From assembly GCF_000758325.1 (NCBI RefSeq), contig NZ_CP009459.1, positions 4,402,001 to 4,466,000 of the forward strand: a stretch of DNA of 64,000 bases, in the 5' to 3' direction. The notes beneath the pieces are model-generated. The model ran no database searches, had not been told where the DNA came from, and saw only the letters and a list, made by a program, of their open reading frames with translations. Below are positions 1 through 64,000 of this stretch, piece after piece. The translations under genes and the position numbers were made by a program. The stretch is from Cedecea neteri (GTDB lineage Bacteria; Pseudomonadota; Gammaproteobacteria; Enterobacterales; Enterobacteriaceae). How positions within the stretch are numbered: position 1 is the stretch's first letter; each line of letters begins with the position of its first letter.

Positions 1-36
1 CCGGTATCCCAAAATTCAGACAGTTAAGGACGAGCC

Positions 37-1008
37 ATGAGCAAAATTTATGAAGACAACTCCCTGACAATCGGCCACACGCCGTTGGTTCGCCTGAACC
101 GTATCGGCAACGGACGCATTCTGGCTAAGGTGGAGTCCCGTAACCCAAGCTTTAGCGTTAAATGCCGCATTGGTGCCAACATGATTTGGGATGCCGAAAA
201 ACGCGGCGTGCTGAAACCTGGCGTGGAGTTAGTCGAACCTACCAGTGGCAACACCGGTATCGCTCTGGCTTACGTCGCGGCTGCGCGTGGCTACAAGCTG
301 ACGCTGACCATGCCGGAAACCATGAGCATCGAACGCCGTAAGCTGTTAAAAGCGCTGGGCGCAAATCTGGTACTGACCGAAGGCGCCAAAGGCATGAAAG
401 GCGCCATCCAGAAAGCTGAAGAAATCGTTGCCAGCGATCCGGCTAAATATCTGCTGCTTCAGCAGTTCAGCAACCCGGCAAACCCGGAAATTCACGAAAA
501 AACCACCGGCCCGGAAATCTGGGAAGATACCGATGGTGAAGTGGATGTGTTTATCGCCGGCGTTGGTACCGGCGGTACGCTGACGGGCGTCAGCCGCTAC
601 ATCAAAAATACCAAAGGCAAAACCTCGCTCATTAGCGTGGCCGTAGAGCCAACGGATTCTCCGGTAATTACTCAGGCGCTGGCGGGTGAAGAACTGAAGC
701 CTGGTCCGCATAAAATTCAGGGCATCGGGGCCGGTTTTATCCCTGGTAACCTCGATCTGAAACTTATCGACAAAGTGGTCACCATTAGCAACGACGACGC
801 TATCGCGACCGCTCGCCGCCTGATGGATGAAGAAGGTATTCTCGCGGGTATCTCTTCCGGTGCCGCCGTGGCCGCCGCGCTGAAACTCCAGGAAGACGAA
901 GCCTTTACCAATAAGAATATTGTGGTTATCCTTCCGTCCTCCGGGGAGCGCTATTTGAGTACTGCTTTGTTTGCCGATCTGTTCACTGAGAAAGAACTGC
1001 AACAGTAA
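37..1008 (+). CDS. cysK: Cysteine synthase A (O-acetylserine sulfhydrylase A)
   Basis: Makes L-cysteine from O-acetylserine and sulfide with pyridoxal phosphate in the cytoplasm. The 323-residue length equals the E. coli enzyme. The PLP lysine is K42 in the segment SFSVKCR, the phosphate-binding loop SGNTG is near residue 70, and GTGGT is near residue 178. The start has an AAGGA ribosome site 9 bases upstream. It precedes ptsH as in E. coli and ends at an intrinsic terminator, so it is probably its own transcript. Its promoter lies outside the window. Confidence 0.97.
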
Positions 1009-1030
1009 TGCCAGTATTTGATGTATGCTT

Positions 1031-1057
1031 AAAAAAGCACCCGTGAGGGTGCTTTTT
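1031..1057 (+). terminator. cysK intrinsic terminator
   Basis: A stem of GCACCC with GGGTGC around a short GTGA loop is flanked by A and T runs, 22 bases after the cysK stop. The flanking A run would allow termination from the other strand too. Confidence 0.9.
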
Positions 1058-1171
1058 TGTGGCCTACATCAAACTTTCACCCTCATCGGCATTGCGCTTA
1101 CCCCCGCAGGTCTGGTATTTAACCAGCAATTATTTTGATGCGCGAAATTAATCAAGCTGTGAGATACGCCT

Positions 1172-1185
1172 GCTGAATCGATTTA
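1172..1185 (+). promoter_or_regulatory. Cra (FruR) box upstream of the pts operon
   Basis: GCTGAATCGATTTA matches the Cra consensus RSTGAAWCSNTHHW at every position. In E. coli Cra acts at the distal pts promoter P0, so this box probably marks that promoter. It lies about 200 bases before ptsH. The 1009-1379 interval otherwise holds the cysK terminator, a terminator-like hairpin at 1236 and a conserved-looking leader just before ptsH; I see no further gene in it. Confidence 0.6.
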
Positions 1186-1235
1186 ACGATTTGGTGCCTA
1201 TCTGGTTTTCACGGCATAATGATGAAGAATCTGTG

Positions 1236-1256
1236 AAACGCTGTTGGCGTTTTTTT
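1236..1256 (+). terminator. Terminator-like hairpin in the pts leader
   Basis: AAACGC and GCGTTT pair around a TGTTG loop, and the 3' arm runs into seven T residues. It lies between the Cra box and ptsH. It could attenuate transcripts from a distal promoter before a proximal promoter takes over. The stem is only six base pairs with two G-C-rich steps, so strength is uncertain. Confidence 0.45.
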
Positions 1257-1379
1257 CACGATTCCCATGCATCCGGTGCCTCGTTCCTTTGACGATGGCG
1301 CTAACGATACAGGCTAAAGTGTGGCCGCCAGGCTAGACTTTAGTTCCACAACACTAAACCTATAAGTTGGGGAAATACA

Positions 1380-1637
1380 ATGTTCCAGCAAGAAGTAACT
1401 ATTACCGCTCCGAACGGTCTGCATACCCGCCCTGCTGCTCAGTTTGTTAAAGAAGCTAAAGGCTTCACTTCCGAAATCACTGTGACTTCCAACGGCAAAA
1501 GCGCAAGCGCTAAGAGCCTGTTCAAACTGCAAACTCTGGGCCTGACTCAGGGTACCGTAGTGACTCTCTCCGCCGAAGGTGAAGATGAGCAGAAAGCCGT
1601 TGAGCATTTAGTAAAACTGATGGCTGAACTCGAGTAA
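1380..1637 (+). CDS. ptsH: Phosphocarrier protein HPr
   Basis: HPr carries phosphate from Enzyme I to the sugar-specific Enzyme II proteins in the cytoplasm. The 85-residue protein has the active-site H15 in GLHTRPA and the conserved S46 region ASAKS. The length equals the E. coli protein. A GGGG ribosome site lies 8 bases before the ATG. It starts the ptsH-ptsI-crr operon, with 44 bases before ptsI. Expression is likely set by Cra and cAMP-CRP at promoters in the 300 bases upstream; only the Cra box is clear by eye. Confidence 0.98.
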
Positions 1638-1681
1638 GTTCTGGGTTCTTCGTAAATATCAGTCACAAGTAAGGTAGGGTT

Positions 1682-3409
1682 ATGATTTCAGGCATTTTAG
1701 CATCCCCGGGTATCGCTTTCGGCAAAGCACTTTTGCTGATAGAAGATGAAATTGTCATCGACCGGAAGAAAATTTCTGCCGACAAAGTTGAGCAGGAAGT
1801 TGAACGTTTCCTCAGCGGGCGCGCCAAAGCATCCGAGCAGTTAGAAGCGATCAAAATTAAAGCTGGCGAGACCTTCGGTGAAGAAAAGGAAGCTATCTTC
1901 GAAGGCCACATTATGTTGCTGGAAGACGAAGAGCTCGAGCAGGAAATCATAGCCCTTATCAAAGACAAGCTGGTCACGGCGGACGCTGCGGCGTACGAAG
2001 TAATTGAAGGCCAGGCAACGGCTCTGGAAGAGCTGGATGACGAATACCTGAAAGAACGTGCGGCTGACGTGCGTGACATCGGTAAGCGTCTGCTGCAGAA
2101 CATTCTCGGCCTGAACATTATCGATTTAAGCGCAATTAAGGATGAAGTTATCCTGGTTGCCAAAGATCTGACCCCGTCTGAAACCGCACAGCTGAACCTG
2201 AAAAAGGTGCTGGGTTTCATCACCGACATCGGCGGCCGTACCTCCCACACCTCCATCATGGCGCGCTCCCTTGAGCTGCCAGCGATTGTGGGCACCGGTA
2301 GCGTTACCTCCGACGTGAAAAACGACGACTATCTGATCCTCGATGCGGTTAACAACAAAGTTTACGTTAACCCAACCAACGAGCAGATCGAAGAGCTGCG
2401 CGCCGTTCAACAGCAGGTTGCCTCTGAAAAAGCAGAGCTGGCTAAGCTGAAAGACCTGCCGGCTATCACCCTCGACGGTCACCAGGTCGAAGTGTGTGCC
2501 AACATTGGTACCGTGCGTGACATCGACGGTGCTGAGCGTAACGGCGCTGAAGGTGTGGGTCTGTATCGTACCGAATTCCTGTTCATGGACCGTGACTCAC
2601 TGCCAACCGAAGAAGAGCAGTTTGCCGCGTACAAAGCCGTGGCTGAAGCCTGTGGCTCTCAGGCGGTTATCGTCCGTACCATGGACATCGGCGGCGACAA
2701 AGAGCTGCCGTACATGAACTTCCCTAAAGAAGAGAACCCGTTCCTGGGCTGGCGTGCCATTCGTATCGCCATGGATCGTAAAGAGATCCTGCGTGACCAG
2801 GTTCGCGCTATCCTGCGCGCCTCTGCATTTGGCAAGCTGCGCATTATGTTCCCGATGATCATCTCTGTTGAAGAAGTGCGCGCCCTGAGAAAAGAGATTG
2901 AGATCTTCAAGCAGGAACTGCGTGACGAAGGCAAAGCGTTCGATGAGTCTATCGAAATCGGCGTGATGGTCGAAACCCCTGCGGCCGCGACGATTGCTCG
3001 TCATCTGGCCAAAGAAGTCGACTTCTTCAGCATCGGCACCAACGATTTAACTCAGTACACCCTGGCAGTTGACCGCGGTAATGATATGATTTCACATCTT
3101 TACCAGCCGATGTCACCGTCCGTACTGACTCTGATTAAGCAAGTTATTGATGCTTCTCATGCAGAAGGTAAATGGACCGGTATGTGTGGTGAGCTTGCGG
3201 GCGACGAACGTGCTACACTTCTGTTGCTTGGGATGGGCCTGGACGAATTCAGTATGAGCGCCATTTCTATCCCTCGTATCAAGAAGATTATTCGTAACAC
3301 GAACTTCGAAGATGCGAAAGTGTTAGCAGAGCAGGCTCTTGCTCAACCGACAACGGACGAGTTAATGACGCTGGTTAACAAGTTCATTGAAGAAAAAACA
3401 ATCTGCTAA
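1682..3409 (+). CDS. ptsI: PTS Enzyme I (phosphoenolpyruvate-protein phosphotransferase)
   Basis: Enzyme I takes phosphate from phosphoenolpyruvate and passes it to HPr, the first step of all PTS sugar uptake. The 575 residues equal the family length. The phosphorylated histidine is H189 in [11 protein letters not shown]. The C-terminal PEP-binding barrel carries the active-site motif [10 protein letters not shown] near residue 500. It follows ptsH and precedes crr by 43 bases, with an AGGAGAGAAGG ribosome site before crr, supporting one operon. Confidence 0.98.
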
Positions 3410-3452
3410 TTCACGAGATGCTGCCCAAATTACTGCTTAGGAGAGAAGGCTA

Positions 3453-3956
3453 ATGGGGTTATTTAGTAAACTGTTCGGTGACAAAGGCAATAGCGACACC
3501 GGAACCATTGAGATCGTTGCTCCACTGTCTGGCGAAATCGTTAACATTGAAGACGTGCCGGACGTCGTGTTTGCTGAAAAAATCGTTGGTGATGGCATTG
3601 CTATCAAACCAACCGGCAACAAAATGGTTGCTCCGGTTGACGGCACCATCGGTAAAATCTTTGAAACCAACCATGCCTTCTCTATCGAATCCGATAGCGG
3701 CATTGAGCTGTTTGTTCACTTTGGTATCGACACCGTTGAGCTGAAAGGCGAAGGCTTCAAGCGCATCGCTGAAGAAGGCCAGCGCGTGAAGAAAGGCGAC
3801 GTGGTTATTGAGTTCGACCTGCCGCTGCTGGAAGAGAAAGCCAAGTCTACCCTGACCCCGGTTGTTATCTCCAACATGGACGAAATCAAAGAGCTGATCA
3901 AACTGACGGGTAGCGTGACCGTAGGCGAAACCCCGGTTATCCGCATCAAGAAGTAA
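3453..3956 (+). CDS. crr: PTS glucose-specific Enzyme IIA
   Basis: EIIA-Glc accepts phosphate from HPr for glucose uptake and regulates adenylate cyclase and several permeases. H74 (ETNHAFS) and H89 (LFVHFG) are the two active-site histidines, counted with the initiator Met. At 167 residues it is two shorter than E. coli Crr; the difference is in the N-terminal membrane-associating segment, which reads [17 protein letters not shown] here. The rest of the fold is near identical. It is the last gene of the pts operon and is followed by a bidirectional terminator. Confidence 0.97.
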
Positions 3957-3970
3957 GATTCATGCAGAGA

Positions 3971-3996
3971 AAAAGGCACCCCAGGGTGCCTTTTTT
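3971..3996. terminator. Bidirectional terminator between crr and pdxK
   Basis: GGCACCC pairs with GGGTGCC around two bases, with A residues on the left and six T residues on the right. It can end crr from the left and pdxK from the right. Confidence 0.9.
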
Positions 3997-4008
3997 ATTG
4001 GCTGCGAT

Positions 4009-4860
4009 TCAGCGAGGAAGAATCAGTTCATCTGAGTGCTGCGCCTGAGTCCAGGTCATCACTTCAAACACCCGATGAGCAGCTTCTCCTGCGGCAACCG
4101 CCGCTGATTTGCCTGCAAGCATTCGGCTTACCAGCTCGGCGCAGAACAAATCCCCGGTGCCTTTCAGGTCGGTCACCACGCGCGCATGGCTGGTCACATC
4201 AACGTCATCAGCGGTCACCGTCACCACGGAAATCGTATCCACGCTGTTCCCCGGCGCGCTGGTTATTACCACCCAGCGCAGCGTTTCAGAGAGAAGGCTT
4301 CTGGCCGCGATCACCGCCAGCTCCAGCGTATCGCAGGGCATCCCGGTAAGAATATGCAGTTCAAAGAGATTGGGTGTGATCCCCTGAGCATGGGGCAACA
4401 GCGCCGTGCGATAGGCTTCAGGAATACCCGCCTTGACGTAAATACCGCTGTCGGTGTCCCCCATTACCGGGTCGACAAGAATCAACAGCTCAGGATGGCT
4501 GTCGCGCCTTTGACGCAGCCACTCCGCCAGCAGATGGATTTGTTCGGCACTGCCCATGTAACCCGTCGTCACGGCCTTAAGTTCGCGCAACGCATCCCGC
4601 TCTTCGAGCGCTCGCAGATAGCCGCTAAACCAGTCCGCCGGGATCACGCCGCCATAAAACGTATCGTAATGCGGCGTGTTGCTGAATAACACCGTTGGAA
4701 CGGCCATCACCCGCCAGCCATGCTGCTGGATCGCCGGAACCGCGATACTGTTGCCGACGCTGCCGTAAACGACCTGAGATTGCACCGCCACAATATCTGC
4801 CTGCAGCGCCCGGCCTGCATCGTGAAACAGTACCGACTGTATATCGTTATCCTGACTCAT
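4009..4860 (-). CDS. pdxK: Pyridoxine/pyridoxal/pyridoxamine kinase
   Basis: PdxK phosphorylates B6 vitamers and hydroxymethylpyrimidine with ATP to give the PLP pathway intermediates. It is a ribokinase-fold enzyme; the anion-hole and catalytic motif [10 protein letters not shown] lies near residue 230, and [11 protein letters not shown] near residue 30 contacts substrate. The 283-residue length equals E. coli PdxK. The start has an AAGGGG ribosome site. It is convergent with crr and transcribed alone. PLP made with it is the cofactor of the nearby CysK and CysM, but this is a general need and not proof of co-regulation. Confidence 0.95.
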
Positions 4861-4909
4861 TTTTTCCCCTTGCCCGCCAGACAGCTAAGGTCTGAATTGC
4901 GAAGCGGCC

Positions 4910-4915
4910 ATTATA
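4910..4915 (-). promoter_or_regulatory. pdxK promoter -10 element
   Basis: A perfect TATAAT on the minus strand lies 50 bases before the pdxK start. No good -35 hexamer is visible at 17 bases. The rest of 4861-5307 is AT-rich between pdxK and the divergent bicupin gene and holds no open frame of note; it probably contains the bicupin promoter, which I cannot place. Confidence 0.5.
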
Positions 4916-5307
4916 GCCAGACCAGGGCGGTACAACCATGCAAAGAACGCTCTCTTTATTCCGGCAATAGCAGAAATACAGCCGCCATCCTTCAGATTTA
5001 TCGAATTAACGACAAAAGTAATATTTTCTTTCAATCGTTACATCTTGAAGATATATCACCCGAATGATTATAAAAACATTATTACCGATTAGTGCTGGAT
5101 ACATTGAAATTAATAACACCTAATTAAACATTTCATCAACAGCATCTCCATCGCCACTGAACAATATATCTTCCCCTCTCTTTATTTGCATTGTTTAATC
5201 CTGCCTGTTTTACAATTTCACCAGGTCAAAATCCATAAACTCACCTATAACAAAAGTTCCCTCCGGAGAATAAACCTCACCCTGCATGAATATAAGGAAG
5301 CTATTAT

Positions 5308-6519
5308 ATGAAAGATATATCCAGAAGAAGCTTCATGGCCTTTGCCGCTGGCGGTACCGTCGTATTAGCCGCCGGGCAGGCCCATGCCCACGATGACAAA
5401 GTAAAATCCTACCCGGCAAGCGTGCGCGATCCTGGCCCCCATGACCCCATCCGGGAAGCTGAAAACCCGGATATTGTTAACCCGCCCGCTACCGACAGCG
5501 GCACGCTGCCGAACCTGCGCTACTCCTTCAGTGACGCCCATGTCAGAAAAGGCACCGGCGGCTGGACAAGGCAGGTAACCAAACGCGAGCTGGGGATTTC
5601 AACCACCATCGCCGGGGTGGATATGCGCCTGAACGCCGGAGGCATCCGTGAACTTCACTGGCACAAAGAGGGTGAATGGGCCTATATGACCTACGGCAAT
5701 GCGCGGGTAACGGCCTTCGACGCAAAGGGAGGCTGGTTTGTGGATGATATCGGCGTCGGTGATTTATGGTATTTCCCGCCGGGCATTCCTCACTCCATTC
5801 AGGGTATCGGACCTGACGGCTGCGAATTTCTTTTGGCCTTTGACGACGGCGGATTTGATGAGGACAGTACGTTCCTGTTATCCGACTGGTTTAAACATAT
5901 TCCCCCGGAAATATTAGCAAAAAACTTCCAGGTTCCCGTATCTACATTTTCAAAACTGCCTTCACCTGCTGATGAATATATTTTCGCGGGTACGGTGCCA
6001 GGTAGCCTTGCCTCAGACAGCATTAATGGCGCAGCTAAATCAGAGATTAATTTCACCCACCATATGCTGGCGCAGGATCCGATCAAAGCCCCTGGCGGCA
6101 CCGTCAGAATAACGGACTCATCTAATTTCCCGGTGTCGAAAACTATTGCCGCTGCCCTGGTAGAAATAGAACCCGGCGGACTGAGAGAGCTTCACTGGCA
6201 TCCAAATAACGACGAATGGCAATACTATCTTGAAGGGGAAGGCAGAATGGGCGTGTTTGCCTCTTCGGGCCAGGCCAGAACCTTTGATTACCGCGCCGGG
6301 GATGTCGGGTACGTTCCCTTTGCGATGGGGCATTATATCGAGAATACCGGCACCACAACCCTACGCTTCCTGGAACTGTTTAAAAGCGACTATTACGCGG
6401 ATATTTCGCTCAACCAGTGGCTGGCCAGCACGCCGCCTGAGCTGGTGAAACAGCATTTACAGCTTGATGATACCTTTATGAAGGCGTTGAACCTGCATAA
6501 AAACCCGGTTGTGAAGTAA
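5308..6519 (+). CDS. Tat-exported bicupin, oxalate decarboxylase family
   Basis: Probably a manganese enzyme that splits oxalate to formate and CO2 in the periplasm. The 403-residue protein starts with a twin-arginine signal, SRRSFMAF followed by a hydrophobic run ending AHA near residue 28. Two cupin domains follow. The first has [11 protein letters not shown] and the histidine of GIPHSI; the second has [12 protein letters not shown] and AMGHYIE, giving His-His-Glu-His sets for two Mn ions. The lid segment FDEDST keeps the glutamate aligned with the catalytic Glu of Bacillus OxdC (SENST), which favours decarboxylase over oxidase. In E. coli yfeK and yfeS lie here instead. The AT-rich upstream region suggests acquisition. 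Substrate is inferred from motifs only. Confidence 0.85.
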
Positions 6520-6528
6520 GCCTGCTCT

Positions 6529-6561
6529 CAGGAAAAGATCGCCTCAGGCGACCTTTTCCTG
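6529..6561. terminator. Bidirectional terminator between the bicupin gene and cysM
   Basis: A 15-base arm beginning CAGGAAAAG pairs, with one mismatch, to its partner ending CTTTTCCTG around the loop TCA. It sits 9 bases after the bicupin stop and 10 before the cysM stop. Confidence 0.75.
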
Positions 6562-6571
6562 GCTTACGGCG

Positions 6572-7483
6572 TCAGATGCCCGCGCCCTGAACGTAGCTCT
6601 CTTCTCCGAACACGCCGGTAGAAAGATAGCGATCGCCCCTGTCGCAAATAATCGCCACCACTATGGCCCCCGGATTTGCTTTGGCTACGCGCAACGCACC
6701 TGCCACTGCCCCGCCGGAGCTCACGCCGCAGAAAATCCCCTCTTCCATCGCGAGGCGGCGCATAGTCTGCTCGGCTTCCGTCTGCGCCATGTCGATGACT
6801 TCATCCACCAGCGTCGGATTGAAAATCTTCGGCAACCACTCTTCAGGCCAGCGGCGTATCCCCGGAATGCTGCTGCCCTCTTCCGGCTGCAGCCCGACAA
6901 TTCTCACCGGCTTACTTTGCTCGCGCATAAAACGACTCACGCCGGTAATCGTGCCCGTCGTGCCCATGCTGGAGACAAAATGCGTGATACGCCCCTCGGT
7001 CTGCCGCCAGATTTCAGGCCCGGTCGTCGTGTAATGCGCCAGCGGGTTATCCGGGTTATTAAACTGATCGAGGATCTTGCCTTCACCACGGTCGGCCATT
7101 TGCTGAGCCAGCTCGCGCGCGCCTTCCATGCCCTGAGCTTTGCTGACCAGAATCAGCTCCGCGCCGTAAGCCTGCATCGCCGCCTTACGCTCCATGCTCA
7201 TATTGTCCGGCATCAACAGCTTAATACGGTAGCCTTTGAGCGCAGAGATCATCGCCAGCGCGATACCGGTGTTGCCGCTGGTTGCCTCAATCAGCGTATC
7301 GCCGGGTTGAATTTCACCTCGCTTTTCCGCCTGAACAATCATCGACAGCGCCGCGCGATCTTTTACCGAGCCTGCCGGGTTGTTGCCCTCAAGCTTCACC
7401 CAGATTTCGCTGCCGTTCGTCAATCCGCTGCGCTGCAGCCGGACCAGAGGAGTATTGCCAATTGTGCTTTCTAAAGTGATCAC
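6572..7483 (-). CDS. cysM: Cysteine synthase B
   Basis: CysM makes cysteine from O-acetylserine and sulfide, and can also use thiosulfate to give S-sulfocysteine, fitting its place after the sulfate/thiosulfate importer genes. It is PLP-dependent: K41 in AGSVKDR binds the cofactor and TSGNTG near residue 69 binds its phosphate. Length is 303 residues as in E. coli. It lies 70 bases downstream of cysA on the same strand, but a terminator hairpin occupies that gap. Confidence 0.96.
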   Translation of the reverse strand: MITLESTIGNTPLVRLQRSGLTNGSEIWVKLEGNNPAGSVKDRAALSMIVQAEKRGEIQPGDTLIEATSGNTGIALAMISALKGYRIKLLMPDNMSMERKAAMQAYGAELILVSKAQGMEGARELAQQMADRGEGKILDQFNNPDNPLAHYTTTGPEIWRQTEGRITHFVSSMGTTGTITGVSRFMREQSKPVRIVGLQPEEGSSIPGIRRWPEEWLPKIFNPTLVDEVIDMAQTEAEQTMRRLAMEEGIFCGVSSGGAVAGALRVAKANPGAIVVAIICDRGDRYLSTGVFGEESYVQGAGI

Positions 7484-7503
7484 GTGCCTGCCCGCAATAA
7501 ATG

Positions 7504-7526
7504 AAAAAGCGGCCTCGGTGGGCCGC
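7504..7526 (-). terminator. Intrinsic terminator between cysA and cysM
   Basis: On the minus strand GCGGCC and GGCCGC pair around a six-base loop and are followed by five T residues. It lies after cysA and just before cysM, so it would reduce read-through from the cysPUWA genes into cysM. Confidence 0.7.
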
Positions 7527-7553
7527 TGGTGCGTGTCCTGTCGGGGTAAATTA

Positions 7554-8639
7554 TCAGGCGGACTGCGCCAGGTCTACACCCTGAATACGGTTGGCCCCTT
7601 CATACAGGCGCGCGTTTTGTAATCCCACAAACAGGCGCTCACCGCGCTGCGGAATCTGCTGTTCTTTCAGAACCACCGTCAGCGGTTCGTCGTACCAACC
7701 CAGCGGCTGCACGACAAGTTGCATGTAATGCCCGCGCGGGCTGACTTCCAGCACCTGCACAGGCAGCGGTGAATCAAGGTTCGTGCGGCGGCTAACGTCC
7801 ACTTCCCACGGACGGAGGAACAAATCAACGTCACCCTGATGGGCCGGAGTGAACCCCAGCGGCCAGCGGTGCGCACCGACGTGGAACTGGCTCCCGCGAA
7901 TCACGCCTTTCAGGCGGTTAACCTCGCCGAGGAACTCCAGCACGAAGCGGGTCGCGGGCTCACGCCAGACCTGCTCAGGCGTATCTACCTGCTCGATATT
8001 ACCCTGGCTCATCACCACCACACGGTCGGCGACTTCCATCGCCTCTTCCTGGTCGTGCGTCACAAACACGCTGGTGAACTTTAACTCTTCATGCAGTTCA
8101 CGCAGCCAGCGACGCAGCTCTTTACGAACCTGTGCGTCCAAAGCGCCAAATGGTTCATCCAGCAGCAGGATTTGCGGCTCCACCGCCAGCGCTCGCGCCA
8201 GGGCCACACGCTGCTTCTGGCCGCCGGACAACTGCGCCGGGTAACGATCGGCCAGATGGGAAAGCTGCACCATCTCCAGCAATTTTGTGACTTTCTGTTT
8301 GATCGCGGCGGCAGAAGGCCGTTCGCGACGCGGCAGCACCGTTAAGCCAAAGGCAATGTTGTCGAACACCGACATATGGCGGAACAGCGCATAGTGCTGA
8401 AACACAAAACCGACTTTACGGTCGCGGGCATGCATCCGGCTGACGTCGGTGCCGTGGAAGCTGATGCGGCCGCTGTTCTGGTGCTCCAGCCCGGCAATAA
8501 TGCGCAGCAACGTGGTTTTACCGGAGCCGGAAGGCCCCAGCAGCGCCACCATCTGACCAGAAGGGATATCCAGCGAGATATCGTTCAGCACCTGGGTGCG
8601 TCCAAAGGACTTCTTAATATTGGCAATATCAATGCTCAT
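7554..8639 (-). CDS. cysA: Sulfate/thiosulfate ABC transporter ATP-binding subunit
   Basis: CysA hydrolyses ATP to drive sulfate and thiosulfate import through CysU and CysW. Walker A is GPSGSGKTT near residue 35, the signature LSGGQKQR near 135, Walker B LLLDEPF near 155 and the switch histidine VTHD near 190. A C-terminal regulatory domain of about 120 residues follows. At 361 residues it is close to E. coli CysA (365). Its start overlaps the cysW end by 11 bases, indicating translational coupling in the cysPUWA operon. Confidence 0.96.
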
Positions 8640-9504
8640 GATTTTCCTCCTGCTTCAGGCGCTTTTCCTGATTATTCAGACGCCACTGCACCGCACTCTT
8701 TAAGAACAAGGTCAGGACTGCCATCAGGGTCAACAACGCGGCGGCGGTAAACGAGCCGACGGTGTTGTAATCCTGCTGCAGTAACTCAATCTGTAACGGC
8801 AGCGAGAACGTCTCGCCGCGAATCGAACCGGACACCACCGACACCGCACCAAACTCGCCGATGGCGCGGGCGTTGGTCAGCACCACGCCATAAAGCAACG
8901 CCCAGCGAATATTGGGCAATGTCACGTGGCGGAACATCTGCCAGCCGGAAGCACCCAGCAAAATCGCGGCTTCATCTTCCTGGCTGCCCTGGCTCAGCAT
9001 CACCGGCACCAGCTCACGTACCACAAACGGACAGGTCACGAAGATCGTCACCAGCACCATGCCCGGCCAGGCAAACATAATCTGCAGATTGTGGGCATCC
9101 AGGAACCCCGCCAGCGGGCCGTTAGAGCCGTAGAACAGCAGGTAAACCAGGCCCGCCACGACCGGGGAAACGGCAAATGGAATATCCAGCAGCGTCAGCA
9201 ACAATTGGCGGCCAGGGAAGTTAAAGCGCGTCACCAGCCAGGCCAGCAGCGTGCCGAACACCAGGTTTACCGGCACGGTAATCAGCGCAATCATCACCGT
9301 CAGCCAGATGGCGTGCAGCATGTCCGGGTCAGCGATATTTTGCAGCGCCGGCATCAGCCCTTTGGAAAAAGCTTCAACAAAAATAGAAGCGACCGGCACC
9401 ACCAGAATCAGGAAAGAGACCAGCACACCGATAGCAATCAGCGCCCATTTCCCCCAGTTAATGCGGGAGCGGTTATGGTTTTTCAAAGCGGTTACGTCCG
9501 TCAT
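8629..9504 (-). CDS. cysW: Sulfate/thiosulfate ABC transporter permease CysW
   Basis: CysW is one of the two inner-membrane channel subunits for sulfate and thiosulfate. It has about six hydrophobic segments, the first near residues 20-40, and the binding-protein-dependent permease EAA loop ([18 protein letters not shown]) near residue 170 that contacts CysA. Length is 291 residues as in E. coli. Its ATG overlaps the cysU stop by one base (TGATG), so both channel halves are made in coupled fashion. Confidence 0.95.
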
Positions 9505-10337
9505 CAGTGACCTACCACGCGTCGACCAAAGCGACTCTGCAACGTATTAATGGTGAACAGCAGCAGCAGCGACGCCGCCAGAATCACTGACGCAATGGCG
9601 CTGGCCGCCGGGTAATCGAACTCCTGCAGGCGCACGAAAATCATCAGCGAGGTGACTTCCGTCTTCCAGGCAATGTTCCCGGCGATAAAGATAACCGCGC
9701 CAAACTCCCCCAGGCTGCGGGTGAAGGAGAGCGCCACGCCCGCCATCAGTGCCGGAGAAAGCTCCGGCAGCACCACGCGGCGGAAGCTCTGCCAGCGAGT
9801 CGCGCCGAGCGTTTCAGCGGCCTCTTCGTATTCTGGCCCCAGCTCTTCCAGCACGGGCTGAACGGTACGTACCACAAACGGAATGCTGGTAAACGCCATC
9901 GCGACGGCAATCCCCAGCCACGTATAAGTCACCTTAATGCCAAACTCCGCCAGCCACTCGCCGTACCAGCCGTTGACGGAAAACAGCCCGGCGAGGGTTA
10001 AACCCGCCACCGCAGTGGGCAGCGCAAAAGGTAAATCCATCAGCGCATCCAGCAGGCTGCGACCCGGAAACTGGTAACGCGTCAGGATCCACGCCATTAA
10101 CAGACCGAACACGCCGTTAAACACGGAAGCCAGAGCGGCGGAAAGCAGCGTGACTTTATAGGCGGCCACCACCTGTGGGTTGGTAATCACATCCCAGTAC
10201 TGGGAGAACGACATCTGCGCCAGCTGCATCACCAGCGCGCTCAGCGGTAGCAGCAGGATCAGGCACACAAACAGCAGGCTGGTGCCGAGGCTAAGCGTAA
10301 ACCCCGGCAATACGCGTTTTGAACGACTGACAAACAT
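9504..10337 (-). CDS. cysU: Sulfate/thiosulfate ABC transporter permease CysT (CysU)
   Basis: CysU is the second channel subunit and pairs with CysW in the inner membrane. It has six membrane segments, beginning about residue 15, and the EAA loop (EEAAETLGATRWQSFRRV) near residue 170. Length is 277 residues as in E. coli. The start overlaps the cysP stop by one base (TAATG). It is the second gene of the cys operon. Confidence 0.95.
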   Translation of the reverse strand: MFVSRSKRVLPGFTLSLGTSLLFVCLILLLPLSALVMQLAQMSFSQYWDVITNPQVVAAYKVTLLSAALASVFNGVFGLLMAWILTRYQFPGRSLLDALMDLPFALPTAVAGLTLAGLFSVNGWYGEWLAEFGIKVTYTWLGIAVAMAFTSIPFVVRTVQPVLEELGPEYEEAAETLGATRWQSFRRVVLPELSPALMAGVALSFTRSLGEFGAVIFIAGNIAWKTEVTSLMIFVRLQEFDYPAASAIASVILAASLLLLFTINTLQSRFGRRVVGH

Positions 10338-11353
10338 TAACTACGCCCCGCCGCTAACAGCTTGTCCAGCTCCCCACCGGTGGCAAAATGCGTTTTCATT
10401 ACTTCCGGCCAGCCGCCAAAGGCATCTTCCACGCGGAACAGCTCGGTCTGCGGGAATTTATCTTTCAGCTTGTCCATCACCTGCGGGTTATTCACGCGGT
10501 AGTAGTAATCGGTAATGATCGTCTGTGCCTGTGGGCTATAGAGATAGTTCAGGTAGGCTTTCGCCGCTTTTTCCGTGCCGTTGGCCTTCACGTTCTTATC
10601 CACCCAGGCAACCGGGAACTCGGCCAGAATGTTGACCTTCGGCACCACCACTTCATAACCGTCTTTAGCGTACTGGTTACGGATGTTATTCACTTCTGAT
10701 TCAAAAGAAATCAGCACATCGCCCAGCCCACGTTCGACAAAGGAGGTTGTCGCCCCGCGGCCACCGGTATCAAACACCTCAACGTTTTTCAGGAATTGCG
10801 TCATGAACTGCTCGGTTTTGGCTTTATCGCCGCCGTCAGCTTTGTCTGCCGCGCCCCAGGCCGCCAGATAGGTATAACGGGCGTTGCCGGAAGTTTTCGG
10901 GTTCGGGAAAATGAGCTTCACGTCCGGGCGTACCAAATCGCTCCAGTCGTGGATGTTCTTCGGGTTGCCCTTGCGCACCAGGAAAGCCATGGTGGAGTAG
11001 AAAGGCGAACTGTTGTTCCCCAGACGGCTCTGCCAGTCCGCCGGGATCAGGTTGCCTTTATCGTGCAGGATCTGCACATCGGTCACCTGGTTATAAGTTA
11101 CAACGTCAGCTTTTAAGCCCTGCAAAATGGCCAGCGCCTGTTTTGATGACCCGGCATGAGATTGTTTTATCGTCAGCTTGTCGCCGTTATTCTCCTGCGC
11201 CCACTGTTTTTCAAACGGCGGGTTCAGCGCGGCAAACAGCTCACGAGACACATCATAAGAGCTATTCAGCAGCTCTGTTGCATGGGCAGAGCCTGCCAGC
11301 AGCAAAGAGACAGCGAGCGCGTTCCATACTTTTTTAACTGACCTGATTGCCAT
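10337..11353 (-). CDS. cysP: Thiosulfate/sulfate periplasmic binding protein
   Basis: CysP binds thiosulfate (and sulfate) in the periplasm and delivers it to CysUW. A Sec signal peptide covers residues 1-25 with the cut after AHA. The rest is a type 2 periplasmic binding fold; the prokaryotic sulfate-binding signature region lies around [12 protein letters not shown] near residue 150. Length is 338 residues as in E. coli. It is the first gene of cysPUWA(M), whose expression in enterics depends on CysB and N-acetylserine. Confidence 0.95.
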
Positions 11354-11483
11354 GCTTCGCCCTTATAAATGTGATGAATGCCATAAATGTCATGACAGTC
11401 AGTGTATTTATAACGAGCGATAAAGCTGTAACGCTTTTATATACCGTTTGGCGATTTACAAGAAGAAAGGGATATAAGAAAGC
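11354..11483 (-). promoter_or_regulatory. cysP promoter region (CysB type expected)
   Basis: This AT-rich stretch between cysP and the yfeX terminator must hold the operon promoter. TTATAAATA and TATATAAAA runs are visible on the minus strand, but I could not assign -10, -35 or CysB sites with certainty. In E. coli ucpA and the mur genes lie beyond cysP; here yfeX follows directly. Confidence 0.35.
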
Positions 11484-11503
11484 GGCGTAGCAAACGCTAC
11501 GCC
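11484..11503 (-). terminator. yfeX terminator
   Basis: GGCGTAGC pairs with GCTACGCC around four bases just past the yfeX stop. The minus-strand tail is GCTTTCTT, so the T run is imperfect. Confidence 0.6.
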
Positions 11504-11511
11504 GGAGGGGA

Positions 11512-12411
11512 TTACAGGCTCAGTAATTTATCGAGCGACGGTGCGAAGTAGTAGCCGCCGGTTACCGGCTTAGTGAAGCGCAGCATACCGTCACGCTTGC
11601 CGTCAGCGTCACCAAACATGCTCAGCAGCTGCTGTTCAATGTTATGCAAACGCGCGCAATAGGCGATGAAATAGAGACCGTGCACGCCGCTGGCGGTGCC
11701 GTAAGGCAGGCTCTGACGCACAATTTTCAGCCCCTTACCGTCTTCTTTCAGATCGACACGGCTCAGGTGAGAAGTGGCCGGGCGCGCGTCGCCGTCAATT
11801 TCTTCGTTTTCCTGTTTGGTACGGCCGAAGATCATCTCCTGGTCGTGCACGCTCAGGCGGTTAAGCTGCTTGAGGTTGTGCTCCCAGCGCTGAACCAGCA
11901 CATAGCTGCCCCCGGCATCCACGCCTTCGTTGATCACCGCCACCTGACGACGATTCTCTTCGCCCTGCGGGTTTTCGGTCCCGTCTACGAAACCGCTGAG
12001 ATCGCGCTCTTCTACCCAGCGGAAACCGTGAATCTCTTCTTCAATTTTTAACGCATCGCCAAACGCGGCCAGCGCGGCCTGAGCTACGGAGAAGTTTACG
12101 TCATGGCGCAGCGAAAGAATGTGGATCATCACATCGTGCTGGGTTGCGGGCGCCAGGCCTTTGCCTAATGGCGTAAAGTTTTTCAGCTCTGCGGCACCTT
12201 CGCCTTTGCTGAGGTCGCGCCACAGATCGTGCCCGAAGCCAACGGTGGCGCCCAGCATCGCGTCAGGGAATTTTTCCTGGAAAGCGTTCAACGCTTCAAT
12301 AAAGGTTTTGCACCCTGCGCTAACCGCGCTGAAGTCGCCCTGCACTGAAGCTTCCAGCCAAACGGCGGCACGACAATGTTCCGGCAGAATGCCGCTTTGA
12401 ACCCGAGACAT
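11512..12411 (-). CDS. yfeX: Dye-decolorizing (DyP-type) heme peroxidase YfeX
   Basis: YfeX is a cytoplasmic heme peroxidase that acts on porphyrinogens and dyes; a deferrochelatase role has been debated. The DyP motif GxxDG appears as GFVDGTENP near residue 140, and the heme-ligand histidine region is [11 protein letters not shown] near residue 215. The start was set at the ATG preceded by GGAGGA, giving 299 residues as in E. coli; the frame continues 21 codons upstream, through the leader hairpins, without support. The gene stands alone between terminators. Its 5' leader holds two competing hairpins. Confidence 0.95.
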
Positions 12412-12422
12412 GATTCCTCCTG

Positions 12423-12474
12423 AAAAAATGCCACCCAGGGTGGCATCATAGTTACGTACCACCGGAGGTGGCAT
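12423..12474 (-). promoter_or_regulatory. Tandem alternative hairpins in the yfeX leader
   Basis: On the minus strand four segments follow each other: ATGCCACC (12474-12467), GGTGGTA (12463-12457), ATGCCACC (12446-12439) and GGTGGCAT (12435-12428), then six T residues ending 12 bases before the yfeX ATG. Segments 3 and 4 make an intrinsic terminator. Segments 2 and 3 can pair instead, as in an attenuator. The terminator could also simply end yfeY transcripts. Confidence 0.5.
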
Positions 12475-12539
12475 TTATCGGGCTATTTTAACCTGATTCA
12501 TTCACGCTGACTTGCGGCGGCGCAAACCCGGCGCAGATT

Positions 12540-13115
12540 TTATCGACGCCAGATAATTTTGTTAAGCGTCCATTTCTTCAACGTATCATCCGACGGCATC
12601 AAGCCTTCCGGCCCGTGCCATTCGCCCGTAAACAGATAGCTGATGTGCTGGCTGTTCGGCGCCTGACAGATAACAGCTTCCGCATCGTCGCCAGTGCCTT
12701 TTTCGCAAACCCCAAACGCTTTCTGATACAGATCGCTGAAAGGCGTGCCAATTTTCACGCCGCTGGCGGTTTTGATGTCATTATCCATCACATCTACGCG
12801 GCTCACGGTGCCTTTTTCGCCATTCACCACCAGCTTCACGTCTTTGTCTTTCATCGCCTCAAAGTAGCGCACGATGGTGCCGTTTTCGGTTTTCATGCCG
12901 CTGCGCAGGCGATAATTGTCATTCAATCCCTCGCTCACGGCCTTCTCATCCATCGCAGTGGCAGAGGTCAGTTTCCCCACACCCTGCTCGCTCACCTCAA
13001 CGGAAGAGCCAAACCAGTTCCACGGATAAGCCGCAGACCAGTTAACGGAAGACAGCGTGGAACATCCGCTCAGAACCAGCGGCAGGCCTAGCAGCATCAG
13101 GCGCAGAGATTTCAT
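12540..13115 (-). CDS. yfeY: Envelope-stress lipoprotein YfeY
   Basis: A predicted outer-membrane or periplasmic lipoprotein of the DUF1131 family, known in E. coli as a sigma-E regulated lipoprotein of unknown role. The signal peptide ends in the lipobox LSGC, with the lipidated cysteine at residue 18. Length is 191 residues, the family norm. A sigma-E-type promoter lies just upstream, which supports the assignment. It is followed by the yfeX leader hairpins. Confidence 0.9.
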   Translation of the reverse strand: MKSLRLMLLGLPLVLSGCSTLSSVNWSAAYPWNWFGSSVEVSEQGVGKLTSATAMDEKAVSEGLNDNYRLRSGMKTENGTIVRYFEAMKDKDVKLVVNGEKGTVSRVDVMDNDIKTASGVKIGTPFSDLYQKAFGVCEKGTGDDAEAVICQAPNSQHISYLFTGEWHGPEGLMPSDDTLKKWTLNKIIWRR

Positions 13116-13147
13116 TGATCATTCCTTTTCAAAAAATGGTAACGGCC

Positions 13148-13176
13148 TTTGGAGTACGAGGATGTCAAAAAGTGCC
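13148..13176 (-). promoter_or_regulatory. Sigma-E-type promoter for yfeY
   Basis: On the minus strand GGCACTT (13176-13170) and TCCAAA (13153-13148) are separated by 16 bases, close to the sigma-E consensus GGAACTT with TCAAA. Transcription would begin about 25 bases before the yfeY ATG. The element overlaps the end of yfeZ. Confidence 0.55.
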
Positions 13177-13617
13177 GCTTAACTCGTTTTTCAGGGCGAA
13201 GTAATCCCGCAGTCGGCGGTTAGCCAGCAACCACCAAAGCGCGAACAGATCGACAATCAGCAGAACAAGGGTGGTACCGGTCAGCGTTTCATCCCCGGCC
13301 AGCAGCGCCACTTGCCACGCCAGCAGCCCGACCTGAGCCACAATCAATATCCAGCGAAACGCCCGCCAGAACCGGGGCCAAAGGTGGCGACGCCCGCTGA
13401 GCAAAAAGGCCAGCGCAGCCGGAATACCGGGGATCAGCCCCAGCCAGAAGTTATCGCGATCGGGATAAAACAGGCCCAGCAGCGCATCGCCCTGCTGACG
13501 AGACGCCCCCGCCAGCACCAGCAAAACCCAGGTGCGGGCCTGTAACAACAACACCGCCCAGAACAGCAGCGGTGCTTTTAAGTTGCCCTGCGAATCATAA
13601 TCAGCAGGCAAATACAT
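13165..13617 (-). CDS. yfeZ: Inner-membrane protein YfeZ
   Basis: A 150-residue DUF2919 family membrane protein of unknown function. Four hydrophobic segments are visible at about residues 18-38, 57-74, 89-108 and 114-132. The length and position between yfeY and ypeA match E. coli. It lies 21 bases after ypeA on the same strand and is probably cotranscribed with it. Confidence 0.88.
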   Translation of the reverse strand: MYLPADYDSQGNLKAPLLFWAVLLLQARTWVLLVLAGASRQQGDALLGLFYPDRDNFWLGLIPGIPAALAFLLSGRRHLWPRFWRAFRWILIVAQVGLLAWQVALLAGDETLTGTTLVLLIVDLFALWWLLANRRLRDYFALKNELSGTF

Positions 13618-13637
13618 GGCATGAGCACATTTGAAAA

Positions 13638-14063
13638 TTAATATTCCTGATCTTCTATCAGCCGTTTGCCAAGCAAAATGGTGTCCTGATGCTCGTAATC
13701 GAGCTTTTCATAAAGGCCGATAACCAGATCGTTCTCTTCGCGCACCATGATGTGGATCTTCGGGCAGCCACGGGCAATCAGCTTCTTTTCCAGCCGGTTC
13801 AGTAAGGCGTTAGCAATGCCACGGCCCCGAAACTCCGGATGCACGCCCAGGTAATAGGCTGAACCCCGATGACCGTCATACCCGCCCATCAACGACCCGA
13901 CGATCTCACCGCCGACCTCTGCGACTAAAAACAGGTCCGCATCGTGATGCAGCTTACGTTCAATATCCATCTCCGGGTCATTCCATGGGCGCAGTAAATC
14001 GCAACGCTCCCAAAGGGTAATGACCTCTTCGAAATCTTCCTGGCGAAAAACGCGAATTTCCAT
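13638..14063 (-). CDS. ypeA: GNAT family acetyltransferase YpeA
   Basis: A 141-residue N-acetyltransferase of the GNAT superfamily; its natural substrate is not established. The acetyl-CoA loop is [16 protein letters not shown] near residues 75-90. The ATG at 14063 was chosen because AAGGTGG lies 8 bases before it and the length equals E. coli YpeA; a GTG four codons upstream lies inside that ribosome site. It is divergent from amiA. Confidence 0.92.
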
Positions 14064-14279
14064 GGTATTAGCCACCTTAAGCCGTAAAAGGTTGATTATG
14101 GCGTTAACCGTCAGTTAAGCCAATAACTGCCGCAAAAGCGCGAAAAAAATGGCATAATCTCCGACCAGTCACGAAATGAAACGAATGGATATACATTTCT
14201 GACGCCAGAGTGTCGTTTGCATGATGCCGATACGTTATAACTTCCCATCTGGACTCCATAAGATAAATAATTCATCCGC

Positions 14280-16063
<1,784 letters not shown>

Positions 16064-16071
16064 CTTTCGAG

Positions 16072-16173
16072 TTTTTACCCTCACCCTAACCCTCTCCCTA
16101 AAAGGGAGAGGGAACAGATATCGTACCGTTCTGTTTGTTGTTTTCCCCCTCGCCCCGTTGGGGAGAGGGGGAG
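16072..16173. repeat. Composite palindromic repeat, copy 1
   Basis: A segment beginning TTTTTACCCTCACCCTAA leads into hairpin CCCTCTCCCT/AGGGAGAGGG (16090-16112), about 30 bases of spacer, then a second G/C-rich hairpin (16145-16171). The same hairpin-spacer-hairpin layout occurs inverted at 23892-24004. The first 40 bases of the two copies differ only in the hairpin loop. It lies between the convergent hemF and maeB and may also stop transcription. Confidence 0.8.
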
Positions 16174-16178
16174 TTCAA

Positions 16179-18458
16179 TCACAGCGGTGCGGTTTGCGCC
16201 TCCACAACCGCCAGCGCCACCATATTCACAATGCGGCGCACCGAAGCAATCGGCGTCAACACGTGAACCGGCTTCGCCACGCCCATTAGCACTGGCCCAA
16301 CGGTCACCCCTTCAGAACTCGACACGCGCAGCAGGTTGTAGCTAATACGCGCCGCCTCAACGTTCGGCATGATCAGGATGTTGGCAGAGCCTTTCAGCGG
16401 GCTGTCCGGCATACGCTCATGACGAATGCTTTCGACCAGCGCGGCGTCTCCGTGCATCTCCCCGTCAATTTCCAGGTCAGGCGCTCGCTCGCGCACCAGA
16501 TCCAGCGTTTTGCGCATTTTGCAGGCCGCTTTGCTGTTGGAAGAACCGTAGTTGGAGTGGGACAGCAGCGCGACTTTCGGCTCAATGCCGAAGCGGCGCA
16601 CCGTTTCCGCCGCCAGCAGGGTGATTTCCGTCAGCTCTTCCGGCGTTGGGTCATCGTTGACATAGGTATCCGCAATAAAGGTGTTGCCGCTCGGCAGCAG
16701 CAGCGCATTCATCGCCCCGGCAGCCTTGACGCCTTCGCGGTAGCCAAACAGCTTCTCTACCACGTCAAAGTGCTCGTGATATTCGCCGATTGTCCCGCAA
16801 ATCAGCGCATCGGCTTCACCGCGATGCACCATGATCGCCCCGATCACAGTCGTGTTGCTGATCACCGCCCGCTGCGCCTGCTCCTGAGTGATCCCACGGC
16901 GCTTCATGATGTTGTAGTACTCGTGCCAGTACTCTTTGAAACGCGGATCGGATTCGTTATTCACGATCTCAAAATCTTTGCCCGGCTGAATTTGCAGACC
17001 CAGCTTTTTGATACGCATTTCGATAACGCTTGGGCGACCAATCAGGATAGGCTTCGCCAGTCCCAAAGTGATCAGCTCCTGCGTGGCATGTAGCACACGA
17101 GCCTCCTCCCCTTCACTTAACACCACGCGCTTCGGCTCTTTGCGCGCCTGGGAGAAGATAGGCTTCATAAACAGGTTGGTTTTGTAGACAAACTCTTCCA
17201 GTTTCTCGCTGTAAGCATTGAAATCCTGAATCGGGCGCGTGGCCACGCCGGAGTCCATCGCTGCTTTGGCTACCGCAGGGGCAATTTTCACGATCAGGCG
17301 CGGGTCAAATGGCTTAGGAATAATGTATTCCGGACCGAACGTCAGTTCCTGCTCGCCGTAGGCGGAGGCCACCACGTCGCTTTGTTCGGCATGAGCCAGT
17401 TCGGCTATCGCATGCACCGCCGCCAGCTTCATCTCTTCGTTAATCGCCGTCGCGCCCACGTCCAGCGCGCCACGGAAAATAAACGGGAAGCACAGCACGT
17501 TGTTCACCTGGTTCGGGTAGTCCGAACGACCGGTACAGATAATGGCTTCCGGACGCACTTCTTTCGCCAGCGGCGGCAGAATTTCCGGCTCAGGGTTAGC
17601 CAGCGCCAGAATCAGCGGTGCTTTGCCCATCTTCTTCACCATCTCCTGGGTTAGCACTTTCGGGCCGGAACAGCCAAGGAAAATGTCCGCGCCTTCAATC
17701 ACGTCGTCCAGCGTCCGCTTGCCGCTGTCCTCGACGGCATAGGCGGCTTTGGTTTCGGCCATGTTCTCTTCGCGGCCTTTATAGATAACGCCCTTCGAGT
17801 CACAAACCACGATGTTGTGTTTTTGCATCCCCAGCGCGACCAGCAGGTTCATACAGGCGATTGCCGAAGCCCCCGCGCCGGACACTACCAGCCGTACATC
17901 GGTAATGTTTTTTTCAACCACGCGCAGGCCGTTCAGCACCGCAGCGGTACAAATAATCGCGGTGCCGTGCTGGTCGTCGTGGAACACAGGAATGTTCATG
18001 CGCTCGCGCAGCTTCTGCTCGATGTAGAAACACTCCGGTGCCTTGATGTCTTCCAGGTTAATGCCGCCGAAAGTGGGTTCCAGCGCGGCAACCACGTCGA
18101 TAAGCTTGTCCGGATCCATCTCATCAATTTCGATGTCGAAGACGTCGATACCGGCGAATTTTTTAAACAGGACGCCCTTACCTTCCATCACTGGCTTACC
18201 CGCCAGCGCGCCGATATTGCCTAGCCCGAGTACCGCTGTGCCGTTAGAAACCACGCCCACAAGGTTCCCGCGAGCGGTGTATTTGTAGGCGGCGAGCGGG
18301 TCCTTTTCAATTTCAAGACAAGGTGCCGCTACGCCCGGCGAATACGCCAGCGCCAGGTCGCGCTGGGTAGCAAGGGGTTTGGTCGGAGAAACCTGGATTT
18401 TCCCCGGAATTGGAAACTCATGGAAATCGAGGGCACTTTGCTTCAGTTGTTCATCCAT
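16179..18458 (-). CDS. maeB: NADP-dependent malic enzyme (MaeB)
   Basis: MaeB oxidatively decarboxylates malate to pyruvate and makes NADPH. Residues 1 to about 430 form the malic enzyme domain, with substrate and metal segment [10 protein letters not shown] near residue 140 and dinucleotide motif GAGASA near 195. The remaining C-terminal part resembles phosphotransacetylase and serves regulation by acetyl-CoA in E. coli. Length is 759 residues as in E. coli. The ATG has AAGGA upstream. It is divergent from talA. Confidence 0.96.
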
Positions 18459-18624
18459 TGCATCGTTCCTTTTTGGGTCTTCTTTATTGTTACGTCAGCC
18501 ACCTAGTATCACGCGGGCACGTTTCGCAAACTTTGAAGGTAGCCATACTATTAAGATTAGGCGTGATTATTGTTAGCTAACTATAGAACCAATGTAAGCT
18601 GCTGCCCCGTCATCGCCCCCATCT

Positions 18625-18635
18625 GCTATGCTTTT
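18625..18635 (+). promoter_or_regulatory. Sigma-S-type -10 element for talA
   Basis: GCTATGCTTTT fits the extended stationary-phase -10 pattern KCTAYRCTTAA except near the end. It lies 80 bases before the talA ATG. In E. coli talA and tktB are RpoS-dependent, which is in keeping with this element. Confidence 0.5.
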
Positions 18636-18714
18636 GGGTTATGCAAAGCGTAAATTTTCACGGCGAGCGACACGGAACGCTCAGGTAAGACGTTGCTTTT
18701 TCAAGGAGATAGTA

Positions 18715-19665
18715 ATGAATCAGTTAGACAGTATTAAACAGTACACCACCGTGGTTGCCGACAGCGGTGATATCGACTCTATTCGCCACTACCAGCCTGA
18801 AGACGCCACCACTAACCCTTCACTGTTGTTGAAAGCCGCAGGGCTTGAGCAATATCAGCCGCTGATTGATGACGCCCTGGCCTACGGCAAACGGCGAGGC
18901 GGCAGCAGAGAACAGATAGTGGCCGAAGCCAGTGACAAACTGGCGGTCAACGTCGGTACGGAAATTCTGAAAAGCATTCCGGGGCGCGTGTCCACCGAAG
19001 TGGATGCACGTCTCTCCTACGACAAAGAAAAGAGCATCAGCAAGGCTCGTCGCCTGGTGGAACTGTACGCCGAACAGGGAATCGATAAGTCGCGCATTCT
19101 CATCAAGCTGGCGTCAACCTGGGAAGGCATCCGCGCGGCGGAAGAGCTGCAAAAAGAAGGTATCAACTGCAACCTGACATTGCTGTTCTCTTTTGCTCAG
19201 GCGCGCGCCTGCGCGGAAGCAGGCGTCTTCCTGATTTCCCCGTTCGTAGGCCGTATTTACGACTGGTATCAGGCACGTAAACCGATGGATCCGTATATCG
19301 TTGAAGAGGATCCTGGCGTGAAATCCGTGCGCAATATCTACGACTACTTCAAGCAACATAACTATGAAACCATCGTGATGGGCGCCAGCTTCCGTCGTAA
19401 GGAACAAATCCTCGCGCTGGCGGGCTGCGACCGACTGACCATCGCCCCAAATCTGCTGCAACAGTTGCAGGACAGCGAAGAAGAGGTTGTCCGTAAACTG
19501 ATCCCATTCTCACAGGGCTTCCGCCGCCCGGCACCAATGAGCGAAGCAGAATTCCGTTGGGAACATAGCCAGGATGCTATGGCCGTGGAGAAACTGGCCG
19601 AAGGGATCCGCCTGTTCGCGATAGATCAACGCAAACTGGAAGACCTGCTCGCCGCCAAACTTTAA
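18715..19665 (+). CDS. talA: Transaldolase A
   Basis: TalA moves a dihydroxyacetone unit between sugar phosphates in the non-oxidative pentose phosphate pathway. The Schiff-base lysine is in [10 protein letters not shown] near residue 132, and the signature TTNPSLL is near residue 35. The ATG at 18715 follows AAGGAG by 7 bases and gives 316 residues as in E. coli; the frame extends 29 codons upstream without support. tktB starts 18 bases downstream. Confidence 0.95.
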
Positions 19666-19683
19666 CAAGACCTGGAGTGAAAC

Positions 19684-21684
19684 ATGTCATCACGTAAAGA
19701 GCTTGCCAACGCCATTCGCGCCCTCAGTATGGATGCGGTCCAGAAAGCCAATTCCGGCCACCCCGGAGCCCCCATGGGCATGGCCGATATCGCCGAGGTG
19801 CTGTGGAATGACTTCCTCAGCCATAACCCGTCTAACCCGCACTGGGCCAACCGTGACCGCTTCGTGCTGTCGAACGGCCATGCGTCGATGCTGCTTTACA
19901 GCCTGCTGCACCTGAGCGGCTATGACCTGCCGCTGGAGGAGTTGAAAAACTTCCGCCAGCTTCACTCCAAAACGCCCGGCCACCCGGAAGTGGGCTATAC
20001 CCCTGGCGTGGAAACCACCACCGGCCCGCTGGGTCAGGGGTTAGCCAACGCCGTGGGGATGGCGATTGCCGAGCGCACGCTGGCCGCGCAATTTAACCAG
20101 CCGGGCCATGACATCGTTGACCACTATACTTACGTGTTTATGGGCGACGGCTGCCTGATGGAGGGGATTTCCCACGAAGTCTCCTCCCTCGCCGGTACGC
20201 TGGGCCTGGGCAAACTAATTGGCTTCTATGATCACAACGGGATTTCCATCGACGGGGAAACCGACGGCTGGTTTACCGACGACACGGCCAAACGCTTCGA
20301 GGCCTATCACTGGCACGTGATCCATGAGATTGACGGCCACGATCCGGCAGCGCTAAAAAAAGCCATCAAAGAAGCCCAGAGCGTGAAGGACAAACCGTCC
20401 CTCATCATCTGCCGCACCGTCATCGGTTTTGGTTCGCCAAACAAAGCGGGCAAAGAAGAGGCTCACGGCGCGCCGCTGGGTGAAGAAGAAGTCGCCCTGG
20501 CCCGCAAGCAGCTTGGCTGGAAATACCCGCCGTTTGAAATTCCTAAAGACGTTTATCAAGCCTGGAATGCTAAAGAAGCGGGTGAAAAAGCCGAAGCCGC
20601 CTGGAAAGAGAAGTTTGCCGCTTACGCAAAGGCTCACCCTACCCTGAGCGCCGAATTTAAACGCCGTACGGAAGGTAAACTGCCGGATAGCTGGCAGAAA
20701 ACGGCCCAAAGCTACATTGAACAACTGCAGGCGAATCCGGACAAAATCGCGACCCGTAAAGCTTCGCAGAATGCCCTTAACGCCTTCGGCCCGTCGCTGC
20801 CGGAACTGCTTGGCGGCTCCGCCGACCTGGCCCCAAGTAACCTGACCATCTGGAAAGGCTCGAAGTCGATTAAAGAGGACACCGCCGGGAATTATATCCA
20901 CTACGGCGTACGCGAATTCGGCATGACCGCCATTGCCAACGGCATCGCGCTGCACGGCGGTTTTATCCCTTACACCGCCACCTTCCTGATGTTTGTGGAG
21001 TACGCCCGTAATGCGGCACGTATGGCGGCGTTGATGAAAGCCCGGCAGATCATGGTTTATACCCATGACTCCATCGGCCTTGGGGAAGATGGCCCAACTC
21101 ACCAGGCCGTCGAACAGTTAGCCAGCCTGCGGCTGACGCCAAACTTCAGCACATGGCGCCCTTGCGATCAGGTTGAGGCCGCAGTGGCCTGGAAATCCGC
21201 GCTAGAGCGCCAGACCGGCCCAACTGCGCTGATCCTGTCCCGCCAGAATCTTGCGCAGATGGACCGCACACCTGAGCAACTGAAAGCTATCAGTCGCGGC
21301 GGGTATATTCTGAAGGACAGCGACGGCAAACCCGATCTCATTCTGATTGCCACAGGTTCTGAGATTGAAATTACCGTCGAAGCCGCGGCCGCATTGAGCA
21401 AAGAAGGGCATAAGGTGCGCGTCGTGTCGATGCCATCCACCGACGTTTTCGATTCTCAGGATGAGGCGTATCAGGAATCCGTTCTGCCTTATGCCGTCCG
21501 TGCCCGCGTTGCGGTAGAGGCCGGTATTGCCGATTACTGGTACAAATACGTCGGTCTCAAAGGCGGGATTGTAGGTATGACAACCTTCGGCGAATCCGCC
21601 CCTGCCGGGAAGCTGTTCCCGTTCTTTGGCTTTACGGTAGAAAACATCGTAGCCACGGCGAAAAAATCACTCGGCAAGAAATAG
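19684..21684 (+). CDS. tktB: Transketolase 2
   Basis: Thiamine-diphosphate enzyme that transfers two-carbon ketol units among pentose-pathway sugars. Motifs are SGHPGAPMG near residue 25, TGPLGQG near 115 and the cofactor motif [12 protein letters not shown] near 155; the pyrimidine domain follows [11 protein letters not shown] near 415. Length is 666 residues. Its position directly after talA identifies it as the TktB rather than TktA orthologue. It ends at a terminator convergent with ypfG. Confidence 0.95.
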
Positions 21685-21698
21685 CCTTACTCTGCCAG

Positions 21699-21730
21699 CC
21701 CTCTCCTTCCGGGAGAGGGTTTTCTTTTTT
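21699..21730 (+). terminator. tktB terminator
   Basis: CCCTCTCC pairs with GGAGAGGG around a five-base loop and is followed by TTTTCTTTTTT. The stem uses the same CCCTCTCC core as the two composite repeats nearby, so it may be a solo copy of that family. Confidence 0.85.
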
Positions 21731-21742
21731 CAATGAGCCAAC

Positions 21743-22786
21743 CTATTTGGTGACCCACAGCGTCGGCCAGCCGCCCGCTTTATGCCAGCCATCACAGGCG
21801 GGCTCTTCCGCATAGCGAACCAGTCGAAAACGCTGCCCGTCAAAGCGCCAGCGCGTGGCCACCCCGCAATCGGCAAGCCCACGCCCTTTCGCCAGGGTGG
21901 TTAACACTTTATCGTGCTCATCAAATCCCGCGTTCATTAGCTCCAGTTCGGTGCTGCCGCCGTCCGGCATAAAGGGTAACCGCAGGTGAATCGTCCTGGC
22001 GACAAACGGTTTTTGTCGGGAGATAACCCAGGCCAGATAAACCACGTTATAGGCTCCCGCCTCGCAGCTGGTCAGCATCAGCGCTTTGTCGTCGGTCAGA
22101 GGGAAAACGCGCACTTCCCGGCGCTGCGGATCGAGTGAACACTGGCTGTTATTCATCCGCCATGTGCCGTAATCCAGCAGATCGTTTAGTTCGTCGTGTG
22201 AAAGCGGCGTTGATGCGGCCGTTGCTGCAGCCACTTCTTTGAGCGGTGGAGCCGGAGGCACGCTGAGCGGAGGCCCGTCGCCTTTTTTAATCCATGCGGT
22301 TTCGCTGCCAATACGCTTTTGCTGGCTGTCGATAAACAGCAGCGCCGCTTTGAGCCCGCTGAGCGAAATGATGCCCATGCCGTCGGCAAGCGTAATTTTA
22401 TTGCCGTTCATAATAGCGTCCAGCAGGCCATTAATCGCTGCCGGATTATTGGTCATCAAATGATGAGGCGACACTTTCCACTCACTGGGCTGAATAGCAA
22501 GTGGCGCGTCGTCGAGCCGCAGCCTCGGTGCTACAGGCGAGACTTTAACGTCCGCACTCTCCATATTCCCCAGGTCGATGCGCAAACTGGCGTCAGTGCG
22601 GGCCCCGGCACCCCGGGTAATCGTCATCACCAATCCCTGATGCGTCCCGGTATTACGGGTGCTGCAAAAGTTCTGGTTATTGCAGGTCACCTGCCAGTCG
22701 GAAAACTGCTTTTGCGCCGGTGCGGCAAATGCAGCATTTGCTACCAGCAATGCAAGCATAAGCAAGGAGGATATCCGATAGAACAT
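21743..22786 (-). CDS. ypfG: Periplasmic DUF1176 protein YpfG
   Basis: A 347-residue secreted protein of unknown function, DUF1176 family. A Sec signal peptide spans about residues 1-22 (hydrophobic run, then AFAAP). Paired cysteines in VTCNNQNFCSTRN near residue 35 and later CEAG and CDGW suggest disulfides. The ATG at 22786 gives a normal signal peptide; a GTG 12 codons upstream is possible. No strong ribosome site is visible for either start. Position after tktB matches E. coli. Confidence 0.87.
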   Translation of the reverse strand: MFYRISSLLMLALLVANAAFAAPAQKQFSDWQVTCNNQNFCSTRNTGTHQGLVMTITRGAGARTDASLRIDLGNMESADVKVSPVAPRLRLDDAPLAIQPSEWKVSPHHLMTNNPAAINGLLDAIMNGNKITLADGMGIISLSGLKAALLFIDSQQKRIGSETAWIKKGDGPPLSVPPAPPLKEVAAATAASTPLSHDELNDLLDYGTWRMNNSQCSLDPQRREVRVFPLTDDKALMLTSCEAGAYNVVYLAWVISRQKPFVARTIHLRLPFMPDGGSTELELMNAGFDEHDKVLTTLAKGRGLADCGVATRWRFDGQRFRLVRYAEEPACDGWHKAGGWPTLWVTK

Positions 22787-22929
22787 TGAAGGCTGCCCTA
22801 AGATGCGAAGCGTGAAAAACACACGATGGTGCGACGTATCTTCAGCTCACGAGTCAACCTGCTCAATCGGATTTGTCGGATAGCTTTATCGCAATATTAA
22901 AAATCTCAATAACCTGATTTTATGGAGTT

Positions 22930-23505
22930 TTACCCCATAACATTGCGTAACTGTAGCTGTTGCAGCAGTATCACGGTCTTACCATCGCGAATTTCACCGT
23001 TCTTCACCATCGCCATCGCCTGGCTGAAAGGGATTTCCAGCACGTCGATGTCTTCATCTTCCACGCCGCCGCCGGCCCCTTCTCGCTGAGAGTCACTGTA
23101 TTCTGCCAGATAGAAATAGACGATTTCGGTCACGCCGCCGGGAGACATATACAGCTCAAAGACTTTCTCAACTTCTCCCACCTGAAAGCCCGTTTCTTCC
23201 ATGGCCTCCTTGCGGGCGCAGACTTCCGGCTCGTCGGCATCCAGCAGCCCGGCGCAGGCTTCTATCAGCATGCCATCTTCATTCCCGTTAACCCAGGTTG
23301 CGACGCGGAACTGGCGTGTAAGCACTACGGTTTTTTTATCAAGGTTATAAAGCAGGATAGTTGCGCCGTTGCCCCGGTCATAAACCTCGCGCTTATGACG
23401 AACGCTTTCAGCCCCGTTACGAGACAGGTCATAGGTAATATTGCGCAGGATGAAGTAGTTATCAGACAGGATTTTATCTTTGATGACTTCAATACGTAAC
23501 GACAT
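22930..23505 (-). CDS. nudK: GDP-mannose pyrophosphatase (Nudix) NudK
   Basis: NudK hydrolyses GDP-mannose to GMP and mannose-1-phosphate. The Nudix helix is recognisable as GLLDADEPE followed by KEAMEETGF near residues 86-108. Length is 191 residues as in E. coli. A well-formed promoter lies just upstream. The interval to ypfG (22787-22929) holds nothing notable. Confidence 0.94.
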
Positions 23506-23537
23506 GCGGTCTCCACATAGCGGTAAGGGAGCCGATA

Positions 23538-23566
23538 ATCATATGCCGTTCTGTGGGCGTTGTCGC
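23538..23566 (-). promoter_or_regulatory. nudK promoter
   Basis: On the minus strand GCGACA (23566-23561) and TATGAT (23543-23538) are 17 bases apart, a good sigma-70 promoter. The start would be about 25 bases before the nudK ATG. Confidence 0.6.
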
Positions 23567-23659
23567 GTGGCGTTAGGTGTGTTTTTGTATAGGTGTTGAA
23601 ACGAGAAGGAATATATTAGTTCGCAGTTTTTCCTTTCACCGTGGCATCATTTATATCTG

Positions 23660-23887
23660 TCACTTCCGTAAATAGTGAACGTGCCAGGTGGCATTACGCC
23701 ATGCCCCCTGACAACCCCCGGCGCCCGGCGAACTCATAGCCGCTGAAGCGGTAAACCCACCGGCTATCACCCAAACATTCGGGGTCGTTCGCGATTCGTT
23801 CCCGACGATCGCTCTCTTTCGCTGTTCCCGACAGCTCAACCCCGCCTGAGTTGGGTCATAACCGGGGGCGCTGAGAGCCGGGAACAC
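23660..23887 (-). other. Small-ORF repeat resembling P4-satellite leader sequence
   Basis: A 75-codon frame on the minus strand ends TWHVHYLRK and contains the string ERTTPNVWVIAGG-like core SRTTPNVWV. I recall near-identical short frames scattered in enterobacterial genomes and in P4-like satellite prophages, but this is memory and was not checked. No integrase or phage gene is next to it. It fills most of the 576-base interval between nudK and napC; the rest holds composite repeat copy 2 and about 75 bases of plain sequence. Confidence 0.4.
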
Positions 23888-23891
23888 ATCT

Positions 23892-24004
23892 TCCCCTCAC
23901 CCCAGCCCTCTCCCCAAAGGGGAGAGGGAGAAAACAAAAGCTGCGGGAAACATTGTTTATTCCCTCTCCCTTCCAGGGAGAGGGTTAGGGTGAGGGTAAA
24001 AAAA
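23892..24004. repeat. Composite palindromic repeat, copy 2 (inverted)
   Basis: Two G/C-rich hairpins (23906-23928 and 23962-23984) are separated by about 33 bases. The right end reads AGGGTTAGGGTGAGGGTAAA, the reverse complement of the left end of copy 1 at 16072. It lies between nudK and napC and could serve as the nap operon terminator. Confidence 0.8.
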
Positions 24005-24081
24005 TAGCAGCGATGTTGCGGTTTAAACCAGTGCTGAACATAAAGCAAGGCACCGTTCCGGCTTAAATCGCCTCAGTTTTC

Positions 24082-24684
24082 TCAAAACCCCGCCTCAACC
24101 TCTCGCATATCCGGCAGCTTATGCGCTATCCCTTTATGGCAATCAATACAGGTTTTTCCGTCTTTGATCGCCTCATCGTGCATTTTGGCCGCCACGGTTT
24201 TCTGCGCGGTGAAATCCATATAGTCGAAGTTATGGCAGTTTCGACACTCCTGGGAGTTGTTGTTTTTCATCCGCCGCCACTCGTTTTGCGCCATCGCCAG
24301 GCGGTGATCGTCAAACTTCTGTGGCGTGTCTATCAGCCCAAAGGCCTTGGCGTACAGCTCCTTGCTGGCCTGAATTTTACGGATCATTTTCGGCACCCAT
24401 TCATGCGGTACATGGCAGTCCGGGCAAGTGGCGCGCACGCCGCTGCGGTTGTTGTAATGCACCGTGCCCATGTACTCCTCATACACGTTATTGCGCATTT
24501 CGTGGCAGCCGATACAGAACTCTTCGCGGTTGGACATTTCCATTCCGGTGTTGAAACCGCCCCAAAAAATTATCCCGGCAGCAAAGCCAATCAGCAGCAA
24601 CGTGCCGAGCGCTAAACGGCTCGGCCTGCGCCACCACAGCCACACACGCTTAATGATGCCAGGTTGGCGAGTTGATTTGTCCAT
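24082..24684 (-). CDS. napC: Membrane tetraheme c-type cytochrome NapC
   Basis: NapC oxidises quinol in the inner membrane and passes electrons to NapB and NapA in the periplasm. A single N-terminal membrane anchor lies at about residues 20-42. Four heme sites are visible: CIGCH, CPDCH, CRNCH and CIDCH. Length is 200 residues as in E. coli. It starts three bases after the napB stop and is the last gene of napFDABC. As napG and napH are absent here, NapC would be the only quinol entry encoded in the cluster. Confidence 0.96.
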   Translation of the reverse strand: MDKSTRQPGIIKRVWLWWRRPSRLALGTLLLIGFAAGIIFWGGFNTGMEMSNREEFCIGCHEMRNNVYEEYMGTVHYNNRSGVRATCPDCHVPHEWVPKMIRKIQASKELYAKAFGLIDTPQKFDDHRLAMAQNEWRRMKNNNSQECRNCHNFDYMDFTAQKTVAAKMHDEAIKDGKTCIDCHKGIAHKLPDMREVEAGF

Positions 24685-24687
24685 AAC

Positions 24688-25137
24688 TTATTTCCCAAAC
24701 CCTTTGGATGGCTCGAAGGTATTTTCAACAATCGGGGCAACATCCGCCTGCGGCACGTGGCATTGCAGGCAGAAATAGCGGCGAGGCGCCACGTTCGATA
24801 ACACTTTGCCGTCGCTATCCATAAAGTGCGTTGGGCTGACGCGCGGCGCCCCCGTAGTGCGGTAGCTTTCAACGCCGTGGCACTGCAGGCAGCGGTTGCT
24901 GGTCGGCGTGACCTGGTAGCCGTCCACGCTGTGCGGGATCATCGGCGGCTGGTTGACGTAGTTCAGCGCCATACGTTGCTGTTGCTTTGGCATCAGCACG
25001 GCCCCTTCCGGAGTACCGGACACTTCAGGCGTTTGCTTGAGATCCACGCCGTTTGCCGCCCAAAGCGCCCCACTGACAACCAGAGTGAATACCGCTCCCC
25101 ATTGAAACAACGCCTTCATCAGGCCTTGGTTATTCAT
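24688..25137 (-). CDS. napB: Periplasmic diheme cytochrome NapB
   Basis: NapB carries electrons from NapC to the catalytic subunit NapA. A Sec signal peptide covers about residues 1-28 (cut near LWAAN). Two CxxCH sites, both CLQCH, bind heme c. Length is 149 residues as in E. coli. It lies 86 bases after napA, the only notable gap within the operon, in the place where E. coli carries napG and napH. Confidence 0.95.
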   Translation of the reverse strand: MNNQGLMKALFQWGAVFTLVVSGALWAANGVDLKQTPEVSGTPEGAVLMPKQQQRMALNYVNQPPMIPHSVDGYQVTPTSNRCLQCHGVESYRTTGAPRVSPTHFMDSDGKVLSNVAPRRYFCLQCHVPQADVAPIVENTFEPSKGFGK

Positions 25138-25223
25138 GATTTAGCTCCCAGGCTTCATCGAATTGTTATTCTGAAAACACCCTCCGGACACTTAGCTATG
25201 CCGCGACCAAAGGGCATAGCGCG

Positions 25224-27710
25224 TTACACCTTCACCAGCTTTACGGCGCACTTCTTGAAATCCGCCTCTTTGGAAAGCGGGTCGGTGGCATCGAGCGTCA
25301 GGTTATTTACCAGCTGCGCGGCGTCGAAGAACGGCATGTAGACAAGGCCCCGAGGCGGCTTATTGCGGCCACGAGTTTCGACTATGGAGACCACTTCACC
25401 ACGGCGAGAAATCACCTTCACTTTGTCGCCACGGCGCAGACCGCGCTCCTGGGCATCCAGCGGATGCACAAACGTGACGGCCTCAGGGAAGGCACGATGC
25501 AGCTCAGGCACACGGCGCGTCATGCTGCCGGTATGCCAGTGCTCAAGCACACGCCCGGTAGACAGCCACAGGTCATAATCCTGGTCCGGGGCTTCTGCCG
25601 CCGGCTCGAACGGCAGCGCGAAGATCACCGCTTTTCCGTCCGGCTTGCCATAAAACTTGTAGCCTTCCCCGGCCTTAACGTACGGGTCGTGGCCTTCGCT
25701 GTAGCGCCACTGGGTTTCTTTCCCGTCGACCACCGGCCAGCGTAGACCCCGAGCTTTGTGGTACTCGTCAAACGGGGCCAGATCGTGCCCGTGCCCGCGG
25801 CCAAAGCTGGCATACTCTTCGAACAGGCCTTTTTGCAGGTAGAAGCCCAGCTCGCGGGATTCGTCGTTTAGCTGCTCCGCTGCCAGCTCGGTCAGCGGGT
25901 ATTGACGCACTTCGTCGCTGGCGAACAGCACGTCGAACAGGGTTTTGCCCCGGTATGCTGGTTTTTTCTCGAGAAGCTCAGCGGGCCAGACATCCTCGAC
26001 CTTAAAGCGTTTAGCGAAGGTCACCAGCTGCCAGAGATCGGACTTCGCCTCACCCGGCGCGCTCACCTGCTGACGCCAGAACTGCGTGCGGCGCTCGGCG
26101 TTACCGTAGGCCCCCTCTTTCTCCACCCACATTGCCGTCGGCAGGATCAGGTCCGCCGTTAACGCGCTGATGGTCGGGTAAGGATCGGAGACGATGATGA
26201 AGTTGCGCGGATCGCGCCAGCCCGGCATACGCTCTTCGGTGATATTCGGCCCGGCCTGCATGTTGTTGTTGCACATCACCCAGTACACGTTGAGCTTGCC
26301 GTCTTTCAGCGCTCTGTCCTGCGCCACTGCGTGTAAACCCACTTTGGCTGGAATGGTGCCGGCGGGTAGCTGCCAGGTTTTTTCGACGATTGCCCGGTGT
26401 TTTTCGTTGGTGACAACCATGTCTGCCGGTAAGCGGTGTGCAAATGTGCCCACTTCACGCGCGGTGCCGCAGGCGGATGGCTGCCCGGTCAGTGAGAATG
26501 GCCCGCAGCCAGGCTGAGAGATTTTGCCGGTCAGCAGATGCAGGTTGTAAACCAGGTTATTCGCCCAGACGCCGCGCACGTGCTGGTTAAAACCCATCGT
26601 CCAGTAGGAGATCACTTTCTTATTCGGGTCAGCGTAGAGCTTCGCGAGCGCTTCAAGCTGATCTTTCGGCACCCCGCTCATTGCAGCGGTTTTCTCCAGG
26701 GTGTACTCGGCGACAAACGTTTTGTATTCGTCGAAACTCATCGGCTCGGAAGCGTCAGACCCCGGATTCTTCGCGGCCTTTTCCAGCGGGTGCGTCGGGC
26801 GCAGCCCATAGCCAATATCCGTCACGCCGCGGCGGAGGTTAACGTGCTGCTTAAAGAACGACTCGTTCACCGCATTGTTCTGAATGATGTAGTTGGCGAT
26901 GTAGTTCAGGATCGCCAGATCGCTTTGCGGCGTGAAAACCATGCCGTTGTCAGCCAGCTCAAAACTGCGGTGCTGGAAGGTCGAAAGCACGGCAACCTTG
27001 ACGTTTTCATCGGACAGGCGTCGGTTAGCGATGCGCGACCAGAGCACCGGGTGCATCTCCGCCATGTTCGAGCCCCAAAGCACAAAGGCATCCGCCTGCT
27101 CGATATCGTCATAGCAGCCCATCGGCTCGTCCATGCCGAAGGTGCGCATAAAGCCCACGACGGCAGACGCCATACAGTGACGCGCGTTCGGATCGATGTT
27201 GTTAGAACGGAAACCCGCCTTAAACAGTTTCGCGGCGGCGTAGCCTTCCCACACCGTCCACTGGCCGGAGCCGAACATACCGATGCCGTCCGGGCCTTTC
27301 TCTTTCAGGGTGGCTTTGAATTTCTCTTCCATCACGTCGAAGGCTTTTTCCCAGCTTATTGGCTGGAACTCACCCTCTTTGTGGTACTGCCCGTCCTTCA
27401 TGCGCAGCAGAGGCTGAGTGAGACGATCTTTTCCGTACATAATCTTTGGCAGGAAGTAGCCCTTAATGCAGTTCAGCCCTCGGTTGACAGGCGCTTCCGG
27501 GTCGCCCTGGCTTGCGACGACGCGGCCGTTTTGGGTCCCCACCAGTACGCCGCAGCCGGTACCGCAGAAGCGGCACGGAGCTTTGTCCCATTTAATGGCA
27601 TCGGGTTTGCCGACCACCGCACGAGCAACGCCCGGGGCGCTGAGGCCCGCCGCCGCGGCAGCTGCGGCAACGGCATTCGCTTTCATAAAGCTACGACGAC
27701 TGAGTTTCAT
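25224..27710 (-). CDS. napA: Periplasmic nitrate reductase catalytic subunit NapA
   Basis: NapA reduces nitrate to nitrite with a bis-molybdopterin guanine dinucleotide cofactor. A Tat signal (LSRRSFMKA) covers residues 1 to about 31. The iron-sulfur cluster cysteines are C46, C49, C53 and C81, and the Mo-ligand cysteine is C179 in NARHCMAS. Length is 828 residues as in E. coli. Its start overlaps the napD stop by four bases (ATGA), coupling it to its own export chaperone. Confidence 0.97.
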
Positions 27711-27970
27711 GGTGCTTCCTCACCTTGTTCATTCTGCTGGTGATAAACCAGCGACACCGCCAGCACGCCGGAGATATTGCGTGCCCGCTCAATTTGTTCC
27801 AGCAGCGTGTTGCTTTCGGCGGCTTCAATAACCACCGCAAGTTTGCCGCTGTCGATATCGTCAACCGCAACCTCGCTGCCTGGCAGGGCATTGATCGCTC
27901 GGCGTACGGCAGCAACATGTTCAGGTCTGGCCTGAACCACCAGGCCGCATACGTGCCAGTCAGTGTGCAT
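27707..27970 (-). CDS. napD: NapA signal-peptide chaperone NapD
   Basis: NapD binds the Tat signal of NapA in the cytoplasm until the cofactor is loaded. The 87-residue protein belongs to the small NapD family (ferredoxin-like fold), with [13 protein letters not shown] at the N-terminus. It overlaps napF by 11 bases and napA by four, so translation is probably coupled through all three. Confidence 0.93.
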
Positions 27971-28451
27971 TTTGTGGCCTCAGGGTGATGGCTGACGTTG
28001 GGCAACCGGCAACACAAGCGCCGCAGCCGTGACAGGCAGACGAAGAAATCTGTGGACGGGAAACGTCCCGCAGAGTGGGGATGAACCGGATGGCCTGTGA
28101 TTCACAGGCATCTTCACAGCTGCGGCATTCCACCTGATGCCAGGCCAGGCAGGTTTTTCCGAGCTGTAAAATCAGTGTCCAGGGTTGCGCTGATTGCGGG
28201 GCAAAAAGCCGCTGAGGGCAGGCGTCCGCGCACGCATAGCAGAAGGTGCACTCGCCCCGGCTAAAGTCGATTTCGGGGTAGCCGCCCTGGCCACGGCGAA
28301 GCACCCGGCTCTGACAGGCGCTCACGCAGCTATCGCAGCGCGTGCAGTCCAGAAGAAAATGGTTTTCATCGCCGCTCCACGGAGGGCGAATGGCGGGAGT
28401 AGAACTGTGCCAGCCCCCGGTCAGCAGGCCGCGACGGGTCAGTTTAGCCAT
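27960..28451 (-). CDS. napF: Ferredoxin-type protein NapF
   Basis: NapF is a cytoplasmic iron-sulfur protein thought to help mature NapA. Three 4Fe-4S motifs are visible: CTRCDSCVSAC with ECTFCYACADACP near residues 35-80, CRSCEDAC near 115, and CHGCGACVAGCP near 140. Length is 163 residues. The start has AAGGA 9 bases upstream. It is the first gene of napFDABC, divergent from narQ and downstream of a NarP-type site. Confidence 0.94.
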   Translation of the reverse strand: MAKLTRRGLLTGGWHSSTPAIRPPWSGDENHFLLDCTRCDSCVSACQSRVLRRGQGGYPEIDFSRGECTFCYACADACPQRLFAPQSAQPWTLILQLGKTCLAWHQVECRSCEDACESQAIRFIPTLRDVSRPQISSSACHGCGACVAGCPTSAITLRPQNAH

Positions 28452-28547
28452 TGGGCAGATCCTTGCTCAAAATGCCCGGCCAGGTCGTCACCGGGTAGAA
28501 ACGTTTTTCTTTTTATCCGCGTATTCTCTGCGGTTTTTACGGCACTT

Positions 28548-28611
28548 AAGGTATGTGACGAGGGGTTACAAAAGCATCCCCATAAAGGGGTAAATGCCGT
28601 TGTCGGATCAA
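28548..28611 (-). promoter_or_regulatory. napF promoter with NarP-type 7-2-7 site and FNR half-site
   Basis: On the minus strand TACCCCT-TT-ATGGGGA (28592-28577, centre 28584.5) fits the inverted heptamer pair bound by NarP and NarL. Twenty bases upstream, centred on 28604.5, a perfect FNR half TTGAT faces a degenerate half. A weak -10, TACCTT (28553-28548), predicts a start near 28540, which puts the sites at about -44.5 and -64.5, as I recall for E. coli napF. The remainder of 28452-28802 shows no gene. Confidence 0.6.
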
Positions 28612-28802
28612 AGAGGTGAACGGTTTCGGCGTGACGGGGAGGAATCAGCAGATTTAAGGCAGACGTTATGCTGTGGCAAAGCTTGCGTTAAATACGGCAG
28701 CATTTTTCGCGCTGGGGCGAAAAAGTCACCGTCAGGCGTTTGCGTCTCAGGCAGATTCTGGTAGGTTTCGCTCCACCGCATACTTTAAAGGGTTATTCCC
28801 CC

Positions 28803-30512
28803 GTGACAGTCAAACGCTCGGTCTCCACCAGCCTTGCCCGCGCTTTCTTTTCGATTGTTTTGCTGTCATTGCTTTCCACCGGCATCGCGATGCTGACGCT
28901 CGCCAGCAGCCTGAAAGATGCAGAAGCTGTGAACATTGCGGGATCGCTGCGCATGCAAAGCTATCGCCTGGGTTACGATCTTCAAAGTAACCCGAAGGCT
29001 ATTGCGGCACATTTACAGCAGTATCAGCAGTCGCTGGACTCCCCGACATTGCAGCAGCTCAACCGGTTTTGGGTGCCCGATGAGGTGAAAGCCCGCTATA
29101 ACGCTCTGCAGCAGGCCTGGCAGCAAATGCAGCAGCATATTCTGAACGAAGACATCGACTGGTACCGCTATAATATCGCCGCCTACGTAGAACAAATCGA
29201 CCTGTTTGTGCTGGCGCTGCAGCATTATGCCGAGCGAAAAATGATGCAGGTTGTCGCGGCTTCGGTGGTCGGTTTTATCGCTATTTTTACCCTGGTATTC
29301 TTCACTTTGCGTCGCATCCGCCAGCAGGTGGTCATGCCGCTCAATACCATGGTAGAAGCGAGCAAAGCCATTGAGCGCGGCGAATTTACCCCCCCGAACC
29401 TTGACCGCACCCTACCCAATGAGCTGGGCGCCCTGGCACAGGCTTTTATCCGCATGGCGGATGAGCTGCAAAAACTTTATCGTTCCTTAGAGCAGCAGGT
29501 GGAGCAAAAGACCCTGCGCCTGCAGGAAGCCAACCGCATGCTCGAAGTGCTGTACAGTTGCTCCCAGGCGATGAACGTCAGCACCATCAACCGCGACTGT
29601 TTCGTGCAGATCCTGCAGATCATCCACCAGCATGAGGGGGTTAGCGCCCTGGAAATGCAGGTGGGTGAAAACTGGCGGCTGACGGAAGGCTCCCCGGTGG
29701 TGGAAGAAAAATGGCATACCCTGCCGCTGGTTCAGCAGGACAGCGCTTTTGGGACGCTACGCTGGCAGTCACCGGGTAAAGCCCCTTCCCCGCAATTGAT
29801 GAAAAGCGTGGCCACCATGCTGGGGCGAGGCGTGTATTTTAATCAGGCGCAAAAACACTACCAACAACTGCTGCTAATGGAAGAACGAGCGACGATTGCC
29901 AGGGAGCTGCATGACTCTCTGGCGCAGGTTCTCTCTTATCTTCGTATCCAGCTAACGCTGCTTAAGCGCGCGGTGCCCGAAGAAAACCAGCCTGCGCAGA
30001 GGATTGTCGGGGATTTTTCCCAGGCCTTAAACGACGCCTATCGCCAGCTACGCGAGCTGCTCACCACCTTCCGCCTGACGCTGCAGCAGGCAGATTTACC
30101 CGCCGCACTGCAGGAGTTGCTGGAGCCATTGCGCGAGCAAACCCAGGCAGAAATTAGCCTGAAATGCAGCATGCCGACTCAGGTTCTGGACGCTTCTCAG
30201 CAAATCCACCTGCTGCAAATCATCCGGGAGGCGGTACTGAACGCGATTAAACACGCCAATGCGAGCCATATTGAGGTGGTTTGCCGCTCTGAAAGCGGCG
30301 GCGAGCATTTCGCTTCGGTATTTGACAACGGGCACGGGATTGCCAGCCTTGAAGAGCCGGAAGGTCACTACGGGCTGAATATCATGCACGAACGCGCAGG
30401 CCGGCTTGGTGGCCAGCTGACAATATCCCGTCCGCCAGAGGGCGGCACGCGAGTAGAAGTCCACTTTACCTCTGCACCTCCGGCTGCCGCCGGGAGCCAT
30501 AACAATAATTAG
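28803..30512 (+). CDS. narQ: Nitrate/nitrite sensor histidine kinase NarQ
   Basis: NarQ senses nitrate and nitrite at its periplasmic domain and phosphorylates NarP and NarL. A GTG start at 28803, with AAAGGG upstream, aligns with E. coli NarQ and gives 569 residues; the frame extends 21 codons further without support. The ligand-binding P-box includes R50 in GSLRMQSYRLG. Two membrane segments (about 13-35 and 147-168), a HAMP region, then the phosphorylation site RELHDSLAQ near residue 370 and ATPase motif EAVLNAIKHANA follow. narP begins 19 bases downstream. Confidence 0.95.
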   Translation: MTVKRSVSTSLARAFFSIVLLSLLSTGIAMLTLASSLKDAEAVNIAGSLRMQSYRLGYDLQSNPKAIAAHLQQYQQSLDSPTLQQLNRFWVPDEVKARYNALQQAWQQMQQHILNEDIDWYRYNIAAYVEQIDLFVLALQHYAERKMMQVVAASVVGFIAIFTLVFFTLRRIRQQVVMPLNTMVEASKAIERGEFTPPNLDRTLPNELGALAQAFIRMADELQKLYRSLEQQVEQKTLRLQEANRMLEVLYSCSQAMNVSTINRDCFVQILQIIHQHEGVSALEMQVGENWRLTEGSPVVEEKWHTLPLVQQDSAFGTLRWQSPGKAPSPQLMKSVATMLGRGVYFNQAQKHYQQLLLMEERATIARELHDSLAQVLSYLRIQLTLLKRAVPEENQPAQRIVGDFSQALNDAYRQLRELLTTFRLTLQQADLPAALQELLEPLREQTQAEISLKCSMPTQVLDASQQIHLLQIIREAVLNAIKHANASHIEVVCRSESGGEHFASVFDNGHGIASLEEPEGHYGLNIMHERAGRLGGQLTISRPPEGGTRVEVHFTSAPPAAAGSHNNN

Positions 30513-30531
30513 CTTTATTCAGGAGTTAGCA

Positions 30532-31173
30532 ATGTCTGAGAAAACGGTATACCAGGTTTTAATTGTGGACGATCACCCGCTGATGCGGCGCGGAGTGCGC
30601 CAGCTGCTTGAGCTGGACAGCACGTTTACGGTCGTGGGTGAAGCCAGCAGCGGCGCGGAGGCCATCAGTTTAGCGAATCGCCTGTCGCCGGATTTGATTC
30701 TGCTCGACCTGAACATGAAGGGCCTGAGCGGCCTCGATACGCTCAACGCCCTGCGCCGGGACGGGATCAGCGCCCGCGTGGTGATCCTGACCGTGTCCGA
30801 CGCTCGCAGCGATATCTTTACGTTGATTGATGCCGGGGCCGATGGTTACCTGCTGAAAGACAGCGATCCGGAGGTTTTATTGCAGGACATTCACCGCTGC
30901 CTGACGGGTGAAAAAGCATTTAGCGAGCAGGTACACGAGTACCTGACCAACCGAGGTAGCGAGCGGCAGAGCAGCGATCCGTTTGCTATTCTCACTGAGC
31001 GTGAGCTGGACGTGCTGTCAGAGGTGGCCCGTGGGCTGTCAAATAAGCAAATTGCCAGCGGGCTACATATTTCAGAAGAGACGGTAAAAGTGCATATCCG
31101 TAACCTGCTTCGCAAGCTGCAGGTGAGGTCACGCGTCGCGGCCACGGTATTATTTTTGGAAAGTCGGGGTTAA
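30532..31173 (+). CDS. narP: Nitrate response regulator NarP
   Basis: NarP binds heptamer sites and activates nap and related genes under low nitrate. The receiver domain has phospho-acceptor D59 in ILLDLNMKG, and the C-terminal LuxR/NarL helix-turn-helix reads LTERELDVL then SNKQIASGL. Length is 213 residues (215 in E. coli). It matches NarP more closely than NarL, for example MRRGVRQLLELD. In E. coli narP lies by ccm, far from narQ; here the pair is adjacent with AGGAG before the ATG. Confidence 0.92.
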   Translation: MSEKTVYQVLIVDDHPLMRRGVRQLLELDSTFTVVGEASSGAEAISLANRLSPDLILLDLNMKGLSGLDTLNALRRDGISARVVILTVSDARSDIFTLIDAGADGYLLKDSDPEVLLQDIHRCLTGEKAFSEQVHEYLTNRGSERQSSDPFAILTERELDVLSEVARGLSNKQIASGLHISEETVKVHIRNLLRKLQVRSRVAATVLFLESRG

Positions 31174-31239
31174 AACGACCCAATAAACGGTATGGTTACA
31201 AATCCTGCCAATTCCAAAGCATATTTACACTATCTCCTA

Positions 31240-31257
31240 AATTTCTCCACGTTTGAC
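31240..31257 (+). promoter_or_regulatory. Candidate BaeR box upstream of acrD
   Basis: AATTTCTCCACGTTTGAC agrees at 13 of 18 positions with the BaeR box TTTTTCTCCATDATTGGC as I recall it from E. coli and Salmonella acrD. It lies 69 bases before the acrD ATG, a suitable distance for activation. Confidence 0.5.
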
Positions 31258-31325
31258 TAAGCGGTTAAAGCTACAGTGATGCGGTTATTGATAACAATTA
31301 GAAGCTTTTAAGGGGTCCTGACCGC

Positions 31326-34300
31326 ATGGCGAATTTTTTCATTTCTCGCCCCATTTTTGCCTGGGTGCTGGCAATTTTGCTTTGCCTGACCGGGGCACTG
31401 GCTATTTTTTCACTGCCCGTCGAACAATATCCCGACCTTGCGCCGCCCAATGTAAGGATCACCGCCAACTATCCGGGTGCTTCCGCACAAACCCTGGAAA
31501 ACACCGTCACGCAGGTGATAGAGCAAAGCATGACCGGCCTGGACAACATGATGTACATGTCGTCCCAAAGCAGCAGCGCCGGTCAGGCCACCATTACCCT
31601 GAGCTTTAAGGCCGGGACCGATCCTGACTCTGCGGTACAGCAGGTGCAAAACCAGCTGCAATCTGCGGTAAGAAAGCTGCCGCAGGACGTGCAGACTCAG
31701 GGCGTCACGGTGAACAAAACCGGTGACACCAATATTCTGATGGTGGCCTTTGTTTCCACAGACGGCAGCATGGATAAGCAGGACATTGCCGACTACGTGG
31801 CCAGTAACGTGCAGGATCCGATGAGCCGCGTGAACGGCGTCGGCAGCGTCGATGCTTACGGCTCGCAGTATTCCATGCGTATCTGGCTCGACCCGAATAA
31901 GCTCATCAACTACCAGATGACCACCCAGGACGTGGTCACCGCCATCAAATCCCAGAATGCGCAAATTGCCGTGGGCCAGCTTGGCGGCACGCCGGCGCTG
32001 GACAAACAGGCGCTGAACGCCACCATCAACGCCCAGTCGCTCCTGCAAACGCCACAGCAGTTCAAAGACATTACGCTGAGGGTGAATCAGGATGGCTCGC
32101 TGGTGACGCTGGGGGATGTGGCAGACGTTGAGATGGGGGCGGAAAAATATGACTTCCTGAGCACCTACAACGGGCAACCGGCTTCAGGGCTGGGCATTAA
32201 GCTGGCTTCCGGTGCCAACGAAATGGAAACCGACAAGCTGGCCCGCGCCAAAATCGAAGAGCTTTCGCAGTTTTTCCCTCACGGCCTGGAAGCCAAAATC
32301 GCCTACGAAACTTCCCCGTTCGTTAAAGCCTCAATCACCGACGTGGTGAAAACGCTGCTGGAAGCGATTCTGCTGGTGTTCCTGGTGATGTACCTGTTCC
32401 TGCAAAACTTCCGCGCCACGCTTATCCCAACGATTGCCGTCCCGGTGGTGCTGCTCGGCACCTTTGCCGTGCTATATGTCTTTGGCTACAGCATTAACAC
32501 GCTGACGATGTTCGCCACCGTGCTGGCTATCGGCCTGCTGGTGGATGACGCCATCGTGGTAGTAGAAAACGTCGAGCGAATTATGAGCGAGGAAGGTCTC
32601 TCCCCTCGGGAGGCGACCCGCAAATCCATGGGCCAAATCCAGGGAGCGCTGGTCGGCATCGCCATGGTGCTCTCCGCCGTATTCGTGCCGATGGCGTTCT
32701 TTGGCGGCACAACCGGGGCGATTTACCGCCAGTTCTCGGTCACTATCGTTGCCGCCATGGTGCTGTCGGTGCTGGTGGCGATGATCCTCACCCCAGCCCT
32801 GTGTGCAACCATTCTTAAGCCGCTGCATAAAGGCGAGCATCACGGCCAGAGAGGCTTCTTTGGCTGGTTTAACCGCACTTTTAACCGCAGCGCCGAACGC
32901 TACGAAAACGGCGTGGCCAGAATCCTCGCCCGCAGCCTGCGCTGGATGCTGATTTATGCCCTACTGCTTGGCGGCATGGTGTTCCTGTTCCTCAAACTGC
33001 CGACGTCATTCCTGCCCCAGGAAGACCGCGGCGTGTTCACCACTTCAGTGCAGCTTCCGAGCGGCGCAACACAGCAGCAGACAACCAAAGTGGTACAGCA
33101 GGTGGAACAGTATTACCTCACCAAAGAAAAAGACAACGTCGTGTCAGTGTTCTCCACCATTGGCGCAGGCCCCGGCGGGAACGGGCAAAACGTGGCTCGA
33201 ATGTTTATTCGTCTGAAGGACTGGGACGAACGCAGCGCCGACGGCAGTTCGTTTGCCATCATTGAGCGAGCCACCAAAGCCTTTAATAAAATCAAAGAAG
33301 CGCGCGTCATTGCCAGCAGCCCGCCAGCGATTAACGGCCTCGGCAACGCCGCAGGTTTTGATATGGAACTGCAGGATCACGGCGGCGCGGGGCACGATGC
33401 ACTCATGCAGGCGCGTGATCAGCTGTTAGAAATGGCCGGCAGCAACCCGCAGCTTACGCGAGTGCGCCACAACGGCCTGGACGACAGCCCGCAGCTGCAA
33501 ATCGATATCGATCAGCGTAAGGCTCAGGCGCTGGGCGTCTCAATTGATGATATCAACAACACTCTGCAAACAGCCTGGGGCTCAAGCTATGTGAATGACT
33601 TTATGGATCGCGGGCGCGTGAAGAAGGTGTATGTCCAGGCGGCGGCCAAATACCGCATGCTGCCGGACGATATCAACAGTTGGTACGTACGGAATAAAAC
33701 CGGCAGCATGGTGCCGTTCTCCGCCTTTGCGACCTCACGCTGGGAAACGGGTTCGCCTCGTCTGGAGCGCTACAACGGCTATTCCGCGCTGGAAATTGTC
33801 GGTGAAGCGGCACCTGGGCTAAGTACCGGTACCGCCATGGACATTATGGAGCAGTTGGTCAGCAAACTGCCGAATGGTTTCGGCCTTGAGTGGACGGGCA
33901 TGTCTTACCAGGAGCGCTTATCCGGCGCGCAGGCCCCTGCCCTGTATGCTATTTCACTGCTGGTTGTATTCCTGTGCCTTGCGGCGCTGTACGAGAGCTG
34001 GTCCGTGCCGTTCTCCGTCATGCTGGTCGTCCCGCTTGGGGTGATTGGCGCCCTGTTCGCCACCTGGATGCGGGGCCTTGAGAATGACGTTTACTTCCAG
34101 GTCGGGCTGCTAACGGTGATCGGCCTTTCGGCGAAAAACGCCATTTTGATCGTCGAATTTGCCAACGACCTGAACGCCAAAGGCCAGGACCTGGTTGCCG
34201 CCACGCTTGAGGCCTGCCGCCAGCGACTGCGCCCGATATTAATGACCTCCCTGGCGTTTATTTTCGGGGTTCTGCCGATGGCGACCAGCACCGGGGCGGG

Positions 34301-34436
34301 CTCCGGCAGCCAGCATGCGGTAGGCACCGGCGTGATGGGCGGGATGATCTCCGCCACCGTGCTGGCCATCTTCTTTGTGCCGCTGTTCTTTGTCCTGGTG
34401 CGCAGACGCTTCCCGCTGAAAGAGCACCACGACTAA
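31326..34436 (+). CDS. acrD: RND multidrug efflux pump AcrD
   Basis: AcrD is the inner-membrane proton/drug antiporter that, with AcrA and TolC, exports aminoglycosides and other polar drugs. The RND signature [14 protein letters not shown] opens the protein. Proton-relay aspartates lie in [16 protein letters not shown] near 407-408, with a relay lysine in [13 protein letters not shown] near 940. Length is 1036 residues (1037 in E. coli). Orthology to AcrD rather than AcrB rests on position after narQ and the sequence. No periplasmic adaptor gene is adjacent. Confidence 0.95.
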
Positions 34437-34456
34437 ACTCCCGGGCAATAAGCCAC

Positions 34457-34487
34457 AAAAAAGGCGACCTTTTCAGGTCGCCTTTTT
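34457..34487. terminator. acrD terminator
   Basis: AAAAGGCGACCT pairs with AGGTCGCCTTTT around four bases, with A and T runs on the sides, 20 bases after the acrD stop. It could also end ypfM transcripts from the other strand. Confidence 0.9.
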
Positions 34488-34549
34488 GCTGATGTTCGCA
34501 GAGTATTCAGTACCAGAATATCGCGCCGTTACTTTTTATGCCGGAACGC

Positions 34550-34609
34550 TTATTTGCGCAACATACCTTCGATGAAGTCTTTCCACTGCCCTAATTCGTG
34601 CTCGATCAT
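34550..34609 (-). CDS. ypfM: Small protein YpfM (19 residues)
   Basis: The minus strand encodes MIEHELGQWKDFIEGMLRK, ended by TAA, preceded by GAGAGGCGGTT which contains an AGG-rich ribosome site. It differs from E. coli YpfM, as I recall it, at only a few positions, and it sits at the same place, antisense between acrD and yffB. Its function is unknown. The remainder of 34437-34811 holds the acrD terminator and the yffB upstream region. Confidence 0.85.
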   Translation of the reverse strand: MIEHELGQWKDFIEGMLRK

Positions 34610-34811
34610 AACCGCCTCTCTTGATGTTGGCGCAAGTATACGCGGATATATCCTGCAGTTGAACTTTTTTTGAGCGATCAACTGTTGAGCAACATCACAA
34701 ATATATCGTTAGCAGAATAACGGTTTAGCGCTGAATCGTGGCTCGATAATTCCCCTTACCTGCGGCAGAATGGTTGCCCTCTGGCAAACTAAAACGGAAC
34801 CGACCGCCACT

Positions 34812-35168
34812 ATGATCACCATGTACGGCATTAAAAACTGCGACACCATCAAAAAGGCGCGCCGCTTTTTAGAATCTCAGGGCGTGGATTACCAGTTTCA
34901 CGACTATCGTGCCGACGGGCTGGACGCTGCATTGCTGAACAGCTTCATCGCTGAGCTTGGTTGGGAAGCGCTGCTAAATACGCGGGGTACGACGTGGCGC
35001 AAGCTGGATGAAGCCCATCGCGCATCCATTAATGACGCACAAAGCGCGGCGGCGCTGATGCTGGAGATGCCGGCAATCATCAAACGCCCATTGCTCTGCG
35101 CGCCCGGTCAGCCTATGCTGCTGGGTTTCAACGAAACTCATTATCAGCAGTTTATCAACGAGGTATAG
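34812..35168 (+). CDS. yffB: ArsC/Spx-family protein YffB
   Basis: A thioredoxin-fold protein of the ArsC/Spx family; it is thought to be a glutathione-dependent thiol reductase, but its substrate is not known. The single active-site cysteine is C10 in [11 protein letters not shown]. The ATG at 34812 gives 118 residues as in E. coli; the frame extends 14 codons upstream without a ribosome site. dapE begins four bases after the stop, so they are likely cotranscribed. Confidence 0.92.
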
Positions 35169-35172
35169 TCTT

Positions 35173-36300
35173 ATGTCCTGCCCGGTTATTGAGCTGACGC
35201 AACAGCTTATTCGTCGTCCTTCCCTGAGCCCCGATGATGCCGGTTGCCAGGCGCTGCTGATTGAGCGCCTGCGCGCGATTGGTTTTACCGTTGAACACAT
35301 GGATTTTGGCGACACCCAGAACTTCTGGGCCTGGCGTGGGCAGGGTGAGACACTGGCGTTTGCCGGGCACACCGATGTGGTACCGTCAGGGGATGCCGAC
35401 CGCTGGATCAACCCGCCGTTTGAACCCACCATTCGCGACGGAATGCTGTTTGGCCGCGGCGCGGCGGACATGAAAGGTTCGCTGGCGGCGATGGTCGTGG
35501 CGGCTGAACGTTTTGTGGCCCAGCACCCCAACCATAAAGGCCGTCTGGCGTTCCTGATTACCTCCGACGAAGAAGCCAGCGCAACCAACGGTACCGTGAA
35601 GGTTGTTGAAGCCCTGATGGCGCGCCGCGAGCGTCTGGACTACTGCCTGGTTGGCGAGCCGTCCAGTACCGAAGTCGTTGGCGATGTGGTGAAAAATGGC
35701 CGCCGCGGCTCTCTGACCTGTAACCTGACCATTCACGGCGTCCAGGGCCACGTTGCTTATCCGCATCTGGCGGATAACCCGGTGCATCGCGCAGCGCCAA
35801 TGCTGGCAGAGCTGACGGGCATTGAGTGGGATAAGGGCAACGAGTTCTTCCCGGCCACCAGCATGCAGATTGCCAATGTTAAAGCCGGGACCGGCAGCAA
35901 CAACGTTATTCCAGGCGATATGTTTGTGCAGTTTAACTTCCGCTTCAGTACCGAGCTGACCGATGAGGACATCAAGCAGCGCGTTATCGCCCTGCTGGAT
36001 AAGTACGAACTGCGCTACACCGTCGAGTGGTGGCTTTCCGGTCTGCCGTTCCTGACGTCACGCGGTAAGCTGGTGGATGCGGTAGTGAACGCCGTTGAGC
36101 ACTATAATGAAATTAAACCGCAGCTGTTAACCACGGGCGGTACATCTGACGGGCGCTTTATCGCCCGCATGGGGGCTCAGGTTGTTGAACTGGGGCCGGT
36201 AAATGCCACCATTCATAAAATCAATGAATGCGTCAACGCCGCCGACCTGCAGCTGTTGGCCCGGATGTATCAGCGCATTATGGAACAGCTTGTCGCCTGA
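35173..36300 (+). CDS. dapE: Succinyl-diaminopimelate desuccinylase
   Basis: DapE removes succinate from N-succinyl-LL-diaminopimelate on the path to lysine and peptidoglycan. It is a di-zinc M20 peptidase-fold enzyme: the first metal histidine is in [12 protein letters not shown] near 66, the bridging aspartate in RGAADMKGS near 100 and the catalytic glutamate in SDEEAS near 134. Length is 375 residues as in E. coli. It lies between yffB and ypfN on the same strand. Confidence 0.97.
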
Positions 36301-36327
36301 CGGGCAACCAACTGAAGAGGTATCAGC

Positions 36328-36516
36328 ATGGAATGGCTATCGCATTACTGGTGGATTATTGTCCTGGTGTTATTACTGGGGATTTTTATTAACGTCATTA
36401 AAGACCTGAACCGAATCGATCCGAAGAAGTACATGGCAGACAAGCCTGAGCTTCCGCCACATCGTGATTTCAACGATAAGTGGGATGACGAGGACGACTG
36501 GCCTAAGAAGAAATAG
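36328..36516 (+). CDS. ypfN: Small membrane protein YpfN (UPF0370)
   Basis: A 62-residue protein with one N-terminal membrane helix (about residues 4-26) and an acidic, lysine-containing tail ([13 protein letters not shown]). The family is UPF0370, of unknown function. It follows dapE by 27 bases with GAAGAGG before its ATG and ends at a strong hairpin. Confidence 0.9.
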
Positions 36517-36521
36517 CAGTC

Positions 36522-36553
36522 CGCCTCACTCCGGGCGATTCCGGAGTGAGGCG
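36522..36553. terminator. Bidirectional hairpin between ypfN and ypfH
   Basis: CGCCTCACTCCGG pairs perfectly with CCGGAGTGAGGCG around six bases. No long T run follows, but the 13-base stem between convergent genes suits a terminator. Confidence 0.7.
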
Positions 36554-36558
36554 CATAT

Positions 36559-37254
36559 TTACAGCAGCTCTATCAAATCATCATCCTTCGGCGCCGCGCC
36601 GCCGCTCAAAGCCTCATCGAAATAGTGCTTCGGCACGGTGTAGCGCAGGTGATCCAGCGCCGCCTTCATGCTGCGGTCATCGATCGCATGCCCCAGATCG
36701 TCAATCAAATCCAGCGTCACGTCTCCGCCCAGGCTAAGTAACTTCTCGGCCGCATCCACCGCGTGCGTCGCGTGGATCACTTTGTCGTTATCGCCGTGGA
36801 TCAGATGGATCGTGGTACTGGTGGAGGCCTGCTGCGGCAGCTCCGCATAACGCCCGCTGAAAGCAATGACCCGAGCCGAAAGACCCGGCTGAGCCTTAAT
36901 GCTTTCCAGCGCCATAATGGCTCCCTGCGAGAAACCAATTAGCGCCGTAGCCGTGGGCGGCACACCGCTTTGCCGCTGCCAGTCACGCACGGCTTCAATA
37001 AACTCAGGCATCGCGGCATCCACGCGTTGCTGACGGTTGTCTTCCGTCACGCCTGCCACGGAAAACCACTCCCGGCCTGCGCCGCCTGGACCAGGGCCGC
37101 TAATACTGACCACCAGTGCGTCAGGAAACTCTGGCGCAAACCAGCTCCCAATTTCGCCCATGGCTTTGGCCGTGTCGCCTACGCCGTGAAACAGCAGTAT
37201 CAGCTGGCTGGCCGGCGTTGCGGGGCTTTGGACAACAAAATGGTCATGTTTCAT
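36559..37254 (-). CDS. ypfH: Esterase/carboxylesterase YpfH
   Basis: An alpha/beta-hydrolase with esterase activity on short acyl esters in E. coli; its natural role is unknown. The nucleophile serine is in GFSQGAIM near residue 113, the oxyanion segment is LLFHGVGD near 22, and the catalytic histidine is in DLGHAID near 202. The ATG at 37254 follows AGGAG by 6 bases and gives 231 residues; an 18-codon upstream extension is not supported. Confidence 0.92.
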   Translation of the reverse strand: MKHDHFVVQSPATPASQLILLFHGVGDTAKAMGEIGSWFAPEFPDALVVSISGPGPGGAGREWFSVAGVTEDNRQQRVDAAMPEFIEAVRDWQRQSGVPPTATALIGFSQGAIMALESIKAQPGLSARVIAFSGRYAELPQQASTSTTIHLIHGDNDKVIHATHAVDAAEKLLSLGGDVTLDLIDDLGHAIDDRSMKAALDHLRYTVPKHYFDEALSGGAAPKDDDLIELL

Positions 37255-37326
37255 GGCTTTCTCCTGGTTAATGGAGACAACTATACGCCGCTGCATGGGG
37301 ATGACCATGCCGTTTCATTGAACAAG

Positions 37327-39360
37327 TTAGTGGAATTTTTGCAATTGCATAATGCCGTTGTGCAGCTCAGCCGTGCGATCCCGATCGAGATTTTCCAACG
37401 CGCTTTGGGCTTCCTGACGCATTAGCGTAAGCAGGGCTTTTTTGCCGGAAAGCCCCAACCGCTGGCTGAGCGCCTCATTGCTTTCAAGTTGTTGCAGCCG
37501 CCCGCGAAGCGCATGCAGCGGTAAAACGGACGCCAGCAAAAGGCGATTCAACGCCCCCAGACAGGCTTCCAGCGGACGATGTGAGAAAGCAAAACCGGAT
37601 AACTCTTCCCAGTCTTCGGAACGCAAAGCAAATGAAGCATTCTCGGGTAAAGACAAAGCCAGCTCGAGCCACGTTTTCTGCCACGGCCAGTCTCGCTGTA
37701 ACCGCTGCCGCTCATTTTCCATCAGCGACTGGCCTTCTGGCGTCAGCGGCAATAACGCCATGGCGCTGTAGCAGCCGCTGCTGGCTTCTTTATGGCTGCC
37801 GATTCGAACCAGCTCAAACCCGCAGCGCTGCCAGAAGCGCCACAGTTCGTCGGTATAGCCGAAGCTGACCGAGAGATAATCACAGCGACGATTTACGGCC
37901 TGCCGTGCATGTTCAATCATGCCGGCACCGATATGCTCGCGCTGACGCAGAGGGTGAACCGCAATGCGGCTGACGCGCAATCCGCGAAGCGTAGCGGCCA
38001 GCGGGCTTCCACCGTGCGCCGCCAGCGATTGCGCCACCAGATTTCCTCTCGGGCGCCGGAACCCGGCCCACACGCTGCGGCTTAGATTTTCATCGAGTCC
38101 GCCCTCTTCGACCAGCCACAAGGCACCTGCGCACTGCTCTTCAATATTGGCCGCGATAAAATGCTGGCCTGGCGCATCAAGCATCCGCCGCCAGTCGAGC
38201 GGCGAGGTACGGTAATGTGCGCCCGAAAGCAGCCGGTACATCTGCTTTAATTGCTCAGGTTTACGCGGCCAGTCGGCCTGCTCAACATCCTGCAGAATGG
38301 GATCGCCTTGCGGGAATTGCTCCAGATCAGGCTCATCAAACAGCATGATCCTGTCGACCACTTGCTCCAGCGGATCGTTCAGCGCCCAGCGGATCGGCGT
38401 ATTCAATGTGAAGCGCTTGAGCGCCGGAAACGCCGCGCAGAACTTCAGTAAAAAACCGCGCCCGGTTCCCTCGTACCCCTGCACCGTCGTGGTCAGTAAA
38501 ACGCGGGGGAAACGCGCTATTAGCTGGCGTAACAGCGGGGCCGGAATCGCGGCGGCCTCGTCCACTATCAGCCAGTCATACGCCGGTAAGTCGTGCTCTG
38601 CGGCCAGCGCGTCCGGGGCCATAAATTGAAATGATTCGCCCGCATAGCTTGCCAGCACGTCGGTAGCTGCCTTCGCGGGAGCGGTGACCAAACAAGCGCC
38701 TGCGCTCCCGTTAACCAGCATTCCCGCCAGCGCAGATTTCCCCCGGCCTCTGGCCGCCGTCACCACCGCCACGCCGCGCTCCATCCCGGACAATTTATCG
38801 AGGATAGTAGCCTGTTCTTGCTCCGGTGCGCCGCTGGCGGGTTGCCAGACCGGGCGGTGAGCAAAAGCATTCAGGGAGAGTGACTCATGCTGCTGCCACA
38901 GGACGGCCTCTGAATCTTGCCGTACGCAGCGCTGAAGATGGGCAACAAAATGGGGGGTCGGAATCGCCTGTGGAGCATCGCTCCAGCGGCTGGAATCTTC
39001 ATCCGGCAGCGAGGCCCAGCGTGACCAGTCCGGCGTCAGCAGCAGCAGCCAACTGCTCGCTTTGAGCATCCCGGAAAGCGCAGCGAGAGCGGCGGCATCC
39101 AGCCCTCGCCTGGCATCAAAAACGGCATGCTGAAACTCACGCCCAAGCATGCTGCGCACCGCCGAGGGCGCACAATGCAAAGGCAGCTCAGGGGAAGAGC
39201 CAACCCACAGCCAGTCACCGGATAAAGAAGCAGACAGCGTGGCAACCTGCTCGCTGCTCCACTGACTCTCCCCGGCCAGCACCATCAACCGGCGGATGCC
39301 CGTCTGCTGCATATGCGCCGTTGCCTGCTGCATCGGCGCAACCAAAGTTCCGGCGGTCAT
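37327..39360 (-). CDS. tmcA: tRNA(Met) cytidine acetyltransferase TmcA
   Basis: TmcA makes N4-acetylcytidine at the wobble base of elongator tRNA-Met with acetyl-CoA and ATP. It has a helicase-like ATPase part with Walker A GRGKSALAG near residue 203 and Walker B WLIVDEAAAIP near 260, then a GNAT acetyltransferase part with IAVHPLRQREHIGAGM near 470. Length is 677 residues (671 in E. coli). It starts three bases after the ypfJ stop. Confidence 0.94.
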   Translation of the reverse strand: MTAGTLVAPMQQATAHMQQTGIRRLMVLAGESQWSSEQVATLSASLSGDWLWVGSSPELPLHCAPSAVRSMLGREFQHAVFDARRGLDAAALAALSGMLKASSWLLLLTPDWSRWASLPDEDSSRWSDAPQAIPTPHFVAHLQRCVRQDSEAVLWQQHESLSLNAFAHRPVWQPASGAPEQEQATILDKLSGMERGVAVVTAARGRGKSALAGMLVNGSAGACLVTAPAKAATDVLASYAGESFQFMAPDALAAEHDLPAYDWLIVDEAAAIPAPLLRQLIARFPRVLLTTTVQGYEGTGRGFLLKFCAAFPALKRFTLNTPIRWALNDPLEQVVDRIMLFDEPDLEQFPQGDPILQDVEQADWPRKPEQLKQMYRLLSGAHYRTSPLDWRRMLDAPGQHFIAANIEEQCAGALWLVEEGGLDENLSRSVWAGFRRPRGNLVAQSLAAHGGSPLAATLRGLRVSRIAVHPLRQREHIGAGMIEHARQAVNRRCDYLSVSFGYTDELWRFWQRCGFELVRIGSHKEASSGCYSAMALLPLTPEGQSLMENERQRLQRDWPWQKTWLELALSLPENASFALRSEDWEELSGFAFSHRPLEACLGALNRLLLASVLPLHALRGRLQQLESNEALSQRLGLSGKKALLTLMRQEAQSALENLDRDRTAELHNGIMQLQKFH

Positions 39361-39363
39361 CGA

Positions 39364-40242
39364 TTAACGGAGCGTATTGCCGAAGGTGTTGCACTGGGCC
39401 GGATCGCCGCTGTCAAAACCCCGTTTGAACCAGGTATAACGCTGCTCGGAAGTACCGTGGGTAAAGCTGTCCGGCACCACCCGGCCCTGACTTTGCTGCT
39501 GCAGGCGGTCGTCACCAATGGCTTCGGCAGCATTGAGCGCTTCTTTCAGGTCACCTGAATCGAGCACCTGCTGTTTCTGCATGCTGTTTCCCCAGACGCC
39601 AGCGAAGCAGTCGGCCTGAAGCTCCATTTTCACTGACAGGCGGTTAGCTTCGGCCTGGGAAGCATTCTGCTGCAGCTGGCGCACTTTCGGCTCGATACCC
39701 AACAGCTTCTGAACATGATGGCCAACTTCGTGGGCAATGACGTAGCCCTGGGCGAAATCCCCGCCCGCGCCAAGCTTGTTGCGCATATCGTCGTAGAAAG
39801 AGAGGTCGATATAAACGGTGCTGTCCGCCGGGCAATAGAACGGCCCCATCACGGACTGGCCGGTACCGCAGCCGGTGCGCGTTGCCCCGCGGTACATCAC
39901 CAGCTTAGGCTGCTGGTATGTGCGCCCCATTTTCTGGAAAATTTCACCCCAGGTATCTTCGGTTGTCGCCAAAATGACCGAGGTAAACTTTGCCGCTTCG
40001 TCGTCTTTCGGGCTGATGGAGCGCTGCTGGGAAGACTGCTGAGAAACCGGCGGCTCGCCGGACAGGAAGGAAGTAAGATCGACGCCGTAATAGCTTGCCA
40101 CAATGACCACGACCAGCAGCACCAGGCCACCTTTTCCGCGTGGGATTCGGAAACCACCGCCGCCCATGCTCATACCAGGGCCAGAGGCGTCATTGCGCCT
40201 GTCTTCTACATTGTCGCTTTCGCGACGTCCTTGCCAACGCAT
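39364..40242 (-). CDS. ypfJ: Putative zinc metalloprotease YpfJ
   Basis: A membrane-anchored protein of the YpfJ/zinc-metallopeptidase family with unknown substrate. One membrane helix lies near residues 38-58 and the zinc motif HEVGHH near residue 165. The ATG at 40242, with GAGGA upstream, gives 292 residues; an upstream in-frame start eight codons earlier is less likely. tmcA follows immediately. Confidence 0.9.
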
Positions 40243-40326
40243 ACGCTCGTCCTCATTAACAATCACAACATATAATGGATAGATCGTAGGTGGTTACCGG
40301 CAGGATTACCATAAGAACAGACAGCG

Positions 40327-40355
40327 AAAAAACAGGGTGCGCAAAAACGCACCCT
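40327..40355 (-). terminator. purC terminator
   Basis: AGGGTGCG pairs with CGCACCCT around six bases and is followed on the minus strand by GTTTTTTC, 27 bases after the purC stop. Confidence 0.9.
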
Positions 40356-40381
40356 ATTGCGCAACGTAAACGATTGCGTGG

Positions 40382-41095
40382 TTAGTCTAATTTTACGCCG
40401 AGACGGTGAGCAACTTCCTCGTACGCTTCAATCAGGCCACCCAGGCTCTGGCGGAAACGGTCTTTATCCATTTTATCAAGGGTTTGCTTGTCCCACAGGC
40501 GGCTGCCGTCCGGGGAGAATTCGTCGCCCAGCACCACTTCACCTTTGAACAGGCCAAACTCTAGCTTGAAGTCAACGAGGATCAGGCCAGCGTCATCAAA
40601 CAGCTTGCTCAGCACGTCGTTAGCTTTGTAGCTCAGCTCGCGCATGCGGGCCAGATTCTCTTTGCTCACCCAACCAAAGGTTTCGCAGTAAGATTCATTG
40701 ACCATCGGGTCATGCATAGCGTCGTTTTTCAGGAACAGATCGAACAGCGGTGGGTTCAGCTCAATACCTTCTTCAATACCAAGGCGCTTCACCAGTGAAC
40801 CCGCGGCGCGATTACGAATCACGCATTCCACAGGCACCATGTCGAGCTTCTTCACCAGCACTTCGTTATCAGAAAGCAGCGCTTCCATCTGGGTCGGGAT
40901 ACCCGCTTCTTCCAGCTTGGCCATAATGAAATGGTTAAACTTGTTGTTTACCATGCCTTTACGGTCGAACTGCTCGATGCGCGCCCCGTCACCTGCTGAC
41001 GTATCGTTACGGAATTCGAGCACCAACAGATCCGGGTTTTCCGTACTGTAAACGGTCTTCGCTTTGCCGCGATACAACTCAGCTTGCTTTTGCAT
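40382..41095 (-). CDS. purC: SAICAR synthetase
   Basis: PurC joins aspartate to CAIR with ATP to give SAICAR, step eight of purine synthesis. The family signatures are visible as [18 protein letters not shown]-type region and [12 protein letters not shown] near residue 185. The ATG at 41095, with GGAGTGAGAAAG upstream, gives 237 residues as in E. coli. The upstream sequence has only a degenerate PurR-like site. An ERIC element separates it from bamC. Confidence 0.96.
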
Positions 41096-41141
41096 CTTTC
41101 TCACTCCAGGTATAGCGATCGCTTGCGCAATCGAAGGGGTT

Positions 41142-41264
<123 letters not shown>

Positions 41265-41285
41265 TCTACATAGGCCTAAATAAGA

Positions 41286-41307
41286 AGGGCCGGAATTAAC
41301 CGGCCCT
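41286..41307 (-). terminator. bamC terminator
   Basis: AGGGCCGG pairs with CCGGCCCT around six bases just after the bamC stop. The minus-strand tail, TCTTATTTA, is a weak T run, so some read-through to purC is likely. Confidence 0.65.
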
Positions 41308-41313
41308 GCTGTG

Positions 41314-42348
41314 TTACTTGCTGAATGCTGCCTGGAAGACAGCGACCAGCGCATCGTTCTGAGACTGCGTCAGCGGGTGCCCTTTCGGATCGATGAACTG
41401 CAGGCTGCTGCGGTTATCGAGGTCGCCAACCTGCAGCTTATAGTCGCCGTTGGTTAACCCTGGATCTTTCGCACCCAGGTCACTCCAGCTGCTGTCAGAC
41501 AGCGCTTTATAGGTCACCGAGATATTGCCCTGAGAACGGGTAGTATCGGTGACTTTCATGCCCGCTTTTTCAAGCGCGGCCGGCAGGCGGTTCCACACCA
41601 CGTTGAACGGCGCGCGAACGACCAGCATTGGCAGCCCGGTATCATCCGCTGCGCTCTGCACGTCAAGCTGTGCTGCGCTGCGGTTGTCCTGCGCATTCTG
41701 GCGGGTCGTTTCAGACTTATCGAGACCGGCACTGATGATGTTCAGCATTTGCGCACTGTAGCGCTGCAGAGATGAAGCATCCGCCACCGGCTTGCCGCCC
41801 TGCTCCAGGTTCAGCAGTTTAACGACGACTGACTGCTGGTAGCCCTGAGGCTGCACGCTAATCTGGTAGCGACCACGATACTGGACGTCTTCGTCAGCGC
41901 GGTTCCACTGAACCCAGTCGGTCGTCAGGGTCTGGCTGGCATCGTTACGTTGCGCAATAGCGTAGTTCCCGGCTTGCAGGATACTGACCACCTGAGGCCA
42001 CAGGCCGCTTGCCTTGTTAGCTTCAACCTGCAGCGTAGCGGTGTCACCGGTGAACTGAGTACGAGCCCCATTTACCAATGCCAGCGCCTGCGCCGGTGGA
42101 CGAATATCCAGCTGCTTGCCTACAGCACCGCTGCCGTTGGTGACCGGAATGTTGTAGTCGCCATTCTGAATCGGCAGGATCATCCCGGCCGGAGAGTGGA
42201 TTTCCGCAAGTGGGGTCGCATCCAGGTAGGACTCATCGCCGCTAACCTGGCGCTTGTAACGCTGATCGGAACTGCACGCCGCTAACAGCATGGCGAGCGA
42301 AACAACAGCAACTTTTGCCACCGTCGACTTCTGTACTGAGTAAGCCAT
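41314..42348 (-). CDS. bamC: Outer-membrane assembly lipoprotein BamC
   Basis: BamC is the lipoprotein of the BAM complex that helps insert beta-barrel proteins into the outer membrane. The lipobox LLAAC places the lipidated cysteine at residue 25; an unstructured BamD-binding region and two helix-grip domains follow. The ATG at 42348 gives 344 residues as in E. coli. It lies 16 bases after dapA and is probably cotranscribed. Confidence 0.95.
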
Positions 42349-42364
42349 CAAATCTCCCTAAGCT

Positions 42365-43243
42365 TTACAGCAGACCGGCATGCTTAAGCGCGCTGATAAT
42401 CACCGGGCGACTGGCGTCGGTCAGCGGCGTCATCGGCAGGCGTAAGGTATCGGTTGCCACAAGACCCAACTCCCTCGCGGCCCATTTCACCGGAATAGGG
42501 TTAGGTTCTACAAACAATTTATGGTGCAGCGGCATCAGACGCTGGTTAATTTCGCGAGCCTGTGCAAATTGCCCTGAGGTGGCAAGTTTACACATTTCTG
42601 CCATTTCACGCGCGGCTACGTTTGCCGTCACGGAAATCACACCGTGACCACCAAGCTGAATGAAGTCCAGCGCGCTGGCGTCATCACCGCTCACCAGGAT
42701 GAAGTCATCTTCAACCAGCTCTTTGATCTGGTTTACGCGGCTTAAGTTCCCGGTGGCTTCTTTGATACCGATAATATTTTTGATTTTCGCCAGACGGCCA
42801 ACGGTTTCAGGCAGCATGTCACAGCCGGTACGCGACGGCACGTTATACAGCATCTGCGGCAGATGGGTGCTTTCAGCAATCGCTTTAAAGTGCAGGAACA
42901 GCCCTTCCTGAGTAGGACGGTTGTAATAAGGGGTGACCGTCAGACAGCCCACAATGCCGCTGTCCTGCAGGTGATGCGTCAGGGAAATCGCTTCGGAAGT
43001 GGCGTTAGCCCCGGTACCGGCAATGATCGGGATACGCCCGTCCGCCAGTTCTACGGTAAGCTTCACTACGTCGACGTGTTCGTCGTGGCTTAAGGTAGCC
43101 GATTCGCCGGTAGTCCCTACCGAGACAATCGCCGATGTTCCGCTGGCGACATGGTAATCAATCAGTTTTTTCAGGCTGGACCGGCAGACATTACCTTTCT
43201 CATCCATCGGCGTAATTATCGCGACAACACTTCCCGTAAACAT
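42365..43243 (-). CDS. dapA: 4-hydroxy-tetrahydrodipicolinate synthase
   Basis: DapA condenses pyruvate and aspartate semialdehyde, the first step of the lysine/diaminopimelate path. The Schiff-base lysine is K161 in IGIKEATG, and Y133 lies in [15 protein letters not shown] is near residue 43. The ATG at 43243 follows GAGGGTGG and gives 292 residues as in E. coli; an earlier in-frame start six codons upstream is less likely. It heads dapA-bamC and is divergent from gcvR. Confidence 0.96.
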
Positions 43244-43389
43244 TAGCCACCCTCTGTGCAAACATGTTCTCCAATGTTACGTTTGGTGCCATAGCAAAAG
43301 CAAGCCGCCAGAAGGCGCTAAGCGGTTGGCAGCATACTTTTTTTATGCTTTCCTAATGTGAATCTCACCGATTGACAGGAAGAACACGT

Positions 43390-43944
43390 TTGACACCCTC
43401 ATCACACCATTATTTGGTTATCACAGCCCTGGGGGCGGACCGTCCAGGTATCGTCAATACCATCACACGTCACGTAAGCAGCTGCGGCTGTAATATCGAA
43501 GACAGCCGTCTGGCGATGCTGGGTGAAGAGTTCACCTTTATCATGCTGCTTTCCGGCACCTGGAACGCGATAACCCTGATCGAATCCACCCTGCCGCTGA
43601 AGGGCGCTGAGCTCGATCTGTTAATTGTGATGAAACGCACAACCGCACAAGAAAGACCGGCCACGCCGGCCACGGTTTGGGTGCAGGTTGAAGTGGCGGA
43701 CTCGCCGCACCTGATTGAGCGATTCACCCACCTGTTTGATACCCATCAAATGAACATTGCCGAGCTTGTTTCCCGCACTCAGCCTGCGGAAAACGGCGTG
43801 GGACCGCGCCTGTATATTCAGATAACCGCCCACAGTCCCGGTTCACAGGATGCGACAATTATCGAGCAAGCGTTTAAAGCCCTATGTACAGAATTGAAAG
43901 CAGAAGGCACTATTAACGTGGTTAACCCACAGCAAGATGATTAA
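43390..43944 (+). CDS. gcvR: Glycine cleavage transcriptional repressor GcvR
   Basis: GcvR binds GcvA and holds the gcv operon off without glycine. Two ACT domains are visible, starting YLVITALGADRPGIV near residue 10 and VWVQVEVADSPHLIERF near 95. A TTG at 43390, after AGGAAG, aligns with E. coli GcvR and gives 184 residues; another TTG six codons upstream is possible. bcp follows by 15 bases with GGAG before it. Confidence 0.92.
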   Translation: MTPSSHHYLVITALGADRPGIVNTITRHVSSCGCNIEDSRLAMLGEEFTFIMLLSGTWNAITLIESTLPLKGAELDLLIVMKRTTAQERPATPATVWVQVEVADSPHLIERFTHLFDTHQMNIAELVSRTQPAENGVGPRLYIQITAHSPGSQDATIIEQAFKALCTELKAEGTINVVNPQQDD

Positions 43945-43959
43945 AGACGGAGAGTAGTG

Positions 43960-44430
43960 ATGAGCCCACTGAAAGCCGGTGATATTGCACCGAAATTTAG
44001 CTTGCCCGATCAGGACGGCGAGCAAGTAAATTTAACCGACTTCCAGGGACAGAGAGTTCTGGTTTATTTCTATCCAAAAGCGATGACACCAGGCTGCACC
44101 GTGCAGGCATGTGGTTTGCGCGACAACATGGATGAGTTGAAAAAGCGTGGCGTGGAAGTGCTGGGCATCAGCACCGACAAGCCGGAAAAACTTTCCCGTT
44201 TTGCCGAGAAAGAGCTGCTTAACTTCACCCTGCTTTCTGATGAAGACCACCAGGTTTGCAGTCAGTTTGGCGTGTGGGGCGAGAAATCTTTTATGGGCAA
44301 AACCTATGACGGCATTCACCGTATCAGCTTCCTGCTGGACGGCGACGGTAAAGTGGAAAAGGTGTTTGACGATTTCAAAACCAGCAACCACCACGATATC
44401 GTTGTGAACTGGCTGACCGAAAACGCCTAA
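43960..44430 (+). CDS. bcp: Thiol peroxidase Bcp (peroxiredoxin Q)
   Basis: Bcp reduces hydrogen and organic peroxides with electrons from thioredoxin. The peroxidatic cysteine is C46 in TPGCTVQAC, and C51 is the likely resolving residue. Length is 156 residues as in E. coli, with the ATG at 43960 after GGAG. It forms a pair with gcvR. In E. coli the hyf genes follow; here an accessory block does. Confidence 0.95.
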   Translation: MSPLKAGDIAPKFSLPDQDGEQVNLTDFQGQRVLVYFYPKAMTPGCTVQACGLRDNMDELKKRGVEVLGISTDKPEKLSRFAEKELLNFTLLSDEDHQVCSQFGVWGEKSFMGKTYDGIHRISFLLDGDGKVEKVFDDFKTSNHHDIVVNWLTENA

Positions 44431-44438
44431 GAACAGAT

Positions 44439-44468
44439 AAAAAAGCCGACATCTCCGTCGGCTTTTTT
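44439..44468. terminator. Bidirectional terminator after bcp
   Basis: AAAAAAGCCGAC and GTCGGCTTTTTT pair around six bases, with A and T runs on both sides, between bcp and the convergent NmrA-like gene. Confidence 0.9.
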
Positions 44469-44509
44469 CTTATCGAGTTTTCCGCTTCGTAAGGCAGTGA
44501 CTTTCTCCG

Positions 44510-45376
44510 TTATGAAGCAAGAAGGTCATAATGCTGTTCAATGAATTGGGGTAAAGTCGTTAAAGGTTGCCCAATAATTTCTGTCCCCACGTCATCCAGC
44601 CCCTCAAGCAATCTCTCGCGCTGATCCTGTTTGATAGCCAGGAAATGCAAACGCAGAAAATCATTCTCGGGTATGCCGAGCTGCGTTAAGAATTCATCAA
44701 CCGAAGCATGTTCAAATTGAATATCCTTGCCTAAGGTATCTGCCAATACCTGCGCTATTTCAACATGGCTGTATTCTACAGGCCCATGAAGTGAATGAAT
44801 TTTTCCAGCATGCTTTTCGGGTTCAATCAGCATACTGGCGACAACGCGGGCAATATCTGCAGCCGCGATGGGGGCAAAACGGCTGTCCGGATCAAACGGC
44901 GTCACATAGCGGCCGCCGCGGATTAAATGGGCAGAATATAATAGCCACTCGGCAAAAAGAGTGACCCGGAGATGAGCCGTCGGAATGCCTGACCAGTCTA
45001 ATACCTGTTCCGCAATCCAGTGTTTGAGGGTTTGAGGGCTCGTGGCATCAGGTCGCGACTGCTTCTGAGACATATTAACGACCAGTTTAATTTTTGCCTC
45101 TTTTGCTGCCTGGGCAAAAATTGCCGTCGCCTCGACAAGCCCCTCAGCTAAAGGGTAACAAAAATAGGCTGCTGTCACGCCTTCCAGCGCCTGGCGCATT
45201 TGCCGAAGCTGGAGCATATCAGCGACCACGACTTCAGACCCTGACGCACGTAATTTAGCGGCACGCTCATCCTCACGGCGAACCAAAGCCCGAACTTTAT
45301 GGCCCTTTTCAAGCAGGAATTTTACCGTAGGGGATCCCGTATCACCTGCCGCAGCGGTAACCAAAAAGGTGTTCAT
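44510..45376 (-). CDS. NmrA-family NAD(P)-binding protein
   Basis: A 288-residue Rossmann-fold protein of the NmrA/atypical short-chain dehydrogenase type, like quinone reductase 2 (YtfG). The dinucleotide loop is VTAAAGDTG at residues 7-15, and RALVRR near 29-34 suggests NADP(H) binding. No catalytic YxxxK is evident. It may act as a redox sensor or quinone reductase; the substrate cannot be told. It lies 60 bases after the SDR gene and is likely in one operon with it and the TetR gene. Confidence 0.8.
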   Translation of the reverse strand: MNTFLVTAAAGDTGSPTVKFLLEKGHKVRALVRREDERAAKLRASGSEVVVADMLQLRQMRQALEGVTAAYFCYPLAEGLVEATAIFAQAAKEAKIKLVVNMSQKQSRPDATSPQTLKHWIAEQVLDWSGIPTAHLRVTLFAEWLLYSAHLIRGGRYVTPFDPDSRFAPIAAADIARVVASMLIEPEKHAGKIHSLHGPVEYSHVEIAQVLADTLGKDIQFEHASVDEFLTQLGIPENDFLRLHFLAIKQDQRERLLEGLDDVGTEIIGQPLTTLPQFIEQHYDLLAS

Positions 45377-45436
45377 TGTTTATTTTCCGAAAAGTCCAGG
45401 CGCTTTGCCCGGTAAACCAGACAGGTACAGCCCTGA

Positions 45437-46153
45437 TTACAGGGTGGCGAAATGGTGCTCCAGCCCCTTAGGATTGCTTTCCCAAAAGCGAGAAACCTGC
45501 ACCGAAACAGGATCGGGATAAATATCTTCTCGGTCTTCAAGCAGGCCTTTCACAATCTCTTCTGCGGCAACGGTTGGCGATGTTTTTTCCGCGTGCCGAT
45601 CGGACGCCATATCGGTATCAATAGGGCCAGGGAAGATACCCACCACGCTAATATTCTGGGATTTCAATATAGCGCGCGCGGCCTGAGTTGCTGAAAGCAG
45701 TGCGGCCTTAGAGGCGGAATACCCCGCAGTTTGGGACATAGGCGCCAGCGCCAGCACGCTCAGCACATTGGCAATCACGCCCACCTCTTTTTTGCCCATA
45801 AGCGGCGCAAAAGCTTGAAGAACCCGCACCGTACCGTAGTAGTTGACATCCATATCAGTCATCAACTCGGCAAAAGTCGCCGTCAAAATCGTATTGTCAT
45901 TCATCACCCCGGCGTTATTAACCAAAATATCAAGCTCACCGATTTTCTGAGCCGCAGCCTGAACACTCTCCGACTTCGTCACATCCAGCTGCACAGCAAC
46001 CACACGATCGTCGCCATAATCCCGCAGCGCTTGAGGATCGCGAGCACCAGCATAAACCTTACCTGCTCCGTGCCTGAGAAATGCACTCACCAATTCAGCG
46101 CCAATCCCCCGGTTTGCCCCGGTAACGAAAACTGTTTTGCCTTGAATATTCAT
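45437..46153 (-). CDS. Short-chain dehydrogenase/reductase (SDR)
   Basis: A classical SDR of 238 residues; substrate unknown. The cofactor loop is TGANRGIG near residue 11, the structural motif NNAG near 80, and the catalytic pair YSASK near 145. The ATG at 46153 was preferred because it starts the usual SDR N-terminus; an ATG 15 codons upstream at 46198 with AGGATA before it is also possible. It lies between the TetR and NmrA-like genes. Confidence 0.85.
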   Translation of the reverse strand: MNIQGKTVFVTGANRGIGAELVSAFLRHGAGKVYAGARDPQALRDYGDDRVVAVQLDVTKSESVQAAAQKIGELDILVNNAGVMNDNTILTATFAELMTDMDVNYYGTVRVLQAFAPLMGKKEVGVIANVLSVLALAPMSQTAGYSASKAALLSATQAARAILKSQNISVVGIFPGPIDTDMASDRHAEKTSPTVAAEEIVKGLLEDREDIYPDPVSVQVSRFWESNPKGLEHHFATL

Positions 46154-46209
46154 ATCAATGACCTTTTGGGTTAATTCACCGTCTGGTGATGTTTTCATGC
46201 GCGCAGAAT

Positions 46210-46812
46210 TTATCCTGTACGCTTCGTTTCTATTTCAGAGGCAAGCCTTAACGCATTGGAAATGCCATCCTTGAGCAACTGCGTAGACAAAGCCTCATCG
46301 GTAACAATACGAGAAAGCTGAAGCGTGCCGACCATGACCGCCCAAACAGCAGCAGCGACTCTCATTCGGGCCTCAGCCCCGGCCTCAACCGGCAGACAGT
46401 CAGCGATACGCTCAATAAAGCTGAGCGTTTTTCTCGTTATCATTGACCGGGTGTCTTCCGGTCGATTTTTCAATTCCGATGCAAGCGAGGCGAACACACA
46501 TCCCTTGTCGGGATTATCGCGATGTCCTGGACTCAGGTAGCGCGACAAAATATGCTCCAGACTGACCGGCGAACTGCCGTCCCCCTCCGCAAAAATGCGG
46601 CAAAAAGTTTCATCTGCCGCAATACCCACCGCTTCCTGAATCAACTCTTCTTTGGATTTGAAGTGACTATAAAATCCACCAACGGTCAGCCCTGCATGCT
46701 CCATCAATGAAGCGACGCCAACTTTTTCAATGCCTTCCTCACGGAAACGTTGTGAAGCAACCTTAACAATGTGCTTGTGCGTTTCCTCTTTATGCCCTTT
46801 TGCATAACGCAT
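46210..46812 (-). CDS. TetR-family transcriptional regulator
   Basis: A 200-residue regulator with an N-terminal helix-turn-helix (ASLMEHAGLTVGGFYSHFKSKEEL, read as the TetR pattern, about residues 34-58) and a C-terminal ligand domain. It probably represses the neighbouring genes and is released by a small molecule. AGAGGG lies 7 bases before the ATG. A near-perfect AT-rich inverted repeat lies 40 bases upstream, and a related palindrome lies before the MATE gene. Confidence 0.88.
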   Translation of the reverse strand: MRYAKGHKEETHKHIVKVASQRFREEGIEKVGVASLMEHAGLTVGGFYSHFKSKEELIQEAVGIAADETFCRIFAEGDGSSPVSLEHILSRYLSPGHRDNPDKGCVFASLASELKNRPEDTRSMITRKTLSFIERIADCLPVEAGAEARMRVAAAVWAVMVGTLQLSRIVTDEALSTQLLKDGISNALRLASEIETKRTG

Positions 46813-46851
46813 GAAATTGCCCTCTTTTTAGCGTGCTTAGTCAGCATTAAA

Positions 46852-46868
46852 TTATATTTATAATATAA
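46852..46868. promoter_or_regulatory. Candidate TetR operator before the tetR gene
   Basis: TTATATT and its complement AATATAA flank TAT, making a 17-base inverted repeat that overlaps a possible promoter for the TetR gene. Its core resembles the palindrome at 48422. Confidence 0.5.
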
Positions 46869-46947
46869 CCGGTCGTCGCACAGCTAACATCTCTTTTGAT
46901 GTCGGGTTATTCGTTATCCTGCAAAAGGGAGAAAACCGGCAAAAATC

Positions 46948-48360
46948 TCAGCTCTGAACCGCGTTGGCGGTGGCTGACGTACTGTCAGAGACTCGCGGCC
47001 ACATGGCACCAGACAACTCGGTCATTACGCAAATCACCGCTGAAACCACAATGGCCAGTGCAACAATCGAGAACACCCCCGCCAAAGAGAGATGGAAATA
47101 CGTGACGGCCAGCCACCCACCACCGGCTGCAATCAGCAAGCGCGCCGTACCGGCCAGGAAAATACGCCACATATAGCCACTTCCCTGCGCGGCAAAGCTC
47201 AGCGCGAAAACGATCCCACTCGCAGCATAGAATGGGGCAACAATTTCCAGATAGAGCGAACCCGTTTTCATAATTGCCGGATCGTGGGTGAACAGCCCCA
47301 TCCACAGCGCCGGGAAAAGAGCTACCATTAAACCAATGACTTCGACAATCGTGACGCTTACCGCCACCCCAACCCACGCAATTTTTCTGGCTCGGGCAAT
47401 CTGACCTGCCCCCACGTTCGTCCCGACCATAGTGAGGATCGCGGTTCCCATTGCGAATAAAACTGGGATAAGAACGTAGTCCAGTCGGGATGCTGTGCCA
47501 TAACCGCCGATAGCATCGAGGCCAAACCGCCCGACAGCGCCGGTCACCAGCAGAACCATGACATTCAGTTGCAGTGTCCCAAGCGCGGCCAGCACGCCCA
47601 CCTTGAGAATGTCGCCGAATAACCGGCCACGCAGAGGAGAGAGCCTCAAACGGAGCCCGGAACGCCCGCTGGCCATATAGCGCAGCAGTGCCAGGGCAGC
47701 CAGCCAGTAATAGAGACTAACGGCTACACCGGCCCCCGCGATGCCAAGACCTTTGATCGGGCCAAGCCCGAAAATAAACAGCGGCGAGAGAGGGACCAGC
47801 ACAATAGCGCCGATAAACGTCACCAGGGCTGGCACTTTCACATTCCCGACGCCCCTGAGAACGGCGGAAAGCAGGTTAACTATCCAAATCGGTACCGCCG
47901 CAATAAAAACAAATATTGAGTATGTCTGTGCGGCATGAAGCGCGTCGCCGGACCCACCGAGAGCGGCATAAAGCACCGGCCCAAAGCCGATAACGATCGC
48001 AGAAAAAAGCAGGCCAAAGGCCACTGCCACCACGACCGCATGCAGGATCAGGGCATTCACATCATCATGCCTGCCGGCACCAGTTGCCCGTGCAACCGCA
48101 GAAGCCACCCCTCCTCCAATGCCCCCGGCAGCCATCATTGTCATTAACATCCACAGGGGAAACACCATCGACACACCAACCAAAGCAGGCGTCCCGAGGA
48201 AAGAGACATAATAGGTCTCAGCCACGTTGACCAGCGTTTGTGCCGCCAGCACAGCAACGGTGGGGAGAGCAAGGCGCATCATTGTTGAAAAGACTGGCCC
48301 GCTCAGCATTTGTTCCCGCATGTGCCGTTTGGCATCCTCACGATCGTTCTGAATCTTCAT
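46948..48360 (-). CDS. MATE-family multidrug efflux transporter
   Basis: A 470-residue membrane protein with about 12 hydrophobic segments in two homologous halves, typical of MatE/NorM antiporters that export cationic drugs with Na+ or H+. Conserved N-terminal features include TMMRLALPTVAVL and VNVAETYYVSFLG. The ATG at 48360 follows GAGAGGG; a start 12 codons upstream is less likely. It has a palindromic operator upstream and the TetR gene downstream on the same strand. Confidence 0.9.
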   Translation of the reverse strand: MKIQNDREDAKRHMREQMLSGPVFSTMMRLALPTVAVLAAQTLVNVAETYYVSFLGTPALVGVSMVFPLWMLMTMMAAGGIGGGVASAVARATGAGRHDDVNALILHAVVVAVAFGLLFSAIVIGFGPVLYAALGGSGDALHAAQTYSIFVFIAAVPIWIVNLLSAVLRGVGNVKVPALVTFIGAIVLVPLSPLFIFGLGPIKGLGIAGAGVAVSLYYWLAALALLRYMASGRSGLRLRLSPLRGRLFGDILKVGVLAALGTLQLNVMVLLVTGAVGRFGLDAIGGYGTASRLDYVLIPVLFAMGTAILTMVGTNVGAGQIARARKIAWVGVAVSVTIVEVIGLMVALFPALWMGLFTHDPAIMKTGSLYLEIVAPFYAASGIVFALSFAAQGSGYMWRIFLAGTARLLIAAGGGWLAVTYFHLSLAGVFSIVALAIVVSAVICVMTELSGAMWPRVSDSTSATANAVQS

Positions 48361-48421
48361 GTTGCCCTCTCTGCTGCCGCTCATTAACCCTGTCACGGTC
48401 GCGTCGCCTTAATAACTATTA

Positions 48422-48437
48422 TATTATGATCATAATA
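48422..48437. promoter_or_regulatory. Candidate operator upstream of the MATE gene
   Basis: TATTATGATCATAATA is a perfect 16-base palindrome 62 bases before the MATE start, overlapping a minus-strand TATAAT at 48418-48423. Repression by the neighbouring TetR protein is a reasonable guess. The interval 48361-48686 otherwise holds only a hairpin at 48645-48674. Confidence 0.55.
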
Positions 48438-48644
48438 CTATGCAGCAAAAAAACGGAATACAAGAGGGATCGAAACAAATAGTCCATCGATCATTTTCCA
48501 GGGGAAGATTACAGACACCTTCGTGTAGTCGCCGCCGTAGGCAGGAACTGAACTCGAACAGTGCGTGGGAGTTTTTGAAGTTGCAGAAGGGTCATGCAGT
48601 AAAATATCAGGCAGAAAGGGGCTGCCTGACAGGAAGGCGCGACC

Positions 48645-48674
48645 GGCGGCGGTTGATATCTAACCACCGCCGCC
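48645..48674 (-). terminator. Hairpin after perM
   Basis: GGCGGCGGTT pairs with AACCACCGCC (one mismatch) around GATATCT a few bases past the perM stop. There is no T run, so its role as terminator is uncertain. Confidence 0.4.
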
Positions 48675-48686
48675 AATCCCTGATCG

Positions 48687-49763
48687 CTATTCCCGGCTCG
48701 CCGCGTCATCCACCGCTGAAGCATCCGGCCAGGCGTGAACCACGGCTTTAATCAGCGTGGCCAGCGGGATAGCAAAGAACACGCCCCAGAATCCCCACAG
48801 CCCGCCGAAAATCACCACCGACAAAATAATCACCAGCGGATGCAGGTTCACCGCCTCCGAGAACAGCACCGGTACCAGCAGGTTGCCGTCCAGCGCCTGA
48901 ATAATCAGGTACACGCCAAACAGCGTCCAGAACTCGGTGCCCAGGCCAAACTGGAACAGCGCCACGCAAATCACCGGAATAGTGACCACAAACGCGCCGA
49001 TGTAAGGAATCAGCACCGAGAAGCCAACCAGCACCGCCAGCAACAGCGAGTAATTCAGCCCGAAGACAATAAAGCCGATGTAGGTCGCCACGCCCACGAC
49101 GATCATCTCCAGCACTTTACCGCGAATATAGTTGGTGATTTGCTGGTTCATCTCCAGCCAGACCTGCCCGGCCAGACCGCGGTTACGCGGCAAAACACGG
49201 CGCACAGCATTCAGCATCTGCTCTTTGTCCTTCACGAGGAAGAACACCATCAGCGGCACCAGGATCAGGTAGATAGCCAGCGTCAGCAGCCCAACCAGCG
49301 ACGCCAGCGAGAATTTCACCACCTGGTCGCCCATGCCTGAGAGCCGTCCACGAACGTTTTCCGCCATGGCATCAATAATGCCCGCATCCACCAGCGCCGG
49401 ATAACGCTTCGGCAGCGTGGCGGCAAAATCAGAGAGCTTGTTGAGCATCCCTGGCATATCGCGAATCAGGTTGATGCCCTGCTGCCAGGCGACGGGCGCC
49501 ACAAACAGCACCATCAGCAGCAAAATGCCGACAAACAGCACCAGCACGATAGTGGTAGCCCACGTTCGGGAACAGCCAATACGTTCGAGGCGCACCGTAG
49601 GCCACTCAAGCAAATAGGCCAGAACGATGGCAACCAGCAGCGGAGCTAAAAGACCGTGCAGGAAGAACAGGATGCAAAAACCCGCCACCAGAATAACCAA
49701 CAGGGCAATCGCCTCCGGGTCGCTGAAGCGACGGCGATACCACTGCAACAACATGTCGAGCAT
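48687..49763 (-). CDS. perM: AI-2E family transporter PerM
   Basis: A 358-residue inner-membrane protein of the AI-2E/PerM permease family with about eight hydrophobic segments; its substrate is not settled. The start MLDMLLQWYRRRFSDPEA aligns with E. coli PerM, and GAAGGG lies 5 bases upstream, so a 17-codon upstream extension was dropped. It is divergent from bepA, as in E. coli. Confidence 0.92.
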   Translation of the reverse strand: MLDMLLQWYRRRFSDPEAIALLVILVAGFCILFFLHGLLAPLLVAIVLAYLLEWPTVRLERIGCSRTWATTIVLVLFVGILLLMVLFVAPVAWQQGINLIRDMPGMLNKLSDFAATLPKRYPALVDAGIIDAMAENVRGRLSGMGDQVVKFSLASLVGLLTLAIYLILVPLMVFFLVKDKEQMLNAVRRVLPRNRGLAGQVWLEMNQQITNYIRGKVLEMIVVGVATYIGFIVFGLNYSLLLAVLVGFSVLIPYIGAFVVTIPVICVALFQFGLGTEFWTLFGVYLIIQALDGNLLVPVLFSEAVNLHPLVIILSVVIFGGLWGFWGVFFAIPLATLIKAVVHAWPDASAVDDAASRE

Positions 49764-49965
49764 ACATCCCTTCCGTGAAGTTTTTTTTGATGCCGAATTG
49801 TATCGAAATGTCACCGCAAAGACTTTGCTTTTTACGGCGGATTACAAAGGAGAATCCACCAAATAAAATCTTCGCAGCTTCAACGCCCTACAGTACACTT
49901 CTTTAAGCGAACAAACTTGTACTCATCGTGTCAAAATCTGACAACGACTAAACGGGACAGTAGTT

Positions 49966-51429
49966 ATGGTTAGGCAGTTGAAAAAGACCCTGATTGCAAC
50001 ACTTACGGCCTCGCTGCTGGTAGGAACCCTACTGCCAGCGCGCGCGGATGTGACTGACCAACTCCCAGATATGGGAACATCCGCGGGCAGCACACTGTCT
50101 ATCGCGCAAGAAATGCAGATGGGCGATTTTTACGTCCGCCAGCTACGCGGTAGCGCCCCGCTGATTAACGATCCGCTGCTGACGCAGTACATCAACTCCC
50201 TGGGCATGAGGCTGGTTAGCCACGCCAATTCGGTGAAGACCCCGTTCCATTTCTTCCTGATCAACAACGACGAAATCAACGCCTTCGCCTTCTTTGGCGG
50301 CAATGTGGTGCTGCACTCCGCGCTGTTCCGTTATGCCGATACGGAAAGCCAGCTGGCTTCTGTTATGGCCCACGAAATCTCCCACGTTACCCAGCGCCAC
50401 CTGGCGCGTGCGATGGAAGATCAAAAGAAAAATGCACCGCTGACCTGGGTGGGAGCCTTAGGCTCAATTTTGCTGGCAATGGCCAGCCCGCAGGCCGGGA
50501 TGGCCGCCCTGTCCGGGACGCTGGCCGGGACGCAACAAGGCATGATCAGCTTTACGCAGCAAAATGAGCAGGAAGCCGACCGCATCGGTATTCAGGTACT
50601 GCAACGCTCGGGCTTTGATCCTCAGGCGATGCCTGGCTTCCTGGAAAAACTGCTCGATCAGGCCCGCTACTCCTCTCGCCCACCGGAAATTCTGCTGACT
50701 CACCCGCTGCCGGAAAGCCGCCTCGCGGATGCCCGCAACCGCGCCAACCAAATGCGTCCGGTGGTTGTTCAGTCCTCTGAAAGTTTCTACATGGCAAAGG
50801 TTCGCACCCTGGGGATGTATAACTCGGGCCGCAATCAGCTAACCCCGGACCTGCTGAACGCCTGGTCAAAAGGCAACGTGCGCGAGCAAAACGCGGCGCA
50901 ATATGGCCGTGCGCTGCAGGCTTTGCAGGCGGATAAATACGACGAGGCCAGAAAAGCGCTGCAGCCATTGATTAGCGCCCAGCCGGGCAACCCGTGGTAT
51001 CTCGATCTGGCCACCGATATCGATCTCGGCCAGCACAAAGCCAACGACGCGATCAACCGGCTGAAAAACGCCCCGGACCTGAAGAATAACCCGGTGCTGC
51101 AGCTGAACCTCGCCAACGCTTACCTTGAAGGCGGGCAGACCGCCGAGGCAGCGACGCAGCTTAATCGCTACACGTTCGCCCACCCTGACGACACCAACGG
51201 CTGGGATTTACTGGCGCAGGCACAGGGGAAACTTGGCAACCGCGATCAGGAGCTAGCGGCGCGCGCAGAAGTCATGGCCCTCAATGGTCGCCTGGATCAG
51301 GCTATTTCAATGCTCAGCAGCGCCAGTTCGCAGGTGAAACTCGGCAGTCTGCAGCAGGCCAGGTACGACGCCCGGATCGATCAATTGCGCCAGCTGCAGC
51401 AGCGCTTTAAACCTTATATGAAGATGTAA
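49966..51429 (+). CDS. bepA: Beta-barrel assembly-enhancing protease BepA
   Basis: BepA is a periplasmic chaperone and zinc metalloprotease that helps mature or degrade LptD and other outer-membrane proteins. A signal peptide covers residues 1-27 (cut at ARA). The M48 zinc motif HEISH is at 136-140, with the third ligand in EQEADRIG near 201. TPR repeats fill the C-terminal half from about 310. Length is 487 residues as in E. coli. yfgD follows by 11 bases. Confidence 0.95.
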
Positions 51430-51440
51430 CAGGAGTCCGT

Positions 51441-51797
51441 ATGTCCACGAAGGTCGAAATTTATCACAACCCACGCTGCTCCAAGAGCCGTGAAACGCTG
51501 AACCTGCTGAAGGCAAAGGGTGTCGAGCCAGAAGTGGTGCTCTACCTGGAAACGCCGCCGGACGCAGCCACCGTCAAATCGCTGCTGAAGAAACTGGGCT
51601 TTACCAGCGCCCGGGAACTGATGCGCCGCAAAGAAGACCAGTACAAAGAATTGAAGCTGGACGACGCCAGCCTCAGCGAAGAAGCGCTTATTCAAGCGAT
51701 GATTGAGCACCCGAAACTTATCGAGCGCCCAATCGTGCTGGCCAACGGCAAAGCCCGCATTGGCCGCCCGCCGGAACAGGTGCTCGAGATTCTCTGA
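51441..51797 (+). CDS. yfgD: ArsC-like reductase YfgD
   Basis: A thioredoxin-fold arsenate-reductase-like protein; whether it reduces arsenate is unproven. The active-site cysteine is C13 in HNPRCSKSRETL, and the arginine-rich segment ERPIVLANGKARIGRPPE near 93-110 is typical of ArsC. Length is 118 residues. AGGAG lies before the ATG, and it is coupled to bepA. In E. coli hda and uraA follow; here opgB does. Confidence 0.92.
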   Translation: MSTKVEIYHNPRCSKSRETLNLLKAKGVEPEVVLYLETPPDAATVKSLLKKLGFTSARELMRRKEDQYKELKLDDASLSEEALIQAMIEHPKLIERPIVLANGKARIGRPPEQVLEIL

Positions 51798-51806
51798 CCT
51801 GCCCCG

Positions 51807-51829
51807 CCCGTTCCCTCTCCGGGAACGGG
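51807..51829. terminator. Terminator between yfgD and opgB
   Basis: CCCGTTCCC pairs with GGGAACGGG around five bases. It abuts the opgB stop and marks the exact place where synteny with E. coli ends. Confidence 0.75.
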
Positions 51830-54118
51830 TTAGCCACTCACCGGCACAATTTTCAGCTCTGCCAACCCCACGCCAATCTTACGCGGCTCATGCCCCAGAA
51901 TATTGCCTTCGTTGGACAGCTGCGGCTTCGGCGGCGCAATAGTCAGCACTTTGCTACCAGCCGGGTTATCAAAACGTAGCGTGATGGTAGAAAGCTGGTC
52001 GCCAAAAGTAATGGTTTGCTCTTCATCACCGACCTTCACCGAAACCGGCTCGCCGACGTTTGGCCCAAAGGCTTTGGCCACCAGCACCAGATCAAACGTG
52101 GTCGGCAGCGGATCCTGATACTCAATGGTCACCACGGGCGCCATGTTGGCGTTCGACCAGCGGCCCCAGGCTTCCGGCCGCGAAATGCCGCTGAACTGCT
52201 TCACGCTCTGCGGCGCCCCGGCTACGTTAAAGATAAAGCTGTCCGCCTGGTAGCGAATGCTGTTCTCGTCCGCCTTCAACAGAGTCACATTATTTTTGAA
52301 ACGCTCGTTACTCAGCGTTTGCTCGTCAAACTGCACGTTGTATTCATCCAGCGGTTTGTCCACCAGCCGCACCGTTGGCTCCCCGCCAAGCTGGCCCTGG
52401 GCTACGCACAGCCCGGTAGAAAGCGCGAGCTGCGGCTCCCACAGGCGCGCCATTTTGTAGCAGCGGTCAGCCCAGATAAACCGGTCATCGCTTTTAAAAT
52501 CCGCCAACTGATAGCGCAGCGGCGCGGAGTACTCGCTTTCCGGCAGCGGTTCAATTTTGCCTTTGCCGATTTTCAGCAGCAGCGGCAGCTTGAAGTGCGC
52601 CCCTGAATAGCTGAACGTGTTCTTCTTCTGATCGATGCTGTAGCGACTGATGGTTTTCGGGAAGTTCCACAGATCGATCACGTCCGGCTTCCACTCGGTA
52701 ACCTTCTCTTTCAGGTTGGTAAAGACCATCGACAGCGACTCGCCCGAGAGACTGCTCCGCCCCAGGCCGATGTAATTCCCGCCGCCGAGGATATCCAGCA
52801 CCGTCGCGCCGTTATCCATCGTATTGCGCTTCACGGCTTTTATTTCCGCCTGCGGTTTGTCGCCGCGGATCACAAAGAAGAGGTTCTGCCTGTCTTGCTT
52901 GGTGAGGTATTTATATGCCGTATTGTTCATCGCCAGGTGATCGGAAGAGACCACGATCACCGTGTTACGGAAATAAGGCGAGGCTTTGATTTTATCTATC
53001 AACGCCGCGATATGTTCCTGGCTGCAGGAAACGGCACTGAAAGATCGGTTTTCTTTGCCGTCGTAGCTGTAGCTGCGGCGGTTACAGGTTCGCGAGATAA
53101 AGCCATCCGGGTGATGGGTATCTACCGTCAGGGTAAACAGCGAGAAACGCTTTCCGGCCTTAGAAAGCTCGATAAACTTGTCATAAGCTTCGTCCAGCAC
53201 CGTATCGTCGTAAAAGCCCCAGTTATTCTTGTAATTCGGGTCAGCCACCATTCCTTTCAGTTCCTGCGCGCCGTACATATGCTCGAAGCCGTGGGACTGC
53301 AGGAAAATGTCTTTACCCGCAAAGCGCAGGTCTGCACCCTGGATAAAGTAGTTTTGATAGCCGGATGCCTTAAGAATATCGCCGAGGCAGATGTTTTTCG
53401 GGAAGAAGCTCGACATCGACGCCGAGGAGTTCCCCTCGAAAGGCGCAAACAGCGGGATCCCGCACTGCGAGGCGACAATGCCAGCAATGGTGTAGTCCAT
53501 CCCCGCCATCTGCCCGGTATGGCTAAAATCGATCGACTGGCTTTTCAGAGCGTTCAGCTCGGGCGCTAAGCCGGGAAAAGTCTGCTCATCAAAATAGGTG
53601 CGTTCCAGACTTTCGCCGTAGATATACACCAGGTTGAGCTTCGGCTGTTTAATGGTGCCTTCCGGCATTTTATACCAGTCGGCAAAGTCAGACGTGCCGG
53701 TGCGGGTCTGGGATTTAATCAGCGACACCACTTGCTGATAAGCAGGCGTTGTTTTGATTGAAAACAGGGCCAGAAACAGCGCCAGGGCACTGTAGCCCAA
53801 ATGATGAGGATGGTTCTTCCGGCGTAAAATCCAGGTCAGACCGCCAAAAATGGCAATCAACCCGACGGCGAGGCCCAGCCCTGGCAGAATGTATTTGCCG
53901 ACGCCCGCGCCGGTCATGCTGCTGGTGAGCGTATAGAGCACCGCATCGTTAATGCCTTCGCCGGTAAAATAATTACTGGCCAGCAACGTCACGTTGAGCA
54001 CGATAAACAGGCCGAGCATCAGTAAGATGACCGACAGCCACCAGATATTTCGACCGGCCTTAACCGCGTACACGGCAATAGCCGCCAAAAATAGCACCAG
54101 AGAAAGCAATTCGGACAA
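51830..54118 (-). CDS. opgB: Phosphoglycerol transferase I (OpgB/MdoB)
   Basis: OpgB moves phosphoglycerol from phosphatidylglycerol to periplasmic glucans. Four hydrophobic segments lie in the first 130 residues, followed by a periplasmic alkaline-phosphatase-fold domain with [14 protein letters not shown] near 165 and [10 protein letters not shown] near 385. No ATG fits; a TTG at 54118 with GAGG 8 bases upstream gives 762 residues (763 in E. coli), while the TTG two codons earlier lacks spacing. In E. coli it lies at a distant locus. Confidence 0.94.
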
Positions 54119-54369
54119 CGCCAATACCTCAACTCTCGCGCAGCCTGGCGCGATTATTTATGCGGAAAAATAACAGCCGGTAATTTAACCTTACCGTCAT
54201 ATAGCTGCAATTCCCCTGACATTACTTTGCTCACCACCTCGACTTTTCAGAATATCCCGCGAATTTTAGGACTGATGGCCTTTAATAGTTTTCAACGATT
54301 ACAACCATCGCTACTACAACGAACCGGGGAATTGACCTTTTTAACGCTAAAGTGCTGTAATTTCGCCGC

Positions 54370-54438
54370 TGTTATAATTTTTTAAAGTGGAATTGTAACG
54401 CGCAACACCGGCCACCCCCGCAACGGGTGGCCTTTTTT
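54370..54438 (+). ncRNA. Possible small RNA between opgB and ahpC
   Basis: An extended -10 (TGTTATAAT, 54370-54378) predicts a start near 54385. A strong terminator (GGCCACCC/GGGTGGCC plus TTTTTT) ends at 54438, giving about 54 bases. No gene upstream on this strand needs that terminator. No good -35 is visible, and no known RNA was recognised. The interval 54119-54551 otherwise holds AT-rich sequence and the ahpC upstream region, where OxyR sites are expected but not clear to me. Confidence 0.35.
54410..54438 (+). terminator. Stand-alone terminator upstream of ahpC
   Basis: GGCCACCC pairs with GGGTGGCC around seven bases and is followed by six T residues, 113 bases before ahpC. Confidence 0.85.
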
Positions 54439-54551
54439 ATGCCCGCCGCATAGCTGTTAGGAAATACCTCTTGATTCAATAAAGCCTACCCATTAGTGAC
54501 GCAGCTCAAAATTCGGTACCTTTCTCCCATCGCAAAACGGAGGAAGTTTAG

Positions 54552-55115
54552 ATGTCTTTAATTAATACCAAAATCAAACCATTCAAAAACCAGGCTTTTA
54601 AAAACGGCGAATTCGTTGAAGTTACGGAAAAAGATACCGAAGGCCGCTGGAGCGTTTTCTTCTTCTACCCGGCTGACTTTACTTTCGTTTGCCCGACCGA
54701 ACTGGGCGACGTGGCTGACCATTACGAAGAACTGCAGAAACTGGGCGTAGACGTGTATTCCGTTTCTACCGACACCCACTTCACCCACAAAGCGTGGCAC
54801 GGCAGCTCTGAAACCATCGCTAAAATCAAATACGCGATGATCGGCGACCCAACTGGCGCGCTGACTCGTAACTTCGAAAACATGCGTGAAGATGAAGGTC
54901 TGGCAGACCGCGCTACCTTCGTAGTTGACCCACAGGGCATCATCCAGGCTATCGAAGTGACCGCCGAAGGCATTGGCCGTGACGCTTCTGACCTGCTGCG
55001 TAAAGTGAAAGCGGCTCAGTACGTAGCTTCTCACCCAGGCGAAGTTTGCCCGGCTAAATGGAAAGAAGGCGAAGCGACTCTGGCTCCATCTCTGGACCTG
55101 GTCGGCAAAATCTAA
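54552..55115 (+). CDS. ahpC: Alkyl hydroperoxide reductase peroxiredoxin AhpC
   Basis: AhpC reduces hydrogen peroxide and organic peroxides. The peroxidatic cysteine is C47 in FTFVCPTE and the resolving cysteine C166 in GEVCPAKW. Length is 187 residues as in E. coli. CGGAGGAAG lies before the ATG. It is the first gene of ahpCF; a terminator in the gap probably keeps AhpC in excess of AhpF. Confidence 0.97.
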
Positions 55116-55144
55116 GTTTTACCCGCGTTACCCTCTTTTATTTT

Positions 55145-55169
55145 ACGGCTACTTAGGTAGCCGTTTTTT
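55145..55169 (+). terminator. Attenuating terminator between ahpC and ahpF
   Basis: ACGGCTAC pairs with GTAGCCGT around TTAG and is followed by six T residues, 29 bases after the ahpC stop. Partial read-through would give less ahpF than ahpC. Confidence 0.85.
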
Positions 55170-55191
55170 CTCGCCACCAGGGAGACTGACC

Positions 55192-56760
55192 ATGCTCGAC
55201 ACAACAATGAAAACCCAGCTCAAAGCCTATCTTGAGAGACTAACGAAACCTGTTGAGTTGATTGCCACGCTGGACGACGGCGCGAAATCATCTGAAGTAA
55301 AAGAACTGCTGGCTGACATCGCTGAGTTATCCGACAAAGTTTCTTTCAGCATTAACAACGACCTGCCGGTGCGCAAACCGTCGTTTTTAATCACTAACCC
55401 AGGCTCAAGCCAGGGCCCGCGCTTTGCCGGCTCCCCGCTGGGCCACGAATTCACTTCCCTGGTGCTGGCCTTGCTCCAGGTCGGCGGTCACCCGTCCAAA
55501 GAGTCTCAGGATCTGCTGGCGCAAATCCGTGAGATCGACGGCGACTTCCACTTTGAAACCTATTATTCCCTCTCCTGCCACAACTGCCCGGACGTTGTGC
55601 AGGCGCTGAACCTGATGAGCGTGCTGAACCCGCGCATCACCCATACCGCTATCGACGGCGGCGTTTACCAGAATGAAATTCAGGCACGCAACGTGATGGG
55701 CGTGCCTGCCGTGTTCCTGAATGGCAAAGAGTTTGGCCAGGGCCGCATGACGCTGGCTGAAATCGTGGGCAAAATTGATACCGGCGCAGAAAAACGCGCG
55801 GCGGAAGCACTCAACCAGCGTGAGGCTTATGACGTACTGATCGTCGGCAGCGGCCCTGCGGGCGCGGCGGCGGCAGTCTATGCGGCGCGTAAAGGCATCC
55901 GTACCGGCCTGATGGGCGAACGCTTCGGCGGCCAGGTGCTGGATACCGTGGATATCGAAAACTACATTTCCGTGCCGAAAACCGAAGGCCAGAAGCTGGC
56001 GGGCGCCCTGAAAGCCCACGTGGACGACTATGACGTGGACGTGATCGACACCCAAAGTGCAAGCAAGCTGATCCCGGCCAAAACCGAAGGCGGCCTGCAT
56101 CAAATTCAAACTGCGTCCGGCGCAACGCTGAAAGCACGCAGCATTATCGTGGCGACCGGCGCGAAATGGCGCAACATGAACGTGCCGGGTGAAGATCAGT
56201 ACCGCACCAAAGGCGTGACCTACTGCCCACACTGCGACGGCCCGTTGTTCAAAGGCAAGCGTGTGGCGGTCATCGGCGGCGGGAACTCCGGCGTGGAAGC
56301 GGCCATTGACCTGGCGGGTATCGTCGAGCACGTCACCCTGCTGGAATTTGCTCCGGAAATGAAGGCTGACCAGGTTCTGCAGAACAAAGTGCGCAGCCTG
56401 AAAAACGTCGACATCGTGCTGAACGCGCAGACGCTGGAAGTAAAAGGCGACGGCAGCAAAGTGACCGGCCTGCAGTATAAAGACCGCGTGACCGAAAGCG
56501 TGCATGACGTTGCCCTGGCCGGCATCTTCGTGCAGATCGGCCTGCTGCCGAATACTACCTGGCTGGAAGGCAGCGTGGAGCGCAACCGCATGGGTGAAAT
56601 CATCATTGACGCGAAATGCGAAACCACCGTCAAAGGCGTATTCGCCGCGGGCGACTGCACCACCGTGCCTTACAAACAGATCATCATCGCCACCGGCGAA
56701 GGCGCGAAAGCCTCCCTGAGCGCGTTTGATTACCTGATTCGCACCTCAGCCCCGGAATAA
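55192..56760 (+). CDS. ahpF: Alkyl hydroperoxide reductase subunit F
   Basis: AhpF is the NADH-dependent flavoprotein that re-reduces AhpC. The N-terminal tandem thioredoxin-fold part has redox pair C129-C132 (CHNC). The flavin part has FAD loop [12 protein letters not shown] near 215, the second redox pair CPHC at about 345-348 and NAD loop [10 protein letters not shown] near 360. Length is 522 residues (521 in E. coli). GGGAG lies before the ATG. Confidence 0.97.
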
Positions 56761-56799
56761 GGCACCTGCCAATAAGGCCGCACCACAGCGGCCAGCCAT

Positions 56800-56828
56800 A
56801 AAAAAAGCGGCTCATTGAGCCGCTTTTT
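56800..56828. terminator. Bidirectional terminator between ahpF and cysS
   Basis: AAAAAGCGGCTCA pairs with TGAGCCGCTTTTT around two bases, with A and T runs on the sides. A second hairpin, GGCCGC/GCGGCC, lies at 56776-56793. Confidence 0.9.
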
Positions 56829-56841
56829 CACGTTCTGAATC

Positions 56842-58227
56842 TTACTTACGACGCCAGGTGGTGCCGCCCGCGCCGTCTTCCAGCACAATGCCCATCTCGT
56901 TCAGACGGTCACGCGCCTGGTCCGCCAGCGCCCAGTCTTTCGACTGACGTGCATCGTTACGCTGCTTGATCAGCGCTTCGATTTCCGCCACTTCGCCGTC
57001 GTCCGCCTGCGCGCCGCCCTGCAGGAACTGCTCCGGATCCTGCTCCAGCAGACCCAGAATTGCAGAGAGCTTACGCAGCGCCGCTGCCAGTCCGTTTGCC
57101 GCCGCAAGATCTTCCGCTTTCAGGCGGTTCACTTCGCGAGCCATATCGAACAGCACGGAGTAGGCTTCCGGGGTGTTGAAGTCGTCGTCCATCGCTTCGC
57201 GGAAGCGGGCTTCGAAGGCTTCGCCCCCGGCTGGTGCGACATTGCTGTCGGTGCCGCGCAGCGAGGTGTACAGGCGCTCCAGCGCAGAGCGAGCCTGTTT
57301 CAGGTTCTCTTCGCTGTAGTTGAGCTGGCTGCGGTAGTGGCCGGACATCAGGAAGTAACGCACGGTTTCCGCGTCGTAATACTTCAGCACGTCACGCACG
57401 GTAAAGAAGTTGCCCAGAGATTTGGACATCTTCTCGCGGTCAACCATCACCATCCCGGAGTGCATCCAGGTGTTGACGTATTCGCCGTCGTGGGCACAGG
57501 TAGACTGCGCGATTTCGTTCTCGTGGTGCGGGAACATCAGATCGGAGCCGCCGCCGTGAATATCAAAGTGGTTGCCCAGCTCTTTGCAGTTCATGGCGGA
57601 GCATTCGATATGCCAGCCCGGACGGCCTTCGCCCCACGGAGAAGTCCATGCAGGCTCGCCTGGCTTGGACATTTTCCACAGCACGAAGTCCATCGGGTTA
57701 CGCTTCACGTCAACCACGTCCACGCGCGCCCCCGCCTGGAGCTGATCCAGATCCTGGCGAGACAGCAGGCCATAATTCGGGTCGGTCAGCACCGAGAACA
57801 TCACATCGCCGTTTTCCGCCACATAGGCGTGATCGCGGGCCAGCAGCTGTTCAACAATTTCGATGATTTCCGGAATATGTTTGGTCGCACGCGGCTCGCT
57901 GTTCGGGCGTGAAATGTTCAGCGCATCGAAATCTTTGTGCATTTCGACGACCATGCGGTCGACCAGCGCCACAAAGTCTTCGCCATTTTCATGGGCGCGC
58001 TTAATGATTTTATCGTCGATGTCGGTGATGTTACGCACGTAGTTCAGCTCATAGCCGAGGGAACGCAGGTAGCGCGCCACCACGTCAAACGCAACAAAAG
58101 TACGGCCATGGCCGATGTGACAGAGATCGTAAACGGTGATACCACACACGTACATGCCTACCTTTCCGGCATGAATAGGTTTGAATTCCTCTTTTTGGCG
58201 AGTCAGTGTATTAAATATTTTTAACAT
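56842..58227 (-). CDS. cysS: Cysteinyl-tRNA synthetase
   Basis: CysS charges tRNA-Cys with cysteine. The class I motifs are LCHIGHGRT near residue 35 and MSKSLGNFF near 268. Zinc-binding residues include the cysteine in YVCGITVYD near 28 and the set ECSAMN near 209. Length is 461 residues as in E. coli. It is divergent from ppiB, an arrangement also found in E. coli. Confidence 0.97.
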
Positions 58228-58402
58228 CAGGGGATTCCATGTAAGCGTGTGGAAGAATACTCCCGGTTATCTTACCCGATTATTTTCCCCGACGGCAGTC
58301 TGCTTTGCATTACTGACTATGATGTAGCGTTATGCTATAACAGCGTGCTGGTACGACGGCACCGTTTGCCGCCGTACTCTCTGACACTCATAGGATGCAA
58401 GC

Positions 58403-58897
58403 ATGGTTACTTTTCACACTAATCACGGCGACATTGTCATCAAAACTTTTGATGATAAAGCGCCTGTTACCGTTAAAAACTTCCTGGACTACTGCCGCGA
58501 AGGCTTCTACAACAACACCATTTTCCACCGTGTGATCAACGGCTTTATGATCCAGGGCGGCGGTTTCGAACCGGGTATGAAGCAGAAAGCGACCAAAGAC
58601 ACCATTCAGAACGAAGCGAATAACGGCCTGAAAAACACCCGCGGTACGCTGGCAATGGCTCGTACCCAGGCTCCGCACTCTGCCACCGCACAGTTCTTCA
58701 TCAACGTTGCCGACAACGACTTCCTGAACTTCAGCGGCGAAAGCCTGCAGGGTTGGGGCTACTGCGTGTTCGCAGAAGTAGTCGAAGGGATGGACGTGGT
58801 TGAGAATATCAAAGCCGTTTCCACCGGCCGCAGCGGTATGCACCAGGATGTACCGAAAGAAGACGTTATTATCGAAAGCGTGACCGTCAGCGAATAA
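58403..58897 (+). CDS. ppiB: Peptidyl-prolyl cis-trans isomerase B (cyclophilin)
   Basis: Cytoplasmic cyclophilin that isomerises proline peptide bonds. The catalytic arginine and hydrophobic pocket lie in [18 protein letters not shown] near residue 42, with [13 protein letters not shown] near 98. Length is 164 residues as in E. coli, with no signal peptide. AGGA lies 8 bases before the ATG. Its TAA overlaps the lpxH ATG by one base. Confidence 0.96.
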
Positions 58898-59619
58898 TGT
58901 CGACGCTGTTTATTGCAGATTTACACCTCTGCCCAGAAGAACCGGCGATCGTCGCCGGTTTTCTGCGTTTCTTATCCGGTGAAGCCCGCCAGGCGGATGC
59001 GCTCTACATTCTTGGCGATCTGTTCGAAGCCTGGATTGGCGACGACGCCCCGGAGCCGCTCTACCAGCAAATCGCCGCGGCCATTAAAGCGGTGGTTGAT
59101 ACCGGCATTCCCTGCTATTTCATTCACGGCAACCGGGACTTTTTACTCGGCAAGCGCTACGCCAAAGCCAGCGGCATGACGCTGCTGCCGGAAGAAAAGC
59201 TCATCGATGTTTATGGCCGCAACATACTGATCATGCACGGCGACACGCTGTGTACCGACGACGAAGGCTATCAGGCGTTTCGCCGCAAGGTTCATCAGCC
59301 GTGGCTGCAGAAGCTCTACCTTGCCCTGCCGCTGTTTATTCGCCAGCGTATCGCCGACCGCATGCGCGCCGACAGCCAGGCGGCGAATAATATGAAGTCG
59401 CTGGAGATCATGGATGTGAACCCGCAGGCGGTGGTCGACACCCTCACCCGCCACAATGTTCAATGGCTGATTCACGGGCATACCCATCGCCCGGCGATTC
59501 ACGAACTTGAGGCTAACGGGCAACCCGCTTTCCGCTGCGTGTTAGGCGCGTGGCATAGAGAAGGGTCGATGATCAAAGTCACGCCGGAAAACGTCGAGCT
59601 GATTCATTTTCCTTTCTGA
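58897..59619 (+). CDS. lpxH: UDP-2,3-diacylglucosamine pyrophosphohydrolase
   Basis: LpxH cleaves UDP-2,3-diacylglucosamine to lipid X, step four of lipid A synthesis, at the inner membrane. The calcineurin-like metal motifs are visible: ADLHL (D8, H10), [11 protein letters not shown] (D41), HGNRD (N79), HGDT (H114) and HGHTHRP (H195, H197). Length is 240 residues as in E. coli. It is translationally coupled to ppiB. Confidence 0.96.
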
Positions 59620-59653
59620 CCTAAAAGCCCACTTTTTTGCCGATTCGTTAACC

Positions 59654-59691
59654 ACGCAACCGTTTTCCTTGCCGGAAGTTCGTGCTATTCT
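59654..59691 (+). promoter_or_regulatory. purE promoter with PurR operator
   Basis: ACGCAACCGTTTTCCT (59654-59669) fits the PurR pattern ANGCAANCGNTTNCNT at every position. It overlaps a -35 (TTTTCC, 59663-59668), which is 17 bases from a -10 (TATTCT, 59686-59691). PurR bound with hypoxanthine or guanine would block purEK transcription. Confidence 0.8.
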
Positions 59692-59759
59692 CTGAGCCCT
59701 TCTGATACGGGCGCCCGTCGCCCGATGATGTCTGCACACCCACAGGAGTTTTGAGACGC

Positions 59760-60269
59760 ATGTCTTCTGAGCACACCCCGGCGCGTATCGCCATTGTTAT
59801 GGGTTCCAAAAGTGACTGGGCCACCATGCAGTTCGCCGCTGAAATCCTTACCGCCCTGAATGTCCCTCACCATGTTGAAGTCGTCTCCGCCCACCGCACG
59901 CCGGATAAGCTTTTCAGCTTCGCCGAGCAGGCCGAAGCCAATGGCTACCAGGTGATCATCGCCGGAGCCGGTGGCGCAGCGCACCTGCCGGGTATGCTGG
60001 CCGCGAAAACCCTCGTCCCGGTGCTGGGTGTGCCGGTCCAAAGCGCTGCTCTTAGCGGCGTGGACAGCCTTTATTCTATCGTCCAGATGCCGCGCGGCAT
60101 TCCGGTCGGCACGCTGGCCATCGGTAAAGCCGGAGCCGCCAACGCCGCCCTGCTGGCCGCGCAGATCCTGGCCCTGCATGACGCAGACCTGAGCCAGCGC
60201 CTGGCGACCTGGCGTCAAACCCAGACCGACGAAGTGCTCGATAATCCGGACCCACGGAGTGAAGCATGA
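59760..60269 (+). CDS. purE: N5-carboxyaminoimidazole ribonucleotide mutase
   Basis: PurE converts N5-CAIR to CAIR in purine synthesis. Signature GSKSDWATM lies near residue 17, the catalytic histidine in SAHRTPD near 45, and [12 protein letters not shown] near 72. The ATG at 59760 follows AGGAG and gives 169 residues as in E. coli. purK overlaps by four bases. Confidence 0.96.
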
Positions 60270-61336
60270 AACGCGTTTGTGTCTTAGGTAACGGCCAACT
60301 GGGGCGCATGCTCCGCCAGGCCGGTGAGCCACTGGGCATCGCCGTTTACCCTGTCGGGCTGGACGCCGAGCCGGAAGCCGTGCCGTTCGCCCAGAGCGTG
60401 ATCACCGCCGAGATTGAACGCTGGCCGGAAACCGCCCTGACCCGTGAACTGGCGCGCCATAACGCCTTCGTTAACCGCGATATCTTCCCGATCATCGCCG
60501 ACCGCCTGACGCAAAAGCAGCTGTTCGATAAGCTCGGCCTGGCCACCGCGCCGTGGCAGTTGCTCTCCGGCAGCCACGAATGGCAGGACGTGTTCAGTAA
60601 GCTGGGCTCTCTGGCTATCGTGAAGCGCCGCGTGGGCGGCTACGATGGCCGCGGCCAGTGGCGCTTACGTGCCGATGAAACCGACCAGCTGCCGGCAGAG
60701 TGCTACGGCGAATGCATCGTCGAGCAGGGCATTAACTTCTCCGGCGAAGTTTCTCTGGTAGGCGCGCGCGGCCACGACGGCAGCACGGTGTTCTACCCGC
60801 TAACTCACAACCTGCACCAGGACGGCATTCTGCGCACCAGCGTTGCCTTCCCACAGGCTAACGCCGAACAGCAGCGCCAGGCCGAAACCATGCTCACCGC
60901 CATCATGCACGAGCTGGGCTACGTCGGCGTGATGGCGATGGAGTGTTTCGTCACGCCAGCCGGCCTGCTGATCAACGAGCTGGCCCCGCGCGTACACAAC
61001 AGCGGGCACTGGACGCAAAACGGCGCTTCAATCAGCCAGTTCGAGCTGCACCTGCGCGCCATCGTGGATTTGCCGCTGCCGCAGCCTGTCGTTAATGCCC
61101 CGTCGGTGATGGTGAACCTGATCGGCACCGACCTGAACTATGCCTGGCTGAAGCTCCCGCTGGTGCACCTGCACTGGTACGACAAAGAAGTTCGTCCGGG
61201 CCGCAAAGTCGGGCATCTCAACCTGAACGACAGCGATACCGGCCGCCTGAGCGCCTCGCTGGAAGCCCTGGTTCCCCTGCTCCCGGCCGAATACGCCAGC
61301 GGCATTGCCTGGGCGCAGAGCAAACTGGTGAAGTAA
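60266..61336 (+). CDS. purK: N5-carboxyaminoimidazole ribonucleotide synthetase
   Basis: PurK adds carbonate to AIR with ATP to give N5-CAIR, the substrate of PurE. It is an ATP-grasp enzyme: [11 protein letters not shown] near residue 5, [14 protein letters not shown] near 117 and [14 protein letters not shown] near 240. Length is 356 residues (355 in E. coli). The four-base overlap with purE supports coupled synthesis of both enzymes. Confidence 0.96.
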
Positions 61337-61348
61337 AACCGCACCTCG

Positions 61349-61380
61349 TCTGACCCTCTGTTTGACTTTAGAGGGTCAGA
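61349..61380 (+). terminator. purK terminator
   Basis: TCTGACCCTCT pairs with AGAGGGTCAGA around ten bases, 12 bases after purK. The following T run is short. Confidence 0.65.
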
Positions 61381-61462
61381 CCATTTTCCCCCTTCCCCTT
61401 TCCTTTGCCCGACCAGAAGCGCACAATTCCCCCGTTTCGCCGCTTCAGACTAAGGTTATGCC

Positions 61463-62560
61463 ATGGAAAAACGCCCCAATACGCAGGACTACGACCGCCT
61501 GCTGCTCAACGACATTCCGCTGATTGACGTTCGTGCCCCGGTAGAGTTCGCTCAGGGAGCGATGCCCGCTGCCCATAACTTACCGCTGATGCTGGACGAT
61601 GAACGCGCGCAGGTCGGGACGTGCTATAAGCAGCAGGGTCAACAGGCCGCCATCGAACTGGGGCACCGGCTGGTCAGCGGCGAGCGAAAAGCCAGCCGAG
61701 TCGAACGCTGGCTGGAAAGCTGCCGCCAGCAGCCCGAGGGCTATTTATGCTGCGCCAGAGGTGGAATGCGCAGCCACATCGTGCAGCAGTGGCTGCGGGA
61801 AAATGGCCTCGAGTACCCGCTGGTCACCGGCGGCTACAAAGCCCTGCGCCAGCATGCCATGCAGGTAATCGACACCCGTTCTCAGTGGCCGATGGTTATC
61901 GTCAGCGGCAACACCGGCTGTGGCAAAACCATTCTGATCCGTTCGCTGCCGACGGGCGTTGACCTTGAAGGCCTTGCGCACCACCGCGGCTCGTCGTTTG
62001 GCCGCACGATTGTCGCCCAGCCTTCTCAGGCCAGCTTCGAAAACAATCTCGCCGTCACCCTGCTCAAAATCAGCCCGACCGAATCAAAAACGCTGGTTGT
62101 GGAAGATGAGGGCCGGATGATTGGCTCCCGCCATATTCCCGAAGCCTTCAGAGAACAGATGCTGCGCTCGCCGATTGTGGCCATTGACGATCCGTTCGAG
62201 CTGCGGCTGGAGAGGCTCAAAAACGAATACTTCCGGCAGATGAGCGAGGCGTTTTTATCCGTCAGCGAGGAAGAAACCGCGTGGCGCGATTACGCCGAGT
62301 ATCTGCACCACGGCCTGTTTGCCATCCGCCGCCGCCTGGGCATGGAACGCTTCCAGCAGTTCACCGCCAGGCTGGACGAGGCCTTGTTAACCCAGCGGAA
62401 AACCGGCTCCTGCGAAGGCCATCTGGCCTGGCTGTCGCCGCTGCTGAAAGAGTATTACGACCCGATGTACCGCTATCAGCTCAGCCAGAAGGCCGACCAG
62501 ATCGTCTTCCGGGGGGATTACCGGCAGGTCGAAGCCTGGCTGCGCAGCGTTAACGAGTAG
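61463..62560 (+). CDS. selU: tRNA 2-selenouridine synthase (SelU/MnmH)
   Basis: SelU replaces sulfur by selenium at the wobble 2-thiouridine of some tRNAs. An N-terminal rhodanese domain has its active cysteine in [10 protein letters not shown] near residue 97, and a P-loop GNTGCGKT lies near 153. Length is 365 residues (364 in E. coli, where it is ybbB). It follows purK directly, whereas E. coli has the allantoin genes between. Its end overlaps the convergent MFS gene by 11 bases. Confidence 0.94.
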
Positions 62561-63758
62561 TCGATTTTTCCCCGGCGGCGAGCGTCAACCCGAGTCCGGT
62601 CACCGCCAGTCCAACCAATGGAATGCCCACCGCCCACGGTAAAGTAAACGCCAGCGCGAACAGTGCCGTGCCGGTGGCTGGCCCCACCGAGCCCTGCAGA
62701 TCGCTCACCACCGAAAGTGCCGCCATATAGGTCGCACGCAGCCGCGCCGGGGCTAACTTGTTCACCGCTGTCGGGATTAGCGGGCCGGTCATCATCTGAG
62801 ACAGCGAATAGAGGCAGACCGCCATCACCAGCGTCACGACGTGTGGATGCGCCAATAGCAAAACAAAGCCGGTGATCAGCGCCAAACCCGCGCCGAGCGT
62901 GATAAACAAGGCAGAACGTCGGGCAAACAGTTTCGTTAAGGCCAACTGGCCGACCGTATTGATCCCTGCGCCGAACGCGAACAGATAGCCGATGCTGGCG
63001 GCGCTCATCCCCATCTGATTGCTGGCGTACAGCGGCATAACGGCCTCCACCCAGCTCCCGGCGACGCCCAGCAGCAGCACCCAAATCAGCAGCCCGGCCA
63101 GGCGGCGATCCCGGAACGCTGGCAGCAGCGCGCTGAGCCCCTCTTCATCATCGGCCTCATCGTCCACTCCAGCGGCCAACGGACGCGTTTCCCCCAGAGA
63201 GATCGTCAGCATCAGGCCACCGATCACCATCACCGAACCTCCGGCCAGAAAGACGTAGCCCAACCCCTTTTGCACCAGCACCGTGCCCAGCAGCGGCCCG
63301 GCTATAGCGCCCGCCCCAGAACACACGCGCATGATGCTGAACTGGCGGCGATGTTCCGAGGCTGGCGTGGCGTCCGCCACAACGGTATAGATGGTCGGGT
63401 GCAGCACGGATTCAAACAGGCCAATAACGATCAGCACAGCGGCGGCAGCAAAAACCCCGTGCGCAAAGAACAGCGCGATAAAGCCCGCCCCGACGCCGGT
63501 CGCCGAAATAATCAAGACGGGCCTTCTGCCCACGCGATCGGCAATGCCGCCGATAAACGGCGCGGCCAGTAGCTCGCCCCCGGCATAGCAGCCGAATAAC
63601 AGGCCAATAAACTCCACCGGGATAGCGGCAGACTGCTGCGCCCACAGCGGGAAAAAGGGCACAATCGCGCCGTCGACCAGGCCGACGATGAAATAGAGGA
63701 TAAAGCCCAGAACGTGGGGCTTGCGGTACGAAACAAGGGGAGATGCAAACAGTGCCAT
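62550..63758 (-). CDS. MFS transporter, drug:H+ antiporter-1 type
   Basis: A 402-residue inner-membrane transporter with about 12 hydrophobic segments and the MFS motif [14 protein letters not shown], between segments 2 and 3 near residue 68. A charged central loop ([10 protein letters not shown]) divides the halves. The family exports drugs or sugars; the substrate cannot be told. The ATG at 63758 is preceded only by a weak TTGGG. A LacI-type palindrome lies upstream. Alternatives are a sugar-efflux or metabolite exporter. Confidence 0.85.
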
Positions 63759-63812
63759 GATATTACCCAAGTACAATTACCCCGAATGCCGGGGAGAATA
63801 TGTACGTTGGAT

Positions 63813-63824
63813 AACGTTAACGTT
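63813..63824. promoter_or_regulatory. LacI/GalR-type palindrome upstream of the MFS gene
   Basis: AACGTTAACGTT is a perfect 12-base palindrome 55 bases before the MFS start, with flanks resembling operators of the LacI/GalR family. No regulator gene is present within the window. Confidence 0.4.
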
Positions 63825-63869
63825 TACGACTTGCGAGAAGCTGGCCCGATACTAGCCAATCCCCGGGGA

Positions 63870-64000
63870 AAGGGCAACTGTGAGATTTGGGGGCTGGTGG
63901 TGGGTGGGGGATTTGGGGTAGTTTTGGGTTTGAGGATTTTTGCTGGGGCATACTCTCTAGAAGATATTTTCTTTTGGGGCTGGGGTATGACTGCTTAGTG
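63870..64000. other. G-rich tail with no recognised gene
   Basis: The plus strand becomes markedly rich in G and T runs (for example GGTGGTGGGTGGGGG near 63900) unlike the rest of the window. The short frame that covers it has no recognisable product. It may be intergenic sequence or poor-quality sequence. Confidence 0.4.

Follow-up and report, generated by a model that had tools for sequence, protein, structure and literature searches.

A conserved leader hairpin ahead of yfeX, doubled in Cedecea

The yfeX gene of Cedecea neteri is preceded by a genuine leader hairpin that is conserved in many enterobacteria, is doubled in Cedecea alone and looks ordinary in kind, with protection of the message or partial termination as its putative role. 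As judged by comparison of sequences, the hairpin covaries among relatives, has a -10-like box on one side and the ribosome site on the other, and exists in two copies in Cedecea. On balance we lean, if only by a little, towards regarding the arrangement as a duplicated 5'-terminal stem-loop of the yfeX mRNA, which from its predicted start site would probably protect the message. Positions below are those of the window, the whole 64,000-nucleotide stretch of C. neteri DNA that was analysed.

Results

Layout and folding of the yfeX leader

The open reading frames of the window give the minus-strand gene order ypeA, yfeZ, yfeY, yfeX, which is identical in K-12. Ahead of yfeX, ATGCCACC occurs twice with its complement after each copy (Table 1), at the positions given in the preliminary description and on the minus strand; the distance of 12 bases from the end of the T run to the yfeX start codon was likewise correct. 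That description had also supposed that the terminator would mask the region of the ribosome site, which does not hold, as the Shine-Dalgarno sequence comes 3' of the T run and the leader fold leaves it unpaired.

Table 1. Positions of the features at the yfeX leader in the window
Feature	Position	Strand	Remark
Segment 1, ATGCCACC	12474-12467	-	Followed by the loop TCC
Segment 2, GGTGGTAC	12463-12456	-	Followed by the spacer GTAACTATG
Segment 3, ATGCCACC	12446-12439	-	Followed by the loop CTG
Segment 4, GGTGGCAT	12435-12428	-	
Hairpin 1 (segments 1-2)	12456-12474	-	7 pairs in the window
Hairpin 2 (segments 3-4)	12428-12446	-	8 pairs
Six-T run at the end of hairpin 2	12423-12428	-	Terminator score +2.4 (d'Aubenton-Carafa type)
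yfeX Shine-Dalgarno sequence AGGAGG	12416-12421	-	GGAG invariant across the 53 aligned leaders
yfeX coding sequence, 299 aa	11512-12411	-	ATG from 12411; porphyrin peroxidase
yfeY, lipoprotein gene upstream of yfeX	12540-13115	-	
Predicted yfeX promoter, -10-like box TAAAAT	12485-12490	-	In relatives, same position relative to the hairpin
Palindrome TTGCG-CCGC-CGCAA, possible activator site	12512-12525	-	Presumably centred near -41

The transcribed strand from 12478 to 12412 folds at -29.5 kcal/mol (z-score -4.43), better than 200 of 200 dinucleotide shuffles; for the plus strand of the leader region the z-score is -3.07, with 2 of 200 shuffles equally good. Segments 1 and 4 are also complementary, a pairing that had been overlooked, and because of it the lowest-energy fold is one long hairpin in which 1-4 closes around 2-3. 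This nested form accounts for the minimum of -29.5 kcal/mol, the separate hairpins sum to -22.5 kcal/mol, and 2-3 alone gives -11.4 kcal/mol.

The exact pattern ATGCCACC-N3-GGTGGCAT has a single occurrence in the 4.66-Mb genome. When up to 2 mismatches are allowed, it is found at 5 places, including both yfeX leader hairpins, and a reversed-pattern control with the same tolerance finds 0 places in that genome. Rfam gave no match up to E = 1 within positions 11000-14000 of the window, which speaks against a known RNA family.

A single hairpin in relatives

In E. coli and many other enterobacteria the yfeX leader holds a single hairpin, usually of the form ATGCCACG-loop-CGTGGCAT, flanked by a -10-like box and the ribosome site, and the relatives outside Cedecea that bear this hairpin have one copy. 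Many lineages of the same family are without it, among the 98 distinct leaders, of 114, that were scored with the copies of the window's own locus excluded; from the 80 matching genomes, distant orthologs (G151, G104, G053, G099, G134 and G096) and low-scoring paralogs were excluded as well. Five leaders (L078, L079, L081, L084 and L114) have unrelated strong hairpins at the same position before yfeX, with the GCCAC stem absent.

For covariation we used an alignment, A1, of 53 leaders aligned from the -10 box: 52 from other lineages and the single-hairpin Cedecea leader L012. The box was chosen by the pattern TANNNT in 52 of the 53 (L033 has none), and by eye where two boxes fitted, as in L022 and L102. 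Rows were picked by eye for the hairpin or a relic of it, with borderline leaders such as L067 and L054 left out, so the covariation counts hold for that choice; the shuffles, moreover, ignore the relatedness of the leaders.

Folding with covariation across relatives, the check that the preliminary description had proposed, returned a conserved paired stem in these 53 leaders, strong by three of five measures and weak by two. In the 8-bp helix 86.1% of cells are paired, against 80.8% in shuffles. Double-changed cells number 26, against a shuffle mean of 9.0 and with 0 of 500 shuffles as high, and the covariation score is 0.207, against 0.116 for shuffles and at most 0.084 for versions of the helix slid along the alignment. 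Pairs with double changes come to 5, against 3.4 (30 of 500 shuffles as high, and 7 such pairs at a slide of +3), and further pair types to 13, against 10.5 (46 of 500 as high). The outermost pair of the stem forms in 17 of the 53 leaders and two core pairs hardly vary; RNAalifold recovers the inner 6 pairs.

Four leaders (L033, L038, L050 and L092) do not fit the stem pattern, which leaves 49 of the 53 measurable. Here the stem starts 9-15 nt past the -10-like box (10 nt in 20 of them), the loop has 3, 4 or 5 nt (6, 28 and 15 leaders, respectively) and the ribosome site follows the stem at a distance of 6-17 nt. The first 8 nt after the stem hold 3 to 7 T, with at least 5 T in 42 of the 49.

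The K-12 yfeX leader hairpin ranks third strongest among 100 K-12 genes scored alike. Its loop in E. coli contains a GGA, seen by eye, which we take to be CsrA-like. Leader variation within E. coli is small, 4,869 of 5,376 matching records having at least 99% identity. One E. coli record, NZ_CM132948.1, stands apart: no more than 72% of the query made from the K-12 yfeX leader is matched at its best place, and the query falls on two places, which suggests that the leader is interrupted near 1424281-1424383.

Two hairpins in Cedecea

Two hairpins are present in seven of the eight Cedecea genomes and one in the eighth (G003, C. neteri, with leader L012); outside these eight, an uncultured Cedecea sp. 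(L100, YfeX 82% identical) has a single, weaker hairpin. Conservation of segments 1-2, on which the preliminary description had made its reading depend, therefore extends to 7 of 8 Cedecea genomes and goes no further, there being no second copy elsewhere. The distance from the -10 box to hairpin 1 is 10 nt in all seven Cedecea leaders checked. Because the leaders of other genera have one hairpin, duplication is the simpler history: an ancestral single hairpin would have been doubled in Cedecea, although the single hairpin of L012 could also be a later loss.

Leader L014 (G005 and G007) shows paired A-to-T and T-to-A changes in hairpin 1, together with one C-U mismatch. Pairing there stands at 7/8 for 1-2, 6/8 for 2-3 and 7/8 for 1-4, and the minimum is two separate hairpins at -19.0 kcal/mol, with 2-3 alone at -2.0 kcal/mol. 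The hairpins of L013, from one Cedecea genome, are near reverse complements with their loops included and fold as one long hairpin at -43.2 kcal/mol, a point in favour of the long-hairpin form in that leader. The 2-3 pairing is strong in L013 (-23.0 kcal/mol) and in L010 (-11.6 kcal/mol).

The spacing between the hairpins grows from 9 to 129 nt in L088 (G006), where a repeat of about 120 nt separates them; hairpin 1 nonetheless keeps its 10-nt distance from the -10 box, and hairpin 2 remains next to the ribosome site. In the computed minimum, 1-4 and 2-3 still pair around the insert, which means that the energy model alone cannot choose between the forms. The repeat itself, at 1342-1463 of L088 (Enterobacteriaceae bacterium RIT693), has at least 45 matches in its own genome, the query place included (62 candidates, 40 scored), and 4 matches in the genome of the window.

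The hairpin as a probable 5'-terminal stem-loop

We propose that the promoter predicted in the yfeY-yfeX gap would start transcription near 12478. The yfeX RNA would then carry a stable hairpin a few bases from its 5' end, and after it a T-rich stretch and an accessible ribosome-binding site. The most likely role of such a hairpin would be to protect that end against pyrophosphate removal and RNase E without blocking the ribosome site. The two Cedecea copies could behave as independent hairpins or fold together into one long hairpin, and some transcripts may end at the copy beside the T run.

The constant distance from the -10 box to the hairpin and the open ribosome site fit a protecting stem-loop at the 5' end. 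According to a review (PMC3997798), bla mRNA gained stability from a 5' hairpin, and such a hairpin impedes the conversion of the 5' end by RppH; against protection, the same review describes rpsO and T7-made lacZ mRNAs as not stabilised by sequestering the 5' end. Two features of the leader also sit less easily with it: the frequent T-richness after the stem is not required by protection alone, and a second promoter-like match at 12565-12537 would put about 50 nt of RNA ahead of the hairpins, against a 5'-terminal position. Among the matches listed in the literature searches, judged by titles and the starts of abstracts, nothing concerned a yfeX leader hairpin, and neither a mapped start site nor a half-life for yfeX was found.

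Alternative readings

The main rival, and a serious one, is a partial intrinsic terminator, which would limit sigma-E-driven read-through from yfeY into yfeX and would also lower yfeX's own transcription. We regard this as less probable than the 5'-terminal stem-loop, although the two may hold together. The hairpin has a GC-rich stem and a T-rich tail, and a terminator score of the d'Aubenton-Carafa type (threshold 0) is above 0 in all four distinct Cedecea double leaders scored (2.4, 11.2, 7.2 and 12.5). Among the 49 single-hairpin leaders, 5 exceed that threshold and another 14 fall between -15 and 0. The remaining picture counts against termination: 44 of the 49 single-hairpin leaders are under the threshold, among them K-12 with -28.7, and of the five positives three (L030, L108 and L111) are near-identical. 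Leaders without the GCCAC stem lend termination some support, since in L078, L079 and L084 unrelated hairpins with T4-T5 occupy this position. Expression data point both ways: in Table 2 of PMC2731931, sigma-E overproduction in E. coli raised yfeY 3.3-fold with no significant change listed for yfeX, but that same table marks yfeX as sigma-E-regulated according to two earlier studies. The hairpin also lies downstream of the predicted yfeX promoter, where strong termination would come at the expense of yfeX itself.

The preliminary description had read the repeats as an attenuator or RNA switch in which pairing of 2 with 3 blocks a 3-4 terminator, which we consider improbable. The alternative pairing can form in the window when 1 and 4 are held open, it is the best fold of a 42-nt prefix there, and its strength in L010 and L013 is in keeping with such a role. 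However, pairing 2-3 frees 1 and 4 to pair beside the T run, as they do in the window minimum, and consequently there is no terminator-free ON state. Nor is the 2-3 pairing conserved, since it is weakened to 6/8 pairs in the L014 type (two of the seven two-hairpin Cedecea genomes), where 1-2 and 3-4 are kept and separate hairpins are the minimum, and other lineages have a single hairpin. The predicted start about 4 nt before hairpin 1 would put the hairpin so near the 5' end of the mRNA that no room would be left for a sensor or a leader peptide, and the lack of an Rfam match across 11000-14000 counts against a switch as well. What survives of the earlier claims is a real conserved structure ahead of yfeX, as the covariation of the 53 leaders indicates, and a 3-4 stem that is terminator-like by its score in the Cedecea doubles; the switch itself is unsupported.

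We give equally little credence to the idea that a repressor uses the inverted repeat as its DNA operator just past the start site. Its GCCAC...GTGGC core is conserved beside the -10 box, but the spacing of the half-sites differs among species and some changes are compensatory, and this variable distance between conserved half-stems points to RNA rather than to an operator of fixed spacing. Similarly improbable, in our estimate, is that the doubled hairpin of Cedecea is a regulated promoter-proximal terminator, in which two hairpins and one long hairpin would terminate with unequal strength and a heme-, iron- or protein-dependent signal would shift the balance between them for yfeX.

The first ATG in hairpin 1 opens a 320-aa reading frame joined to yfeX (11512-12474, minus strand). 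A leader peptide was considered and rejected: the frame of the hairpin ATG joins yfeX in the window, where the ATGs are 63 nt apart, but is lost in K-12, where they are 41 nt apart and the leader frame is consequently not kept.

Signals upstream of the leader

E. coli yfeY is annotated as RpoE-regulated. Ahead of yfeY in the window (13148-13176, minus strand) lies GGCACTT-N16-TCCAAA, present in L088 too, and this we take to resemble the sigma-E promoter consensus. Nearer to yfeX, 54 of 103 distinct yfeX leaders contain TTGCG-N6-CAA and the other 49 do not; in all 54 the motif starts 35-37 nt upstream of a -10-like box. In length and position it resembles an FNR-class activator site. The upstream palindrome is a candidate activator site that could explain anaerobic induction; in anaerobic Yersinia intermedia, yfeX was the sole up-regulated gene in the category of iron metabolism (PMC3792023).

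Discussion

The yfeX leader illustrates that doubling of a conserved leader hairpin can by itself produce a switch-like arrangement of repeats, and it directs studies of yfeX to the compact promoter and leader of the gene itself. Should either protection or partial termination be proven, yfeX would provide a useful natural series, with one hairpin, two hairpins or two hairpins split by a repeat, for the effects of 5' hairpins on mRNA life and read-through.

Among known systems, amino-acid attenuators and riboswitches share with the Cedecea leader repeated segments with more than one pairing option. The yfeX leader differs from them in having no recognised aptamer or leader peptide and no terminator-free state, and in a 2-3 pairing that is not kept in every two-hairpin relative. 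The likeness to intrinsic (Rho-independent) terminators, a GC-rich stem followed by a T-rich tail, is strongest in Cedecea; in contrast to such terminators, the yfeX hairpin scores below threshold in 44 of 49 single-hairpin relatives, and it sits just past the gene's own predicted promoter. The ompA and papA mRNAs, finally, have 5'-terminal stabilising stem-loops. With these the yfeX leader shares a stable hairpin, which by prediction would be only a few bases away from the 5' end, and an open ribosome site, whereas it departs from them in that its hairpin directly abuts a T-rich stretch and the ribosome site and, in Cedecea, is doubled.
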